DNA of 64,000 bases from Pseudomonadota bacterium (GTDB lineage: Bacteria; Pseudomonadota; Gammaproteobacteria; Acidiferrobacterales; Acidiferrobacteraceae), in assembly GCA_021795715.1 (NCBI GenBank), contig JAJYPD010000004.1, positions 1 to 64,000 of the forward strand. The letters run 5' to 3'. Positions 1 to 64,000 of the stretch are shown in pieces (the stretch's first letter is position 1; each line of letters opens with the position of its first letter). A model generated the notes under the pieces. It was not told the origin of the DNA. It did no database searches and saw nothing but the letters and a program-made list of their open reading frames with translations. A program made the position numbers and the translations under genes.

Positions 1-908
1 AGGCAATCGCGGGGGCTGCCTATCCGGAATGGGATTACCGCGAGAAGGCCTACCGCCGTGATTGGGCGCACGTGCAAGAGCGCGTGCTCACGGAGACCGA
101 TGCGGATTGCGCGCAGCAGTTGCTGCTGCGCCATGCAGGACTGCTGCGGCGCCTGCGCCGGGCCATCCAGGCGGAAAAACCCCGGCGGCTGGCACCGTTG
201 CGCCGCCAGCTCGAGGGCGAGGAACTCGATCTCGATGCCGCCGTCGCCTATGTCGCGGACCGCCGCAGCGGCATGCGGCCTGCGGCCTGCGTATACCGGC
301 AGCGGCGGCCGCTTGCCCGGGATACGGGCGTTTTGCTGCTTGCCGATCTGTCTACGTCGATCATGCAGCAGGCCGCCGATGGTGCCGGCCAGGTCGTCGA
401 TCGCCTGAAGGCGGCGCTCCTCCTGTTTGCCGTCACCCTGGAGGAGATCGGCGACCCTTACGCCATTGCCGGTTTCGCTTCCAAGTACCGCGATGCGGTC
501 AGCTACTACCCGATCAAGTCGTTCGATGAGCGTCTGACGGCAGACCAGCGCGCCGTCCTGGGCGGACTGTCGGGCCGGCTGGCCACGCGCATGGGGGCGG
601 CGATCCGTCATGCCTGTGTGCATCTCGGGCGCGCCGGTACGGGCCGGCGGCTGCTGCTGATCCTGTCCGATGGCCGCCCTGCCGACTACGATGACGGGGG
701 TGATGAGCGCTATCTCCACGAAGATACGCGCATGGCCATCAAGGAAGCGGCCGATCGCGGCATCCATGCCTTCTGCGTGACGCTCGATCCAAGTGGCGGT
801 GCCTATCTCGAGCGCATCTTCGGACGCGGCCATTATCTCATTATCGACCAACTCAACGAGCTGCCATCCCGCCTGCCACAGATCTATTTGCGGCTGCGCA
901 ACATGTGA
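1..908 (+). CDS. VWA-domain protein, CbbO/NorD family (3' part)
   Basis: The reading frame is open from base 3 and is cut by the window edge, so only the C-terminal part (about 300 residues) is seen. The visible start carries the family signature YPEWDY. The C-terminal half is a von Willebrand A domain with a MIDAS motif DLSTS (coding bases near 340-360). This family partners MoxR/CbbQ/NorQ AAA ATPases to remodel a target enzyme: CbbO with CbbQ activates Rubisco, NorD with NorQ matures nitric oxide reductase. In a sulfur-oxidising autotroph CbbO is the likelier reading, but the partner gene lies outside the window, so the two cannot be separated here. It ends 7 bases before the convergent midA gene. 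Confidence 0.8.
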   Translation, partial: AIAGAAYPEWDYREKAYRRDWAHVQERVLTETDADCAQQLLLRHAGLLRRLRRAIQAEKPRRLAPLRRQLEGEELDLDAAVAYVADRRSGMRPAACVYRQRRPLARDTGVLLLADLSTSIMQQAADGAGQVVDRLKAALLLFAVTLEEIGDPYAIAGFASKYRDAVSYYPIKSFDERLTADQRAVLGGLSGRLATRMGAAIRHACVHLGRAGTGRRLLLILSDGRPADYDDGGDERYLHEDTRMAIKEAADRGIHAFCVTLDPSGGAYLERIFGRGHYLIIDQLNELPSRLPQIYLRLRNM

Positions 909-915
909 CCCGGAT

Positions 916-2076
916 TCAGCGGCGGTCGAGCGCCGGGCGGCGGTCGAGCAGGTGGAAACCGGCCAGCGGCACGGTCTCGCCGTGCGTAAACGCCATCACC
1001 TTGAAGAGCTCGCCCATTTCGTGCGGCAGCGTCAGGCGCTTGATGGCGTTGACCTCGTCTCTGTGGGCACGGCTTTCGGGTTGTGCGCGCGGCGCAAGCC
1101 CAAGAGACAGCAAAAAGGCCGCCTGGCTTGTGTAACCGGCAAGCACGAGCCCGGCGGTGTGGCCGGCTTCGGCGATCGCCGTGAAATCGACATGGACGGT
1201 GATGTCTTGCAGGCCCGGCAAAACCAGCGGGTCGCCATGGGCATGGTGGCGGAAGTGGCACATCAGCGTGCCGTCGTGGCGCTGCGGGTGATAGAACTCG
1301 TGCGCCGGGAAGCCGTAGTCGATGATGAGCAGCAGCCCGCCTGCGCCGAGATGCGCTGCCGCTTCGCCGACCCAGCGCCTGCCCGTCCACGAGATCTCCG
1401 ACGTGTAGCCTTCCGGCCAGCCGCGCGTGCCGAGCGTTTCTGTCAAGCGCGCATCGGCCGCCCCTTCCCGCCAGCCAAAGGCGTCTTTCTCGGCGCAGAC
1501 GAGGAGCGGGTGGGCCTGCCCCTCACGGATCCGAAACCGGACGGCCGGCAGGGCATCGAGCAATTCATTGGCGAGGATGACCGATGCACTCGCCCCGGGC
1601 CATGTGTCGGTGATGATGACGCGGCCGGCCAGTTGTGGAATCTCGCGGGCGATGAGGGCTTGCGCCTCCTGGCGGTGGCGGGCGCTGCGCTCGAGCAGTA
1701 CATACTGGGTCGGCAAAGCCCCCAGCGCTTCCAGGGTGCCGAGGATGTCGACGGCAAGGCGCCCGCCGCCGGCGCCTGCCTCGATGATCGGTCCCGGCGC
1801 GTGCTGCAGGATCTGCGCGCACTGGCGCGCCAGACACTGTCCAAACAGGGCCGACAAGGCCGGCGCGGTGACGAAGTCGCCGCCTGCGCCGAACACGGTC
1901 TCGTGGGTGTAATAGCCGATCTGCGCGCCATAGAGCACGTCTTCCATGAATTCCGCAAAGGACAGCACACCGCCTGCCTGCGCGATGCGTGTGCGCAAAA
2001 TCCGCACATGGCGGACGAGTGTGGCTTCCTGGGCGGCGTCGAGCGCCGCCCAGGCCGGTGTGGCGGCTTGTGGCAT
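916..2076 (-). CDS. midA: SAM-dependent methyltransferase, MidA/NDUFAF7 family
   Basis: A protein of about 386 residues with a class I SAM-binding motif of the form E-A-G-A-G-G-G-R-L in its first half and the family signature GDFVTAP upstream of it. Mitochondrial NDUFAF7 methylates an arginine of a complex I subunit; bacterial members (COG1565) are assumed to be protein arginine methyltransferases, but substrates are mostly unknown. The frame is open further upstream to 2139, which would overlap the divergent folM. I prefer the internal ATG at 2076 because it leaves room for a shared promoter region (2077-2137). Its tail faces the CbbO/NorD-like gene. Confidence 0.85.
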   Translation of the reverse strand: MPQAATPAWAALDAAQEATLVRHVRILRTRIAQAGGVLSFAEFMEDVLYGAQIGYYTHETVFGAGGDFVTAPALSALFGQCLARQCAQILQHAPGPIIEAGAGGGRLAVDILGTLEALGALPTQYVLLERSARHRQEAQALIAREIPQLAGRVIITDTWPGASASVILANELLDALPAVRFRIREGQAHPLLVCAEKDAFGWREGAADARLTETLGTRGWPEGYTSEISWTGRRWVGEAAAHLGAGGLLLIIDYGFPAHEFYHPQRHDGTLMCHFRHHAHGDPLVLPGLQDITVHVDFTAIAEAGHTAGLVLAGYTSQAAFLLSLGLAPRAQPESRAHRDEVNAIKRLTLPHEMGELFKVMAFTHGETVPLAGFHLLDRRPALDRR

Positions 2077-2137
2077 ATAGAGTTTCGCAGGACCAGCGGC
2101 TATTGTGGTCCTATTTTGGCACAAGGGGGTGTCGGGC

Positions 2138-2878
2138 ATGCAGGGGGTTCAGAAAGTGGTGCTGGTGACAGGGGCGGCGCATCGCCTGGGCGCGGCCATC
2201 GCCCGGCTCCTGCACGCACGCGGGCTGGCGGTGGTCATTCACTACGGCAGATCGAAAAAACAAGCGCAGGCCCTAAGTGACGCGCTCGAACGTGAACGCG
2301 CCCATTCGGCGGCGGTGGTGGCCGCCGATCTGCTGGATCCGGCCGCGCCTGCGCATCTCGTCGCCGAGGCGGTTGCGGCGTTTGGGCGGCTCGACGGCGT
2401 CATCAACAATGCATCGAGTTTTTATGCGACCCCCGTGGAGACGGCATCACTTGCGGACTGGGATGATCTGATGAGCACCAATCTCAGGGCGCCTTTCTTC
2501 ATCGCCCAGGCGGCCTCCGCCGAACTCAAGCGGCGCCACGGTGCCATCGTCAATATCATCGACATCCACAGCGATCGTCCACTCAAGGGTTATCCCATCT
2601 ACAGCGCCGCCAAGGCGGGACTTGCCATGATGACAAAGGCGCTCGCCCGTGAGCTCGCCCCGCATGTGCGGGTCAACGGTGTGTCTCCGGGCACCATCCT
2701 GTGGCCGGAGCGCGAATTGGCCGATCCCCTGAAGGCGGAGATCGTCAGCCGCGTCCCCCAAAAACGCATCGGCTCTCCTGATGACATCGCCTCGGCGGCG
2801 GCCTACCTGATGCTCGACGCCGGCTATGTCACCGGGCAGATTCTCGCGGTCGACGGCGGCCGTTCGGTGGTCATCTGA
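2138..2878 (+). CDS. folM: Pteridine reductase (FolM/PTR1-type SDR)
   Basis: Short-chain dehydrogenase of 246 residues. The N-terminal nucleotide-binding turn is TGAAHRLG, the pteridine-reductase variant of the SDR TGxxxGxG motif, where the Arg favours NADPH. A NNAS motif follows, and the catalytic pair is in YPIYSAAKAG (Tyr-x3-Lys), preceded by HSDRPLKG as in FolM-like proteins. It should reduce dihydrofolate or dihydromonapterin. The frame opens at 2105, but the ATG at 2138 has a purine-rich Shine-Dalgarno (AAGGGGGT) and matches the family start. The neighbouring folB supports a pterin role. Confidence 0.85.
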   Translation: MQGVQKVVLVTGAAHRLGAAIARLLHARGLAVVIHYGRSKKQAQALSDALERERAHSAAVVAADLLDPAAPAHLVAEAVAAFGRLDGVINNASSFYATPVETASLADWDDLMSTNLRAPFFIAQAASAELKRRHGAIVNIIDIHSDRPLKGYPIYSAAKAGLAMMTKALARELAPHVRVNGVSPGTILWPERELADPLKAEIVSRVPQKRIGSPDDIASAAAYLMLDAGYVTGQILAVDGGRSVVI

Positions 2879-2888
2879 CCGCTGCGGG

Positions 2889-3281
2889 TCAGGCGGCGGG
2901 GGTTGCGCTGCGGCGCTCGATGATCACGCCGACGGCGGCTGCGCCGTCGATGGCGCCTGGCTTGTTGACCTTCAGGCGCAGCCAGCGGACCGGGAATTCC
3001 GCCAGCACCAGCGCCGCCACGCGTTCCGCGAGCGTTTCGACGAGCTTGAAGGGAGTCTCCTCGGCATAGGCCTTCAAGCGCTTGGCGACGGCTTTGTAGT
3101 TGACGGTATCGTCGATGTGGTCGCGTTCGGCGGCCCTGCGGATATCGACACCGAGATCGAGGTCGAGCAGGATCGTCTGGCGCGTGTGGTGTTCCCACTC
3201 CCAGATGCCGATGATGCAATTCAGTTTCAGATCGTGTAAATACACGATGTCCAAGCCGTCAGGGGGTACGCCGTTACGCAT
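2889..3281 (-). CDS. folB: Dihydroneopterin aldolase
   Basis: A protein of 130 residues, normal length for FolB. It starts DIVYLHDLKLNCIIGIWEWE, the typical first strand with the conserved G-I/V-x-x-W-E segment, and contains the DDTVNYKAV block and the K-x-F-x-L-V-E-T-L-A-E active-site region. It cleaves 7,8-dihydroneopterin to 6-hydroxymethyl-dihydropterin and glycolaldehyde in folate synthesis. It is back-to-back with plsY (start codons adjacent at 3281/3282), an arrangement seen in many proteobacteria, and convergent with folM. Confidence 0.92.
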   Translation of the reverse strand: MRNGVPPDGLDIVYLHDLKLNCIIGIWEWEHHTRQTILLDLDLGVDIRRAAERDHIDDTVNYKAVAKRLKAYAEETPFKLVETLAERVAALVLAEFPVRWLRLKVNKPGAIDGAAAVGVIIERRSATPAA

Positions 3282-3896
3282 ATGTCGCTTCTGGCCTTTG
3301 TTTTGCCGGTTCTCGCCTACCTCATGGGGTCGGTGTCGACGGCCGTGATTGTCAGCCGCGCCCTCGGTCTTCCCGATCCGCGCGCCACCGGTTCCCGTAA
3401 CCCGGGCGCCACCAACGTGCTGCGTATCGGTGGCAAGAAGGCCGCCATTATCACCCTACTGGGCGACCTCCTCAAAGGTGTTCTGCCCGTGGTTCTGGCG
3501 CGCGGCCTCGGCGCCGGCCCCGTGGTTCTCGCCATTGTGGCCGTCTGCGCATTCATCGGCCACCTGTATCCCGTGTTCTTTGGCTTCCGGGGCGGGAAGG
3601 GGGTTGCGACCGCGCTGGGCGTGCTGCTCGCCATCAGTCCGCTCGCCGGGCTCGCCCTCCTCGGCATCTGGCTCCTTGTTGCCGGGATCTTCCGGTATTC
3701 GTCGCTGGCGGCAGTTACCGCCGCGATCGCCGCGCCGTTTGTGGTTCTGCTGGCGGTTGCCGGCAACCGGCTGCCCTATGGACTGGCCGCCCTCACCATG
3801 AGCGTCCTGCTTCTCTGGCGCCACCGCAGCAACATCCGCAACCTCCGGAACGGCAGCGAATCGAAGATCGGCGCTAAGGCGGGGCCAGCTCGCTGA
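3282..3896 (+). CDS. plsY: Glycerol-3-phosphate acyltransferase PlsY
   Basis: An integral membrane protein of 204 residues with about five hydrophobic helices. Conserved cytoplasmic loops are visible: [34 protein letters not shown] and the glycine-rich FRGGKGVAT. PlsY transfers the acyl group from acyl phosphate to sn-glycerol 3-phosphate, the first acylation of phospholipid synthesis. The start codon abuts that of divergent folB. The 3' end overlaps the 3' end of tsaD on the other strand by 23 bases. Confidence 0.95.
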
Positions 3897-4884
3897 GCGG
3901 CCAGCGCGGCCGCACGCCGAGCGCGGCCGTGTCGCGTGCGCCGGCAGCGAAGCGCACGCTGCCCGCATAGGCGATCATGGCGCCGTTGTCGGTGCAGAAG
4001 GCCGCCCGCGGATAGTAGACCCGTGCGCCTTTTGTTGCGGCCGCCTCCGCCAGACGCGCACGCAGACGCTGATTGGCGCCGACGCCGCCTGCGACCACCA
4101 GACGGGTGTGCCCGGTCAGTTCCAGGGCCCGTTCGCATTTGGCGGCCAGTGTGTCGACCACCGCCTCCTGGAAGGCATAAGCGATGTCGGCGCGCCGGGA
4201 TGCCGTGAGCGGCCCTTCGCCGATGACACGCAGCACGGCCGTTTTGAGGCCGCTGAAGCTGAATTCGAGCCCGGGACGGTCGGTGAGCGGACGGGGCAGC
4301 GTGATGCCGCGCTCCTGGCCCTGGGCGGCGGCCTGCGCCACCGCAGGCCCGCCGGGGTAGCCGAGGCCAAGGGCCTTGGCGGTCTTGTCAAAGGCTTCGC
4401 CGGCCGCGTCGTCGCGCGATTCGCCCAGAATGCGGTAGCGGCCGACACCGGCGACATCAGCGAGAAGGGTGTGGCCACCGGAGACGAGCAGCGCAAGAAA
4501 CGGAAAGGGCGGGGGATCGCCTTCCAGATGCGGGGCCAGCAGATGACCTTCGAGGTGATGGATACCGAGGGCCGGTATGGCAAGCCCGAAGGCGAGCGCG
4601 CGCGCAAAGGAGGCGCCGACGAGCAGCGCGCCGGCAAGCCCCGGGCCGGCCGTATAGGCGACGCCATCGAGTGCGTTGCGCGTAACGCCCGCTTGGCGCA
4701 GGACGTCTTCGACGAGCGGCAGCAGTTTCTGGATGTGGTCGCGGGAGGCGAGTTCCGGCACAACCCCCCCGAAGGCCTGGTGGCCGAGCTGACTGTAGAG
4801 GGCGTGCGCGAGCAGACCGTTTTCGCTGTCGTAGACTGCGACACCGGTGTCGTCACAGGAGGTTTCGATGCCGAGAATACGCAC
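3874..4884 (-). CDS. tsaD: tRNA N6-adenosine threonylcarbamoyltransferase TsaD
   Basis: An ASKHA-fold protein of about 336 residues beginning [14 protein letters not shown], the universal TsaD N-terminus. The metal-binding HxxxH is in [10 protein letters not shown]. Further blocks include [19 protein letters not shown] and [12 protein letters not shown]. With TsaB/C/E it makes t6A37 on ANN-decoding tRNAs. The frame extends to an ATG at 4920, but a GTG start at 4884 gives the standard N-terminus. It is divergent from rpsU, the usual gammaproteobacterial order (tsaD, rpsU, yqeY, dnaG, rpoD). Confidence 0.95.
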
Positions 4885-5020
4885 GCCCCGGATTGTCCCG
4901 GTCTTTGGGCCGCCCTGCAACCGGCAGGCTGGGGGGGAGGATGTACAAACCGGCCGCCATGCTCTACACTTCGCCGTTTCCGGTTTCCCTTTTTACCTAA
5001 ATTCGAGGTGTATAGCGTCT

Positions 5021-5236
5021 ATGCCATCTGTGCGGGTCAAGGAGCACGAACCCTTTGAGGTCGCCCTTCGGCGTTTTCGTCGGTCGTGTGAGAAGGCGGG
5101 AGTGTTTGCGGAGGTGCGCCGGCGGGAATTCTATGAAAAACCGACGGCCGTGCGCAAGCGCAAGGCCGCCGCGGCTCGCAAGCGCGAACTGAAGAAGATC
5201 GCGCGGGTTGCGATGCGCACCAGCCGTCCCTTCTAG
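5021..5236 (+). CDS. rpsU: 30S ribosomal protein bS21
   Basis: A very basic protein of 71 residues starting [19 protein letters not shown], the canonical bS21 N-terminus, with an Arg/Lys-rich C-terminal helix. A Shine-Dalgarno-like GAGGTG (5005-5010) precedes the ATG at 5021. The open frame extends upstream, but that extension is not conserved. bS21 acts in translation initiation on the 30S subunit. It is the first gene of the classical rpsU-dnaG-rpoD macromolecular synthesis block; the next gene starts 9 bases downstream. Confidence 0.96.
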
Positions 5237-5245
5237 GGGCCGGTC

Positions 5246-5689
5246 ATGAGCCTCGGGCAGCGGATCGCCGACGACATGAAGGCGGCCATGCGCGCGAAAG
5301 ATGCGCCGCGGCTCGAGGCCATACGCCTGCTGCGTGCTGCCATCCAGCGGCGCGAAGTCGATGAACGGATCGAGCTGGATGACACAGGTATTCTGCAGGT
5401 CATCGACAAGCTGGTCCGGCAAGGACAGGAGTCCATAGCCCAGTTCGAGGGGGCCGGCCGGACAGACCTGGTGGCCAAGGAACAGGCATCCCTGGCGGTT
5501 TTTACAAGCTATTTGCCAGCACCGCTTGCGCCCGAAGAGATCGAGGCGCTGATTGACGTGGCGATCCGTGACACGCAGGCGGCCTCGATCAAGGATATGG
5601 GCAAGGTGGTGGGTTACCTGAAACCCAAACTGCAGGGCCGTGCAGACATGGCGGCTGTGAGTGGGCGCGTCAAGGAGCGTCTCGCTTAA
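5246..5689 (+). CDS. yqeY: GatB/YqeY domain protein
   Basis: A protein of 147 residues that starts SLGQRIADDMKAAMRAKD and contains the conserved helix LEAIRLLRAAIQRREVDE and the C-terminal KDMGKVVGYLKPKLQGRAD. The domain matches the tail domain of GatB, the tRNA-binding part of Asp/Glu-tRNA amidotransferase. The role of free-standing YqeY is not established. It sits between rpsU and dnaG in the same direction with short gaps, so it is probably cotranscribed. Confidence 0.92.
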   Translation: MSLGQRIADDMKAAMRAKDAPRLEAIRLLRAAIQRREVDERIELDDTGILQVIDKLVRQGQESIAQFEGAGRTDLVAKEQASLAVFTSYLPAPLAPEEIEALIDVAIRDTQAASIKDMGKVVGYLKPKLQGRADMAAVSGRVKERLA

Positions 5690-5727
5690 GGCTTCGGCCT
5701 TCAGTCCCGGTAGATGGGGGGGGCAGT

Positions 5728-7485
5728 ATGGCGGGTCGGATACCTTCGCCCTTCATAGACGCCGTGCTGGCGCGTACGGACATCATCGAGCTCATTGGTA
5801 CGCGCGTCCCCTTGCGCAAGGCTGGCAAGGATCACAAGGCGTGCTGCCCTTTCCATGAAGAGCGCACACCATCTTTCACAGTCAGCGCGACCAAGCAGTT
5901 CTATCACTGTTTCGGCTGCGGCGCACACGGCACGGCGATCACCTTTCTGATGGAGTACGAGCGCCTCGGTTTTGTCGAGGCGGTGACGGAGCTTGCCCGC
6001 CGGGCGGGCCTCGACTTGCCCGAGGAAGGGGCGCCGGTGCGGCCGGCAGGACCGGATCTGCGACCCGTGCTTGCCGACGCGAGCCGCTATTTTCAGGAGG
6101 CGCTGCGCCGTCACCCCGCCGCCGGCCGCGCCCATGACTACCTGAAGGGGCGTGGCGTGACCGGCTCCATCGCCAAGACCTTCCACCTGGGATACGCGCC
6201 GGCGGCCTGGGATGGCCTCGCAAGCGCGCTGTCCCAGTACGACGGCAAGACCCTGGAGCGGGCGGGTCTTGTCATCGCGCGCGACCAGGGCGGGTACTAT
6301 GACCGTTTTCGCGACCGCATCATGTTTCCGATCGAGGACCTGCAAGGCCGGGTGATCGGCTTTGGCGGCCGCGTACTCGATCGCGGTGAACCGAAGTATC
6401 TGAATTCCCCCGAAACGGTCCTTTTCCACAAGGGCCGTGAGCTTTATGGTCTGCCGCAGGCGGTCAAGGCCATCGAGCGCGAACGGCGTGTGGTGGTCGT
6501 CGAAGGCTACATGGATGTCATTGCGCTCGCCCAGCACGGCATCACCCATACCGTGGCGACGCTCGGTACCGCCACCACCCGCGAACATTTGGAGCGGCTG
6601 TTTCGCTTATGCCCCGAGGTGGTTTTTTGCTTTGACGGTGACCGTGCCGGCCGTGACGCGGCGTGGCGTGCGCTCGAACAGGCGCTTTCCGTGCTGCGCG
6701 ACGGACGCCAGGTCACCTTCCTGTTCCTCCCCGAGGGCGAGGATCCGGACACCCTCGTGCGGCGCGAGGGGCTCGAAGGCTTCGGGCAGCGGCTGCGGCG
6801 GGCCATGGAATTGCGGCAGTTTTTCTTCGACACGCTTTCGCGGCAGGTCGATCTGACGCGTGACGATGGCCGGGCGCGGCTCTTTGAACTTGCCAAGCCC
6901 TTGCTGTCTAAGTTGCCAGGGGGTGCGCTGCACGAGATCATGATGACGAGGCTCGCGGAGCTGACAGGGCTTGCCGGTGACCGGGTACGGGCGCTGGCGC
7001 CCGCGCCCTCGCCGTTACCGGCACACCCGGGACGGGGGTTCCGGGCCGGTTTTTCTCCGAAAGGTTCTCCATCCTTGGTCCGCCAGGCGATCGCCTTGCT
7101 TTTGCAGGCGCCCGCCCTCATTGGAGAGGTGGGCGAACTGCCTGCATTCGACCGCCCGGGCATGGACGTTCTGGCGGCCTTGGTTACACTGCTCAAGACG
7201 ACTCCGGGGCTGTCTACGGCCGCCGTCGTCGAGCGGTTTGGCGAAACTGAACACTACCAGGCGCTTGCGCGGCTCGCGGCCTGGGAATACCCGGCGCTCG
7301 TCGCCGATCAGGCGCAGGAACTGCGGGCGATCATGGACCGCCTGTCGGAACAGGCGCGGAAGGAATCGACGCAGAATCGCTATAAGGAATTGATACGAAA
7401 AGGAAATTTGTCGGAGAGCGAGCAAGAGGAACTGGCTCGGCTGGCCGCTTATCGGCGGACGGGCGCACCCGATGTCTCCCGGTGA
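5728..7485 (+). CDS. dnaG: DNA primase DnaG
   Basis: A protein of 585 residues. The N-terminal CHC2-type zinc site is visible (C40, H43, C61, C64, in CCPFH and CFGCGAHG). The RNA polymerase/TOPRIM core follows, with the conserved Glu in VVVEGYMDVIAL near residue 258 and the metal-binding DGDRAGRDAA near 301. The C-terminal 150 residues should bind DnaB helicase. It synthesises RNA primers for replication. A G-rich Shine-Dalgarno lies just upstream of the ATG. Followed by rpoD after 77 bases. Confidence 0.97.
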   Translation: MAGRIPSPFIDAVLARTDIIELIGTRVPLRKAGKDHKACCPFHEERTPSFTVSATKQFYHCFGCGAHGTAITFLMEYERLGFVEAVTELARRAGLDLPEEGAPVRPAGPDLRPVLADASRYFQEALRRHPAAGRAHDYLKGRGVTGSIAKTFHLGYAPAAWDGLASALSQYDGKTLERAGLVIARDQGGYYDRFRDRIMFPIEDLQGRVIGFGGRVLDRGEPKYLNSPETVLFHKGRELYGLPQAVKAIERERRVVVVEGYMDVIALAQHGITHTVATLGTATTREHLERLFRLCPEVVFCFDGDRAGRDAAWRALEQALSVLRDGRQVTFLFLPEGEDPDTLVRREGLEGFGQRLRRAMELRQFFFDTLSRQVDLTRDDGRARLFELAKPLLSKLPGGALHEIMMTRLAELTGLAGDRVRALAPAPSPLPAHPGRGFRAGFSPKGSPSLVRQAIALLLQAPALIGEVGELPAFDRPGMDVLAALVTLLKTTPGLSTAAVVERFGETEHYQALARLAAWEYPALVADQAQELRAIMDRLSEQARKESTQNRYKELIRKGNLSESEQEELARLAAYRRTGAPDVSR

Positions 7486-7562
7486 ATGGGAAGCGTGCGC
7501 CGCTGTCGTAGTGTATACTTAACAATCACTTCGGGCTCGACCCCCCTTAAAGGTTGACTTTA

Positions 7563-9404
<1,842 letters not shown>

Positions 9405-9412
9405 GGTTCGCC

Positions 9413-9489
<77 letters not shown>

Positions 9490-9491
9490 TA

Positions 9492-9555
9492 TAAGTCAAT
9501 GACTTACGGGGATTCCTGAAAGTCGGCAAAAAAGCCCGTAAGCATATTGTAAGCA
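9492..9555. repeat. Repeat cluster next to tRNA 3' end (putative attachment/recombinase-binding region)
   Basis: Directly after the tRNA CCA there is a palindrome TAAGTCA-A-TGACTTA (9492-9506), an inverted pair CTTACGGG (9503-9510) / CCCGTAAG (9535-9542), and two direct copies of GTAAGCA (9538-9544 and 9549-9555) set 11 bases apart, about one helical turn. Such clusters are usual in att sites of tRNA-specific tyrosine recombinases. The attachment function is inferred. Confidence 0.45.
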
Positions 9556-9599
9556 CTTGGGGCGATTTCGGGGGTCTGGCACGCCTTCGGCCCCGCTCT

Positions 9600-10070
9600 C
9601 TAATGCTCGCAAGCGTCCCCGACAGGCCCATCCTCCCACCGTGGTTCAGGTTGGGCACCGATTACAACCAGTTGCCCAGCCGCCCCGGTCGCTTTAGGGA
9701 AGTGCCCTGCCCGGTCCAAAATGGCAATGGACGCCGCCACCTTGGCGCTGGCTGACGCGGTGTCATCAGTCAATACCTTCTCCAAGGCGGTGATAGCCTG
9801 TTCCGCCGCGCAGGATAGCCGCTCTTGGACTACTTCGTGCCGGGCTTCAGTCTCGACCTGACGTTGCGCCTTGAGTTCCTGCACCCGTTCCTTAATGTTC
9901 TCTTTTGTTAGGAGTTCGCAGGCCGTTACCCGCGCCGACCGCGCCGCGTATCCCGCTTCCCTCGCCGCCTTGGCCCCATCGTTCAATCGGGCGTAGGCAA
10001 GACAAAATTGCTCTTGCTTGGGCGTCAGTGTTGCTCGTCTCGGTTTCTCGACGGTTTCAAAATCGGTCAT
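9600..10070 (-). CDS. Terminase small subunit-like protein
   Basis: A protein of 156 residues. Residues 15-65 follow the phage terminase small-subunit pattern: LTPKQEQFCLAYARL, then AAREAGYAARSARVTACELL, then a short helix KENIKERVQEL, matching the N-terminal helix-turn-helix of the Terminase_2/XtmA families that recognises the packaging site. The rest is a long helix and a low-complexity tail. The ATG has a strong AGGAGG five bases upstream. No large terminase, portal or capsid gene is nearby, so if functional it would act with a helper phage packaging machine, as TerS of phage satellites does. Confidence 0.65.
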   Translation of the reverse strand: MTDFETVEKPRRATLTPKQEQFCLAYARLNDGAKAAREAGYAARSARVTACELLTKENIKERVQELKAQRQVETEARHEVVQERLSCAAEQAITALEKVLTDDTASASAKVAASIAILDRAGHFPKATGAAGQLVVIGAQPEPRWEDGPVGDACEH

Positions 10071-10150
10071 GGCGTCCTCCTAATGTTCATGCCATTGGCC
10101 TCCAGTACCCGCAACCGCGCCCCTCATGGGGATACCGGACCTTCGCGTGT

Positions 10151-10609
10151 TCACAAGAGACCAGGGCCCCACGTTCCCTCGGATCGGGCCGCCAGAGGGC
10201 GCAGGTGGCGCACGATACAGGCGGGCGCGGGGATTGGTAGGCCCCGCACGCGATTGGCGCACCATGGGCAGGCGGTGACGTGAGACGGGGCTCCCTGGAA
10301 GATATGGACCGGCCCGCATCCCTCGCAAAAGGTGGTCGAGGTGTAGGAGGAGGGTACGTCCCCGCGCGACCGGATGGTCGCCACGCGCTCGGCGTACTCG
10401 ATGGCCTCCCGTTCGGCGCCGGCTGGTTCCGTGATCACGGATGCGGGTGATTGCAGAGCGGTCAAGATTTCCGCCCTCTGCGCTTTCAAGGTCGGCCTCC
10501 ACCTAGCTATTTCTGCCTTGGGGCCGCGCACGCGCAGGGTGCCTTGCTCGGTCGGGACCAACGTAATGCCGTCTCGGATAGCGTCTTGGATCAGGGTTTG
10601 AGGGATCAT
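10151..10609 (-). CDS. Small protein with TubC-N-like domain and zinc-knuckle C-terminus
   Basis: A protein of 152 residues. The first 50 residues (LIQDAIRDGITLVPTEQGTL then a helix ending AQRAEILTAL) resemble the TubC-N docking-like domain found next to mobile-element replication proteins. The C-terminal part has two Cys pairs (CEGC and CPWC) about 19 residues apart, a likely zinc site. The ATG overlaps the stop of the upstream AAA ATPase gene by ATGA, so the two are translationally coupled. Role unknown; context suggests replication of the island. Confidence 0.6.
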   Translation of the reverse strand: MIPQTLIQDAIRDGITLVPTEQGTLRVRGPKAEIARWRPTLKAQRAEILTALQSPASVITEPAGAEREAIEYAERVATIRSRGDVPSSYTSTTFCEGCGPVHIFQGAPSHVTACPWCANRVRGLPIPAPACIVRHLRPLAARSEGTWGPGLL

Positions 10610-11790
10610 AGCTCGATGTCCTCGGCGTCGTCTTGGGCGCTAAGGTGCTCATCTCCCAGAGTTGAGCACCTTAGGGATTCCGTGAGCACCTTAGATGCTT
10701 CAGTACCGGGCAGACGCCAGTACCACGCCCCGGCCTTACCTATGCCGCCCTCGCGGTACCACTCGATGCCTAGCGCCTTTTGTGCCCGTTTGACGGTCGC
10801 CCACGAGTGGCAATGCGCGTCCGCCGCCGCCTTGATCTCGCGTTGCGGCTGTGGGCCTTCGGTCAGGAAGTCGCGCAGCCAGTCTCGCGCTTCGGACAAC
10901 GCGCCACCCTTCGCGGGTTGCGCTTCCGCTTGCGCCAGGATTTCGCGGGCGCTTCCCTCTACAGATTCGCCCCATAACACGGAGGACGCGAAGATACCGG
11001 GGTACGCTGCTAACTCGTCCTGCCGCAGCAGCTCGTAGGCAAAGCCGCCATCATCCGGCCCGACGTTAGACTTGGCCCGCATGAGAAGCCGCCGAGGGGC
11101 ACTGTCGTCTCGTGGTGTTTCCTTCGCGCAGACCATGACTACGCGGGCCAGTGCCGCGAAGGCCAGGCTTCCGGTTATACGGTCGATAGGCTCGCGGTCT
11201 TGGGTGCCTTTCGAGAAGTACGTAATTTCCAGTAAGGCACAGCGCAAGCGCCCGGCCAGATCGACTAGAGGTTGCAGTCCGCGCCGGACATCCGCGTCTT
11301 TGTGGGAATCCGCCGCGATAGCCGACACGATGGGGTCCACGATCAGAAGGCGTACGTTGCCGGTCGCCTTTAGTGCCGTCTCGAGGGCGACCATATCGTT
11401 TGCGGGGTCAAAGCTTCGGGGCTTCCCGTTTTCCACCATGCCCGACACAAAATGTACGCGGGTCATGTTCGCGCCCATCGCCCGCAGGCGGGGTACGAGG
11501 GTGTCCGTGGGATCATCTTCGCCGGACCAGATCACAACGTCGCCAACGGGGGCCTTGGTCCCATCCGGCCAGCGTCCGCCGGTCGTGAGAGCTGCCGCCA
11601 GCGCGAGCGCAATTGTGGTCTTGCCCGTTCCTGTCTGGCCGCCGAGAATGTGCATTTTGCCTGCCGCGAGCCAGCCAGGCCAAAGCCAATTGATAGGCTC
11701 GGGCGCCAGGGTATCGCCGCGAATGAGGGCGACAACGGACTGCTTGGGTGCCCACTCGGGCGGAAGGCTCAGTTCGATGGTGCCCTTCAT
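10606..11790 (-). CDS. RepA-like AAA ATPase (AAA_25 family)
   Basis: A protein of 394 residues from the ATG at 11790, which has AAGGGGG as ribosome-binding site; the frame is open upstream to 11949. Walker A is GGQTGTGKTT, with a hydrophobic LLIVDPIVSA Walker B, as in RecA/DnaB-fold RepA ATPases of plasmids, ICEs and prophages. The C-terminus is a winged-helix-like segment (REIKAAADAHCHSWATVKRA, ending WYWRLPG). It probably serves as replication helicase or loader of the element. It overlaps the preceding gene by ATGA and the next by ATGA. Confidence 0.75.
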   Translation of the reverse strand: MKGTIELSLPPEWAPKQSVVALIRGDTLAPEPINWLWPGWLAAGKMHILGGQTGTGKTTIALALAAALTTGGRWPDGTKAPVGDVVIWSGEDDPTDTLVPRLRAMGANMTRVHFVSGMVENGKPRSFDPANDMVALETALKATGNVRLLIVDPIVSAIAADSHKDADVRRGLQPLVDLAGRLRCALLEITYFSKGTQDREPIDRITGSLAFAALARVVMVCAKETPRDDSAPRRLLMRAKSNVGPDDGGFAYELLRQDELAAYPGIFASSVLWGESVEGSAREILAQAEAQPAKGGALSEARDWLRDFLTEGPQPQREIKAAADAHCHSWATVKRAQKALGIEWYREGGIGKAGAWYWRLPGTEASKVLTESLRCSTLGDEHLSAQDDAEDIEL

Positions 11791-12152
11791 CGCGCCCCCT
11801 TCAGGACGTAGCGCGCCCCGCTCGATGTGTCGATGACCGACGCCGCACCGTCTCGCAACAGGCCGAGGATCAGACGTTCCACATGGGCCCCGTCTATTTG
11901 TCCAGCCCGGACCAGGAGGACGGGGCCCCGGCCGCATACCACGCTCCAATCGATCAGCGCCGGGTCACGGGTGGGATCATCAGCGAGCGCCAAACGTGCC
12001 GGGCACTTCATTACGGCGTCCCATGCCTTGGGGCCGGCAAAAACAAAGAGCGTCACGGCTGAATTGTCGGCGCTTGTGCCCAAGGCTTGCCGGCGGGCAG
12101 TCGGGTCCGCAATGCGCGCCGCCACGGCTTTTGAGTACGGAGCGGCGCTCAT
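11787..12152 (-). CDS. Hypothetical island protein
   Basis: A protein of 121 residues from the ATG at 12152, which has GGAGA nine bases upstream; the frame is open further upstream. The C-terminal part (LIDWSVVCGRGPVLLVRAGQ then HVERLILGLLRDGAASVIDT) suggests an alpha/beta fold, but I recognise no family. The stop overlaps the start of the AAA ATPase gene (ATGA). Position directly before the ATPase suggests a role in replication control. Confidence 0.5.
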   Translation of the reverse strand: MSAAPYSKAVAARIADPTARRQALGTSADNSAVTLFVFAGPKAWDAVMKCPARLALADDPTRDPALIDWSVVCGRGPVLLVRAGQIDGAHVERLILGLLRDGAASVIDTSSGARYVLKGAR

Positions 12153-12231
12153 GGCCGCCGTCTCCAGCGAGACCACAGCTCCAAAATTACGAAGGGGCCA
12201 ACAAATGGGGCTATCGCGCAAAGGGCGGGGA

Positions 12232-12450
12232 TCATGCGGCCTCCCGATCCGAAGTCGAGGTGCGGGTGTTGGCCTCAAGCCAGGCCAGAACATCTGACCC
12301 GCGATAAAGAGGCTGGCGGCCGACCTTCACGAAAGCAGGGCCGGTGCCCGCCCATCGACCGCGCTCGAACCAGGCTAAGGATTTTCGCAGGATCGGCGCA
12401 AGATCGGTTTGAGTATAAAGGGTGCCCGGTTCAATGGCGGAAGGAATCAT
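12232..12450 (-). CDS. AlpA-like helix-turn-helix regulator/excisionase
   Basis: A protein of 72 residues from the ATG at 12450; a TTG at 12483 is an alternative. The pattern TQTDLAPILRKSLAWFERGR, then GPAFVKVGRQPLYRGSDVLAWLEA, is the MerR/excisionase-like winged helix of the AlpA/HTH_17 group, here with a GPAFVKVG turn and W-L at the end. These proteins regulate integrase genes or serve as directionality factors in prophages, satellites and ICEs. A palindrome lies just upstream of its start. Confidence 0.65.
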   Translation of the reverse strand: MIPSAIEPGTLYTQTDLAPILRKSLAWFERGRWAGTGPAFVKVGRQPLYRGSDVLAWLEANTRTSTSDREAA

Positions 12451-12459
12451 TGTTATATG

Positions 12460-12479
12460 CTCACTTGTTTGAAAGTGAG
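12460..12479. promoter_or_regulatory. Perfect inverted repeat upstream of alpA-like gene (putative operator)
   Basis: CTCACTT (12460-12466), six-base spacer, AAGTGAG (12473-12479): perfect 7-bp arms, 9 bases before the proposed ATG of the AlpA-like gene. Position and size suit an operator for a small dimeric repressor, possibly autoregulation; in RNA it could also form a hairpin over the translation start. Function is inferred. Confidence 0.5.
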
Positions 12480-12549
12480 GCAATCTTGAGGGGTGGCGCG
12501 AACGGTGGGGGAGGGGAAAGGTAGCGGAAGTTGGGAGGGGTTTTCCGGC

Positions 12550-12858
12550 TTACCTTAAAAGTTTGCGAATCTCATTGGCCTCGCGGTCTACGGTCTTGCG
12601 GATTTTATTTGCTGCTGTGGTGTCTATGGGGCGTAATACCTTTTCGATCTCGACGGCCACGGCCCGCACTATAGCGGGCGACGGCATGGGAAGTGCACTT
12701 TTGCATCGCTCTCGGACTACGGCTGCCGTGTACAGATCAGCAGGGGGTTCGCGGAAGCGATCCATTACGCATCGCTCGAATGAGACATTATTTGAGTATC
12801 GCTCATGCTCTGCCGCTTCTTCTTCATAGACACGGATCGTATCGCGGATACCATTCAA
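12550..12858 (-). CDS. Hypothetical island protein, mostly helical
   Basis: A protein of 102 residues rich in charged residues (RVYEEEAAEHERYSNN at the start, KIRKTVDREANEIRKLLR at the end), predicted largely alpha-helical. I recognise no family. Lower GC than the surrounding chromosome. It begins 6 bases after the stop of the preceding small gene, so both are probably cotranscribed, upstream of the AlpA-like gene. Confidence 0.45.
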   Translation of the reverse strand: MNGIRDTIRVYEEEAAEHERYSNNVSFERCVMDRFREPPADLYTAAVVRERCKSALPMPSPAIVRAVAVEIEKVLRPIDTTAANKIRKTVDREANEIRKLLR

Positions 12859-12864
12859 GACGAC

Positions 12865-13218
12865 TTACGTGCATTGGCTCAACATCGCCAGCGCCAGGCG
12901 GGCTCTGAAGCCATAATTACTATGATCGCCGTCCATAACGGCAAGCGCCGCCTTTAGGTTGGCGGCCTGTTTCCGAAGTTTTCGTGCCTCTGTTTTCCCG
13001 TCGCGGCGCAGGAAGTCGAGGGCCGCAAGGGTGAATATCCGCTCGATGTAATTTTGCCAGGGATTTACCAGGAAGGTTGACGACCCCTCGCGGTAAGGGG
13101 TTTCAATCACAAGCCCGTTTATATCCAGATACGCGGTCGCCTGTTTACCGATAGCGTCCGAGTGCGGGCCGCGATTACTGATTGCCTTAAACGCCAGTTT
13201 GATGTTTTTAGGCGTCAC
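12865..13218 (-). CDS. Hypothetical island protein
   Basis: A protein of 117 residues with a GTG start at 13218 preceded by AAGGG at a good distance. A perfect TATAAT (minus strand, 13242-13237) lies just upstream, though without a good -35, which suggests a promoter for the island's early genes. Sequence features: TAYLDINGLVIETPYREGSS and a basic helical C-terminus (RKLRKQAANLKAALAVM). No family recognised. Confidence 0.45.
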   Translation of the reverse strand: MTPKNIKLAFKAISNRGPHSDAIGKQATAYLDINGLVIETPYREGSSTFLVNPWQNYIERIFTLAALDFLRRDGKTEARKLRKQAANLKAALAVMDGDHSNYGFRARLALAMLSQCT

Positions 13219-13373
13219 CCGTTGCCCTTCATGGATATTATAATAGCCGTCTCTCTCACCCCTGCCGCCTTTAAAACAAAGTCCTCAATGCGCTCCCCAT
13301 AGGGCTGCGTAGGCGCGTTGTGGCATGCTTTGGGGCGTTACTTTCGCGCCTGACATAAGGGCTCCCTTGTGGT

Positions 13374-13682
13374 TCACCCCGCCGCCTCTCGGATGACTTC
13401 CGGGTGTGTCGCGGCAATTTTAAGTAGCGTGTTGGCGGCCCCCGAAGGGTTACGACGACCTTGCTCCCAATCTTGCAGGGTGCGGACAGAGACCCCCAAA
13501 ACTTCTGCGAACTGCGTCTGCGACAGGCCCGCGCGCAGCCGTGCCTCGACGATACGGGAAAGGCTGACCTTATGGACAGCACCGATCTCGCCCGCCTTCA
13601 TTTGACGGACGGAAGCCAGCAGTTCCGCGCCAATGTCGCGCTTGGCGTCTCGCGCCTGTAGTTCCTTTTCGGTCTTAGCCAT
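13374..13682 (-). CDS. HigA-like antitoxin, XRE helix-turn-helix
   Basis: A protein of 102 residues from the ATG at 13682. The C-terminal half is an XRE/Cro helix-turn-helix: ARLRAGLSQTQFAEVLGVSV followed by RTLQDWEQGRRNPSGAA, the HigA/RelB2 pattern in which the antitoxin also represses its own operon. Its start overlaps the end of the toxin-like gene by 8 bases, giving the toxin-first order usual for higBA. The pair may stabilise the island. Confidence 0.8.
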   Translation of the reverse strand: MAKTEKELQARDAKRDIGAELLASVRQMKAGEIGAVHKVSLSRIVEARLRAGLSQTQFAEVLGVSVRTLQDWEQGRRNPSGAANTLLKIAATHPEVIREAAG

Positions 13683-14172
13683 GGTCGATCTCCTTACGAA
13701 TGTCTCGCAGTATGTGGGCCGGTATGTTGTCCTGGGCGCTTTTGGCATACATCAGTAGCAGCCAGAGCGGCCCGCTCGGCGCGGGGAAGTAATAGATCAC
13801 GCGCACCCCGCCACGTTTCCCCATGCCCCGCCGTGACCAACGCACCTTGCGACACCCGCCGCTTCCCGGTATCACGTCACCCGCATCCGGGTATGATGCA
13901 AGCCGCGCACAGAAAGCGCCGCGTTCGTCCTCATCCCAGTAGTCCGGCCACAGTCGGGAAAAGAGGGGAGACCGAGCGTGGGCGCACCTGTTCGAGCGAG
14001 TCGACAGCCACCTCCGCAAACACCGGGGGCGCCTTGGCCGCGCCGGTTGCGGCGGGCGTTTCCGCACGCCCCACCAGGCGTGTGGCATGGCGTTACGCCA
14101 GGCGTTCGAGGCACGGAACATGCAAGGGCCAACGATCAGCTCCAGATGCCTTACATGCCGGCGGATGTTCAT
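13675..14172 (-). CDS. HigB/RelE-like toxin, uncertain start
   Basis: The conserved part is the last 98 residues (from about 13971): SPLFSRLWPDYWDEDERGAF, PGSGGCRKVRWSRRG, GKRGGVRVIYYF, then LLLMYAKSAQDNI, matching RelE/HigB-type mRNA interferases of about 100-115 residues. The frame remains open to 14172 with only weak start candidates (14172, 14121, 14088) and no convincing ribosome-binding site. The 67 extra residues are Arg/Pro-rich and look non-coding. The true start may be a non-ATG codon near 13.98 kb, or the 5' end may be damaged. Paired with the HigA-like gene. Confidence 0.65.
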   Translation of the reverse strand: MNIRRHVRHLELIVGPCMFRASNAWRNAMPHAWWGVRKRPPQPARPRRPRCLRRWLSTRSNRCAHARSPLFSRLWPDYWDEDERGAFCARLASYPDAGDVIPGSGGCRKVRWSRRGMGKRGGVRVIYYFPAPSGPLWLLLMYAKSAQDNIPAHILRDIRKEIDHG

Positions 14173-14541
14173 ACCTTGGCATCAAGCCCGTCCATGGTCC
14201 ACGGCCATCCCCAGGCAATGCCCGGTGGGGTAACGGGGGCGGTCCTGAGTATTATAAGGGGCCTTTTCGGTCGTAGAGAACCGTGAACACGTCGCTTATT
14301 TTCAATATAAATTCTTATCACAAAGTCGGTTTTGACGAGCGCCCGTTCCCCCATGCGCAGTGTGCTGGGGCGAGAACGGCGAATCGCCGAGCCGCAGTGG
14401 CACTTTGATTGTGGGCGTGGTCTGTGATCGAAGGATCGTGGCGGGGCGCTGTATCGCTCCGGTTTTGGCGTGTAACCCCAAACCGCGTTTCGGCGTCTCA
14501 GGAGTGAAGGCCGCACAAAGCGGTCAAGAGGAGAATTTTTA
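14173..14541. other. Intergenic junction between island and exported-protein cluster
   Basis: No convincing gene. It contains an AT-rich patch (about 14290-14335) and a short hairpin GGCGAATCGCC near 14380. It probably holds the right edge of the island and the promoter of the following gene. I looked for a second copy of the tRNA 3' end here and found none. Confidence 0.5.
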
Positions 14542-15258
14542 ATGACAAACGACAAGATGTGGCTCGCTCCCCTGTTGGCGCTGATGGTCATTCCGGCATA
14601 TGCCCACGCGAGGCCCGCTATCCAGACGGTCCTGGCTGAACGGGGCTTGCCGGCGCCTGTGGCAGCGCGTCTCGCGACGCAGGCGCAGGCCCATTATTCG
14701 GCTGCCCGTATGAAGGCCTTGGTGAGCGCCCTCAAAACGGTGCCCGCACTGCCGACCTCCCACACCGCGACATCCGATATGGGGGCGGAGGCGGCCATGA
14801 CCAAGGTTTTGACCCAGGCGTTTGCGCTGACCCTGCCGGCATCACGGGTCGCAGCCGCCGCCAAGGCCGTGATTGCGGCGGTGCAAACGGGTGCGCGGCC
14901 GGCGCCCACCGCGCAGCTTGTAATCACCGGTCTCAAAGACGGCCTGCGCGGCCCCGCGCTCACTGCCGTTGCGCGCGGTTACTGCGCGGACATTCATCGC
15001 GGTGCGACGCCCCCGGTGGCCTATCGTACGGCCATGCGGCATATCACAGGGCTTCACGAAAGCGCCACTGCCGGTATGAAAGGCACCTTCATGTCGGGCG
15101 ACACCGAACAAAGTCTCGTGACACATAGCGGCGTCATGGCGGGGAGCCACGCGGTCATGGGTGGCGCCACCGGGGCTTTCGGCGCTATGCGTGGGGCAGG
15201 TGCCACCATGGGCGGCAGCGTCACCATGAGTGGTGGCGGCACCATGAGTCGGCCCTGA
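14542..15258 (+). CDS. Exported helical protein with Gly/Met-rich tail (paralog A)
   Basis: A protein of 238 residues with a signal peptide (hydrophobic LAPLLALMVIPAYAHA, probable cleavage after A-H-A). The mature part is Ala-rich and helical, with repeated G-L/V-P turns (ERGLPAPVAARL; LKDGLRGPALTAV). The last 50 residues are Gly/Met-rich and disordered-looking (GVMAGSHAVMGGATGAFGAM, ending TMSGGGTMSRP). Build and motifs match the exported protein at 17718-18569, so the two look like paralogs. No function is known to me; Met-rich tails can bind Cu(I), but that is speculative. The ATG has GAGGAG upstream and a strong terminator follows. Confidence 0.75.
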   Translation: MTNDKMWLAPLLALMVIPAYAHARPAIQTVLAERGLPAPVAARLATQAQAHYSAARMKALVSALKTVPALPTSHTATSDMGAEAAMTKVLTQAFALTLPASRVAAAAKAVIAAVQTGARPAPTAQLVITGLKDGLRGPALTAVARGYCADIHRGATPPVAYRTAMRHITGLHESATAGMKGTFMSGDTEQSLVTHSGVMAGSHAVMGGATGAFGAMRGAGATMGGSVTMSGGGTMSRP

Positions 15259-15266
15259 TTCCGGTC

Positions 15267-15296
15267 GGGGAGGGGCCCCTCCCCGGTCTTTTTCTG
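15267..15296 (+). terminator. Rho-independent terminator after exported protein A
   Basis: A perfect palindrome GGGGAGGGG-CCCCTCCCC (15267-15284) followed within two bases by TCTTTTTCT. It begins 8 bases after the stop codon, so it should separate the gene at 14542 from the downstream barrel gene. Confidence 0.85.
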
Positions 15297-15410
15297 TTGG
15301 CTGTCGCAGACCCTGAAGTCGCAGCAGGGGTGCTGTCCCGCGGCCGGCCGGGTGAGCCGATTGGTTGCCGGGGCGACACGAAAGCGTGATTGGGGCATGT
15401 AGGGGGAATT

Positions 15411-16175
15411 TTGACCAACAACACAATATTCAAGGTGTGCTGCGCCGCCATCATGGTGACGTGGATCGCCTTGCCGGCCGGTGCGGCGGTATTCGGTGGT
15501 ATCGACGCCGGGTATGTGCATGACAACAACTTCATCGGCGCGCCGGTCGGATATCCGCCGGTGAGCGATACTGCGCAGATCTATTCCGCGTATGTAGGCG
15601 GTTATAAAGCCACCGATGGCGGCCGCGGCGCGTGGCTTGGGAGCGTCAACGTTCGCGTTACGCGTCTGCAGCGGTATACGAGTCTCGACAACGATCTTTT
15701 CGGTGGCACCATTGGGTATTATCACAAGCTTGGTGTGGGCTCCATGCTGGCGACGATCGGCGGCCAGGACATCCGGTATGGCGAGGCCGCAGAGGATTTT
15801 CTGCTCTACTTCACGCGACTGCGATTCAAGCAGGGCACGGCGCGCGTATGGGTAACGGAAAACGCCGAGTTCGATGATTCCCATGGCGGTCAAGCACCAA
15901 ACGCCTATCGAGGATACTCCGTATGGGGCTCGCTCAATGGCCGGGCATGGTCTTCCGGGACGCTGTCTTTGTCTTTGGCTCACTCAGACGATCGCTACAA
16001 CATCTCCGCCACGGCGACCCGCATCACGAACGTAGCCACCTGCGCCCTGAAGCAACAGCTGGGAGACGGCGTCTATGCGCGCGTTTCCTATAGTCTGGAG
16101 CATGTAACGATTCCGGGAGGCCAGGCATTTCATGCGAATCTGTTCGCCGCCGGAGTGGGTATGATGTTTGGTTGA
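15411..16175 (+). CDS. Outer-membrane beta-barrel-like exported protein (TTG start)
   Basis: A protein of 254 residues. AGGGGGA (15401-15407) sits just before a TTG codon at 15411, the best start; the encoded N-terminus is a clear signal peptide (VCCAAIMVTWIALPAGA). The mature part alternates polar and aromatic/hydrophobic residues with many Gly, Tyr and Trp (AYVGGYKATDGGRGAW; LFGGTIGYYHKLGVGS; SVWGSLNGRAWSSGTLSLSL) and ends AAGVGMMFG, consistent with an outer-membrane barrel of about ten strands. No named family recognised. It lies between exported protein A and the CBM48/sigma operon. Confidence 0.65.
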   Translation: MTNNTIFKVCCAAIMVTWIALPAGAAVFGGIDAGYVHDNNFIGAPVGYPPVSDTAQIYSAYVGGYKATDGGRGAWLGSVNVRVTRLQRYTSLDNDLFGGTIGYYHKLGVGSMLATIGGQDIRYGEAAEDFLLYFTRLRFKQGTARVWVTENAEFDDSHGGQAPNAYRGYSVWGSLNGRAWSSGTLSLSLAHSDDRYNISATATRITNVATCALKQQLGDGVYARVSYSLEHVTIPGGQAFHANLFAAGVGMMFG

Positions 16176-16198
16176 GAGCGCGCTGCCCCTGATATACT
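16172..16198 (+). promoter_or_regulatory. Possible promoter of CBM48/sigma operon
   Basis: TTGAGA (16172-16177) and TATACT (16193-16198) with a 15-base spacer, just before the ATG at 16205. The spacer is short for sigma-70 and the transcript would be nearly leaderless, so this is tentative. No obvious ECF-type AAC/CGT promoter was recognised. Confidence 0.25.
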
Positions 16199-16204
16199 CG
16201 CGGC

Positions 16205-16549
16205 ATGCAGCGGCGGAAAATGGGTTGGATGGCGTTGCTCGGCATGGCGCTGTGCGGGGTGGGGAGCGCCCACGCACAACCCGTCCGCGTGTGGTTGCGG
16301 GCGCCCGCAGCCCGGCGGGTGATGGTGTGCGGCAGTTTTTTCGACTGGCGGTGCCGGACACTCAAGCGCGGCCGCCATGGCGTCTATGCCGGCATTTTGT
16401 CGCTCGCGCCTGGTCTTTATACCTACGGTTTTCGGGTGGACGGTCGTTGGCGACTGGCCCATCACGCGCTTCGGGTCGCCGATGGTTTTGGTGGCCACAG
16501 CGACCTGCTGGTGGTCCCTGTAACCGGTCAGGCCCCGCCGCCGTCTTAA
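16205..16549 (+). CDS. Exported single-domain glycogen-binding-like (CBM48/E-set) protein
   Basis: A protein of 114 residues: signal peptide (MALLGMALCGVGSAHA, cleavage after A-H-A) followed by one immunoglobulin-like E-set domain. Diagnostic of CBM48/AMPK-beta type modules are VMVCGSFFDWR, a GVYAGILSLAPGLYTYGFRV strand pair, DGRW, and ADGFGGHSDLLVV. CBM48 modules bind alpha-glucans in glycogen-active enzymes, but there is no enzyme here. The same domain is the periplasmic part of the membrane protein two genes downstream. First gene of a probable operon with the ECF sigma factor. Confidence 0.75.
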   Translation: MQRRKMGWMALLGMALCGVGSAHAQPVRVWLRAPAARRVMVCGSFFDWRCRTLKRGRHGVYAGILSLAPGLYTYGFRVDGRWRLAHHALRVADGFGGHSDLLVVPVTGQAPPPS

Positions 16550-16604
16550 GGGATGGCGGGTGCGGGATTGCCTGCAGGTGATGTGCGGGGAGAGGAGGCG
16601 GGTG

Positions 16605-17192
16605 GTGCCCACGAACGAGGCGTCTTGCGGAGATGACGATGATTGCATCGCTCGATGTCTGGCAGGTGAATGGCGGGCGTTTCGTCCCCTGGTGGAGCGC
16701 CATGCCCCCATGGTTCATCGCCTCGTCGCCCGCCTCGCACCCGATATGGACGTCGAGGATCTGGCCCACCAGACCTTCGTGGCCGCTTTCGAGCACTTGG
16801 CTCAATACGAGCGCCGGGCACGATTCTCCACCTGGTTGTGCCAGATCGCAGTCAACAAGGTTCGCGATCACGCGCGCGCAATCCGGCGGTGCCCGCCGCA
16901 GGTGGCGGTCGATGATTGCGAAATCATGGATTGCGATGCCGATGGTGTCCACATCGGACCCGAGCGCCATGCCCTCGCTCGCGAGCGAAGCCAGGTGCTC
17001 GCGCGGGCGCTGGCCCAGTTGCCGGTTATCGATCGCGAGCTTGTCGTGCTGCACTATATGCTGGACCAGGATTATCGGACGGTGGCCGGGGTGTTGGGTA
17101 TTTCAGCTGGAGCCGCCAAGGTGCGGGGATTTCGGGCCCGCCGTGAACTGCGCAGACTGCTGATGCGGGAGGCGTTGTCGCATGAATCATAG
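16605..17192 (+). CDS. ECF-type RNA polymerase sigma factor
   Basis: A protein of 195 residues from a GTG at 16605, preceded by the strong AGAGGAGG (16591-16598); an adjacent GTG at 16602 is equally possible. Region 2 is clear (RLAPDMDVEDLAHQTFVAAF, then RFSTWLCQIAVNKVRDHAR), as is region 4 (LPVIDRELVVLHYMLDQDYR, then VAGVLGISAGAAKVRGFRAR). There is no region 1 or 3, as expected for ECF factors. Its stop overlaps the start of the membrane protein gene by 11 bases, suggesting the partner is the anti-sigma factor. Target promoters are unknown. Confidence 0.88.
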   Translation: MPTNEASCGDDDDCIARCLAGEWRAFRPLVERHAPMVHRLVARLAPDMDVEDLAHQTFVAAFEHLAQYERRARFSTWLCQIAVNKVRDHARAIRRCPPQVAVDDCEIMDCDADGVHIGPERHALARERSQVLARALAQLPVIDRELVVLHYMLDQDYRTVAGVLGISAGAAKVRGFRARRELRRLLMREALSHES

Positions 17193-17721
17193 AAACTGGA
17201 ATGATGATGGCCATATAGGCGAACACATGCGCTCGGCGGCGACACCTGTGGTCAGACCCGATTTCGCCGACAACGTCATGGAAGATGTCCGTCGCCTGGC
17301 GACGGCACCCCGCCCGCGCCCGGCCGTGCATCGCCGTCGCTGGGCGCCGCTGGCGCTGGCTGCGACCCTGACCGCCGTGACGATTGGCGTCATCCTGCGA
17401 GCCGGTGGCGGTGAAGCCGTGCCCGTCCGGCGGGCCGCGCCCGCGATGGTGCGGCGCGTGAATTTCGCAGTGCGCTTGCCGCATGCCCACAGCGTGGGTG
17501 TCATTGGCAGTTTTGATGGTTGGCAGCATGCCGTGCCCTTGAAGCGCCACGCACATGGCCTATGGGTCGCGCGTCTGCGGTTGCCCGTCGGCCAGTATGC
17601 CTATCTGTTCGTCGTCAACGGCCATCGGACCATGCCGAACCCTCAGAGCCGGGAGCAACAGCCCGACGGGTTTGGCGGTGAAAACTCGGTAATCATCGTG
17701 GATGGACGGGCGACCGCATGA
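17182..17721 (+). CDS. Putative membrane anti-sigma protein with periplasmic CBM48/E-set domain
   Basis: A protein of 179 residues. Residues 1-50 are a short polar segment (VRPDFADNVMEDVRRLA is anti-sigma-like), 55-72 one transmembrane helix (WAPLALAATLTAVTIGVIL), and about 92-175 an E-set domain of CBM48 type (VGVIGSFDGW; GLWVARLRLPVGQYAYLFVV; DGFGGENSVIIVDG). Coupling to the ECF gene (11-base overlap) and the topology point to a membrane anti-sigma or sensor. There is no Cys, so it is not a zinc anti-sigma, and the cytosolic part is short; the anti-sigma role is therefore inferred. Overlaps the next gene by ATGA. Confidence 0.72.
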   Translation: MNHRNWNDDGHIGEHMRSAATPVVRPDFADNVMEDVRRLATAPRPRPAVHRRRWAPLALAATLTAVTIGVILRAGGGEAVPVRRAAPAMVRRVNFAVRLPHAHSVGVIGSFDGWQHAVPLKRHAHGLWVARLRLPVGQYAYLFVVNGHRTMPNPQSREQQPDGFGGENSVIIVDGRATA

Positions 17722-18569
17722 ACAGGACGCACGCCCTGATTGGTTTCGCGCTGATACTGGCGAGCGGCCTTGCCTGCGCACAAAACTCTTCATCGGCCGG
17801 TATTTTCCTGCGCGCCGGGTTGCCTCCGGCGAGCGCCGCGCGTCTGACGCGCTGGGGCGCGCGAGCCCACCTGGCGAAAGCCACCTACCAGACCTGGGCG
17901 CGCATCTTCCGGGCCGTGAAGCGGGAGGGTGTGCCCCCGGCGCTGCTTGCCAGTCGCGCCTTTGAGGGCTTACTGAAGGGTGTGCCGCAAGCGCGCCTCA
18001 CCGCGGCCCTGCGCGTCACGGCGCACAATCTCTTGTGGGGGGCGCGTCTCGTGCGACAAAATGCGCCGCGCGCGTCGCTGGCAACCCCGCAAGCCCAGGC
18101 CGCCCTGAATGCCTTGATCATCGCCCGCCGGACCTTGACGGCATCGGGAATCAAGACGATCGCCGGCCACGGGCCATTACCCTTGTCGCGCCTCACGGCG
18201 CTCGTGACCATGGCCGCGGATGCGCGTGATGCCGGTGTTGGGGCAGATCAGGTCATGAATGTGCTGCGCCACGCGCGCCACTTGCGTACGGCAGTTCTGG
18301 CTCACGAAAACACGCGTTTCGTCGAGGCCGCGAGCCGTCGGGCGCGGGCGGCCGTGTGGGAGGATCTGACCCACCTCGCGGGCATCCATCCGTCTGTGCC
18401 CGGAATTTCCCGCCCTCCGGTTGGGATTCATCAGGATTTTGGTGCGGTCATGGGGCCGGGCGCGATCGGCGCACCCGGCCCCATGGGGGCAGGTGGCGCC
18501 ATGGGATCTGCGCCCATGGGAGCCGGTCCGGGTATCGGGGGCGGTGGCATGGGGGGTCCGGGCATGTAG
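17718..18569 (+). CDS. Exported helical protein with Gly/Met/Pro tail (paralog B)
   Basis: A protein of 283 residues starting within the stop of the anti-sigma-like gene (ATGA). Signal peptide with probable cleavage after A-C-A (ASGLACAQ). The mature part is helical with G-V/L-P turns (AGLPPASAARL; KREGVPPALLASRAFEGLLK, then GVPQARL), similar to protein A at 14542. The last 45 residues are a Gly/Met/Pro repeat (GAPGPMGAGGAMGSAPMG, ending GGGGMGGPGM). As last gene of the sigma/anti-sigma operon it may be the main exported product under its control. Function unknown. Confidence 0.75.
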   Translation: MNRTHALIGFALILASGLACAQNSSSAGIFLRAGLPPASAARLTRWGARAHLAKATYQTWARIFRAVKREGVPPALLASRAFEGLLKGVPQARLTAALRVTAHNLLWGARLVRQNAPRASLATPQAQAALNALIIARRTLTASGIKTIAGHGPLPLSRLTALVTMAADARDAGVGADQVMNVLRHARHLRTAVLAHENTRFVEAASRRARAAVWEDLTHLAGIHPSVPGISRPPVGIHQDFGAVMGPGAIGAPGPMGAGGAMGSAPMGAGPGIGGGGMGGPGM

Positions 18570-18719
18570 TGCGGGACCTCCCCCGGGCTTGTGATCCCCT
18601 GGCCCACTGGACGGCTGCCCATGCAACTTCGCGCGTTTTCTGTGGTCTTTACTATTCGCTCCAGACCTTATCTGGTCGGACACCATCCTATGCGGCAAGA
18701 TGAAGTGAAGGAGGCGGTT

Positions 18720-19295
18720 ATGCAGAAAAAGAAACGTGCCCTGGCCGTTGTCGGCGGCAGCGCGGTGATTGGTGCGGCGATCCTTGGCGCCATCGGCGTC
18801 GCGTCGGCGGCACCGGCACCGCGACCAAAGCCCGCGATGATGTATGTGCGCATCAACGGAGAACGCACCCCCGTGCAGGGCTTTGAGCGGACCGTACGGC
18901 TGCCTGGCGGAGGCGTATTTCGGGAGGAATCCTTCACCTGGGGTGAGGGAGCCCAACCGCAGGCGGGAAGCATGCGGATCCAGCAGATGACGCCGCAGCA
19001 AGCGCAGGCGGTGATCACCCGCAGTCTGGCGATGTTCCACGCCTTGCAGGTTTCGATGGATCGGCAGATGGCCACCATGCAGAGGCTGATGCCGGTGTCG
19101 TTTGCGCCCATGCCGGCCGCACCCATCGCGACCTGGCAACCTGGCATCGCTTTGCCGCTCGCGGCCTTTCCGCAGCCCTTGCCGGCGGCGGTTGCGCCCG
19201 CGCCGCGGGCCCCTTCTGCGTATGCGGGGCGGCCGCGGTACGAAGTGATCCGCTGGGCGCATCCGGCGCGCCCGCCCGCGAAGCGCCCCGCCTGA
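18720..19295 (+). CDS. Exported Met/Pro/Ala-rich protein of unknown function
   Basis: A protein of 191 residues from the ATG at 18720, which has GAAGGAGG (18707-18714). Signal peptide MQKKKRALAVVGGSAVIGAA onward, cleavage near A-S-A. The mature part has a short beta-like segment (MMYVRINGERTPVQGFERTV, then FREESFTWGEG), a Met/Gln-rich helix (MRIQQMTPQQAQAVITRSLA; MDRQMATMQRLMPV) and a Pro/Ala-rich basic tail. No family recognised. It lies 150 bases after protein B in the same direction and has the same exported, Met-rich character. Confidence 0.6.
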   Translation: MQKKKRALAVVGGSAVIGAAILGAIGVASAAPAPRPKPAMMYVRINGERTPVQGFERTVRLPGGGVFREESFTWGEGAQPQAGSMRIQQMTPQQAQAVITRSLAMFHALQVSMDRQMATMQRLMPVSFAPMPAAPIATWQPGIALPLAAFPQPLPAAVAPAPRAPSAYAGRPRYEVIRWAHPARPPAKRPA

Positions 19296-19314
19296 GCGTC
19301 CGCGGGGATAGCCT

Positions 19315-19344
19315 GCCTGCCGGTCGGGTTGCCGGCCGGCAGGC
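19315..19344 (+). terminator. GC hairpin after exported-protein cluster (possible terminator)
   Basis: Arms GCCTGCCGG (19315-19323) and CCGGCAGGC (19336-19344) around a 12-base loop, 20 bases after the stop of the exported Met-rich gene. There is no T tract after it, so it may be only a stabilising 3' hairpin. Confidence 0.4.
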
Positions 19345-19514
19345 GCCCGCGTGTTCGGAGTCTTTCTGATTGCCCCGCCGCCTCGCTACGTGACCATACC
19401 CAGACCGCGCACCTTCCCGCTGACATCAAAGGCGATCCCGGCCTGTTTCAGCCTCCGCTCGCCCCGGTATTTGCCGTTGCGGCCACCCCAAAGGGGCCGG
19501 CAGCGGTTTTGCCT

Positions 19515-20426
19515 CTACGGCCCCCGGGTTTGCCATATCGGACTGCGGAACGCAGACACCAGATAATCGACGAGCCGGCGCGTTTTGACAGGCAAATACT
19601 GCCGGGATGGGTACACGGCATAAATGCCGATTTCGGGTCCCTTGAAATCTGGCATAAGCTCCACGAGTCGACCCTGGCGTATATCGTCTGCGACCAGAAA
19701 GTCAGGCAGAAAAACCACGCCCTGGTCATCCAGCGCCGCCGCGCGACAGGTATCACCGTTATTGGTATGCAACCGCGAGTTCGTGCGCACGCGTAAAGGC
19801 GCACCATCTGGATTGGTGAACGCCCATTCTTCCCCTGTCGTGAGATAGGCGTAGGAAATCATCGGGTGTCTCTTCAATTCGCCAGGCGTTGCCGGATGAC
19901 CATTTTTTTTCAGATAGCCAGGGGAGGCGCACAAAAGCAGTCTGGTGGTTGCCAGCTTGCGGCTGATCAGCGTGGAGTTCGGGAGGCCCGAGATGCGTAC
20001 GGCCACATCGTAGCCCTCTTCGATCAAGTCCACGAGGCGGTCGCTAAGATCCACTTCGAGCGAGACCTTGGGGTAGAGCTTCGCGAAGCGCCCCCAGAGA
20101 GGCGCAAGATGCAGGATCCCGAAAGTCAGGGGGGCATTGATGCGCAGCAGCCCGGTCGGCTCGGCAGAGCCTGAGGACACCTCCGCCTCGAGCCGGTCAA
20201 TTTCGTCGATGAGTTCCCGGGCCCGGGCGAAAAACGTCTGGCCATCCTCGGTCAGGGACAGGCGACGGGTCGTGCGATGCAGCAGCCGCACGCCGAGGCG
20301 GCGCTCGAGCTCGGCGATATGACGGGAAACCGCCTGTTTCGACAGCCCGATTGCCTCGGCGCCGCCGACAAAACTACCCGCCTCGACCACACCTACGAAA
20401 CTGCGCATCTCCAGGAGACTGGCCAT
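19515..20426 (-). CDS. LysR-type transcriptional regulator
   Basis: A protein of 303 residues. The N-terminal winged helix has the LysR pattern MRSFVGVVEAGSFVGGAEAI, then SKQAVSRHIAELERRLGVRL, then LHRTTRRLSLTEDGQTF. The effector domain is of the CrgA/AaeR-like subgroup (GLLRINAPLTFGILHLAPL; GYDVAVRISGL). It is divergent from a DoxX-family gene, the typical place for its target, and a dyad sits directly upstream of its start. Confidence 0.92.
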   Translation of the reverse strand: MASLLEMRSFVGVVEAGSFVGGAEAIGLSKQAVSRHIAELERRLGVRLLHRTTRRLSLTEDGQTFFARARELIDEIDRLEAEVSSGSAEPTGLLRINAPLTFGILHLAPLWGRFAKLYPKVSLEVDLSDRLVDLIEEGYDVAVRISGLPNSTLISRKLATTRLLLCASPGYLKKNGHPATPGELKRHPMISYAYLTTGEEWAFTNPDGAPLRVRTNSRLHTNNGDTCRAAALDDQGVVFLPDFLVADDIRQGRLVELMPDFKGPEIGIYAVYPSRQYLPVKTRRLVDYLVSAFRSPIWQTRGP

Positions 20427-20427
20427 A

Positions 20428-20450
20428 ATTGTCTCACCTACAGGGACAAT
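20428..20450. promoter_or_regulatory. Interrupted dyad, putative LysR operator
   Basis: ATTGTC (20428-20433), 11-base spacer, GACAAT (20445-20450): a perfect 6-bp dyad matching the T-N11-A architecture of LysR-type binding sites. It ends at the start codon of the LysR gene and lies in the divergent interval to the DoxX gene, as expected for autoregulation plus activation. Confidence 0.55.
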
Positions 20451-20575
20451 GTAGCAATCATAACGCAGTTTATCTCATAACAAGGACCCTTTACAGTCTT
20501 ATCCGTCATCCGTTGTGTCGGTCGGTGACACACGAATCTCGTCTTTTTCAGGGCTACGCAACCGGGAGGTTTGAA

Positions 20576-21037
20576 ATGAATCACGAAAATCACGTCAAAG
20601 GGCAAGATGCTCTCCTGCTCGCCGCGCGGGTTCTTCTCGCATTACTGTTTGCGATCTTTGGCTGGCAAAAACTGACCCACTATTCAGGAACACTGCAGTA
20701 CATGATGTATGTGGGGGCCCCATTGCCGGTGCTGGCAACCATCGTCGCGATAGCCGTGGAATGCGGCGTGTCGATCGCACTCATATCCGGAATCGCGACG
20801 CGTCCTCTGGCGATCCTATTGGCCGTCTACACCTTTGGTGCCGGTCTCATCGCGCATCATTACTGGACCATGACCGGGATGGCGCGCTTCGAAAATGAAA
20901 TCAATTTCTGGAAGAATGTCAGCATCATCGGCGGCTTGTTGATCTTGTATGTAACAGGCCCGGGCAAATATTCCCTTAGTGCCTGGTTCGGCAAACAGCC
21001 GGACGGTAGCCAGAAGGTTCTTGGTGCAGCTCGGTGA
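20576..21037 (+). CDS. DoxX family membrane protein
   Basis: A protein of 153 residues from the ATG at 20576 with GGGAGGT (20564-20570) before it. Four transmembrane segments and DoxX family features: RVLLALLFAIFGWQKLTHYS, MMYVGAPLPVLATIVAIAVE, and FWKNVSIIGGLLILYVTGPG. DoxX-family proteins include the thiosulfate:quinone oxidoreductase small subunit of Acidianus and many uncharacterised oxidative-stress membrane proteins (YphA/YqjF type). This one is closer to the latter. Divergent from the LysR gene, which probably regulates it. Confidence 0.88.
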   Translation: MNHENHVKGQDALLLAARVLLALLFAIFGWQKLTHYSGTLQYMMYVGAPLPVLATIVAIAVECGVSIALISGIATRPLAILLAVYTFGAGLIAHHYWTMTGMARFENEINFWKNVSIIGGLLILYVTGPGKYSLSAWFGKQPDGSQKVLGAAR

Positions 21038-21535
21038 TGTCCCAGCCGACCGCGTGCTGCGGGCTCACGCCCGCAGCCGCTCGCCGGTATCCAGCCGGCC
21101 GAGACAGGACGCAAAACCATCCCGATCCCACCCAGACCCTTCGGTGGTCATGGTAGTTGGTCGGCGCGGCGTGCGCAGCCCCGGCAAGACCGCCCCCACC
21201 CTTGACGGCGGCACCTACGCGCCACCACACGACGCCACCGTCCCCCTAACAACGCCGCAGGCCGCCGCGATGCGCTTGCGGCTCCACTTCGGCGCAAACG
21301 TAAAGGCGCAAAACGTCTTTCCATGACCTGATTGAGACCAACGGGCCGATGGAACATCCAACCTCGGTTGAAGCCCGTCGCGGACCGCCGCTTGTATTGT
21401 TTCCGGCCGAAGGGAACGCCGGTGTCGATTGTCGCCCCGCAGGCAACCCGGTCCTTCCCGAGGGCCCACCGATGCGGTCGTTGCGGGCCATGCCGACAGG
21501 ATGCGCGCCCATCCGCTCCATCCATCCCGCACGCT
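21038..21535 (-). pseudogene. Gene-poor stretch with a possible IS21 istA remnant
   Basis: No intact gene in about 500 bases. On the minus strand, about 21330-21215, two overlapping frames give fragments resembling the N-terminal helix-turn-helix of IS21-family IstA transposases: KDVLRLYVCAEVE in one frame, then KWSRKRIAAACGVVRGTVAS in the next, as if split by a frameshift. No istB and no terminal repeats were seen. A hairpin GCGGG-CTCAC-CCCGC-like element lies near 21060. The remnant is a weak call. Confidence 0.3.
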
Positions 21536-22366
21536 CTACGTGTCCATCGCGCCCAGCAGAATACTCTCGATCTCTTCGGTAATGTCTTCCTGGCGCATCG
21601 CGTTGCTGCGCCGTGCCCACGCCTCGGATTGTTCATCCAGATGCCTTACCGCCCCATCGAGATGTCGGACCCGGCGCTGATTTTCTGCCATGAGGGAGAC
21701 ATAGGCGATCTCATGGAGCGCGGCAAATACATAGTGTTCCACAAGTCCGGCAAAAAATACGGCGGGCGGCAGATTCAGAAGCGGCGGGTACGTCCGGGGG
21801 CGCAAGGCGCGGGCGGGCGGCGTGAAGGGAGGCAACAGCGGTTTGCGCAGCGGTTGCACGGTATCTGGCGCATGATAGAGCGCGACGAGCGGAAAGGGGC
21901 CCTCTGCGGTCTGCAACCTGGCGATGGACTGGGTCAGCCCAAGCAGAACCGCCTCGACGTCTTCTGCCGCACTTGCCCCGCCGACGATCGCGGCGAGCTT
22001 TGGCTCCCGTTCCATGCGGCTGCCAAGCTTATGCCCGACCACCACCAGATGGCGGACCGCGCCGATACCCGATTCTTTCAGTGCGTCTACCAGCGATTCA
22101 TTGAAATCACCGCAAAATCCCCGTTCCGAGCCAAAGAGCACGGCCATCTGCGGTGTTTGCGGCGTCGTGGCGCCGGCCAGGCCGGGATAATGACCGAGAA
22201 AATCCTCCGCCACGGCCTGCATCTGCTGGACCGCCTCCCGCTGCACTTCCAGAAAGCGGGCCAGCTTGCGAGTCTCCATATACGCCAAAGTCTTCATGGA
22301 ATTCATGATGCCGCGAATATCCCCCAGCGCGAGGAGGTGCTGCTCGACTTCATGTCGCCTGCTCAT
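21536..22366 (-). CDS. atpG: N-type ATPase gamma subunit
   Basis: A protein of 276 residues. The N-terminal helix has the gamma-type pattern [20 protein letters not shown], and the C-terminal helix ends with [19 protein letters not shown], matching the conserved R-Q-x-x-I-T-x-E-I. The middle has a Rossmann-like strand ending [14 protein letters not shown]. Last gene of the atpDCQBEFAG operon, the position of gamma in N-ATPases. Its start overlaps the end of atpA by 17 bases. It forms the central stalk between the catalytic head and the c ring. Confidence 0.88.
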
Positions 22367-23861
22367 GGACGCCTCCGAGACCTGTTTGGCGGAGCCATTG
22401 CGTCACGGAGGCGACCCATGCCTCGCGCGGACTGTCCAGGGACAGATCGGTGTGTTCCATGCGCCCCATGAGAGCGCGCAGGCAAACGGCGATATTTTCC
22501 ACCGGCGTATCCGCAAACAACCCTTCGTTGAAGGCCACAAGCCAGGCCATCTGATATTCGATGGATTGGGGTGAGAGGCGATCCTGCTTTAGGATCTCGC
22601 GCAGGGTACGCCCCCGCTGTATGGCGGCCTCCATGGAGGCCTCCAGGCGCGCCCCGAAACGGGTGAACACCTCAAGCTCCAGAAACTGGAGATAATCGAG
22701 TTTCATTCGTCCGGCTTCTTCCTTGATGCGCGGGTGCTGCGCCTGGCCGCCAATACGGGAAACCGACCGGGCGACATCAATAGCCGGGCGGAACCCGCCA
22801 GCAAAAAGATTTCGATCAAGATAGATCTGCCCATCGGTGATCGATATGAGGTTGGTGGGGATATAGGCCGCGATTTCGCCCTGCAGGGTTTCCACGATCG
22901 GCAGCGCGGTCATGCTTCCGCCACCGGCAGCCGCGTTCAGACAGGTGGCCCGCTCCAGCAGTTCGGCATGCACCGAAAAGATGTCGCCTGGATACGCCTC
23001 CCGGCCGGGCGGGCGGCGCAGCAGCAGGGACAGTTCCCGGTAGGTTTTGGCGTGGGTCGCGAGATCATCGTAGACGACCAAAGTGTCGCGTCCCTGCCGC
23101 ATCCAGAACTCCGCTATCGCACAGCCTGCAAACGGGGCCAGATACTGCAGGCCGGGCAGTGCGCTCGCTTCGGCGACCACGACGGTGGTGAATTCGAGTG
23201 CCTGATACTGCCGCAGGGTTTGGATGGTATTGACGACCGCGGAGCGTTTTTGACCGATGAGCACATACACGCAGCAGACGCCTTTGCCGCGCTGGTTGAT
23301 CACCGCATCCAGGGCCACCGAACTGCGGCCGAGTCCCTCATCGCCGATCACCAGCTGGCGCTGCCCCTTGCCGATGGGGATCAAGGTGTCGATGATCGCG
23401 ATTCCCGAGTACAAGGGCTTGTGCACGAAGTCGCGCGCGGTGATGGGCGGAGATTTCGCCTTCAGGGGGTACCATGCCGCAGGTTCGCAAGCTGCCACGC
23501 CATCGAGAGGGGCACCCAAGGGGTCGATAACCCGTCCCGGCAAATCATTGCTTACCGCAATACGCAAAGTGCCCCGGGGCGATCGCCCGGCAGTGCCTAC
23601 GGCAAGGGCTGCGGTCTGGTGCAATAAAACCGTGCCTATGCGGCCTTCGCTGAGATCGAAGACCATGCCACGGCTGCCATCAGCGAAATCGAGGACCCCG
23701 TCCATGGCGGTGGAAGGCAGGCCGCTCACCCAGGCGATCCCGTCCCCTACCGATATCACGCGTCCCTCTTCGGTCAGGCGCAGAGGGGGATCATAACGCT
23801 CAAGCCACGCCGCCTGACGGCGCAAAGGGCCGGTCGGCGGGAGTATAGGGTCATCCTCCAT
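22350..23861 (-). CDS. atpA: N-type ATPase alpha subunit with altered P-loop
   Basis: A protein of 503 residues from the ATG at 23861. Alpha-family blocks: [57 protein letters not shown] (the alpha signature) and the DxQIYLDxNLF segment. The P-loop is unusual: GDEGLGRSS at residues 173-181 instead of GDRQTGKT, so the Walker A lysine is an arginine (R179, codon CGC). Alpha sites are non-catalytic but bind nucleotide for regulation, so this may weaken nucleotide binding there. Overlaps atpF by 11 bases. Confidence 0.93.
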
Positions 23862-24594
23862 CGGACGATTCCGCGAAGGCCTTGAGTTCATCGCGCAGAT
23901 TGGCCCGTAGCGCCCAATCCCCCATGGTGATGCGTACGCCTGCCAGCAGATCCTTGTCCTCCTCATAGGTTACGGCAGGCGCGCCTTCCAGAAAGGTTGC
24001 CAAAGACTGTCCCAGCACGCGGCGGCGGCTCTCATCGAGGGGGAAGGCGCTGACGATGTGAATGCCCTTGCCATTTCTGGCGCCCGCCCTCAGGCGATCC
24101 TTGGCCTCCGGGGACAGTCCGGGGAGCTCCTGAAGGAGAAAGTCGAGAAGGCGGCGCTCCACATCCGGTCCCGCGACCGCAGACAGGAGGCGCGTGGCGA
24201 ACTGCGTCGCATGAGCCAAAGCCGTCCGTTCCGCGCGCAACTGCGCAGCCTCCATGTCACGCGCCGCAAGCGCCTGCGCCCGGTCGCGTTCCTGCTGCAG
24301 ATCGGCCTGCAATGCCGCCAGTCGACGGGCGCCTTCCGCCGCCATCTCCTTGTCCAGCACGTCACGGGCCGTCTGTCGCTCCTTGTCCCACTGGCCGAGG
24401 CGGTTTTCATATTGCGTCTTCAAAGCTTCTGCGGCGGCCTGCATCGCCTGGGCGTCTGCGAGGGTTTTCTCTACCGCCGTTCGCCGGCGCGCGATCACTT
24501 CCAGTATGGGGCGATAGAAAAAACGCTTCAGGATCCAGATCAGGATGAAGAAGTTTATGATCTCGAGGAAGAACGTAGTCCAGGTCACTTCCAA
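23851..24594 (-). CDS. atpF: N-type ATPase b subunit with delta-like C-terminus
   Basis: A protein of 247 residues, longer than a normal b subunit (about 156). One N-terminal membrane helix ([20 protein letters not shown]), then the family RPIxxxIxRRR, a long Ala/Glu/Arg coiled coil to about residue 150, and a C-terminal part resembling delta (ending [20 protein letters not shown]). N-ATPase operons lack a separate delta gene and use such a fused b subunit, which fits here. Confidence 0.9.
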
Positions 24595-24661
24595 GGCGGG
24601 TGTCCTCCCCAGTCGAATCCTGCCACGGTGCCTGTCGCCCTTTTTGATGCCTGTTTCCGCA

Positions 24662-24928
24662 TCATTTTATCAGGTGGGCGAGCAGGGGATTGCGGAACAT
24701 CACGATGAGCACTATGACCAGCACATAGATCGCCAAAGACTCGATCATGGCCAGTCCGATGAACAATGTGCGCATGATGGTGGATTCCGATTCCGGTTGC
24801 CGGGCCAGGGCGTCCAGAGCCGCCGCGATGGCCCGGCCCATGGCGAGCGCGGGCCCCAGGACGCCGATAGCCATCGCCAACAGGCTGGCTACGGTGGATG
24901 CGATCGTAAGCCACGTCATTGCCGTCAT
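24662..24928 (-). CDS. atpE: N-type ATPase c subunit
   Basis: A protein of 88 residues with two membrane helices joined by the polar loop ARQPE, standard for c subunits. The ion carboxylate is E63 in MIESLAIY. Compared with the Na+ c ring of Ilyobacter, the Gln of helix 1 (Q32) is M30 here and the Thr after Glu-Ser (T67) is L65, while S64 and Y68 are kept. Helix 1 also lacks the second Glu common in N-type c subunits. This favours H+ over Na+, by inference. Two bases or so separate it from atpB. Confidence 0.93.
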   Translation of the reverse strand: MTAMTWLTIASTVASLLAMAIGVLGPALAMGRAIAAALDALARQPESESTIMRTLFIGLAMIESLAIYVLVIVLIVMFRNPLLAHLIK

Positions 24929-24931
24929 GAA

Positions 24932-25618
24932 TCACTCCTTGATGCCGTGAGATCCGCCTTGCAGTTCCATACCGCCTGCGATGTAAACCAGCGCCAACAT
25001 CCCAAAAATATACGCCTGCACCAGCGCTTCCACGATATGCAGCATGAGAATGGGTATGGGTATCAGGATGCCACCCACCAACAGCACAAGCAGCGCCGCC
25101 AGTTCCAGGCTCATCATATTGCCAAACAAACGCACAGCCAGTGTCAGGGTGCGGGTGATTTCGCTCAGAATGTTGAAGGGCAAAAGAAGGGGGGTTGGCA
25201 ACAGATAGTGCCGCAGATATCCCTTGAGCCCCTGCCTGCGAATACCGAACCAATGGACCGAAAAAAAGACCAGGACAGCCAGTGCCGATGTGGTGGCCAG
25301 ATCGTCGGTCGGTGCGTGCACGCCGGGTATGAGGCTGCTCAGATTGGCCATCACGAGGAAGATCCAGAGACTGCCGATGAAAGGCAGGATGTCGCCGGTC
25401 TGCCCCGGAGCCACATCCTGGATCGCGTTTTCCATGGCGCTTACAATCCCCTCGGCCGCAGTCTGCAGTGCTCCTGGTTTGGCCCGCAAGCGGCGGGTCA
25501 CGGCCCATCCCAGGCCTCCCAGAATGGCCATGATGGCCCAGGTGGTGAGCACGGCGGCGGAAACCGGCAGGGGGCCGATGCAAAGCACAGCAGCGTGGGT
25601 CATGATGCTTTGCTCCAT
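24932..25618 (-). CDS. atpB: N-type ATPase a subunit
   Basis: A protein of 228 residues with five to six membrane helices. The stator arginine equivalent to E. coli aR210 is R163 in [14 protein letters not shown], within the most conserved helix. Other family blocks: [20 protein letters not shown] and the C-terminal [20 protein letters not shown]. It provides the ion half-channels next to the c ring. Starts 3 bases after the stop of the small atpQ/atpI-like gene. Confidence 0.93.
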
Positions 25619-25621
25619 ATC

Positions 25622-25846
25622 CTAGTCCCTGATGAATAGATACACGTTCACGACACCGATTACGACACCAAGACAGATGAAGGTCACTGTCCAGTGCACA
25701 GAGCGCGCCCCAATCAGGCCATCCAGCCAGTTTCCCAGATAGGCGCCCCCAACGGCAGGCAACACGAGCAGCAGTCCGAGCGTTCCCAGATAAAAAGTCT
25801 GGGCAAGCGGATTCCTGTACTCCTTTTGCGCTTTCTTCATGCGCAT
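25622..25846 (-). CDS. atpQ: N-type ATPase AtpQ (AtpI-like) membrane protein
   Basis: A small two-helix membrane protein of 74 residues from the ATG at 25846, which has AAGGA at a good distance; the frame is open to a GTG at 25924 that would overlap atpC. The pattern PAVGGAYLGNWLDGL and the second helix GVVIGVVNVYLFIRD match the AtpI/F0F1-gene1 family called AtpQ in N-ATPase operons. In those operons atpR normally follows, but here atpB begins 3 bases later, so AtpR is absent. Confidence 0.78.
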   Translation of the reverse strand: MRMKKAQKEYRNPLAQTFYLGTLGLLLVLPAVGGAYLGNWLDGLIGARSVHWTVTFICLGVVIGVVNVYLFIRD

Positions 25847-25899
25847 GGTCTGTTCCTTCATGCGCCGGAGCACCCATCCGTATCCGGGCGCCCCGCCGT

Positions 25900-28060
<2,161 letters not shown>

Positions 28061-28987
28061 TCATGATCGAACCGGGGTCGCAGCAGGCGGCTTCAGGCAC
28101 GACGCCAGATGGTCGCCTACGGCGCGGCGCACCGCCTCGATGGCCTGCGGGCGCGGAAAATGTTCGCGCCAGGCGATTACGACGCGGCGGGCCGGCACCG
28201 GGGGCGCGAAGGGACGCAGCTCGACCAGGGGCGAGCCCGTGCTGGCCGAGCAGGGCAGAACCGTGATGCCGATGCCGCCTGCCACCATGTAGCGGATCGT
28301 TTCGAGCGAACCGCCCTCGAGTGTTTTTTGCCACTCGCCCGGTTCGGTGCGCGCAAGACCGCTGCAGACTTTCAGCACCTGATCCCGAAAGCAGTTGCCC
28401 GTGCCCAGCACGAGTGCCGTTTCATCTGCCAGGCGCCCGGCGTCGATGTGTGTCAAGGCCGTCCAGGGGTGGCCGGGCGGCAGGGCGACAACGAAGGGTT
28501 CGTCGTAAAGCGGTGCACTGGACAGGCCGCTTTCGGCAAATGGTTCGGAGACGATGATGGCATCGAGTTCACCCTGCTGCAGGCGTTCGGCCAGGACCCG
28601 GGTGAAGTGTTCCTCGATGAAAAGCGGCATCTGCGGGACTTGGGTGCGCAGCGCCGGGATGAGCCGCGGAAAGAGGTAGGGGCCGACGGTGTAGATGGCG
28701 CCGATCCGCAAGGGTGCGGCATAGGGATCCGCGCCGGCTTCGGCAAGGGCCTTCAGTGCCCGCGTTTCGTCGAGGATGCGCATGGCCTGGGTGGCGATCC
28801 GGGCGCCGACCGGCGTCAGGGCGATCTCGCCGGGCCGGCGCTCGAACAGGACCACGCCGAGCTCGTCTTCGAGCTTTTTGATCGCCACGCTCAAGGCCGG
28901 CTGGCTCACGAAAGAGGCCGCCGCCGCCCGGCCAAAGTGCCGTTCCCGAGCCAAAGCCACCAGGTAGCGCAGTTCGTTCAAAGTCAT
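28061..28987 (-). CDS. oxyR: Hydrogen peroxide-sensing regulator OxyR
   Basis: A LysR-type protein of 308 residues: N-terminal helix-turn-helix (FVSQPALSVAIKKLEDELGV) and effector domain. The redox pair is C199 and C208 in GNCFRDQVLKVC, the same numbering and spacing as the disulfide-forming cysteines of E. coli OxyR (GHCLRDQAMGFC), so the identification is firm. It is divergent from a peroxiredoxin-glutaredoxin gene, a typical OxyR target. Confidence 0.95.
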   Translation of the reverse strand: MTLNELRYLVALARERHFGRAAAASFVSQPALSVAIKKLEDELGVVLFERRPGEIALTPVGARIATQAMRILDETRALKALAEAGADPYAAPLRIGAIYTVGPYLFPRLIPALRTQVPQMPLFIEEHFTRVLAERLQQGELDAIIVSEPFAESGLSSAPLYDEPFVVALPPGHPWTALTHIDAGRLADETALVLGTGNCFRDQVLKVCSGLARTEPGEWQKTLEGGSLETIRYMVAGGIGITVLPCSASTGSPLVELRPFAPPVPARRVVIAWREHFPRPQAIEAVRRAVGDHLASCLKPPAATPVRS

Positions 28988-29103
28988 AACATGAAACTAT
29001 CACATACTTAGCAACAATTCATTGTACAAATCGCAGGCCCCTGCGTATTCTGCGTCACCGAAGGGGGTAATCCCCATTGACGAGACAACGAAGGAGAAAA
29101 CCG
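28988..29103. promoter_or_regulatory. Divergent control region oxyR / prx-grx
   Basis: A 116-base AT-rich interval between divergent oxyR and the peroxiredoxin fusion gene. It contains a dyad ACAAT-TC-ATTGT (29014-29025) and an AACTATC segment near 28996-29002 that could be part of an OxyR tetramer site, plus GAAGGAGA as ribosome-binding site of the plus-strand gene. Exact operator positions are not certain. Confidence 0.5.
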
Positions 29104-29841
29104 ATGCTTACCAATCGCGAAGGACAGAGGGTGCCTGGTGTGGTGTTTCGGACGCGAATCGACAACGCCTGGGTGGAGCGCACCAGCAGCGAGATTTTCA
29201 CCGGCCGTACCGTGGTGGTATTCGGCCTGCCTGGCGCCTATACGCCGACCTGCTCGACGAGTCATGTGCCGCGCTTCAACGAGTTGGCGCCTGCCTTCCA
29301 GGCCAACGGTGTCGACGAGATCATCTGCGTGTCGGTCAACGACGCCTTTGTCATGAACGAGTGGCAGAAGGACCAAAAGGCCTCGCGCATCACTTTCCTC
29401 CCCGATGGCAACGGCGAGTTCACGGCAGCCATGGGGATGCTCGTCGACAAGTCCGACCTCGGTTTTGGCAAGCGTTCGTGGCGCTATTCGATGCTCGTGC
29501 GGGATGGCCTGATCGAGAAGATGTTCATCGAGCCGGAAGTCGAAGGCGATCCTTTCGAGGTTTCGGATGCCGATACGATGCTTCGCCATCTCAATCCGCA
29601 GGCACGTGAACCCGCGTTCGTTTTCCTGTTTACCAAGGTCGGTTGCGCCCACTGCGCGCGCGCCAAGGCGTTGTTGGAACGCCATGGCCTTGCGTATGAA
29701 GAGGCGGTGGTGGATCGGGACGTCTCAAGCCGTGCCATGCGGGCGGTGACCAATCGGACGTCTCTGCCGCAGGTCTTCATTCAGGGGCGGCACATAGGGG
29801 GTGCCGATGATCTTGACCGCTATCTGAAGGAGGCGCGTTGA
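29104..29841 (+). CDS. Peroxiredoxin-glutaredoxin fusion protein
   Basis: A protein of 245 residues. The N-terminal 160 residues are a Prx5-type peroxiredoxin with peroxidatic C50 in [16 protein letters not shown]. The C-terminal 75 residues are a glutaredoxin with the active site CAHC (about 181-184) and the GSH-binding T-S-L-P-Q-V-F and GGADDL segments. Such fusions (as in Haemophilus PGdx) reduce peroxides with glutathione. The window also encodes GshA and GshB. OxyR is divergent. Confidence 0.94.
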
Positions 29842-29904
29842 GCCGCTGTCTGTTCGCCCGGACCGGTTCCGGGTGGCGCCAATGGCCTCCGTCGCCCGAG
29901 TCCG

Positions 29905-30528
29905 TCAGGTCCGTTTGCGCCCGCGGCCCGTGACGACCAGGCGGCCGTACATGTGGAAGGCCTTGGCATGGCCCGGGACCGGGCAGAGGTAATAGTAGGT
30001 CCCGGGCCGGGTGATGCGGAATGTTACATGGCCCGTGGCATAACGGGCCCGCTGCTTGCGCGCCGCGGTGCGCGGCGCGAGGACGCGGGTCCGCGCAATG
30101 TCGGCCGCGGGTGAATCGGGCACCACGACCGGATAGGGCGGAGGTGTGGTGGTGATCACCAGGCCGTGCGCCATGCCGGGCCCCGGATCCATGTTGAGCA
30201 GTGTCACGGTCACCTGCGCGCCGGCGGTTATGGACAGGGTGGGATTGGTGAGGCCCCCCGCTTCGAAGGTCATGTCCGGATGGTGCGGTGCGTTGGCGAC
30301 AACGACGATGCGGATATGACGTCCGTAAAAGCCGATCGCCGTGCCGGATCGGCGCCCTTCATGCACGGAATCCTTCCACAGCCGCCGCGCCACCTCCCAG
30401 GGCCGCGTGGCGGCGCGGACGCCATGCGCCACCGGCGTCATGCCGGCCATGGGCATGCGCATCGCGCCGAGCGCGCCTGGACTTGCGAGAAGGCTTACGG
30501 CAAGAGATAAAGCGCGAACCAGGCGCAT
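29905..30528 (-). CDS. Exported blue copper protein (cupredoxin, rusticyanin/sulfocyanin-like)
   Basis: A protein of 207 residues from the ATG at 30528 with GGAGG five bases upstream. Signal peptide LVRALSLAVSLLASPGALGA. The C-terminal 120 residues are a cupredoxin fold with probable type-1 copper ligands H121 (GMAHGLVI), C182 and H187 (YYYLCPVPGHAK) and M193. The Met is six residues after the His, one more than in rusticyanin. It would act in the periplasm as an electron carrier, possibly in iron or sulfur oxidation, by inference. Monocistronic by appearance. Confidence 0.82.
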   Translation of the reverse strand: MRLVRALSLAVSLLASPGALGAMRMPMAGMTPVAHGVRAATRPWEVARRLWKDSVHEGRRSGTAIGFYGRHIRIVVVANAPHHPDMTFEAGGLTNPTLSITAGAQVTVTLLNMDPGPGMAHGLVITTTPPPYPVVVPDSPAADIARTRVLAPRTAARKQRARYATGHVTFRITRPGTYYYLCPVPGHAKAFHMYGRLVVTGRGRKRT

Positions 30529-30610
30529 CGGGATCCTCCGCGAAATGGGCACTATAGGAAAACGCCGGTGCCGGCGTCAATGCAACATCCCGCCACGATA
30601 CGCGAGCGCC

Positions 30611-32968
30611 TCAGGCGCGGTGCGCAAGGAGATTGGTGATGTCGGCGGCCGGCAACGGGCGTCCGAGGAGGAACCCCTGGACCACGTCGCATCTGTGGTT
30701 GCGCAGAAAAAGAAGCTGGTATTCGGTTTCCACGCCTTCGGCGATGACATCGAGCGACAGTTCATGGCCCAGCGTGATGATGGCCGCCGTGATGGCGCCG
30801 CCGTCGCCCCGCTGGGTGACATCGGCAACGAAGGACTGGTCGATCTTCAGGGCGTTGATGGGGAAGCGGCGCAGATAGCTAAGCGACGAGTACCCGGTGC
30901 CGAAATCATCGATGGTCAGCCGCACACCCATGTCATTGATGGTCGCCAGCATGTCGATCGTGCTCTGGGCGCCCTCCATGACCACCGACTCCGTGAGCTC
31001 CAGTTCCAGCATGCCCTCGCTGCGCGGGTATTGCGCGAGCGCGTCCGACAGGGCGGCCAGAAACGCGCGCTGGCGGAACTGGCGGGCCGATATGTTCACC
31101 GAGATGCGGGTATCGCCAAGCCCGGCATCGCGCCAGGCGGCTATCTGCTGCAACGCGGTGCGCAGCGCCCACTCGCCGACCGGAATGATGAGGCCTGTTT
31201 CCTCCAAAAGCGGCACGAAGCCCGAAGGCAGGACGATGGCCCCGGATTCCTGCCGCCAGCGCACGAGCGCCTCCACGCCGACGATGGCCCCGGTGGCCAC
31301 GTCGACCTGCGGTTGATAAAACAGCGCAAACTGGTCCCGTTGCAGGGCGCGGCGCAAATGCGCTTCGAGCGTCAATCGTTCGAGCGCCCGCGCGTTCATC
31401 TCCGCTGTGTAGAATTCGCGCGTATCACCGCCGCGCAGCTTCGCCTGATCCAGTGCGCTGCCGGCGTTTTTGAGAAGGGACTGGGCGTCCGTTCCGTTCT
31501 CGGGGTAAAGACTGATGCCAAGGCTGATGGTCAGGAAGAGTTCATGACCGAGGACCGTGAACGGGTCGAGAACGGCCGCTTCCAGGCGGTCGGCGAAAAC
31601 CGCCGCTTCCTCGCGACTGGCGATCGGCGCCAGCAGACCGGCAAACTCGTCGCCCCCTAAGCGTGCGAGCATCATGCGCGGCGCGGCCAGCGCGCGCAGG
31701 CGGTTGGCGAATTCCTGCACGACCTCGTCGCCGGCGACAGGGCCGAAGGTGTCGTTGATGCGCTGGAAGCGATCCAGGTCGATGACTATGACCGCAAGCG
31801 GTTCGCCCGCATCGATGGCCTTGTCGATGTGTTGCAGGAACCACGGGCGGATGGCAAGCCCGGTCAGCGCATCATGCTCCGCCAGATGCCGCAGCCGCTC
31901 CTCGGTCGCCAGGCGGTCGGTGATGTCCCGGCCGGTGGATATGAAATAGGAGATGCCGCCCGACTCGTCATGCAGCGGTGCGATCGTCGCCTGCTCGTAA
32001 TAGAGCGAACCGTTCTTGCGGCGGTTGATGAAGACATCCCGGTATGTGCGCCCGTTGCGGATCTCGTGCCACACACGTTCATAGAAACCGGGCTCATGAT
32101 GGCCCGAACGCAGCATGCGCGGGGTGTGTCCGACGACCTCATCACGGCTGTAGCCGGTGACGCGCTCAAAGGCCTTGTTGACGTAGCGGATCACCCCTGC
32201 CGTATCGATGAGGAACACGGAATCCCCGGCCTGCTCCACGGCGAGCGTAAACCGCCGCAATTCCTGTTCGGCGCGCCGGCGGGCGGCGATTTCCGCGGAG
32301 AGTTCCGCCACACGGTGCGACTGCAGATCCTGCAGGCGTTGCAGATGCGTCCGCCAGCGCTCGCGCTCCAGCGCATCACTGATGCTCTGCGCCGCGGCGC
32401 GCATAAGCTCCGCTCCGCAGCCCAAGAGCGCCTCGGGGCGCGCGACCAGGCTGAGGCAGCCGATGGGGCGCCCGCCTGCCATGAGGGGCAAGGTCACCCA
32501 GTAATCGCCGGACAGACGGTGCGCAGACAGGATGCGCGGCCGGAAGCGGCCGCCGGCGGCGGGGAAAGCCCCGCTGGCCGCGGCCAACAGAGGATCTTCG
32601 CGGCGCGTGAGACGGTGCTTGCGATCGAGGTGAATGTGCCCGCTGCGCACGCCCGGGAAGGCCTGCATGGCATATTCCGCCCGCGACATGACCTGGTTAA
32701 GGCCGCGTGCGCCGGCAAGACCTTGAATCAGCCCGAGCAGCGCGGGAAGCTGGACACGGGTCCCCGCGCGCCTGCCCACGCAGGGATGATGGGGGCGCGG
32801 CGGGAGCCGGTGCGGTGTGCTGATGCGCACGGCGTGGATCCGGTGAATCCCATCCAGGCTGACGGCGGCGTGCAGCATATGGTGGCCGCGCGCCTTAAGC
32901 CAAGGCGCGAGTCTGCGGGCGCACACATGCCCATCGAGCATGATGATGTACTCGGGAGCCTCATCCAT
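30611..32968 (-). CDS. GAF-PAS-GGDEF-EAL signalling protein (cyclic di-GMP turnover)
   Basis: A protein of 785 residues. In order: a short N-terminal part, a GAF-like domain (about 75-205), a coiled linker, a PAS/PAC domain (about 230-355; GVIRYVNKAFERVTGYSRDE), a GGDEF domain with an intact RLGGDEF near residue 436, and an EAL domain with GVEALVR near 566, LELTESVVM and DDFGTGYSSL. Both catalytic signatures are present, so it could both make and degrade cyclic di-GMP; many such hybrids are mainly phosphodiesterases. No membrane helix seen. Possible link to the Pil/Chp surface motility genes of the window. Confidence 0.93.
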   Translation of the reverse strand: MDEAPEYIIMLDGHVCARRLAPWLKARGHHMLHAAVSLDGIHRIHAVRISTPHRLPPRPHHPCVGRRAGTRVQLPALLGLIQGLAGARGLNQVMSRAEYAMQAFPGVRSGHIHLDRKHRLTRREDPLLAAASGAFPAAGGRFRPRILSAHRLSGDYWVTLPLMAGGRPIGCLSLVARPEALLGCGAELMRAAAQSISDALERERWRTHLQRLQDLQSHRVAELSAEIAARRRAEQELRRFTLAVEQAGDSVFLIDTAGVIRYVNKAFERVTGYSRDEVVGHTPRMLRSGHHEPGFYERVWHEIRNGRTYRDVFINRRKNGSLYYEQATIAPLHDESGGISYFISTGRDITDRLATEERLRHLAEHDALTGLAIRPWFLQHIDKAIDAGEPLAVIVIDLDRFQRINDTFGPVAGDEVVQEFANRLRALAAPRMMLARLGGDEFAGLLAPIASREEAAVFADRLEAAVLDPFTVLGHELFLTISLGISLYPENGTDAQSLLKNAGSALDQAKLRGGDTREFYTAEMNARALERLTLEAHLRRALQRDQFALFYQPQVDVATGAIVGVEALVRWRQESGAIVLPSGFVPLLEETGLIIPVGEWALRTALQQIAAWRDAGLGDTRISVNISARQFRQRAFLAALSDALAQYPRSEGMLELELTESVVMEGAQSTIDMLATINDMGVRLTIDDFGTGYSSLSYLRRFPINALKIDQSFVADVTQRGDGGAITAAIITLGHELSLDVIAEGVETEYQLLFLRNHRCDVVQGFLLGRPLPAADITNLLAHRA

Positions 32969-33035
32969 AAGACCTCCAGGACACCCAAGTATAAGAGGCC
33001 CCGCATCGCGCGAGAAGCGCCGGGCGGATCCTGGT

Positions 33036-33890
33036 TCAACCCTCCGCGGTGTTCAGCCCGGCCGCCGCTTCGCGAATCCGGCGCCGGTCGCGCCGTTTCT
33101 CGAGGGCGTCTGGCCTTTCGTCCAGCATTTTTTCGCCGAAGAGGACCTGCTTTAGGAAGCGGAAGCCAAACTGCATCAAGGCGACATCGTCGGTGCGCAG
33201 TTGTTCGAGCAAAGTGGCGTCGACCACGTAGACCTCCTGAAACGGCGCGCTTTGCACGAATTCGCGGAAGCCGTCGAGATCATAGCTTGCCAAAAAAAAC
33301 AGCTGCAGGCTGCGGTCTGAGGGCTTGCCCACCACCGGTCCGCAGGAGCGCTTTTTCAACACCAGCTGCCGCCATTCGCGGTTCAGTTCGTCGTAGAGGG
33401 TCACCGCCTGCTCTTCGCGGTATTCCCGCACCGTCTGGCTTTTCGCCTCGTTGTGCCCGAGGCAGTGGTCTTCCTTGACCACGAAATAGAAATCCTCGTC
33501 GACCGGACTGTCTTTTTTGCGCATCGATACGACGCCAAGCGCGTAGTAACGGCAGGCGGCCGGGCGGTCGGCATAGACGCCACAGCCCTCTTCGGTAAGG
33601 AAACTGCACGCAGTCGTGTCATCGCGTGTCTTCAGCTTCAGGCCGGGCATGCCCTGACCGTCCATTTCGAACGGGACGGTGTAGCGGAACAGGAACTCCC
33701 GCGCGGTGATGCCCAGATGCGTCTTCAGGCGCAGGATGTCATACGGTGTCAACTGGATGTCGATGCTCTGGCAGCACTTGTTGAAGCAGGCCACACCGCG
33801 ATGACAGGCAAACGTAAAGGTATTGTCCAGGTCCAGTTTCGTCGGCGTGATCGGGCTGGACGGAAACGCAATTTCGGGTTCGTCGCTCAT
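33036..33890 (-). CDS. YkgJ-type Cys-cluster protein (Zn/Fe chelating family)
   Basis: A protein of 284 residues from the ATG at 33890. The Cys cluster pattern of the YkgJ/CxxCxxCC family is visible: FACHRGVACFNKCCQSIDIQ, then CSFLTEEGCGVYADRPAACR. These proteins are thought to bind zinc or an iron-sulfur cluster; function is unknown. It lies downstream of aprA but after a strong terminator, so it is probably a separate transcript. Confidence 0.8.
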   Translation of the reverse strand: MSDEPEIAFPSSPITPTKLDLDNTFTFACHRGVACFNKCCQSIDIQLTPYDILRLKTHLGITAREFLFRYTVPFEMDGQGMPGLKLKTRDDTTACSFLTEEGCGVYADRPAACRYYALGVVSMRKKDSPVDEDFYFVVKEDHCLGHNEAKSQTVREYREEQAVTLYDELNREWRQLVLKKRSCGPVVGKPSDRSLQLFFLASYDLDGFREFVQSAPFQEVYVVDATLLEQLRTDDVALMQFGFRFLKQVLFGEKMLDERPDALEKRRDRRRIREAAAGLNTAEG

Positions 33891-33925
33891 GGCATCCTCG
33901 GGCGCGGCACTGCGGAAAAAGGGGC

Positions 33926-33953
33926 AAAGAAAAAGGGGCCCCGAAGGGCCCCT
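33926..33953 (-). terminator. Rho-independent terminator of the sat-apr operon
   Basis: Read on the minus strand: stem AGGGGCCC/GGGCCCCT (33953-33946 and 33941-33934) with a four-base loop, followed by TTTTTCTTT (33934-33926). It lies 33 bases past the aprA stop codon. Confidence 0.88.
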
Positions 33954-33985
33954 CAAATACTACTCCAATTTGGCTTATCAAAGAA

Positions 33986-35908
33986 CTAGTGACCGGCGGT
34001 CGGCTTCGACACCAGGTCCACGTGAGGCCGCTTGAAGACCGTCCACTTCTTGGCCTTGCGGTCATAGGTGGAGTTGACGAAGCACTTCCAGTTCTTCTCG
34101 TCGACGATGTTGAAGTCCATGCGATAGTAAAAGCCCGGGTAGCGGGACTCTTCGCGGAACTGAATGTGCTTCATGTGCGCCTCGGCGGCCAGCACGCGGT
34201 GGTAGTTTTCCCACGCACGCAGCAGCTCATGCAGATCCTTGGCGCGCATCTTCAGCGCATCTTCCTTCAGCATTTCAAGCTTTTCTTCGGCCACCGCCAG
34301 CATCTTGGCGTTGGTCTGATACCAGGTCGCGACGCCGGCCACATACTCGTCCATGATCTTCTGCAGACGGAACTGCAGCATCTTGGGTGTGATGTAGTGC
34401 GGGTTCACGTCGATCGCCGTGGTGTAGTCCTTGTGTTCCAGGTACGTACGGACCGGACGGTAGATCTCTTCCACCAGTTCGTTCACCGGGGTGTCGAGTT
34501 CCGGCTTCCAGTCCTTGTTGTCCAGCGCGAACTTGACCATGCCCTTGGCGGCGATACGGCCTTCCGCATGCGAACCCGAGGAGAACTTGTGACCGGAGGC
34601 ACCAACGCCGTCGCCCGCCGTGAACAGGCCTTTGACGGTGGTCATGGAGCGATAGCCCCAGTGCCAGTCATCCGGCGCGCCCAGATCTTCGGGTCCCGAG
34701 ACCCAGATGCCGGAGCAGCCCGAGTGGGAGCCGAGGAGGTAGGGTTCGGTCGGCATGAGCTCGGAGGCTTTCTTTTCCGGCTCGATGTTCTCACCGGCCC
34801 AGACGCCGGCCTGACCAATGCACATGTCGAGGAAGTCTTCCCAGGCTTCCGCTTCGAGGTGCTTGATCTCCTTTGGCGTCATGGTTTCGGCAAGCTTGGC
34901 AAGCGCAGTCGGGGTGTCCATGTAAATCGGACCACGGCCTTCCTTCATCTCGTGCAGCATGAGGTGGTTGCGCAGGCAGCTCGCCGGGACGGCGGCCAGA
35001 CCGTACGGAGGATACTGCTTCAGCATCTCCTTGTTGCGGTCCATGTAGACTTCACCGAACGCGTTGACGGCCTTGGCCTTGAACAGCAGGAACCAGGCGC
35101 CCACCGGGCCGTAACCGTCCTTGAAGCGGGCGGGCACGAAGCGGTTTTCCATCATGGTCAGCTCAGCACCGGCCTCGGCGGCCATCGCGTACGTCGAGCC
35201 GGCGTTCCACACCGGGTACCAGGCGCGGCCCGTGCCTTCGCCGACCGACCGCGGACGGAAGATGTTCACGGCGCCGCCGGCGACCAGCAGGCAAGCCTTG
35301 AACTTGTAGACATAGACCTTGTGCTCGCGGACCGAGAAACCAACGGCACCGGCGACCCGCTTCGGGTCGTTCTTGTCGTTGACGAGCTTGACGATGAAGA
35401 CGCGCTCCTGGATGTTGTCCATCCCCAGGGCCTTCTTCGCCGCTTCCGCGACGATCACCTTGTAGGACTCGCCGTTGATCATGATCTGCCATTTACCGGA
35501 CCGCACGGGCTTGCCGCCATCCTTCAGCGGCTTGTCCTCGTCGCCCGGCTGCTTCCAGATCGGCAAACCCCATTCCTCGAAGAGGTGCACGGAGTCGTCG
35601 ACATGGCGGCCCACGTCGTAGGCCAGATCGTCACGTGTGATACCCATCAGGTCGTTGGCGACCATGCGGGCGTAATCCGCCGGATCCTGTCCACCCAGGT
35701 AGGTATTGATCGCCGACAGACCTTGCGCAACGGCGCCGGAGCGGTCCATGGCGGCCTTGTCGACCAGCTTCACCTTGAGGCCGGTGCCTTCGGTCCAGCG
35801 CATGATTTCATACGCGGCGCCGCAGGCAGCCATGCCACCGCCGATCAGCAGGATATCGACGGTTTCTTCGATGACTTGTGGATTACCGAATGTGGCTTCT
35901 GTTGACAT
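33986..35908 (-). CDS. aprA: Adenylylsulfate reductase alpha subunit AprA
   Basis: A flavoprotein of 640 residues. The N-terminal FAD-binding motif is DILLIGGGMAACGAAYEIMR, and conserved AprA blocks include DRSGAVAQGLSAINTYLG, QDPADYARMVANDLMGITRD and GDGVGASGHKFSSGSHAEGR. In sulfur oxidisers the enzyme runs in reverse, joining sulfite and AMP to APS; ATP sulfurylase then yields ATP and sulfate. No qmo, hdr or aprM gene is visible next to it, so the membrane electron acceptor is not shown. Third gene of sat-aprB-aprA. Confidence 0.97.
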   Translation of the reverse strand: MSTEATFGNPQVIEETVDILLIGGGMAACGAAYEIMRWTEGTGLKVKLVDKAAMDRSGAVAQGLSAINTYLGGQDPADYARMVANDLMGITRDDLAYDVGRHVDDSVHLFEEWGLPIWKQPGDEDKPLKDGGKPVRSGKWQIMINGESYKVIVAEAAKKALGMDNIQERVFIVKLVNDKNDPKRVAGAVGFSVREHKVYVYKFKACLLVAGGAVNIFRPRSVGEGTGRAWYPVWNAGSTYAMAAEAGAELTMMENRFVPARFKDGYGPVGAWFLLFKAKAVNAFGEVYMDRNKEMLKQYPPYGLAAVPASCLRNHLMLHEMKEGRGPIYMDTPTALAKLAETMTPKEIKHLEAEAWEDFLDMCIGQAGVWAGENIEPEKKASELMPTEPYLLGSHSGCSGIWVSGPEDLGAPDDWHWGYRSMTTVKGLFTAGDGVGASGHKFSSGSHAEGRIAAKGMVKFALDNKDWKPELDTPVNELVEEIYRPVRTYLEHKDYTTAIDVNPHYITPKMLQFRLQKIMDEYVAGVATWYQTNAKMLAVAEEKLEMLKEDALKMRAKDLHELLRAWENYHRVLAAEAHMKHIQFREESRYPGFYYRMDFNIVDEKNWKCFVNSTYDRKAKKWTVFKRPHVDLVSKPTAGH

Positions 35909-35976
35909 ATTTCATCCTTTAGACTCCGGCCCGGGATCTCTCCCCGTCACGGCCGGATTGTTTAAAAATACCCGTC

Positions 35977-36453
35977 TTACTTCAGCCGGATCAGCTGGCT
36001 GCGATCGGTGGGGTACGCGGCCTTCTCGGTAAAGAGCGCCGTGCCGCCGATGTCGCCGATTTTTGCCAGGTCGGCCTTGGGCTTGTTGGCATACGGATTG
36101 ATCGAGCCTTCCGCCGTCGTCCGGATGGGGAACTTGAAGCGCTTCATCGTGCCGTTGCGGAACTTGATCGTCCACATGATCGAGTCCGTGCCACGCAGCG
36201 GCTGCACCGAGCCGCCAAGCGGAACGACGTCGGCGTAGTGCCGCGCCTCGATGGCGTTTTGCGGGCAGATCTTCACGCAGGAATAGCACTCCCAGCACTG
36301 CTCGGGCTCCTGGTTGAACGCCTTCATGGCGTGACCCGTCTTCGAGCCGTCCTTATCGAGCAGCATCAGGTCGTGAGGGCAGATGTACATGCAAGCGGTC
36401 TTGTCCTGACCCTTGCAGCCATCGCATTTTTCCGTTCGAACAAAAGTTGGCAT
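35977..36453 (-). CDS. aprB: Adenylylsulfate reductase beta subunit AprB
   Basis: A ferredoxin-like protein of 158 residues with two 4Fe-4S cysteine sets: CDGCKGQDKTACMYICPHD and CWECYSCVKICPQNA. The segment after the clusters (DVVPLGGSVQPLRGTDSIMW) is the AprB-specific part that contacts AprA. It relays electrons from the AprA flavin. 68 bases separate it from aprA and 58 from sat. Confidence 0.97.
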   Translation of the reverse strand: MPTFVRTEKCDGCKGQDKTACMYICPHDLMLLDKDGSKTGHAMKAFNQEPEQCWECYSCVKICPQNAIEARHYADVVPLGGSVQPLRGTDSIMWTIKFRNGTMKRFKFPIRTTAEGSINPYANKPKADLAKIGDIGGTALFTEKAAYPTDRSQLIRLK

Positions 36454-36511
36454 ATCATGACTCCCGTTGTATTGGAACTATGCACCACACAAAATCAACA
36501 CTCCGCCGGGC

Positions 36512-37729
36512 TTACTTGGCGGAGTGTCCACTCAACTTCACTTCTACCTTTTCGTCATCCTTCAGGTTGGCGTAGTACTCGCGCAGAATCGTCAGTACTT
36601 CCGGCCTGCTGAATTCATTGGGCACATCCTGGTTTTCGGACAGCGCCTTGCGGAGCTTGGTCCCGGAAAGCAGGAGGCGGTCCTTTTCGGTATGCGGGCA
36701 CGTGCGCGCTGACGCCATGCCGCCGCACTTGTAGCACCAGAACGTCCAGTCGATCTTGAGCGGCTTGGTCTCCAGGGAGCCCGGCTCGATGTCGTCGAAG
36801 ATCTTGTGGGCGTCAAACGGGCCGTAGTAATCGCCCACGCCCGCGTGGTCGCGGCCGACGATCAGGTACGAGCAGCCGTAATTCTGGCGGAACAGCGCGT
36901 GCAAAAGCGCCTCGCGCGGACCGGCGTACCGCATGTCCAGAGGGTACCCGGACTGCACGATCGTATCTTTGACAAATGCCACTTCGATCAACTTGGCGAT
37001 GGCGCGTGAACGGACTTCCGCCGGAATGTCGCCGGGCTTTAGCTTGCCAAGCAGCGAATGGATGAGCACGCCATCGCAGATCTCGACGGCGATCTTGGCC
37101 AGATACTCGTGCGACCGGTGCATCGGATTGCGGGTCTGGAACGCCGCCACCGTCGACCAGTTTTTGCTCTCGAACAGCGCGCGTGTCTGCGCGGGCGTCA
37201 TGTACGTCCCTGCGTACTTCGTCGGGAAATCGCCCTGGGAGAGAACCTTGACCGGCCCGGCGAGATTGACCGCCCCCTGGTCCATGACCATCTTTACGCC
37301 CGGATGGGCGAGGTCGGTGGTCTTGTACACCGTCTGGCACTCATGCGCTATGTCGATCGAGTACTTTTCGGTCACCTGCATGGTCGCCATGATCTCGTTC
37401 GACTCTTTGTCGAGGAGGGCGATTTCACTGCCGGTCTTGATGTTCTGTGCGGTTGTTTCGTCGGTGGAGAGGGTGATGGGGATGGGCCAGAAGATGCCGT
37501 TGGCAAGTCGCATGTTGTCGCATACGCTGCGCCAGTCGCGATGATTCATGAAGCCGTCGAGCGGTGTGAAGCCGCCGATGCCGAGCATCAGGACGTCACC
37601 GACTTCGCGCGAGCTCAACGCGACGACGGGCAGAGTTTTGGCGCGTTCCCGCTCGGCCTTGAGGGCGGCGCCCTCCAGTAAAAGAGGTTTGAGTCCGGCA
37701 CCACCGTGAGGTCTGACCAATTTGGACAT
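36512..37729 (-). CDS. sat: Sulfate adenylyltransferase (ATP sulfurylase), dissimilatory type
   Basis: A protein of 405 residues with an N-terminal PUA-like part and the catalytic part with [13 protein letters not shown] (HxxH), [12 protein letters not shown] and a zinc-binding Cys set ([15 protein letters not shown]). In this pathway it turns APS and pyrophosphate into ATP and sulfate. A Shine-Dalgarno GAGGAA precedes the ATG. First gene of the sat-aprB-aprA operon, transcribed from an AT-rich region with inverted repeats. Confidence 0.96.
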
Positions 37730-38036
37730 TACGAAGTTTCCTCAAGTTAGGAGAATACGAATACCCGGCGGCTCAGGACGGCAAAACCAATTGGCTGCCC
37801 GAATGTAAACGCAAGTCAAAGCGAAAACTAATCAGTAATCCGCTGATCCGCATAAAGCGTGCTTATTTCAGATGCACCTTACTTAAGTATCTGCTTATTT
37901 AATATAGAGCAATGTAAGAAAATACTTAAGGAACGTACGCCCCGCACAGGGCAGTCCATTGTGCGTGTTTTCCCGGGCGCGGGCAAGATGACGCGTCCGG
38001 AGTGCGCCGGGTAGACACGTTCTAAAAACGGACTCT
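37730..38036. promoter_or_regulatory. AT-rich control region of sat-aprBA with inverted repeat
   Basis: No gene in about 307 bases. The centre (37820-37935) is strikingly AT-rich for this genome. It holds CTTAAGTAT (37882-37890) and its exact inverse ATACTTAAG (37922-37930), 31 bases apart, each built on a TACTTAAG/ACTTAAGT core. On the minus strand a possible -35/-10 pair lies between or over the two copies. They could be operators of a regulator of sulfur oxidation genes. Confidence 0.5.
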
Positions 38037-38441
38037 TCAGCGGTTGGATGGCGGCGTCAGCATTTTGATGCGTGTCGTATCGTAGCGGAGCCGGGTCTGG
38101 ATCCGTTCTATGGCCGCGGCGCGGCGCGCCTGCAATTGCCGGTTGCGCGGCATCGGCGTCGCGAGCAGCGCCTGCAGGGCATGCGCCCAGCGGCTTTTGT
38201 CGGCGTACAGCCCGGGGAGGCGGGCCGCCGGCCGCGGGGCGGGCGGGGGCGGGCGCCCGGGCGGATGCGGCTCTCTGCCGATGGCGACCACATGCAGGCG
38301 GCCGCGGCAGCCTGCCGGCCGATGATCACTGTAGTGCCAGTGGCCATGCGGCCCGCTGCACTTGAAGACCGTCGCGGACACGGCCGGGGGCAGGCAGGCG
38401 CCGATCAAGGTCAACCGGTGGTACCATCGCAGGTTTCGCAT
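38037..38441 (-). CDS. Small exported protein, DUF4124-like
   Basis: A protein of 134 residues from the ATG at 38441 (frame open to 38477, overlapping the divergent gene). Signal peptide LTLIGACLPPAVSA, then ATVFKCSGPHGHWHYSDHRP, the pattern of DUF4124 (Y/F-K-C-x5-G-x-x-x-Y-S-D-x-P). Then a Pro-rich linker and a basic helix. Function of the family is unknown. Confidence 0.65.
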   Translation of the reverse strand: MRNLRWYHRLTLIGACLPPAVSATVFKCSGPHGHWHYSDHRPAGCRGRLHVVAIGREPHPPGRPPPPAPRPAARLPGLYADKSRWAHALQALLATPMPRNRQLQARRAAAIERIQTRLRYDTTRIKMLTPPSNR

Positions 38442-38464
38442 GCTCAGAAACCTAGGGTAGGACC

Positions 38465-39223
38465 ATGCCTGAGTCAATGACGCGCGCGGCCATTCTCTTC
38501 GCCGTGGCCTTCGTCGCCAATGGGTTCGCGGCCATGGCCGGGGGTGGCGTGGGCCTCATCCAGCTGCCGGCCCTCTTGCTGCTGGGGCTCGCGTTCCCGC
38601 AGGCGCTTGCAACCCACAAGGTTGCCAGCGTGGCGCTCGGCCTTGGGGCTGCAGCGCGTTACGCGCGGCGCGTGACATTCGAACGCACGCTGCTCGTCAT
38701 CATGCTGACGGCCGGGCTTCCGGGTGCGCTGATCGGCGCTTTGGCGATGCTGGTCGTTCCGGGCCAGGCCGCGCGCTGGGTCCTCGGATTCCTGACCATC
38801 GCGCTCGGGTTTTACTCGTTGTCACGCCGCGACATGGGGCAACGGCACGAACCGCGCCACCGCGATCCGGCCGGGCTTGCCATCGGCGCCGCCGTGCTGT
38901 TCCTGATCGGCCTGCTAAACGGCTCCATCACCGCCGGCACCGGGCTTTTTTCGACGCTATGGCTGGTGCGCTGGTTCGGCCTCGATTATAAGCGGGCGGT
39001 CACCTATACGCTCGTTTTCGTCGGCATCGGCTGGAACGCCACCGGTGCGGCCGCCTTGGGTGCATTCGGCGCGGTCGCCTGGCCATGGCTGCCGCCACTC
39101 CTTGCGGGCGCTCTCGCCGGCAGCTATGCGGGCGCGCACGTGGCGCTGGGCCGCGGCAACAAATGGATCAAGACCGCCTTCGAGATCGTGACGATCGCCG
39201 TGGGCGCCCGCCTGCTCTTTTGA
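38465..39223 (+). CDS. TauE/SafE (TSUP) family membrane transporter
   Basis: A membrane protein of 252 residues with about eight helices. Family features: an N-terminal GFAAMAGGGVGLIQLPALLL and a repeat-like second half (INGSITAGTGLFSTLWLVRW is close to it). TSUP members move sulfur-containing anions such as sulfite, sulfoacetate or thiosulfate. In a sulfur oxidiser a sulfite/sulfur-anion role is attractive but unproven. Divergent from the DUF4124-like gene and convergent with pyrE. Confidence 0.85.
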   Translation: MPESMTRAAILFAVAFVANGFAAMAGGGVGLIQLPALLLLGLAFPQALATHKVASVALGLGAAARYARRVTFERTLLVIMLTAGLPGALIGALAMLVVPGQAARWVLGFLTIALGFYSLSRRDMGQRHEPRHRDPAGLAIGAAVLFLIGLLNGSITAGTGLFSTLWLVRWFGLDYKRAVTYTLVFVGIGWNATGAAALGAFGAVAWPWLPPLLAGALAGSYAGAHVALGRGNKWIKTAFEIVTIAVGARLLF

Positions 39224-39227
39224 GACG

Positions 39228-39881
39228 TCAGCCGGGTACGCCGTAGCGCGCGCGGTAGGTGCGGATGGCGGGCACATGGTCATCGAGACCCGCGCGCGTC
39301 TCCAGGTAGGCGAGCAGGCCCGACAGGCGGGCCAGGCGGATTACCGGCACGCCATGGCGCGCCTCGATTTCGTTCACTGCGGAGCGCTCATTCTGGCCGC
39401 GTTCTTCCCGGTCCAAGGCGATGGCGACACCGGCCAATCTCGCTCCGGCCGCCTCGATGAGCGCCACCGACTCGCCGACCGAGGTACCCGCGGAGATGAC
39501 GTCATCGACGACCAGGATCCGGCCGCACAACGGGGGGCCGACGATGGTGCCGCCTTCGCCGTGATCCTTGGCCTCCTTGCGGTTGAAGGCGAAAGGCTTG
39601 TCGATACCGAACCGGTTGGCCGCGCCGATGGCGACGGCCACGGCGAGCGGAATGCCCTTGTAGGCCGGCCCAAACAACATGTCATAGGCCAGTCCCTGCG
39701 CATCGATCGCCTGGGCGTACAGTTCCCCCAGACGAGCCATCGCCGCACCGGTGGTGAACGCGGCGGCGTTGAAAAAATACGGGCTCACGCGGCCGGATTT
39801 CAGGGTGAATTCGCCAAACCGCAATGCGCCGCAGCGGATGGCCAGATCAAAGAATTCCTGTTCGGTGTGATTGGCCGGCAT
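39228..39881 (-). CDS. pyrE: Orotate phosphoribosyltransferase
   Basis: A protein of 217 residues. The PRPP-binding motif ILVVDDVISAGTSVGES and the N-terminal FGEFTLKSGRVSPYFFNA are the PyrE signatures; the substrate loop KEAKDHGEGG carries the mobile catalytic Lys/His. It converts orotate and PRPP to OMP. Normal length for gammaproteobacterial PyrE. Nine bases separate it from the upstream exonuclease gene, so cotranscription is likely; the rest of the pyr genes in the window are at 52-54.7 kb. Confidence 0.95.
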   Translation of the reverse strand: MPANHTEQEFFDLAIRCGALRFGEFTLKSGRVSPYFFNAAAFTTGAAMARLGELYAQAIDAQGLAYDMLFGPAYKGIPLAVAVAIGAANRFGIDKPFAFNRKEAKDHGEGGTIVGPPLCGRILVVDDVISAGTSVGESVALIEAAGARLAGVAIALDREERGQNERSAVNEIEARHGVPVIRLARLSGLLAYLETRAGLDDHVPAIRTYRARYGVPG

Positions 39882-39890
39882 ATGTGATCC

Positions 39891-40676
39891 TCAAGGATAA
39901 TCGTACTCTATCGTAAGCGGCGCATGATCCGAAAAGCGCAGGTCGCGATAGATCTCACCCCGCCGGGCGCAGCCCGCCAGGGCCGGTGTGGCGACGTGGT
40001 AGTCGATCCGCCATCCGACATTATTCTCCCATGCCCGCCCCCGGTTGCTCCACCAGGTGTAGCCCTCGCCGGTGGCCTCGGGGTAGAGCCAGCGGTAGAC
40101 GTCGACCAGGCCGACCGGCCCGAACACTTCATCGAGCCACGCGCGCTCCTCCGGCAGGAAGCCCGAGTTCTTCTGGTTGCTGCGCCAGTTTTTCAGGTCT
40201 TGTTGGGTGTGGGCGACATTCCAGTCGCCACAGAGCAGGATCGACCGATCGCTGGTTGCGAGCGTGCGCAGTTGCGGCGTGAACTCGTCGATGAAGCGGA
40301 ACTTCGCCGCCTGGCGTTCGGGTGAACTCGAGCCGGACGGCACGTACACCGACACCACCGACAGCTTGCCGAAGTCCGCCTGGATATAGCGGCCTTCGGC
40401 GTCGAACTCGGCGACGCCAATGCCCTCGATCAGCCGGTCCGGCTGGTGCTTGCGGCGAAAGTAGAGCCCGACGCCGCTATAACCGGGTCGCTCGGCGAAA
40501 TGGAAGGCGCCCTCGTATCCGTCCGGCGCGAGCATCTGCGCCGTCAGGTCGGCGCGGCGCGCCTTCAGTTCCTGAACGCAGATCACATCCGCATCCTGCG
40601 CGGCGAGCCAAGCGAAAAAGCCCTTGCCGGCGGCGGCGCGGATGCCATTTAGGTTAAGTGTGATGATACGCAGCAT
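39891..40676 (-). CDS. xth: Exodeoxyribonuclease III family AP endonuclease
   Basis: A protein of 261 residues of the endonuclease/exonuclease/phosphatase fold. Catalytic blocks: ITLNLNGIRAA (Asn), VICVQELKAR (Glu metal ligand), LCGDWNVAHTQQDL (Asp/Asn) and the C-terminal FSDHAPLTIEY (Asp-His pair). Removes AP sites and 3' blocks in base excision repair. The short ExoA/XthA subgroup is usual next to pyrE in proteobacteria. Confidence 0.93.
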   Translation of the reverse strand: MLRIITLNLNGIRAAAGKGFFAWLAAQDADVICVQELKARRADLTAQMLAPDGYEGAFHFAERPGYSGVGLYFRRKHQPDRLIEGIGVAEFDAEGRYIQADFGKLSVVSVYVPSGSSSPERQAAKFRFIDEFTPQLRTLATSDRSILLCGDWNVAHTQQDLKNWRSNQKNSGFLPEERAWLDEVFGPVGLVDVYRWLYPEATGEGYTWWSNRGRAWENNVGWRIDYHVATPALAGCARRGEIYRDLRFSDHAPLTIEYDYP

Positions 40677-40694
40677 GCAAGCCTCGGGTGCGCG

Positions 40695-42158
40695 TCAGCG
40701 CGCGGGTGCCGGATCGCCGTCGCCATCGCCGTTTTGCTGGATCTGCGTAAGCATCCGCCGCGCGGCCGGCAGGAACGCATAGGCCGGAAAAGCGAGGAAA
40801 AATGTGAGGAAAAAGTATTCCCCGTAACCAAGATCATGCGCGCCAAAGCCACTGACGAAGCCGGCCAGCCGCGCACTGACGCTAAAGAGTGAAGACAGCA
40901 GCGCGTACTCGGTCGCGGCGCGCTGCTTGCGCACGATAGCCATCAGAAACGCAAGAAATGCCGCCGTGCCGAGCCCGCCGCAGAAGGATTCGAGACCGCT
41001 TACGCTGTAGATGAGCAGCTGGTGGGCGAGGGGAATGGCCATCCCCTGCGCCTGGCGGGGCAGCCATGCCGCACAGGCGGCGTAACCGAGATTGGGCGCC
41101 ACCTGCACGAGCCCGAGCGCCCACAGCGCCCGGTAGATGCCGAGCCGGTCTGTGAGAATCCCGCCGATCAGTCCACCCAGCACGGACAGGCCGATGCCGA
41201 GAATCACCGACACGACACCGATCTGTGCGGCACTAAAACCCCGATCCACCCAGAAGGGCTTGATCATAAAGCCGATCGCGCTGTCACCGAGCTTGTAGAG
41301 CAAAATGAAGGCGAACACCGGCCAGATTCCGGGGCGGCCCGTGATCTCGAGCAACGCGCCAAAAAGGGGGCCGCCGCCGGCGGCCGCCGCCGTGCGCCGG
41401 CGCGCGACACTGACAAGCCACAGCGCGGTCAAGAAGGCGCCCGTGTACACAAACAGGTGGGGTACGTCGCGTGTCCAGTGCAGCCCGTCGTTGAGCAGCC
41501 AGAGCGCGCCCATCAACAGCGTCAGCACCAGCGCCAAAGCGCGCGGACGGTGCATCAGCGAGCGCAGTTCCGCGCCGACCGACTGCTCGCCTGGGTGTGT
41601 CCGGTGCGCTTCACGGGGCGCGCGCAGGCAAGCGATGCCGTCGATGACGAGGAGGGCGGCGGCCAGCACATAGGCGATGCGCCAGCCGACATAGGAACTG
41701 GCGATCAGAACCAGGCCCGCCATCAGCATACCGGCCCGGTAAAAGCCGATACGCAGGCCGTTGCCGACGCCCATTTCGCCTACTTTCAGAAGTTCGAGCG
41801 TGTACCCGTCGATGGCGATGTCATTGGTCGATGACAGCATCGTGAAGCAGCCGATGGCGATCAAGGCGCTGTGGCCGATACCGGCGACGAACGCCAGTTC
41901 GCCCAGGGCGAGCGCCATCAGCAGATCGGCGCCGAGCATCCACAGGCGGTGATGCCGGAAATGGTCGACCGCCGGCGCCCACAGGAATTTGAGGGTCCAG
42001 GGAAGGCCAAGGAGACTGATGATGCCGATCTGGTCCAGCGAGGCGTGCTGTTCGCGGAAGGCGACCGGAAAGACATCCGTGAACAGCCCAAAGGGAAGAC
42101 CTTCGGCGATGTAGAGCACGGCGACCCAGAACAGGCGCCGGCGCGTCGCCCGATCCAT
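40695..42158 (-). CDS. AmpG-like major facilitator transporter
   Basis: A protein of 487 residues from the ATG at 42158 (frame open to 42197), with twelve or more membrane helices. The AmpG subfamily N-terminal pattern is present: LYIAEGLPFGLFTDVFPVAF, then LPWTLKFLWAPAVDHF, then SSTNDIAIDGYTLELL. AmpG imports anhydromuropeptides for cell-wall recycling, but related MFS proteins move other substrates, so the substrate is not certain. Its start overlaps the metW end in the gene order metX-metW-this gene. Confidence 0.8.
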   Translation of the reverse strand: MDRATRRRLFWVAVLYIAEGLPFGLFTDVFPVAFREQHASLDQIGIISLLGLPWTLKFLWAPAVDHFRHHRLWMLGADLLMALALGELAFVAGIGHSALIAIGCFTMLSSTNDIAIDGYTLELLKVGEMGVGNGLRIGFYRAGMLMAGLVLIASSYVGWRIAYVLAAALLVIDGIACLRAPREAHRTHPGEQSVGAELRSLMHRPRALALVLTLLMGALWLLNDGLHWTRDVPHLFVYTGAFLTALWLVSVARRRTAAAAGGGPLFGALLEITGRPGIWPVFAFILLYKLGDSAIGFMIKPFWVDRGFSAAQIGVVSVILGIGLSVLGGLIGGILTDRLGIYRALWALGLVQVAPNLGYAACAAWLPRQAQGMAIPLAHQLLIYSVSGLESFCGGLGTAAFLAFLMAIVRKQRAATEYALLSSLFSVSARLAGFVSGFGAHDLGYGEYFFLTFFLAFPAYAFLPAARRMLTQIQQNGDGDGDPAPAR

Positions 42159-42162
42159 GCGT

Positions 42163-42762
42163 TCAGGCACGCCGGAACCGGTACAGCGCAATTTCACCCA
42201 GCAGATTTGGAAAGAGCCGCAGGCCCAGCCGCCGCCGGTGTTCGTGATCGACGACTTCCGACTCGAGGATGCGGATGCCCTCCTTGCGGCACAGATCCTC
42301 GAAATCCTGCAATGTGCAAAGGTGTATGTTGGGCGTGTTGTACCATTCGTGCGGCAAAGCCCGTGACACCGGCATACGGCCGCGCAGGAGCTGCACCCGG
42401 CTCACCCAGTAGCCAAAGTTCGGAAAGGTGACGATTCCTTCAGTGCCCACACGCAGCATCTCCCGCAACAGCCGCTCCGGGTATTTGACCGCCTGCAGAG
42501 TCAGCGACAGGATGACGTAATCGAACGAATGGTCGTCGAATTCCGACAATCCTGCGTCGAGGTCGGTCTGGATGACATTGACACCGCGGCGAATCGATTC
42601 GGTCACGTGCTGGTCATCGAGCTCGAGGCCATAGCCGCTGACCTTCTTGGTCCGCGCCAGCGTGTCGAGCAAAGTGCCATCACCGCAGCCCAGATCGAGA
42701 ACCCGGCTTTGCGGCCGGATCCAGTCGGCGATGATGCGGAAGTCCAGGCGCCGGCCGTTCAT
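42163..42762 (-). CDS. metW: Methionine biosynthesis protein MetW
   Basis: A SAM-methyltransferase-fold protein of 199 residues: [18 protein letters not shown] is motif I, followed by the MetW features [28 protein letters not shown] and the Y-N-T-P-N-I-H-L-C segment. MetW works with MetX in homoserine acylation; its exact step is not fully settled. Start overlaps the metX stop by 4 bases. Confidence 0.94.
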
Positions 42763-43895
42763 GCGGCAGCCACCCGTTCCATGTAGGCGCTGAAGATGTC
42801 CACATAGCGCGGGATGCGCATGAGGAACGCGTCATGACCGTGGGGCGCCTTGATCTCGGCGTAACTGACATCGAGATCGTTGTCATGCAAAGCCTTGACG
42901 ATCTCCCGCGAGCGCGCGGGCGGAAACCGCCAGTCGCTGGTGAAAGACAAAACAAGACTTGCGGCCTGCACCCGGGCGAGCGCCCGTGACAGATCGCCCT
43001 CCGTCTCGCCGGCCGGATCGAAGTAATCGAGCGCCTTGGTCATGAGCAGATAGGTGTTGGCATCGAAACGGCCCACGAAGGTATCTGCCTGATGGCGCAG
43101 GTAGCTCTCCACTTCGAACGCCACCTGGTAGTCGAAATTGAGCTTCCCGCCGCGGATGTCCCGGCCGAACTTCTGCCGCATGATGTCTTCGGACAGGTAG
43201 GTGATGTGGCCGAGCATGCGCGCGATGCGCAAACCGCGCCGCGGTTCGGTGCCGTGATCGTAGAAGCGGCCGCCATGGAAGTCGGGGTCCGTCAGGATCG
43301 CCTGCCGCGCGACCTCGTTGAAGGCGATGTTCTGCGCGGTCAGTTTCGGCGCCGCGGCAATGATGATGGCATGGCGCAGCCGTGTCGGATAATCGATGGC
43401 CCAACGCAGCGCCTGCATGCCGCCCAGACTGCCGCCGACCACCGCCGCCCACTGCGTGATGCCGAGGGCATCGGCGAGCCGTGCCTGGGTCTCGACCCAG
43501 TCCCGCACGGTCACCATCGGGAAATCCGGGCCGTAGGGGCGTCCGGTCACGGGATTCACCGAGGCAGGCCCCGTCGATCCATAGCAGCTGCCGATGTTGT
43601 TGCAGGCCACCACAAAAAAGCGCCGCGTGTCGATGCTCTTGCCCGGGCCGATATGCTGCTCCCACCATCCCGGTTTTGTGTCTTCGGCGCTGTGGTAACC
43701 CGCCACGTGGTGGCTGCCGCTCAGGGCGTGACAGACCAGCACGGCGTTGCTGTGGTCACTGTTGAGTGTCCCGTAGGTCTCGTAGACGAGCTCGTAGGAC
43801 GCGAGCACCCCGCCGCTGCTCAGAAGGAGCGGCTGTTCGATGCGCAGCCGGAGCGGGGTCACAAGCCCCACGGAATCAGGCGGTATGGCTTTCAC
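42759..43895 (-). CDS. metX: Homoserine O-acyltransferase MetX
   Basis: An alpha/beta-hydrolase of 378 residues. The nucleophile serine is in [13 protein letters not shown], with the substrate loop [16 protein letters not shown] and the C-terminal Asp/His (HGHDAFL). MetX transfers an acetyl or succinyl group to homoserine, the first committed step to methionine. Many gammaproteobacterial MetX enzymes paired with MetW are succinyltransferases, so the donor is open. Confidence 0.94.
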
Positions 43896-43955
43896 GGGTT
43901 CTGCAATCCACGAAAGCCCCGCAGTGTACTGACTGACCGATGGGGCTGCAATGCG

Positions 43956-44381
43956 CTAGTGGTGGTGTTCGCCATCGCCGTGATCATGACCGCAGCAACC
44001 CTGGTGGTCATGATCTTCGTGCCCAGACTGCTCGGCGACTTCCCGGCGGATTTCATCCATGTCCAGCGCCCGCGCCTGGCTGATGACCTCTTCCAGGGCC
44101 TTGCGCGGAAGGCTGCCCGGCTGCGAAAAAAGGATGATCTGCTCGCGGAAGATCATGAGCGTCGGAATGGAGCGTACCTGGAAATGTGCGGCCAGCTCCT
44201 GTTCCGCCTCGGTGTTGAGCTTGGCGAAGACGATGTCCTTGTGCTGTTCGGATGCCTCCTCGAAGATGGGACCGAACGCGCGACAGGGTGCGCACCAAGG
44301 CGCCCAGAAATCGACAATGACGAATGGGTTGCTGTCGATCAGGTCCTCGAAATTCTCTTTTGTTGCCTCTACCGTAGCCAT
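43956..44381 (-). CDS. Thioredoxin with CAPC active site and His/Cys metal-binding tail
   Basis: A protein of 141 residues from the ATG at 44381. Residues 1-110 are a thioredoxin fold with WCAPC (C30, C33), Ala replacing the Gly of the standard CGPC, and the cis-Pro in SIPTLMIF. The last 25 residues are an unusual tail with alternating His, Asp and Gly plus a CC pair (HEDHDHQGCCGHDHG and EHHH at the end), very likely metal binding (Zn, Cu or Ni). This joins a thiol reductase and a metal-binding segment. Confidence 0.88.
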   Translation of the reverse strand: MATVEATKENFEDLIDSNPFVIVDFWAPWCAPCRAFGPIFEEASEQHKDIVFAKLNTEAEQELAAHFQVRSIPTLMIFREQIILFSQPGSLPRKALEEVISQARALDMDEIRREVAEQSGHEDHDHQGCCGHDHGDGEHHH

Positions 44382-44513
44382 GGAGCCCCCTTTTGTGAAC
44401 CCGTAGTATATCGGAAATCCCGGTGGGGCCCGCAATGCGGGGGTGCATCCGCGAGGAGGACGAACGGCACGAGTCTTGCTAAGTTAGACGGGGGGGAGAA
44501 ATGAGGAGAGAGC

Positions 44514-44705
44514 ATGTATCCGAAGCCGGTCTACGAAAGCCTGCCGCTTGCGTACTCCTTGGCGGCCTGGCTGAGTCTGCGTTCACTGCCGTGGCCGTAT
44601 GCGCTGTTGCCGTCTGCCGCGTTTGGCGTGGCGGCGGTACTGGTTGCCGTGCAGCGCTGGCACTACCGGCGCCAGCTGCGCGGCGGGTCCGACGACTCAC
44701 CATGA
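44514..44705 (+). CDS. Small membrane protein of unknown function
   Basis: A protein of 63 residues with GAGGAGAGA directly before the ATG. Two hydrophobic stretches (LPLAYSLAAWLSLRSLPWPY; ALLPSAAFGVAAVLVAV) followed by a basic end (RWHYRRQLRGG). Gene-like by ribosome-binding site and composition; family not recognised. Its end overlaps the end of the TlpA-like gene on the other strand. Confidence 0.6.
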   Translation: MYPKPVYESLPLAYSLAAWLSLRSLPWPYALLPSAAFGVAAVLVAVQRWHYRRQLRGGSDDSP

Positions 44706-45179
44706 CGGGATGTGTTGCGCCCACCACAGGCGCATCCTGAGGCCGGCGGCCGTCGCATAACCGACCACCGCCGCGCGAATGTGCCCTTGCGCGCCGACTA
44801 TGACGGCCGTGGGCAGCGTATTGGCCCCGTAGCGGCGGGCCAATACGCCGCTGGGATCGAGGATGACGGGCGTCTGCCAGTGGTGCCGGCGGGCAAAGCG
44901 GGCCACCGCCGCCGCAGGCGAGCCGGTCGCTACGATCACGGTCGGATAGTGCCGGGCGACGGCCTGGATGGTGCCCTGATCGGCGCGGCAGAAGGGACAC
45001 CAGCTGGCCCAGAAGTCGATCAGGACCACCTGTCCGCGACCTAGGGCGGGCGCGGTTTTGAGCCACGCCGGCGGCAGCGCCGGGGCCGTGGCGGGGACGT
45101 GGCGCGCGAGGTACGCGTTGACACCAAAAACCAGGGCGGCCCCGATCAGTGCATCGCCGAGCAGCCGGCGCAGGCGCAT
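44697..45179 (-). CDS. TlpA/ScsD-like thiol-disulfide oxidoreductase
   Basis: A protein of 160 residues with an N-terminal membrane anchor (LIGAALVFGVNAYL) and a periplasmic thioredoxin fold: VVLIDFWASWCPFCRADQG holds the CPFC active site, and NTLPTAVIV the cis-Pro. Resembles ScsD/TlpA proteins acting in periplasmic thiol redox control or cytochrome c maturation. Its start overlaps the end of yggT by one base. Confidence 0.85.
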   Translation of the reverse strand: MRLRRLLGDALIGAALVFGVNAYLARHVPATAPALPPAWLKTAPALGRGQVVLIDFWASWCPFCRADQGTIQAVARHYPTVIVATGSPAAAVARFARRHHWQTPVILDPSGVLARRYGANTLPTAVIVGAQGHIRAAVVGYATAAGLRMRLWWAQHIPSW

Positions 45180-45748
45180 CAGAGCAGCGCGGTGCCCAGT
45201 TGATGCAGGGGCCCTACGACCAGGATGTCGATCAGCTCGAACACGATGACGACGATGATCGGGGAAAGGTCGATGCCGGAGATCAGCGGCAACAGGCGCC
45301 GCGCAGGCCGCATGAAGGGCTCCGTCAGGTGAACGGTGAGGTCGGTGAGCGGGTGTTCACCATAGGGATTGACCCAGCCGAGCAGTACCCGCACGAAGAT
45401 CGCCCCGATCAAGACATACAGCGTCATGCGGATGAGGTCGGCAAAGCTCAAGATGAGCAGGCCGCCCAGATGGGGTATGACATTCTGCACCAGCGCGTCG
45501 AGCGCGATCTTGAGCGCCTCGAGCATCAGCAGCAAAACGGCCGACGCCAGATCGATACCCATGAATCCGGGAATGAGCCGCCTAAGCGGCCGCAGCGGCG
45601 CGTTCGTCAGCCGCACGACAAACTGGGAAAACGGGTTGTAAAAGTCGGCATGGGTCAACTGCAGGAGAAAACGCAGCAACACCAGGAAGATGTACATGCC
45701 AAAGAGCGTTTCGATCAGAAACGCCAATGCCTGACTGAGGTAGCTCAT
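45179..45748 (-). CDS. yggT: YggT family membrane protein
   Basis: A protein of 189 residues with two YggT repeats, each with two membrane helices and the family motif N-P-F/Y-x-x-x-V/L (DFYNPFSQFVVRLTNAPLRP; VNPYGEHPLTDLTVHLTEPF). Function is not established; implicated in osmotic shock tolerance or division-site processes. Its start overlaps proC by 4 bases, the conserved proC-yggT order. Confidence 0.92.
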   Translation of the reverse strand: MSYLSQALAFLIETLFGMYIFLVLLRFLLQLTHADFYNPFSQFVVRLTNAPLRPLRRLIPGFMGIDLASAVLLLMLEALKIALDALVQNVIPHLGGLLILSFADLIRMTLYVLIGAIFVRVLLGWVNPYGEHPLTDLTVHLTEPFMRPARRLLPLISGIDLSPIIVVIVFELIDILVVGPLHQLGTALL

Positions 45749-46563
45749 ACGGCGCCCAGTTCCTCACCGAGCTCGGCGGCCCGCGCCCGAGCGGCTTCCA
45801 CCGCCCTCTCAAACATCTTCATAAAGCCTTGATCCATAAAGGACTGTATAGCACGCTCCGTGGTCCCGTTGGGCGAGGTGACCTGCCGCCGCAAGGTGGC
45901 CGGCGATTCCGTGCCCGCGCCCGCCATGCGCGCTGCCCCAAGCGCGGTCGCCGCCGCCAGTTCGCTGGCGATTAACGCCGGCAGGCCGGCCTGGACCCCT
46001 GCGGCGGCCAGCGCCTCGATCGCCAGGAAAAAATAGGCCGGCCCACTGCCCGAGACCGCCGTCGCGGCATCCATGAGGTCTTCATCGGCCACCCACCAGA
46101 CCGCCGACACCGGCTGCAGCAAAGCCTCCACCCGGGCGCGGTCGTCTGCCGCGATGTCGGCCGCCGCATACAGCACGGTGGCGCCTGCCCGGATCAGCGC
46201 GGGTGTATTGGGCATGGCCCGCACCACCCGGTCGCTGTGAAACCATCGCCGCAGGGCGTCTGTGCGGATGCCTGCGGCCACCGAAACGATGAGGGGATGG
46301 CCGGTGGCGACGCCGGCGGCGATCTCGCGGGCGAGCGCTGCGACATGCTGGGGCTTGACCGCCAGCACGAGGACATCCGCCTGGGCGACGAGCTCGGCCA
46401 GGGTCTTTGCGACGGCGAGGCCTTGTTGCGCGGCCCGCCGCCGGGTGTCGTCCGAGTGATCATAAACCAAGGCGCGCGCAGCCCCGGGCGTTGCCGCCAG
46501 GCCGGCGGCCAATGCGCGCCCCATGTTGCCGGCGCCGATGATACCGATGGTCATGTTCTGCAT
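45745..46563 (-). CDS. proC: Pyrroline-5-carboxylate reductase
   Basis: A protein of 272 residues. N-terminal NAD(P)-binding IGIIGAGNMGRALAAGL; the middle block VVRAMPNTPALIRAGATVL and the C-terminal SGSGPAYFFLAIEALAAAGV and VTSPNGTTERAI are the ProC signatures. Last step of proline synthesis. In many relatives yggS lies between pilT and proC; here the start of proC faces pilT directly and yggS is missing. Confidence 0.95.
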   Translation of the reverse strand: MQNMTIGIIGAGNMGRALAAGLAATPGAARALVYDHSDDTRRRAAQQGLAVAKTLAELVAQADVLVLAVKPQHVAALAREIAAGVATGHPLIVSVAAGIRTDALRRWFHSDRVVRAMPNTPALIRAGATVLYAAADIAADDRARVEALLQPVSAVWWVADEDLMDAATAVSGSGPAYFFLAIEALAAAGVQAGLPALIASELAAATALGAARMAGAGTESPATLRRQVTSPNGTTERAIQSFMDQGFMKMFERAVEAARARAAELGEELGAV

Positions 46564-46669
46564 AGCAGCGGTCTAGTGTAAGGCGCCACGGCCGGGAGTG
46601 AAAGGGCAGCCTTGTCTCGGCGCCTGCGCCCGTTATACTTCAGGTAGCCCTCTCTTTTACGAGTCACAC

Positions 46670-47746
46670 ATGGATATCGCCGAGTTACTCGCTTTTGCCT
46701 TCAAGCAGAATGCTTCCGACTTGCACTTGTCGGCCGGCCTGCCACCCCTGATCCGCGTCGACGGCGACGTCAAGCGCATCAACGTAGACCCCCTGGACGA
46801 GCGTCTCGTCCACAATATGGTCTACGACATCATGAACGATAAACAGCAAAAGGAATACGAGGAGCGGCTCGAATGCGACTTTTCCTTTGATCTGCCCAAC
46901 ATCGCCCGCTTTCGTGTCAACGCCTTCAACCAGAATCGCGGGCCTGCGGCGGTGTTCCGTACCATTCCCTCCAAGGTTCTGACCCTGGAGCAATTGAATG
47001 CCCCGGCGATCTTCCGGCAGATTGCCGACCAGCCTCGCGGCATCGTGCTGGTGACCGGGCCGACGGGTTCGGGTAAGTCGACTACGCTTGCGGCGATGAT
47101 CAACCACATCAACGAATCGCGCCACGAACACATCCTGACGATCGAAGATCCGATCGAGTTCGTGCATATGAGCAAGAACTGCCTCATCAATCAGCGCGAG
47201 GTCAAGCGCGACACGCTGAGCTTCGAGAATGCGCTGCGGTCGGCGCTGCGTGAAGATCCGGATGTGGTGCTCGTCGGCGAATTGCGCGACCTGGAAACCA
47301 TCCGGCTGGCGCTGACGGCGGCCGAAACCGGCCATCTGGTGTTTGGCACCCTGCATACCAGTTCGGCCGCGAAAACCATCGATCGTGTCGTCGACGTGTT
47401 CCCGGCGGCCGAAAAGGAAATGGTGCGGGCCATGCTGTCGGAGTCGTTGCGCGCCGTCGTTGCGCAGACGTTGCTGAAAAAGGTGGGTGGCGGGCGCGTG
47501 GCGGCCCACGAAATCATGATCGGCACGCCGGCCATCCGCAACCTGATCCGCGAAAACAAAATCCCGCAAATGTATTCGGCCATCCAGACCAGCCAGTCCG
47601 TGGGCATGCAGACGCTCGACCAGTGTCTGCTCGAACTGGTACGCAACCGCGTGATCTCGGTTGATGAGGCGCGCAACAAGGCCGCCAACAAGGATTCCTT
47701 CAGTACGCAGGCGCAGGCGGCAGGCGCGGCGGCGGTCCGGAGGTAA
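46670..47746 (+). CDS. pilT: Type IV pilus retraction ATPase PilT
   Basis: A protein of 358 residues from the ATG at 46670 (frame open to 46598): MDIAELLAFAFKQNASDLHL is the PilT N-terminus. Walker A GPTGSGKST is near residue 130, then the Asp box (TIEDPIEF), Walker B (LVGELRDLETI) and the His box (GHLVFGTLHT). It drives pilus retraction and twitching. PilU follows after 4 bases, and the Chp regulators lie at 59-64 kb. Confidence 0.96.
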   Translation: MDIAELLAFAFKQNASDLHLSAGLPPLIRVDGDVKRINVDPLDERLVHNMVYDIMNDKQQKEYEERLECDFSFDLPNIARFRVNAFNQNRGPAAVFRTIPSKVLTLEQLNAPAIFRQIADQPRGIVLVTGPTGSGKSTTLAAMINHINESRHEHILTIEDPIEFVHMSKNCLINQREVKRDTLSFENALRSALREDPDVVLVGELRDLETIRLALTAAETGHLVFGTLHTSSAAKTIDRVVDVFPAAEKEMVRAMLSESLRAVVAQTLLKKVGGGRVAAHEIMIGTPAIRNLIRENKIPQMYSAIQTSQSVGMQTLDQCLLELVRNRVISVDEARNKAANKDSFSTQAQAAGAAAVRR

Positions 47747-47750
47747 AGGC

Positions 47751-48863
47751 GTGGGCTTCCTCGATCTGTTGCGGTTGATGGCGGAGAAGAACGCCTCTGA
47801 CCTCTATGTCACCGCCGGGGTCGCGCCCAGTCTGCGCATCGACGGCAAGCTGACGCCCGTCGGCCGCCAGGCCCTGACGGCCGAGCAGTCGCGCCAGTTC
47901 GTCTACAGCATCATGAACGAGGAGCAGCGCGCGGAGTTCGAAGAGACGAACGAGTGCAATTTCGCCATCAGCCCGCAGAACGTCGGCCGTTTCCGCGTCA
48001 ACGTCTTCCGGCAGCAGCAGCGGGTGGGCATGGTGCTGCGCAAGATCGAAACGCGCATCCCCCATTTCGAGGAACTCAATCTGCCGCCGGTGCTGAAGGA
48101 CATTGCGCTGACCAAGCGCGGTCTGGTGATCTTCGTCGGCGCCACGGGATCGGGCAAGTCGACGTCGCTGGCGGCGATGGTGGGCTATCGCAATGAGTAC
48201 TCGAACGGCCACATCATCACCATCGAAGATCCGATCGAGTTCGTGCACGAACACAAGAACTGCATCGTCACGCAGCGTGAGGTGGGTGTCGACACCGATT
48301 CGTTCGATACCGCCCTGAAGAATACTCTGCGCCAGGCGCCGGACGTGATCCTGATCGGCGAGGTGCGCAGCCGCGAGACGATGGATTACGCCATCGCTTT
48401 CGCCGAGACCGGACATCTGTGCCTGACGACTTTGCATGCCAACAGCGCCAACCAGGCCCTTGACCGCATCATCAATTTCTTTCCGGAAGACCGCCGCGGC
48501 CAGTTGCTGATGGATCTGTCACTGAACCTGAAGGCGGTGATCTCCCAGCGGCTGATTCCGCGCAAGGACAAGAGCGGGCGGGCGGCCGCAGTCGAGGTGA
48601 TGCTAAACAGCCCGCTGATCGCCGACCTGATCCTGAAGGGCGAAATTCATGGCATCAAGGAGCTGATGGCAAAATCGACCGACGCGGGCATGCAGACCTT
48701 CGACCAGGCGCTGTTTGCGTTGTACGAAGGCGGGGCGATCGATTACGATGAGGCGATGCGCAACGCCGATTCGCAAAACGATCTGCGTTTGCGCATCAAG
48801 TTGCATGGCAAGGATGCGAAAGAGGGCGCGCTCGGAGAGTCTCTGCGCAACATCACGTTCTGA
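47751..48863 (+). CDS. pilU: PilT-dependent retraction ATPase PilU
   Basis: A protein of 370 residues from a GTG at 47751 with GGAGG (47738-47742) at good spacing; the frame is open further upstream inside pilT. N-terminus FLDLLRLMAEKNASDLYVTA is PilU-like. Walker A GATGSGKST near residue 131, Asp box TIEDPIEFVHEH, Walker B ILIGEVRSRETM and His box GHLCLTTLHA are all intact. It supports PilT in strong retraction. Confidence 0.95.
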   Translation: MGFLDLLRLMAEKNASDLYVTAGVAPSLRIDGKLTPVGRQALTAEQSRQFVYSIMNEEQRAEFEETNECNFAISPQNVGRFRVNVFRQQQRVGMVLRKIETRIPHFEELNLPPVLKDIALTKRGLVIFVGATGSGKSTSLAAMVGYRNEYSNGHIITIEDPIEFVHEHKNCIVTQREVGVDTDSFDTALKNTLRQAPDVILIGEVRSRETMDYAIAFAETGHLCLTTLHANSANQALDRIINFFPEDRRGQLLMDLSLNLKAVISQRLIPRKDKSGRAAAVEVMLNSPLIADLILKGEIHGIKELMAKSTDAGMQTFDQALFALYEGGAIDYDEAMRNADSQNDLRLRIKLHGKDAKEGALGESLRNITF

Positions 48864-49008
48864 TGCGGGCCGTTTTCCACCACCGCCCTGGCCGCTGTTT
48901 CATCCCACGCCGTGCGCGCGGGCGGCTGCCGGGCCACGCCCGGTTTGTGCGGGGGCGCGATCCGGTGAACCGGTATCAGGCGTTTCTGGCCGGTGGGTAG
49001 GGGTGTTC

Positions 49009-49815
49009 TTGTCCGAGACGCGTAATCGACCGATCGGTGTCTTTGATTCGGGGATAGGTGGCCTGACGGTCGCCCGTGCGCTGATGACGGCGCTCCCGCA
49101 TGAGGACATCGTCTATTTCGGGGACACGGCGCGCGTACCCTATGGCGTCAAGTCATCGGTTACGGTGGCGGGTTATGCGGCGCAGATCACCGACTTCCTG
49201 CTGAAGCGGGATGTGAAGATGCTGGTGGTCGCCTGTAACACCATGGCGGCCGTGGCCTTGAACGTGATTGTCGACATGTCCCCCGTGCCGGTCATCAATG
49301 TCCTCGATGCCGGCGCGGCGGCGGCCGCCCAGGCGAGCCGTAATGGCCGCATCGGCGTGCTCGCCACCCTGACGACCGTCCACTCGGGGGCGTACATCCG
49401 CGCGCTGGAATCCTACCGGCAGGATCTTGCGATCGTGTCGCAGGCCTGTCCGCTGTTCGTGCCGCTCGTCGAGGAGGGGTGGGTGGACCATCCCGTGACG
49501 GCGCTCACCGCGCGCGAGTACCTGACGCCCATCCTCGCAGCCGAGGTCGATACCATCGTTCTGGGCTGCACCCACTACCCCTTGCTGCGGCCGGTGCTGG
49601 GGCGGTTGGCGGGCGATGAGGTGACCTTGATCGATTCGGCGTCGACAACGGCTGCGCAGGTGAGCGAAATGCTCCATGCATCCGGCCTTGCCTGTACAAA
49701 ACCGCGCACGCCACGCCATGAGTTCCATGTCACGGACTTTCCGCAACGATTTCGCGCGGTGGGCGAGCTCTGTCTGGGCCGCGCGCTGCCCGATGTGCAT
49801 CTGGTGCATTGGTAG
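49009..49815 (+). CDS. murI: Glutamate racemase
   Basis: A protein of 268 residues. Catalytic cysteines are in VACNTMAAVAL and LGCTHYPLLRP; the N-terminus has PIGVFDSGIGGLTVARAL and YFGDTARVPYG. Makes D-glutamate for peptidoglycan. No ATG is near; GTAGGGG precedes a TTG at 49009 at good spacing, with an in-frame GTG at 49003 as alternative. The frame is open to 48715 inside pilU, which is not credible. Confidence 0.93.
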   Translation: MSETRNRPIGVFDSGIGGLTVARALMTALPHEDIVYFGDTARVPYGVKSSVTVAGYAAQITDFLLKRDVKMLVVACNTMAAVALNVIVDMSPVPVINVLDAGAAAAAQASRNGRIGVLATLTTVHSGAYIRALESYRQDLAIVSQACPLFVPLVEEGWVDHPVTALTAREYLTPILAAEVDTIVLGCTHYPLLRPVLGRLAGDEVTLIDSASTTAAQVSEMLHASGLACTKPRTPRHEFHVTDFPQRFRAVGELCLGRALPDVHLVHW

Positions 49816-49817
49816 CC

Positions 49818-50873
49818 ATGACCCAACCCCTCATGCCGGCGTACCGCTGGCTCTGGCCCGGCAAGAGCCCGCTTCCCGGTGCGCTGTGGGCCGTCGCCAC
49901 AGCGGCGGTGGCGATCGAGGCGCAGGATTTCCTGGAGGCGCTGGCGGCGCGCGCGCCGCTTGGGCTTTTGCTGCTTGACGATGCGCCCTACGGCGGTCCG
50001 ATCCCTTGGTTGCGGCTGCCGCGCCTGGCCGCGGCCCGCACCGTGGGTCGTCTGCAACCCCGCCGCCTCGTGATGCTCGAGGATGATCCCCGTGCCCGCG
50101 CTTTGGCGGCGGTCAGTCCGGCGCGCACCGTCTGGATCAACGGCGCCAGCGCGGACCTGCTGGCGCTTGGGCGCGTGTTCGTCGCCAGCACCATGCAGGA
50201 GACACAGGTCGGCGGCGGCGAATTGACGGGTGATCCCCTGGTGGCGCCGCTTCCCGTCGCCCCGACACCGCAGGCGGATTTTTGCGCGCGGTTTCAGGCG
50301 GTGCGGGCGGCGGGCCGCTGGATCGTGTATTTCGCCGCGACCACCGAAGGGGAAGAACCCCTTGCCTATGGCGCCTTTTTGCAGATCGCGGTGACAAGCG
50401 GCGGGCTGCTTGCCTTGGCGCCGGCCGACCCGGCCCGCCACGAAGGCGTCTATCGCGAGGCGATCAAATATCACCTGCTCACCACCCGGCAGCGCCGCCT
50501 GATGACATCGGAAGTTCCCGCCAAAACGCGGGTCTACTACATTGAGGATGCGCCGGCGCGGCGGTCGATGTACGACTGTGCGGATCTGATCGTGGTGGGC
50601 GGAACCTTCCGCGGGGGCGCCGTGGACATGGCGGCCGCGCTCGCCCCGGGGCGGCCTTTGCTAATCGGTCCCCATCGGCAGGACCCCCTGGTCAGGGCGG
50701 CGGTGCGAGCCCGCATCGCGGTGACGTGTGATCGCGAGGCCGATCTTGCGGCCTGTTGCCGCAGCCTGTTGGGTGATGCGGATGCGCGCGCACAGTACGC
50801 GCAGGCCATCCATGCCTGGCTGCATCAGCAGCCGATGGCGCGCCAGCAGGTTCTGGACGCCCTTACCGGCTGA
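49818..50873 (+). CDS. Shortened Kdo-transferase (WaaA/GT30)-like protein
   Basis: A protein of 351 residues; true WaaA is about 420. The C-terminal half follows the GT30 pattern: WIVYFAATTEGEEPLAYGAF (substrate loop), YIEDAPARRSMYDCADLIVV, GGTFRGGAVDMAAALAPGRP, LLIGPH. The middle block LQPRRLVMLEDDPRARALAA also fits. The N-terminal half is reduced and lacks the H-A-x-S-x-G-E segment with the catalytic base. It may be a divergent paralog with altered or lost activity. Starts 2 bases after murI, so it is probably cotranscribed. Confidence 0.65.
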   Translation: MTQPLMPAYRWLWPGKSPLPGALWAVATAAVAIEAQDFLEALAARAPLGLLLLDDAPYGGPIPWLRLPRLAAARTVGRLQPRRLVMLEDDPRARALAAVSPARTVWINGASADLLALGRVFVASTMQETQVGGGELTGDPLVAPLPVAPTPQADFCARFQAVRAAGRWIVYFAATTEGEEPLAYGAFLQIAVTSGGLLALAPADPARHEGVYREAIKYHLLTTRQRRLMTSEVPAKTRVYYIEDAPARRSMYDCADLIVVGGTFRGGAVDMAAALAPGRPLLIGPHRQDPLVRAAVRARIAVTCDREADLAACCRSLLGDADARAQYAQAIHAWLHQQPMARQQVLDALTG

Positions 50874-51939
50874 CGGCGGATTCGCCGAGGATTTCACTTA
50901 GCCGCGCAAGAAGGATGTCGCATTCGGTGTCCGTGCCAACCGAGATGCGCAGGTGTTGATCGATGCGCGGCTTGGCGAAGTGGCGCACGAGCACGTTGCG
51001 CTGCCGCAGTTCGGCCTGCAGTTTCGCCGCGTCGTATCGCGGGTGCGTGGCAAAGACGAAGTTGGCGTGTGACGGAATCACCGCGAAACCCATCTGCTCG
51101 AGTCCACGGGTCAGGCGCGTACGGCTTTCCATGACGTGATGGCGCATGCGCTCGAAATAGGGTTCATCCTCGATGGCCGCAACCGCGCCTGCCAGCGCCA
51201 GACGGTCGAGCGGATAGGAGTTGAAAGAGTCCTTGGCCGTCCGCAGGGCTTCGATCAGATTGCTGTCGCCAAAGGCAAAGCCCACGCGCAGCCCAGCCAG
51301 GGCGCGCGACTTCGACAGTGTCTGGATGACAAGCAGCTGCGGAAACTCGCGGATCCACGAGACCACGCTGTCGGCACCGAAATCGACGTAGGCCTCGTCG
51401 ACGATCACCGCCGAACCGGTGTTGTATTCCAGCAGCGCGCGCAGGTTCGGCAGTTCCAGGGCGCGCCCGGTCGGCGCGTTGGGGTGGGCCAGAACGATAC
51501 CGCCGTTGTCATGCCGGTAATCCTCGGTGCGGATACGGTAATCCGCGTCGACCGGGGGATTGATGTAGCCGATGCCGTACAGCTGGCAATAGACCGGATA
51601 GAAGCTGTAGGTGATATCGGGAAACAGGATCGGCCGTGGTTGGCGCAGCAAGGCCAGGAAGGCCAGCGCCAGCACCTCATCGGATCCATTGCCCACGAAT
51701 ATCTGATCGGTGCTCAAGCCATGGCGTTTGGCGAGCGCGCGCCTGAGGGCCAGCCCTTCGGGGTCGGGATACAGGCGCAGATCGGCGTTTGCGGCCGTGC
51801 GGATCGCCGCCAGTGCCGCCGGCGAGGGCGGGTAGGGGTTTTCGTTGGTGTTGAGTTTGATCAGGTCCGGTATGGCCAGCTGTTCGCCCGCCACATACGG
51901 GCGCAGATCCTGGAAGGCCGGACTCCAGAACTTTCTCAC
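50863..51939 (-). CDS. hisC: Histidinol-phosphate aminotransferase
   Basis: A PLP enzyme of 358 residues from a GTG at 51939 that overlaps the stop of pyrC' (GTGA); the frame is open to 52083. Blocks: LIKLNTNENPYPPSP, GNGSDEVLALAF, the Asn in LAHPNAPTGRAL, DEAYVDFG and the PLP lysine in TLSKSRALAGLRVG. Transaminates imidazole acetol phosphate with glutamate. Placement at the end of a pyrimidine operon, away from other his genes, is unusual but seen for hisC2-type paralogs. Its 3' end overlaps the WaaA-like gene by 11 bases. Confidence 0.92.
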   Translation of the reverse strand: MRKFWSPAFQDLRPYVAGEQLAIPDLIKLNTNENPYPPSPAALAAIRTAANADLRLYPDPEGLALRRALAKRHGLSTDQIFVGNGSDEVLALAFLALLRQPRPILFPDITYSFYPVYCQLYGIGYINPPVDADYRIRTEDYRHDNGGIVLAHPNAPTGRALELPNLRALLEYNTGSAVIVDEAYVDFGADSVVSWIREFPQLLVIQTLSKSRALAGLRVGFAFGDSNLIEALRTAKDSFNSYPLDRLALAGAVAAIEDEPYFERMRHHVMESRTRLTRGLEQMGFAVIPSHANFVFATHPRYDAAKLQAELRQRNVLVRHFAKPRIDQHLRISVGTDTECDILLARLSEILGESAVSR

Positions 51940-53225
51940 GTCTGCGGGCTTCCCGGGAGGGCGCGGCTTTGGTGGCGGATCTCGCCGCCGATCAGGGTCA
52001 TAACCACGCGTCCCCGCAGGGTCTGCCCCAGGAAGGGCGTGTTCAGGCCACGGCTCGTCCACGTCTGGGCGGAGGGTGTCCATTCTTCATCCGGATCGAA
52101 GACGCACAGATCGGCCACCGCGCCGGCGGCCAGGCCCTGGTTCGAAAGGCCCAGAACGGCCGCCGGTCCTGCGGTGATCCGGTGCAAGGCGGCGGTCACC
52201 GGCAGAATGCCGTCTGCGGCCAGGCGCAGGGTCAGTGGCAGCAGTGTCTCGAAGGCGCTGATGCCCGGCTCGGAATCGCTGAAGACCACCCGTTTCGCAT
52301 CGGGCTCGTGCGGTTGATGGTCTGAGCAGATGACGCTCAGGGTGCCGTCCCGGACCGCTTCGCGCAGGGCGGCCCGGTCGGCGGCTGCGCGCAGCGGCGG
52401 CCGCACATGGCAATGCGTATCGAAAAAGCCGATGTCTTCGTCTATGAGATGGAGCTGATGCGCTGCGGTGTCTGCGGTCACCGGCACGCCGCGCGCCTGC
52501 GCCTCGCGCAAAAGCGGCAAAGAGCGCGCAGCCGACAGGCCCATTACATGCGCGCGCACACCCGTCTGCTCGATCAGCATCAGATCGCGCGCAAGCGCGA
52601 TCGTTTCGGCCGTGGCCGGTATGCCGGCAAGACCCAGCCGGGTCGCCACTTCCCCTTCATGGACGACGCCCTGGTGGGCAAGCCAGGGGTCTTCCGGCTG
52701 CAAGAAGACGGTGATGCCCAGGCCGGCCGCGTACTCGAGTGCGTGACGCAGCACACGCGTATCCTTGATCGCCCGCGGGCCATTGCTGACGCCGCCACAG
52801 CCGGCCCGCATCAGCGCCGCCATGTCCGCCAGCGTCGTTCCGCCAAGTTCCCTGGTGAGCGCGCCAAGCGGGATCACGCGCGCACCGCCAAGCGCCCGCG
52901 CCCGGTCGTTCAGCCATTGCGCGGAAGCCGCTGTATCGATGGGGGGGCTCGTATCGGGCGGACAGCAGAATGTGGTGACTCCACCGGCGAGTGCCGCCGC
53001 TGTTTCGCTTGCGAGCGTAGCCTTGTGTTCGGCGCCCGGTTCGCGCACCCGCGCACGCAGGTCGATCAGTCCCGGGCAGATGACAAGACCGCTGACGTCG
53101 ATGACGCGCCGGGGGCCTTGCGCGCTGCCACCGGCGATCCGCCCGTCGTAGATCAGCAGATCGGCGACTTCATCACGGCCATTGACAGGATCGATAAGGC
53201 GGCCACCCTTCAGGCATACGCTCAC
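51936..53225 (-). CDS. pyrC': Non-catalytic dihydroorotase-like protein (PyrC')
   Basis: A protein of 429 residues of the amidohydrolase fold. The dihydroorotase motif D-x-H-x-H-x-R-E-P-G is changed to [10 protein letters not shown], so both metal-binding His are Arg (R57, R59). The later TDHAPH is SDHQPH. It should therefore be the inactive PyrC' found in pyrBC' operons of pseudomonads and relatives, needed to assemble the ATCase dodecamer. A catalytic PyrC must exist elsewhere. Overlaps pyrB by 4 bases. Confidence 0.88.
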
Positions 53226-54196
53226 GGTGTTTTGGGCTCCGATGCAGTGGCTCCCGCCAGGCGGGCAAGAATCGCCATGCGCACGGCGATGCCGTTGGTC
53301 ACCTGCGGCAGGATCACCGATTGCGGGCCATCGGCGACCGAGGAATCGATTTCGATGCCGCGGTTCATGGGGCCGGGGTGCATGACGATGGCGTCCGGTC
53401 GCGCCTGGCGCAACCGTCTGGGCGTGAGTCCGTATAGGTCGAAATATTCGCGCGCACCGGGAATGAGGGCGCTGTTCATCCGTTCGGTCTGCAGGCGCAG
53501 CATGATGATCACGTCCGCACCGTGCAGTCCTTCGTCGAGATCGGTAAAAGCCCTGACCCCGAGACGTTCGATCGCAGCCGGCAGCAGCGAACGGGGACCA
53601 ATGACCCGGACTTCCTGTGTGCCGAGCGCCGTCAGCGCATGGATCTGCGATCGGGCTACGCGCGAATGCAGGATGTCGCCGACGATGGCCACCTTGAGGC
53701 GGGCGAAATCGTTCTTGTAGCGGCGGATGGTGAACATGTCGAGCAGACCCTGGGTGGGGTGGGCATGACGCCCGTCACCGGCGTTGACGACATGCACATG
53801 ATCGGGTACCGAGCGCGCAATCAGATCGGCGGCGCCGCTCAAGGGGTGCCGGACAACAAAGAGATCGGTGTGCATCGCCTCGAGATTGCGCACCGTATCG
53901 AGCAGGCTTTCGCCCTTCTGGGTCGCCGACACCGACGTGTTGATGTTGATGATGTCCGCCGACAACCGCTTGCCGGCGATCTCGAAGGTCGTGCGGGTGC
54001 GCGTGCTCGCCTCAAAGAACAGGTTGACGATGGTTTTGCCGCGCAGCAGCGGCACCTTCTTGATCTCACGTTCGCCGACGCTGATGAAGGATTCGGCGGT
54101 GTCGAGGATGCCGAGGATGGTGTCCGCCGACATCCCTTCCGTGCTCAGAAAATGACGGCGCCGCCCCTGGGCGTCGACCTGAATATCGCCGATCAA
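53222..54196 (-). CDS. pyrB: Aspartate carbamoyltransferase catalytic subunit
   Basis: A protein of 324 residues. The carbamoyl-phosphate loop is [13 protein letters not shown], followed by [35 protein letters not shown] and the Asp-binding [12 protein letters not shown]. Joins aspartate and carbamoyl phosphate. No PyrI is present; the class with PyrC' binds the inactive dihydroorotase instead. Start overlaps pyrR by 4 bases. Confidence 0.96.
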
Positions 54197-54684
54197 TCGG
54201 TTTTCTCCATGATCTTGATACCGAGGGGATCCGGCCCCGTCAGCTTGACATGCTCGTGGGCCGCCAGCCGCATCCGGACACCGACGATGTCCGGCTGGAT
54301 GGGCAGTTCGCGCCCGTCGCGCTCGATGAGAACGGCGAGCGCGATCGAGGCCGGCCGGCCGTAATCGAACAGTTCGTTTAGGGCCGCGCGGACCGTGCGC
54401 CCCGTATGCAGGACATCGTCGATCAATACCACATGGCGGCCATCGATGCCGATTGGTAGATGAGAGGGTTTCACCTGGGGATTCATGCCCACCCGGCTGA
54501 AATCATCCCGGTAAAAGGAGATATCGAGGTTGCCGAGCGGTTCGCTCAGAGCGAGGCGGCTGTGCAGCCGTTCGGCCACCCAGGCGCCGCCTGTGAGTAC
54601 GCCGATCAGCAGGGGCCGGCGGGCGGCGAGCGCCCGTAATCCGTCCGTCATGCGTGCCAGGGCCTCTTCGATATCAACGGTCAT
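54193..54684 (-). CDS. pyrR: PyrR bifunctional regulator / uracil phosphoribosyltransferase
   Basis: A protein of 163 residues with the PRTase motif [19 protein letters not shown] and the N-terminal [17 protein letters not shown]. PyrR controls pyr operons at RNA level in Gram-positives and has UPRTase activity; in pseudomonads it regulates pyr genes in a less clear way. I did not find a PyrR-type anti-terminator hairpin in the operon. Overlaps both neighbours by 4 bases. Confidence 0.93.
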
Positions 54685-55139
54685 TCGTGTGTCGGGCCTC
54701 GAGGATGGTCCAGGCTGGCGCTTGGCAGGTCATCAAAATAGGCCTGCAGTATGGTGATGGCGGCGAGCGTATCGAGGGCCGCCTTGCGGCGCCCCCGCGG
54801 GACGCCGGTGGCTTCGACCCGCTCGCGCGCACTCGCCGTTGTCAGCCGTTCGTCCGCCCAGTATACCGGCAGATGATACCGTCCGTCCAAGCGCCGGCCG
54901 AAGCGGCGCGCCGCCACCGTCATCTCGTTGTCCGTGCCATCCATGTTCAGGGGCAACCCGACCACGAGAATGTCCGGTTGCCAGGTGGTCAGCAGTTTTT
55001 CGATGGCGCGCCAGTCCGGGCCGCTTGCCAATCCCGCCACCGTACCGGCGCCTTCCGCCCGCCCCGGCGGGTAGCGGCCCACGGCCACGCCGGTTATGCG
55101 GGTGCCGTAATCAAACGCCAGGTAAGTCAGCGGTTTCAC
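54681..55139 (-). CDS. ruvX: YqgF/RuvX RNase H-fold nuclease
   Basis: A protein of 152 residues: [16 protein letters not shown] is the RNase H-like first strand with its catalytic Asp, and [17 protein letters not shown] and [13 protein letters not shown] complete the family motifs. In E. coli YqgF takes part in processing the 5' end of 16S pre-rRNA. Between yqgE and pyrR, the conserved order, with 4-base overlaps. Confidence 0.94.
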
Positions 55140-55699
55140 GCGTGACCGGATTCCCCGGAAAGGTGGGTCAGGTCGACACCGAGCAGGTGGGCCGCCGAGG
55201 CCCAGCGGGCGTCAATGGGTGTGCGAAAGAGGATGTCTGCCGTGGCCGGTCCGCTGAGCCAGGCGTTTTCGGCGAGTTCCTTCTCGAGCTGGCCGGGCCC
55301 CCACCCGGCGTAGCCGAGGGCGAGCAGGCACCGGTCCGGTCCCTCGTTGCGGGCGATGGCCGTCAGGATGTCCCGGGATGTCGATACACCAAGGGATTCG
55401 CTGACGGCAAGCGTCGATTCCCAGGTGCCCACCGGCTCATGCAGAACGAAGCCGCGATTGCTCTGTACCGGGCCGCCAAGATAGATGTGTTCATCCAGGC
55501 GCGCGCAGGCGGCCGCCTCGATGCCGAGCTGGGTGAACACGTCGCGGAATGTCAGGTCGATGGGCCGGTTGATGACGATCCCCATCGCGCCTTCGCGGCC
55601 GTGCTCACAGACCAGCGTCACCGTGCGAAAAAAATTGGGATCGCCAAGCCCGGGCATGGCGATCAGAAACTGGTTGGACAGGCTTGCGGTGTCGAGCAT
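55136..55699 (-). CDS. yqgE: YqgE/AlgH family protein
   Basis: A protein of 187 residues with the family blocks LSNQFLIAMPGLGDPNFFRT, VTLVCEHGREGAMGIVINRP, LGGPVQSNRGFVLH and LGYAGWGPGQLEKELAENAW. Function is not firmly known; linked to alginate regulation in Pseudomonas. First gene of the yqgE-ruvX-pyrR-pyrB-pyrC'-hisC run in which every junction overlaps by about 4 bases, a sign of one translationally coupled operon. Confidence 0.93.
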   Translation of the reverse strand: MLDTASLSNQFLIAMPGLGDPNFFRTVTLVCEHGREGAMGIVINRPIDLTFRDVFTQLGIEAAACARLDEHIYLGGPVQSNRGFVLHEPVGTWESTLAVSESLGVSTSRDILTAIARNEGPDRCLLALGYAGWGPGQLEKELAENAWLSGPATADILFRTPIDARWASAAHLLGVDLTHLSGESGHA

Positions 55700-55746
55700 G
55701 GGGCTAGTATCGGGTAGGCGCCCTGGCCTTTCAAGGCGACTTGCGT

Positions 55747-56613
55747 CTACGGCCCGCTCGATACGGCCGGTTGCATGCTGGTCATGTGGCGGCCCCGGAA
55801 ACGCCAGGTTTCGACGATATGCAGCACCGCCAGCGGCTCATCGGTCACCTTCGGCAGCGGTGCAAACGGCGCTGCCCTGCGCACGAGGCTCCTGGCGATG
55901 CGGGCCAGCAGCAAGGAAGATCCCCCGCGTACGACGCGGACCGACGCCAGCGTGCCATTGGCGCGAATGGCGACATCGAGTACGAGCCTGCCATGCGCAT
56001 GAGCGGTGAGCAGGACCTGCCGGTAGCGGCCGTTGCTGATGTGTTCCATGTAGGCGGTCCAGCGGCTGATGTAGCCGGCGTAGGCAAACTGCCGCGCCGT
56101 GACCCCGCCGCGGCCCGTACCGGCGGCGCGGTAGGCGCGCCAGTCACGGCGGATTTCCGCCTTAAGGCGCGCCTCTTCGGCAAGGAAGCGGCGGTTCATG
56201 CCGAGATCGGCAGCGAGCGCGGCATTGATTTTCCAGGGGCGGGTGGCCAGGGTGAGTTTCAGGGGCTGCTTGCGGCTGACGATGAGCCGCCAGTGTGTCT
56301 GGCGGTTCGTGCTGCGGTGCTCGGTGCGCGCGGCAAGTTCGCCGCCGGCGTGACGTTTGGCGCGGAAAGGGCTGCGCGCCATGTGCCGCCGATGCTGGCC
56401 GCCGCCGCCTGCGACATTCACCTGCGCCAGGCGCTGGGCGTGGCGTGGCGCGCGGTCGCTGCGCGCCTGCACGAGGGTCACGTCGAGCGTCTGGCCGTGA
56501 CCGGCGGTGACGGGATCGCGGAAGCGCACGCCCAGGATGAAGATGACATGCAAAAGTCCCGCAAAAAAAAGGGCAACACCGAGGCGGTCATGATCGGACA
56601 GACGGGTTCGCAT
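55747..56613 (-). CDS. TonB-like energy transducer
   Basis: A protein of 288 residues. One N-terminal membrane helix (LGVALFFAGLLHVIFILGV with the typical His), a variable periplasmic spacer rich in Arg and Gln, and a C-terminal TonB-type domain (ISRWTAYMEHISNGRYRQV, then GRLVLDVAIRANGTLASVRV). It would carry proton-motive energy to outer-membrane transporters. No exbB/exbD nearby. Next to gshB, as in several gammaproteobacteria. Confidence 0.85.
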   Translation of the reverse strand: MRTRLSDHDRLGVALFFAGLLHVIFILGVRFRDPVTAGHGQTLDVTLVQARSDRAPRHAQRLAQVNVAGGGGQHRRHMARSPFRAKRHAGGELAARTEHRSTNRQTHWRLIVSRKQPLKLTLATRPWKINAALAADLGMNRRFLAEEARLKAEIRRDWRAYRAAGTGRGGVTARQFAYAGYISRWTAYMEHISNGRYRQVLLTAHAHGRLVLDVAIRANGTLASVRVVRGGSSLLLARIARSLVRRAAPFAPLPKVTDEPLAVLHIVETWRFRGRHMTSMQPAVSSGP

Positions 56614-56616
56614 GAC

Positions 56617-57573
56617 CTAGTGTCCGGCCTCCAATCCGGTTTCGATGGCGTCAAACAGGCGTGCGGCGATATTGAGGGAGAAGGTCTTGTCGAGCTCCCG
56701 CATGCCGGTCGGACTGGTGACGTTGATTTCCGTGAGGTGGTCGCCGATCACATCGAGACCGACGAACAACAATCCCTTTGCGCGCAGGACGGGTCCGACG
56801 CGTGCTGCGATCCGTTTATCGGCGGGACTCAAGGGGCGCCCCTCGCCGTGCCCCCCGGCGGCCAGATTGCCGCGGGTTTCGCCGGGCGCCGGAATGCGCG
56901 CCAGGGCATAGGGTACGGGCTCGCCGTCGATGACGAGGATGCGCTTGTCTCCTGCGGCGATTTCCGGCAGGTACCGTTGGGCCATGACAAAGCGCGTTTC
57001 GCGGGAGGTCATCGTCTCGAAGATGACGGTCGCATTGGGGTCGCCGGTCTTTACGTGGAAGACCGAGGTTCCGCCCATGCCATCGAGGGGTTTCACGACG
57101 ATGTCGCCTTGTGCGCCGAGAAAGGCGCGCAGATCCGCCTGCCGGCGCGTCACCAGGGTCGGCGGCGCCACGTCCGCAAACCAGGTCGCGAACAGCTTCT
57201 CATTGGCGTCGCGCAGACTTTGCGGCCGGTTGACCACCAAGACCCCGTCACGCTCGAGCAATTCCAGCAGGTAAGTCGTATAGATGTACTCCATGTCGAA
57301 CGGCGGATCCTTGCGCATCAACACCACATCGAGGTCGTTTGCGGTCAGGGTCGCGGATGCGCCCAGCGTGTACCAGGCGTGGTCGTCGGCGCCGATGTCC
57401 AGACGCTGCGTGGTCATCTGCACCCGTCCGTCGCGCAGACTGAGGTCACCGGGCTGTGCGTAGTGGATCTCGTACCCGCGGCGCGCCCCTTCCCGCAGCA
57501 GGCCGACGGTCGTGTCCTTCTGGCCCTTGATCCCGGCGAGCGGGTCCATGATGACCGCCAGCTGGCGGCTCAT
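56617..57573 (-). CDS. gshB: Glutathione synthetase
   Basis: An ATP-grasp enzyme of 318 residues. Family signatures: LAVIMDPLAGIKGQKDTTVG at the start, LMRKDPPFDMEYIYTTYLLE, VVKPLDGMGGTSVFHV (ATP-grasp) and VGLDVIGDHLTEINVTSPTG. Adds glycine to gamma-glutamylcysteine. Overlaps gshA by 4 bases. Glutathione is also the reductant expected for the peroxiredoxin-glutaredoxin at 29 kb. Confidence 0.96.
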   Translation of the reverse strand: MSRQLAVIMDPLAGIKGQKDTTVGLLREGARRGYEIHYAQPGDLSLRDGRVQMTTQRLDIGADDHAWYTLGASATLTANDLDVVLMRKDPPFDMEYIYTTYLLELLERDGVLVVNRPQSLRDANEKLFATWFADVAPPTLVTRRQADLRAFLGAQGDIVVKPLDGMGGTSVFHVKTGDPNATVIFETMTSRETRFVMAQRYLPEIAAGDKRILVIDGEPVPYALARIPAPGETRGNLAAGGHGEGRPLSPADKRIAARVGPVLRAKGLLFVGLDVIGDHLTEINVTSPTGMRELDKTFSLNIAARLFDAIETGLEAGH

Positions 57574-58874
57574 GGGGCGTCTGCCGCCGCGGACAATTCG
57601 CGGGCCGCGGCCAGCGCCGCCAGCCGGCCGATGACGCCATAGGCATAGAAGCGGTTGGGACTTGCATCCGGCTCCCGTTTCTTGTCGGGACTGGAGCAGG
57701 AGTCGGCGAAGGCGAGCGGCCGAAACTGCATGCCGGGGGCGTTCAGGTTCTCGTCGGCTCCGCGGGCCGTGTGAATGCGGTAGAAGCCGCCGACCACGAA
57801 GCGGTCGATCATGTAGACGACCGGTTCGGCCACCGCCTGTTCGTCGCCCAGGGTCTCGAACGTGTAGACGCCTTCCTGGATGAGCACCCGTTCAACGGTC
57901 TGGCCTTCCTTGATGACGGCCATCTTGTTGCGCTGTTTGCGATTGAGGTGGCGGACCTCGCTTGCATCACGGACGGTCATGATGCCCATTCCGTAGGTCC
58001 CCGTATCGGCCTTGACGATCACGAAAGGTTCCTGTGCGATGTCGTATTCACGGTATTTGAGGCGGATGCCCTCCAATACCGCGTCGACGCTGTCGGCCAG
58101 ACAATCCTCGCCTTCGCGCTTCTGGAAGTCGACGCTCCCGCAGCGGCGGAATATCGGGTCGATGAGCCAGGGGTCGATGTCGATGAAGCCGGCGAACTCG
58201 AGCGCGAGCCGCCGGTACTGGGTGAAGTGATCGGATTTCAGGCGATTCCACCAGCCAAGGGCCGGCGCGGGCACCACCGGCTGGGTAATGCCCGCAAGCA
58301 AAGGCGGCGCCCCCGACGACAGGTCGTTGTTAAGTAAAACGAAACAGGGTTTGTAGCCCGGCAGCGCGACCGAATCGCCCACCCGTTCAATGGGTTCGAC
58401 GGCGATGACCCGCCCATTTTGCAGGCTAAAGGATTGACGTCCGGCCGGCTCGGGCAGGAGCGAGCCGACGCGTGCCTGATAGCCGGCCCGCTCGAGCAGC
58501 TCCACCAAAGCGCCGATGTTCTCCCAGTAATAGGTATTGCGGCTGTGGTTTTCCGGTACCAGCAGGATCCGGCAGGCCGTGGGGCACAGGCGCTCCACGG
58601 CGATCTGCAGGGCCTGTGTGCACAGGGGGTGGAAGGCCGGGTTCAGGTTGTTGAATCCCGCGGGAAACAGGTTGGTGTCGACCGGAGCGAGCTTGAAGCC
58701 GGCATTGCGCAGATCCACCGAGGTGTAGAAAGGTGCGGGGCTGGCAAGCCACCGTTCGTGAAACCATTGCTCGATCGGTGTCTGCCGTTCGAGCAGGCGT
58801 TCCTCGATCTCGAGCAGCGGGCCGGTGAGGGCGGTGGTCAGGTGCGGTACGGCCTGCAGATGTTGAACGCCCAT
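57570..58874 (-). CDS. gshA: Glutamate-cysteine ligase, Acidithiobacillus (ferrooxidans) type
   Basis: A protein of 434 residues of the family first seen in Acidithiobacillus ferrooxidans and many beta/gammaproteobacteria, unlike E. coli GshA. Visible blocks: YTSVDLRNAGFKLAPVDTNL (start of the substrate site), NHSRNTYYWENI, VIVKADTGTYGMGIMTVRDA (ATP-grasp-like) and EGVYTFETL. Makes gamma-glutamylcysteine. Directly precedes gshB. Confidence 0.94.
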   Translation of the reverse strand: MGVQHLQAVPHLTTALTGPLLEIEERLLERQTPIEQWFHERWLASPAPFYTSVDLRNAGFKLAPVDTNLFPAGFNNLNPAFHPLCTQALQIAVERLCPTACRILLVPENHSRNTYYWENIGALVELLERAGYQARVGSLLPEPAGRQSFSLQNGRVIAVEPIERVGDSVALPGYKPCFVLLNNDLSSGAPPLLAGITQPVVPAPALGWWNRLKSDHFTQYRRLALEFAGFIDIDPWLIDPIFRRCGSVDFQKREGEDCLADSVDAVLEGIRLKYREYDIAQEPFVIVKADTGTYGMGIMTVRDASEVRHLNRKQRNKMAVIKEGQTVERVLIQEGVYTFETLGDEQAVAEPVVYMIDRFVVGGFYRIHTARGADENLNAPGMQFRPLAFADSCSSPDKKREPDASPNRFYAYGVIGRLAALAAARELSAAADAP

Positions 58875-59142
58875 GGGCTTGGTCCCGTCAGGAAGGCAAG
58901 GTTTTTATCCTACCTGTTTGCCGAAAGGTCAAGCAATGCGCCCCCGCCCATCCCGGCGGCCGCCCCCCGCAGTTTGGTGAGAACCCCGCCGTCAGGCTAG
59001 AATCCGGGTCGGACCGATCCCCCGCCGGATTCCACGGGAAGGCCGCGCGTATATTGGATTTCGCGCCGTTCCTATGCTAGTAAATCAAGAGGGTGCAATA
59101 ATTACGGCCGGATTCGCGGAACGGCTTTCAAGCGAGGTGTCT

Positions 59143-59508
59143 GTGGGTATCAAGGTCATGGTCATTGATGACAGCAACACGATTCGTCGCACTGCCGAGG
59201 CGCTGCTGAAGAAGGCCGGTTACGAGGTGTTTACAGCAGGTGACGGGTTTGAGGCCATGTCAGTCATCACGGATCAGCGGCCGGATATCATCTTTGTCGA
59301 TATCATGATGCCGCGCCTTGATGGGTATCAGACATGCCTCCTCATCAAGAATAACCGTGAGTTCCGCCATATTCCGGTTATCATGCTGTCGAGCAAGGAC
59401 GGTCTTTTTGACAAGGCACGCGGCAAGATCGCGGGGTCAGAGGAACACGTCAACAAGCCGTTTACGCAAGAAGAACTGATTGATGTAATCAGCAAATATG
59501 TTCATTAG
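59143..59508 (+). CDS. pilG: Twitching motility response regulator PilG
   Basis: A single receiver domain of 121 residues: VMVIDDSNTIRRTAEALLKK, phospho-acceptor Asp in PDIIFVDIMMPRLDGYQTCL and Lys in HVNKPFTQEEL. The sequence is closest to PilG by LLIKNNREF and LSSKDGLFDKARGKI. Start is set at a GTG (59143) with GAGG at 59134-59137; the frame opens at an ATG 59074. First gene of pilG-H-I-J-L. Confidence 0.93.
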   Translation: MGIKVMVIDDSNTIRRTAEALLKKAGYEVFTAGDGFEAMSVITDQRPDIIFVDIMMPRLDGYQTCLLIKNNREFRHIPVIMLSSKDGLFDKARGKIAGSEEHVNKPFTQEELIDVISKYVH

Positions 59509-59564
59509 ATCGTGTTGTGCGACATCAGGTGACAGGCCGATTCGCATGACCAAGGGAGTATAAA

Positions 59565-59927
59565 GTGGCTATAAAGAGCATTCTTGTCGTCGACGATTCG
59601 CCCACCGAACTGCATCTGCTGCAAGAGATGCTGGCGCGTAACGGGTTTACGATCACCACGGCCCGTAGCGGCGAAGAAAGCATTGAAAAACTGAAGACGT
59701 TCCGCCCCGACCTGATCCTGATGGATGTGGTGATGCCGGGCATGAGCGGCTTCGAGGCGACCCGCACGATCACGAAAAACCCGACCACCAGCGGCATCCC
59801 CGTGATCATCTGCACCACCAAGGGTCAGGAGACGGACAAGGCCTGGGGGTTGCGGCAAGGCGCGCGCGATTACATCGTCAAGCCCGTCGTTGAAAGTCAG
59901 CTGCTGGAAAAGATCAGGGCTCTGTGA
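59565..59927 (+). CDS. pilH: Twitching motility response regulator PilH
   Basis: A receiver domain of 120 residues: ILVVDDSPTELHLLQEMLAR, Asp in PDLILMDVVMPGMSGFEATR, and CTTKGQETDKAWGLRQGARD, a PilH-typical segment. In Pseudomonas PilH modulates phosphoflow and retraction opposite to PilG. GTGA overlap with pilI. Confidence 0.93.
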   Translation: MAIKSILVVDDSPTELHLLQEMLARNGFTITTARSGEESIEKLKTFRPDLILMDVVMPGMSGFEATRTITKNPTTSGIPVIICTTKGQETDKAWGLRQGARDYIVKPVVESQLLEKIRAL

Positions 59928-60469
59928 CCGACGCCGCGCAAAGCGAAGCCTTTTCTCTCCTCATACAAATGCAGGAGCGGGTTCGCACGCTCGCGCCGCA
60001 ACTGCCTGAACAGGTCGAAGCGGCCCCCTTGTGGACGGGGTTGAGTTTTCGACTGGATGGTGTGCCGCTTCTCGTCTCCCTGGATCAGATCGCGGAGATC
60101 CTGCCGCGCCCGGCCACGACCCGCGTACCGGGCACCAAGCGTTGGGTCAAGGGGATCGCCAACGTCCGCGGCACCCTGTTGACGGTCATCGACCTGCCGG
60201 AATTTTTCGGCAAGGCCCCGGTGCCCCCCGACGACAAGGTGCGCCTGCTCGTGATGCACGCCGGCGACCTGAGTGCCGGTCTGCTGGTGAACGAAGTCTC
60301 GGGGCTTAAGCATTTCGATATCGAGCGTGATCGTCGCGACATTGCCGAACTGGACAATGCGCTGTTGATGCACGTCCAGACGGCTTACATACAGAACGAC
60401 GTTTTGTGGGGAGTGTTCGATCTGCACTCATTGGCAGACAGCCTGACATTCAAGCACGTCGCGACCTGA
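59924..60469 (+). CDS. pilI: CheW-like adaptor PilI
   Basis: A CheW-domain protein of 181 residues with a GTG start at 59924 overlapping the pilH stop. Blocks: FRLDGVPLLVSLDQIAEIL, GTKRWVKGIANVRGTLLTVI and LLVNEVSGLKHFDIERD. It couples the receptor PilJ to the kinase PilL/ChpA. Followed by pilJ after 74 bases. Confidence 0.92.
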   Translation: MTDAAQSEAFSLLIQMQERVRTLAPQLPEQVEAAPLWTGLSFRLDGVPLLVSLDQIAEILPRPATTRVPGTKRWVKGIANVRGTLLTVIDLPEFFGKAPVPPDDKVRLLVMHAGDLSAGLLVNEVSGLKHFDIERDRRDIAELDNALLMHVQTAYIQNDVLWGVFDLHSLADSLTFKHVAT

Positions 60470-60543
60470 CCGCAGGCGAGCAAGGTCGCGGTCCGCGGGT
60501 GGTACGCGACAAGGGCGCGAATTCTAAGTAAGGGGTTGAGGAC

Positions 60544-62661
60544 ATGGTGGCGAGACTATCCAAAAAAAAGGGTGCCGTTTTGGATCAGCCGACCGAGGAA
60601 ATATCGGCGGGCGGCAGTGAGCAGTATATCGAGGTACAACCGAAGGGGCGCGGCAAGCCGGCACGCAAGAAGCTTACGCTGAACTTCAAGCTGGATCGCT
60701 TCTTTGGGGTCCCGGTGATCTTGACGCTCCTTGTTTTGACTCTTGCCGCGGCGGTGTTCCTCTTCTATACCGTGGCACAGCAAACCAGCCGCGACGCCAA
60801 ATACATCGAGCAGTCGAGCCAGTTGCTGATGCTGTCGCAGCGTATCGCGAAGGACGCGGCCGCCGCGACCCTCGGCGAGGAAAGCGCATTCAGGGACCTG
60901 CAGCACGCGCGCAACGAATTCCAGCGCATCATTATCAGCCTGAAGGACGGCAACAGCACCATCGGCATACCGGCGTCTCCGGTGGTCGTCCACCCCGCCC
61001 TGGCCCATGTCGATCGCGCATGGCGTGTGCTGAGCCGGCGCGTCGGCCACATCCTGAAACAGGAAGATGCGGCCCTGCAGATGCATGACTATGTGGCCAC
61101 CGTGAACCAGACGGCTCCGCTGCTGCTCGCCTTGTGGGATGAGATCGTCACCGAAGGCATCCGCGTCCATATGCCGCGCCACATCATCTATCTGGCGGCG
61201 CGCCAGGGCATGTTGAGCCAGCGCATCACCATGGAAGTCAACATGTTCGCCCAGGGTGGCAGCTCCGCGGCGGTTGCGGCCCAGGAGTTCGGCGAGGACG
61301 CGAAGCTCTTCCAGCAGACCCAGCAGCAGCTCGCTCCCGAGCTGCCGCCGTCTACGGCCAAGAAGTTCGCGCAGGCCCAGGAGGCGTTCAAGGCGCTAAA
61401 CGACAGCGTGCACGGTATTCTGGACGATGCCACGCCACTTTTTGTGGCGCAGCGCGCCGGTACCCTGATTTACCGCAAGAGTAACCGCGACCTTGCGGAC
61501 GCGCGCAAACTGGTGTCGGCCTACACCGCGCTGACCCACCGCCGCCGTGTGGAGAAGTTTATCGGCTATGCGATGACCGGGTTGGCGCTGGTTTTCTTCG
61601 CCCTCCTGGTGTCACGGCTGATCGGTGACGAACGCGAGCGCGCCCGCGCAAGTGCTGCGCAAAACCGCGAGACCCAGGACGCCATTCTGAAGCTTCTCGA
61701 TGAAATGGGCGATCTGGCGGATGGCGACCTGACCATCCAGCCGCAGGTGACCGAGCAGATCACGGGCGCAATCGCCGACTCGATCAACTACGCCGTCAAG
61801 GAAATGCGCAACGTCGTGTATCGAATCAACGCGACCGCGCAGGAAGTGGCGATGGCGTCCGACCGGAGCCGCAAGACCGCCATCGAGCTGAACGAAGCGG
61901 CGGACCGCCAGGCGAAACAGATCCTAGCGACCACCGACCGCATGCGCGCGATGGCCAAATCGATGGAAGAAATGTCGCAGAGCGCCGGACAGTCGGTGGA
62001 GGTGGCCCGCGGCTCGGTGCTGACCGCCAAACGCGGTGCCGAGGCGGTGCAGAACACGATCAAGGGCATGGACGAAATGCGCGAGCAAATCCAGGAAACC
62101 GCGAAGCGCATCAAGCGGCTGGGTGAGAGTTCCCAGCAGATCGGCGAAATCGTCGAGCTCATCAATGACATCGCCGAGCAGACCAACATTTTGTCGCTCA
62201 ATGCCGCTATTCAGGCGGCCATGGCGGGAGACGCGGGCCGCGGTTTCGCGGTGGTTGCAGACGAAGTGCAGAGGCTGGCCGAACGCTCCGGTGCCGCGAC
62301 CAAGCAGATCGCCGACCTGGTGAAGACGATTCAGGCCGATACCAACGAAGCGGTGGCGTCGATGGAAAAAGCGACGAATGGCGTGGTGGAAGGCACCCGG
62401 CTTGCCGACGCCGCCGGGCAGGCGCTGGGGCAGATCGAATCGGTGTCGGAGCAGCTCTCCGGCCTGATCGTGCGTATCGCGAAGGATGCCCACACACAGT
62501 CGGAAACGGCAACGCACGTGTCGCATAACATGGGCGACATCCAGGAGGCGACGGCGCTGACGTCCGTTGGCACGAAGCAAACTGCCGAATCGATCTCCAA
62601 GCTGTCGGATCTCGTGCGCGAACTGCAAGCGTCGGTGGCAGGCTTCAAGTTGCCGGTTTAA
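60544..62661 (+). CDS. pilJ: Methyl-accepting chemotaxis protein PilJ
   Basis: A protein of 705 residues. First membrane helix about 57-78 ([20 protein letters not shown]), a periplasmic PilJ-type sensor region with two similar helical halves ([15 protein letters not shown] and [14 protein letters not shown]), second membrane helix about 341-360, HAMP-like linker, and the signalling hairpin tip with [20 protein letters not shown] near residue 545. Senses surface contact or pilus tension for the Chp system. Confidence 0.95.
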
Positions 62662-62684
62662 GGCGGGACTTGGACCCGGGGGGG

Positions 62685-64000
62685 ATGATGGCCACCACAA
62701 GCAGCGTCGATCTGGGCACTCTCGGCTGGGTCAAGGAGGAGATCGACGAGACCCTGAAGAGGGCCCGCCAGGCGCTCGAGGCCTTCACCGAAAATCGGGC
62801 CGACGACGCCCGGCTGCGGTTGTGTGCCACCTATCTGCACCAGATAGCGGGCACCCTGAAGATGGTCGAATTCGACAACCTCGCCGACTTCGTCAGCGAG
62901 GCCGAGGCTCTGGCGGAGGCGCTGCTCGCAGGCGCCGAGGCACCGAGTCCGGCGCGTCTGGAACCGCTCGTCCGGTTCATCCTGTCCATGCCGGACGTGC
63001 TGGAGGCCGCGCAGACGCGACGCGGTGCGCTGGCGCAGATGTGCCTGCCGCTACTGAATGATCTGCGCGTCGCCCGCGGTCTGCCGGCGGCCGACATGTT
63101 TGCGTTGTTCTCTCCGAATCTCGACGTCCGCCCGCCGCGCTCCAGCGTGACCAACGAGGCGGTGCTTGGGCGCATCTTTCTGGAGCGGCGTGCCGGCTTC
63201 CAGGCCGTTCTCGTCCAGTGGCTAAAGACGGGTGACGCGGCACTGCTGACGCAGATGAAGTCGTATCTGGTCGACTGGCGCGAGCACGCGGCCTTCCTGC
63301 CGGCGGCGCAGTGCCTGTGGATCGCGGCGGGTTTCATTGGTGTCGTGCGTGCCGAAACCACGCCGCTGCTGGAACACAAGAAACTCTTCGGCCGCCTGGA
63401 CCAGCAATTAAAGCGTGGTGCAGACGGTCAGGACAAGGCCAGCGCCCGCGCCACATATGAGCGCCTGAGCCGGGAGATGCTGTTTGCCATCAGCCAGAGC
63501 GGCGCCTCCGATCCCGATACCGATGTCATCCGCGAGGCCTTCGGGCTTACGGTCGCCGCGGAGGTCTACCCGGTTGCCGCGATCGATGCGCTGCGCTCGG
63601 TGACGAGCGCCCTCGAGCACGAAGTTCGCCGTGCCCAGGAGTTCCTGTCGAGTTATTTCGATGCAGGCGACGGCGGACAGCAGATCGCCGACAAGCTGAT
63701 CAGCCTGCTCGACAAGATGTCGAAGACTTTCACCACATTGAACATCGAGCCCCTGCGGGCGCTGACGGCCGATCTGCGCGATCTCTGCGGCGCACTCAAG
63801 GAGGGGCGCATCGAAAGATCGTCCGCCGCCGCCATGGCTCTTGCCCAGGCGCTGCTCCAGGTCGAATCGGCAGTTCATGAGATTCCCACCGGGCGGGTGG
63901 AATGGCAGGCGCACGTGAACGAACGGCGGCGCAGTCTGCAGACCCTGTATGCCGCGCCGGACGATACGAGCGGTATCGAAATTTCGGAAACCACGCTCAG
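62685..64000 (+). CDS. pilL: Chemosensory histidine kinase PilL/ChpA (5' part)
   Basis: The frame is open from ATG at 62685 (or 62688, both after a G-rich ribosome-binding site) to the window end, so about 438 residues of a large protein are seen. The start LGTLGWVKEEIDETLKRARQ, with LRLCATYLHQIAGTLKMVEF further on, is the first Hpt-like domain of PilL/ChpA. Further helical Hpt-like segments follow; the CheA kinase core and receiver lie outside. Expected partner of PilG, PilH, PilI and PilJ. Confidence 0.92.
   Translation, partial: MMATTSSVDLGTLGWVKEEIDETLKRARQALEAFTENRADDARLRLCATYLHQIAGTLKMVEFDNLADFVSEAEALAEALLAGAEAPSPARLEPLVRFILSMPDVLEAAQTRRGALAQMCLPLLNDLRVARGLPAADMFALFSPNLDVRPPRSSVTNEAVLGRIFLERRAGFQAVLVQWLKTGDAALLTQMKSYLVDWREHAAFLPAAQCLWIAAGFIGVVRAETTPLLEHKKLFGRLDQQLKRGADGQDKASARATYERLSREMLFAISQSGASDPDTDVIREAFGLTVAAEVYPVAAIDALRSVTSALEHEVRRAQEFLSSYFDAGDGGQQIADKLISLLDKMSKTFTTLNIEPLRALTADLRDLCGALKEGRIERSSAAAMALAQALLQVESAVHEIPTGRVEWQAHVNERRRSLQTLYAAPDDTSGIEISETTL

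Follow-up and report, generated by a model that had tools for sequence, protein, structure and literature searches.

Extracytoplasmic function (ECF) systems make up one of the major branches of signal transduction in bacteria, and for most ECF groups we know of no signal. The most familiar CBM48 domains are those of AMPK and of enzymes acting on starch and glycogen. Three described systems are closest to the locus reported here. The SigI/RsgI systems of Clostridium thermocellum sense polysaccharides; their anti-sigma factor sits in the membrane and can carry a carbohydrate-binding module as its outer sensor domain (PMC12203970, PMC4711584). TonB-dependent transducers act in cell-surface signaling together with a FecR-type anti-sigma factor and an ECF sigma factor (PMC11637429, PMC9249621). 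The Dma/Das (ECF21) pathways of Bacteroides use dual membrane-spanning anti-sigma factors, which have been reported in Bacteroidota only, and the dma2 operon is among the genes most controlled by its own pathway (PMC13088901). A search of the open-licence full-text literature found no ECF or anti-sigma factor linked to CBM48. The conserved ECF/anti-sigma system described below is therefore apparently undescribed; it may already fall under an existing ECF group number.

The window analyzed here is a stretch of 64,000 nucleotides from a gammaproteobacterium of the family Acidiferrobacteraceae. An ORF listing places seven consecutive ORFs, designated A to G, on its + strand at 14542-19295. The genes and the putative regulatory elements around them are as follows.

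14471..14500, + strand: ECF-type promoter sequence TGTAACC-N16-CGTCTCA upstream of A, found at the same place in five relatives
14542..15258, + strand: gene A, exported protein with a Gly/Met-rich tail (ORF; homologues at the same place in five relatives)
15263..15288, + strand: terminator-like hairpin with TTTTT directly behind it, in the gap from A to B (11-pair stem; a consensus match only)
15390 (or 15411)..16175, + strand: gene B, outer-membrane beta-barrel-like protein (homologues in seven relatives; structure model; Foldseek)
16205..16549, + strand: gene C, small exported CBM48 (AMPK1_CBM) protein (PF16561, 4.8e-11; orthologues)
16519..16548, + strand: second match to the ECF-type promoter, TGTAACC-N16-CGTCTTA, lying in the 3' end of C and ahead of D (perfect sequence match)
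16560..17192, + strand: gene D, ECF sigma factor, start uncertain and perhaps at 16581 (Sigma70_r2, Sigma70_r4_2, TIGR02937)
17182..17721, + strand: gene E, candidate anti-sigma factor with one transmembrane helix and a periplasmic CBM48 (PF16561; family profile)
17718..18569, + strand: gene F, exported all-helical protein with a Gly/Met-rich tail, part of the cross-phylum core (profile-profile comparison; structure model)
18720 (the more likely start)..19295, + strand: gene G (ORF listing)

The set A to F is real and, for the most part, represents a conserved system. The genes are tightly coupled, as a preliminary description of the locus had stated: C and D are separated by a gap of 10 bp, D and E overlap by 11 bp, and E and F overlap by 4 bp. 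The CBM48 and ECF assignments made in that description are confirmed by Pfam. Both C and E match PF16561 (AMPK1_CBM), the latter at 9.7e-10, and both also match PF02922 (CBM_48). The product of D, with 210 aa, matches only sigma regions 2 and 4 (Sigma70_r2, 2.5e-15; Sigma70_r4_2, 5.1e-12), scores over the TIGR02937 cutoff, and resembles SigW and RpoE in sequence. Signal-peptide-like N termini are seen in A, C, F, and G, as judged by inspection and hydropathy only.

E has homologues in seven other genomes of the Acidiferrobacter family, all from a single second genus and including Acidiferrobacter sp. clean437. In all seven, genes B, C, D, E, and F have identical order and strand. Gene A was found in five of these relatives, and in the other two its position lies beyond the contig end. 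Overall, A to F show about 31 to 62% identity to their counterparts in other genomes of the family, with values of 38 to 45% for the seven B homologues, 52 to 62% for the C orthologues, and 49 to 56% over the full alignment for the D orthologues. In the relatives, as seen in L032 and L036, a further short gene for an exported protein intervenes between A and B. Conversely, four genomes of the family without E (G001, G002, G004, and G015) are also without F. The preliminary description had made its proposal depend on co-occurrence, and the set is indeed present in other genomes with its order kept. That description had also treated the six genes after A as a single theme, which stands for the syntenic genes B to F but not for G. 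Gene G is without a match in the seven syntenic genomes and is present in G002, which has neither E nor F; we therefore place it outside the system. Gene A belongs to the system as a family-specific accessory.

The sequence TGTAACC-N16-CGTCTYA lies upstream of A in the window. It does so too in each of the five relatives whose DNA ahead of A is intact, in L036 with one mismatch. Its AAC and CGTC elements are a known pattern of ECF promoters. We searched genomes for this motif allowing at most one mismatch and used the motif read backwards as a control. The 2.1-Mb genome containing the window has two matches, which lie at 14471-14500 and 16519-16548 inside the cluster. The five relatives have one match before A in each, with none in G001, G002, and G004; the control gave 0 or 1 match per genome. 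The match before D was not found in the relatives. The positions of the motif before A and before D suggest autoregulation, and autoregulation with a narrow regulon would be the simplest reading of this distribution. These promoters further make the adjacent exported genes likely targets of D, in line with what the preliminary description had supposed, here judged from sequence only. Extra matches in G007 and G008, considered as signs of a wider regulon, add no target that we would claim: L160 and L164 lie at the 3' end of an upstream coding sequence and L169 lies in transposase-rich repeats. The terminator-like hairpin in the gap from A to B is a possible attenuator, and given its presence A to F need not be a single transcript.

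The E protein contains a single strongly hydrophobic segment at about residues 54 to 72. The stretch RPRPAVHRRRW ahead of this segment suggests that the N terminus is inside and the CBM48 domain outside. A profile of the E family matches the RsiW chain of the solved SigW complex (5wuq_C, 2.2e-7) in its N-terminal part, and the AMPK beta CBM and pullulanase in its C-terminal part. Among 14 E members, four contain zf-HC2 and one weakly matches RseA_N. The RsiW-like match and the zf-HC2 domains of distant members thus support the anti-sigma identity that had been suggested for this protein. In the window, the cytoplasmic N-terminal segment of E has only about 54 residues, with no zinc motif and no recognizable Pfam or NCBIfam domain. 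It has a P..F...VM-like stretch in common with other E proteins. Family membership and gene coupling together suggest that E of the window is likewise an anti-sigma factor.

The core of the system, consisting of the ECF factor (D), the one-pass CBM48 membrane protein (E), and the helical exported protein (F), recurs beyond the family in Acidobacteriota, Bacteroidota, Balneolota, Myxococcota, Lentisphaerota, and Spirochaetota, as well as in another gammaproteobacterial family. A contig scan with the E alignment A1 as the query returned 35 loci, and the same scan with the single protein E returned none. In nine of the distant loci (L043, L048, L050, L053, L054, L056, L058, L065, and L066), an ECF gene adjoins the gene of a membrane CBM48 protein; each of the nine also has a homologue of F, recognized by profile or by eye. 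At L055, E and F lie at a contig end. The representative of the other gammaproteobacterial family (G224) encodes a C-like protein, an ECF factor, E, and F, with the C-like, ECF, and E genes duplicated in tandem.

To examine the association without selecting on CBM48, we searched genomes with F only, leaving the seed loci out of the counts of fresh loci. This search gave 15 matches in 296 Bacteroidota-centered genomes and 3 in 247 Acidobacteriota-centered genomes (543 in total). At 14 of the 15 fresh loci, F is accompanied by both an ECF factor and a membrane protein with CBM48; the remaining one (L139), starting about 700 bp from the end of its contig, is cut short. All 12 fresh Bacteroidota-centered loci have the order ECF factor, E, barrel-like protein ending in CBM48, F. 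Among 397 Pseudomonadota-range genomes, a membrane-type E (E ≤ 1e-12) with an adjoining ECF gene occurs in the window only, indicating that the system is rare there. Standalone CBM48 proteins of ~100 to 110 aa from other gammaproteobacteria (L083 to L095) were rejected as members, as the ~3 kb around each gave no ECF or F hit. With occurrences in about seven phyla, the core is recurrent and seemingly undescribed, and it probably represents a widespread but unstudied form of envelope or polysaccharide sensing.

We also compared 28 sigma factors of the system with 38 others, mostly from the same genomes, in a quick tree. All system sigmas lie on one side of a branch in the best tree, requiring one label change compared to a mean of 21.5 for shuffled labels (0 of 500 shuffles as low). 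The separating branch is without support and many forks are open, so that the tree allows a single origin of the system sigmas and no more.

The preliminary description saw F as one more exported protein. F is exported, but it is also a core component across phyla. Profile-profile comparison of F with the distant F set gave a probability of 97.6 (E 2.7e-12). Of the seven window proteins, F is the only one that the profile of the distant set selects. A model of F based on 15 sequences is all-helical with a confident core (pLDDT 79.4). The model has no fold match in the PDB at E ≤ 0.001, no solved structure was found among the sequence relatives of F, and the F members tested have no Pfam family. 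The product of A is helix-rich by eye and has no Pfam family over the cutoff. That A might be a paralogue of F was considered but not established, with hhalign probabilities of 2.7 and 11.8.

The model of B is all-beta and of low confidence (pLDDT 49.6). Its top 50 PDB matches in Foldseek are all outer-membrane proteins (best E 2.6e-7), so that the barrel-like character first noticed for B agrees with a beta-rich model resembling outer-membrane porins. In Bacteroidota and Balneolota, a barrel-like protein of about 420 aa with a C-terminal CBM48 is encoded between E and F. One of four fusion proteins tested reaches a barrel family, with L066 scoring over the cutoff for PF10082 (putative beta-barrel porin 2). 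In the window, B and C are separate genes at the position corresponding to this fusion. The preliminary description was right about the barrel-like and CBM48 proteins but missed this positional counterpart in other phyla. Homology of B to the barrel-like part of the fusion protein was considered but found no support in the sequences (hhalign probability 0.2). The argument from the fusion is therefore positional, together with the pairing of domains, and not by descent.

Taken together, we consider it probable that A to F form an autoregulated ECF sigma/anti-sigma envelope-signaling system that works in the following way. E would sit in the inner membrane and hold D via its cytoplasmic N-terminal segment, with its CBM48 domain facing the periplasm. 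The second CBM48, that of C, would work at or near the outer-membrane barrel B. D would be released when an alpha-glucan-like polymer of the periplasm or cell surface changes, or when the two CBM48 modules alter their contact. Freed D would then transcribe the operon from the TGTAACC-N16-CGTCTYA promoters before A and before D, more exported and outer-membrane products would be made, and the system would be reset. The computation itself shows which genes are present, their order and domains, their conservation across phyla, and the conserved promoter motif. From these we infer that E inhibits D, that the system is autoregulated, and what the B-C pair does, and we regard the ligand, the release step, and the functions of F and A as speculative. 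A more tentative proposal, which we regard as possible and somewhat doubtful, is that the loci form a cross-phylum ECF group in which paired CBM48 domains, one on the inner-membrane anti-sigma factor and one on or near the outer-membrane barrel, sense a shared glucan of the envelope or surface, with the helical F as an obligatory partner in the periplasm or at the surface.

The CBM48 domains themselves bear on what is sensed. Across the aligned CBM48 domains, whether from E, C, or the fusion proteins, the Trp of the GxFxxW motif is essentially always present, and in the alignment of C the motif is flanked by two conserved Cys residues (CGSFxxWxC). C and most of the distant E proteins retain a second Trp, in a DGxxW-like motif. 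The E proteins of the Acidiferrobacter family have lost it and show His-Val, Arg-Val, Arg-Thr, and the like instead. This pattern fits a carbohydrate-binding face that is retained at least in C. The loss of one of the two aromatic positions in E speaks for another explanation, a serious one to which we give a little less than an even chance: the CBM48 domains may be protein-protein modules that do not bind sugar, and the system may sense the state of outer-membrane or periplasmic proteins, monitoring the barrel or F in a manner like that of sigmaE/RseA/RseB. Protein-protein modules are also favored by the many lineages whose operon includes a gene for a barrel-like protein, and by the AMPK beta CBM, which has contacts inside the kinase complex as well. 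The near-universal GxFxxW Trp and the distribution of the second Trp are, however, as expected for domains that retain a carbohydrate-binding face.

Our proposed mechanism also competes with a relay like that of FecA-FecR-FecI, in which the outer-membrane barrel would bind or transport a ligand and signal via its CBM48 to the CBM48 of E. This is conceivable, if rather less than probable. The neighboring genes do place a CBM48 on the C terminus of a barrel-like protein and another on the periplasmic side of E. Leptospiraceae L058 shows a fifth arrangement of the system, with consecutive genes for an ECF factor, E, a CBM48 protein resembling a lipoprotein, F, and a barrel-like protein. However, TonB receptor, plug, STN, and FecR domains have no Pfam or NCBIfam match in B or E and no Pfam match in the fusion proteins, and the CBM48-CBM48 contact is a supposition. 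Finally, the view that an ordinary ECF gene pair lies by chance near unrelated exported genes is very improbable. In its favor, ECF factors with coupled anti-sigma genes are common and G is truly an unrelated neighbor. It is strongly disfavored by the conservation data: the order A to F is kept in the family and that of ECF, E, and F across phyla, including in the F-only search.

In about seven phyla, then, an ECF factor is found together with a domain of the glycogen-binding type and a conserved helical protein, and the locus offers a defined putative promoter. This gene set suggests that CBM48 also serves as an envelope sensor, and the F protein family would gain testable roles.

Compared to SigW/RsiW and sigmaE/RseA (5wuq, 1or7), the system is similar in that D resembles SigW and RpoE and the N-terminal part of the E family resembles RsiW. 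It differs in that RsiW and RseA have no CBM48 and their partner genes are not those of this cluster. With SigI/RsgI it shares a membrane anti-sigma factor, here a candidate one, bearing an outer carbohydrate-binding-type domain. RsgI, however, has a self-cleaving periplasmic domain and sensors of the CBM3, CBM42, or PA14 type in a Gram-positive bacterium, and SigI is no typical ECF factor, whereas the present system combines an ECF factor, CBM48, and barrel-like and helical partners in a Gram-negative type of envelope. Pfam calls no RsgI-type domain in E or its relatives. The likeness to TonB-dependent cell-surface signaling lies in an outer-membrane barrel, an inner-membrane anti-sigma factor (here a candidate), and an ECF sigma factor that are encoded together, with CBM48 modules here in place of the TonB receptor, plug, STN, and FecR domains. 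Dma/Das likewise brings an anti-sigma domain, a transmembrane helix, and an outer-membrane barrel into one pathway. Dma joins the anti-sigma domain and the barrel in one polypeptide via a disordered tether (PMC13088901), whereas in the system described here E ends in a CBM48 domain, the barrel is a separate protein, and the system is found in several phyla.

The small exported CBM48 protein C (16205-16549) and its relatives carry a GSFxxW motif flanked by a conserved cysteine pair (CGSFxxWxC), which possibly forms a disulfide. A CBM48 domain similar to those of the system occurs in large proteins of about 440-940 aa at L044-L047, L049, L051, L052, L057, L059-L063, L068-L070, and L072, loci from other genomes, with no ECF match near these proteins.

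At L140 (8390-14444), in genome G224 of another gammaproteobacterial family, the C-like, ECF, and E genes are duplicated in tandem, both copies being identical in match coordinates and scores. At L053, L055, and L056, a protein resembling a multihaem cytochrome, in which CXXCH motifs are numerous, comes after E, the candidate anti-sigma factor.

Further features lie around the system in the window:

8685-9362, primary-sigma-like gene near the ECF system (TIGR02937 match)
9600-12500, minus, mobile-element-like genes (by eye)
13374-14172, minus, candidate HigB/RelE-type toxin and HTH antitoxin pair (by eye)
21536-24594, minus, genes resembling those for ATP synthase subunits gamma, alpha, and b (by eye)

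The primary-sigma-like gene has an open frame of 617 aa. Terminase-small-subunit-like, RepA-like AAA, and AlpA-like proteins were recognized by eye among the mobile-element-like genes, and the possible toxin-antitoxin pair lies immediately 5' of gene A. Judged by eye, the ATP synthase-like genes look like a second, N-type ATPase operon.
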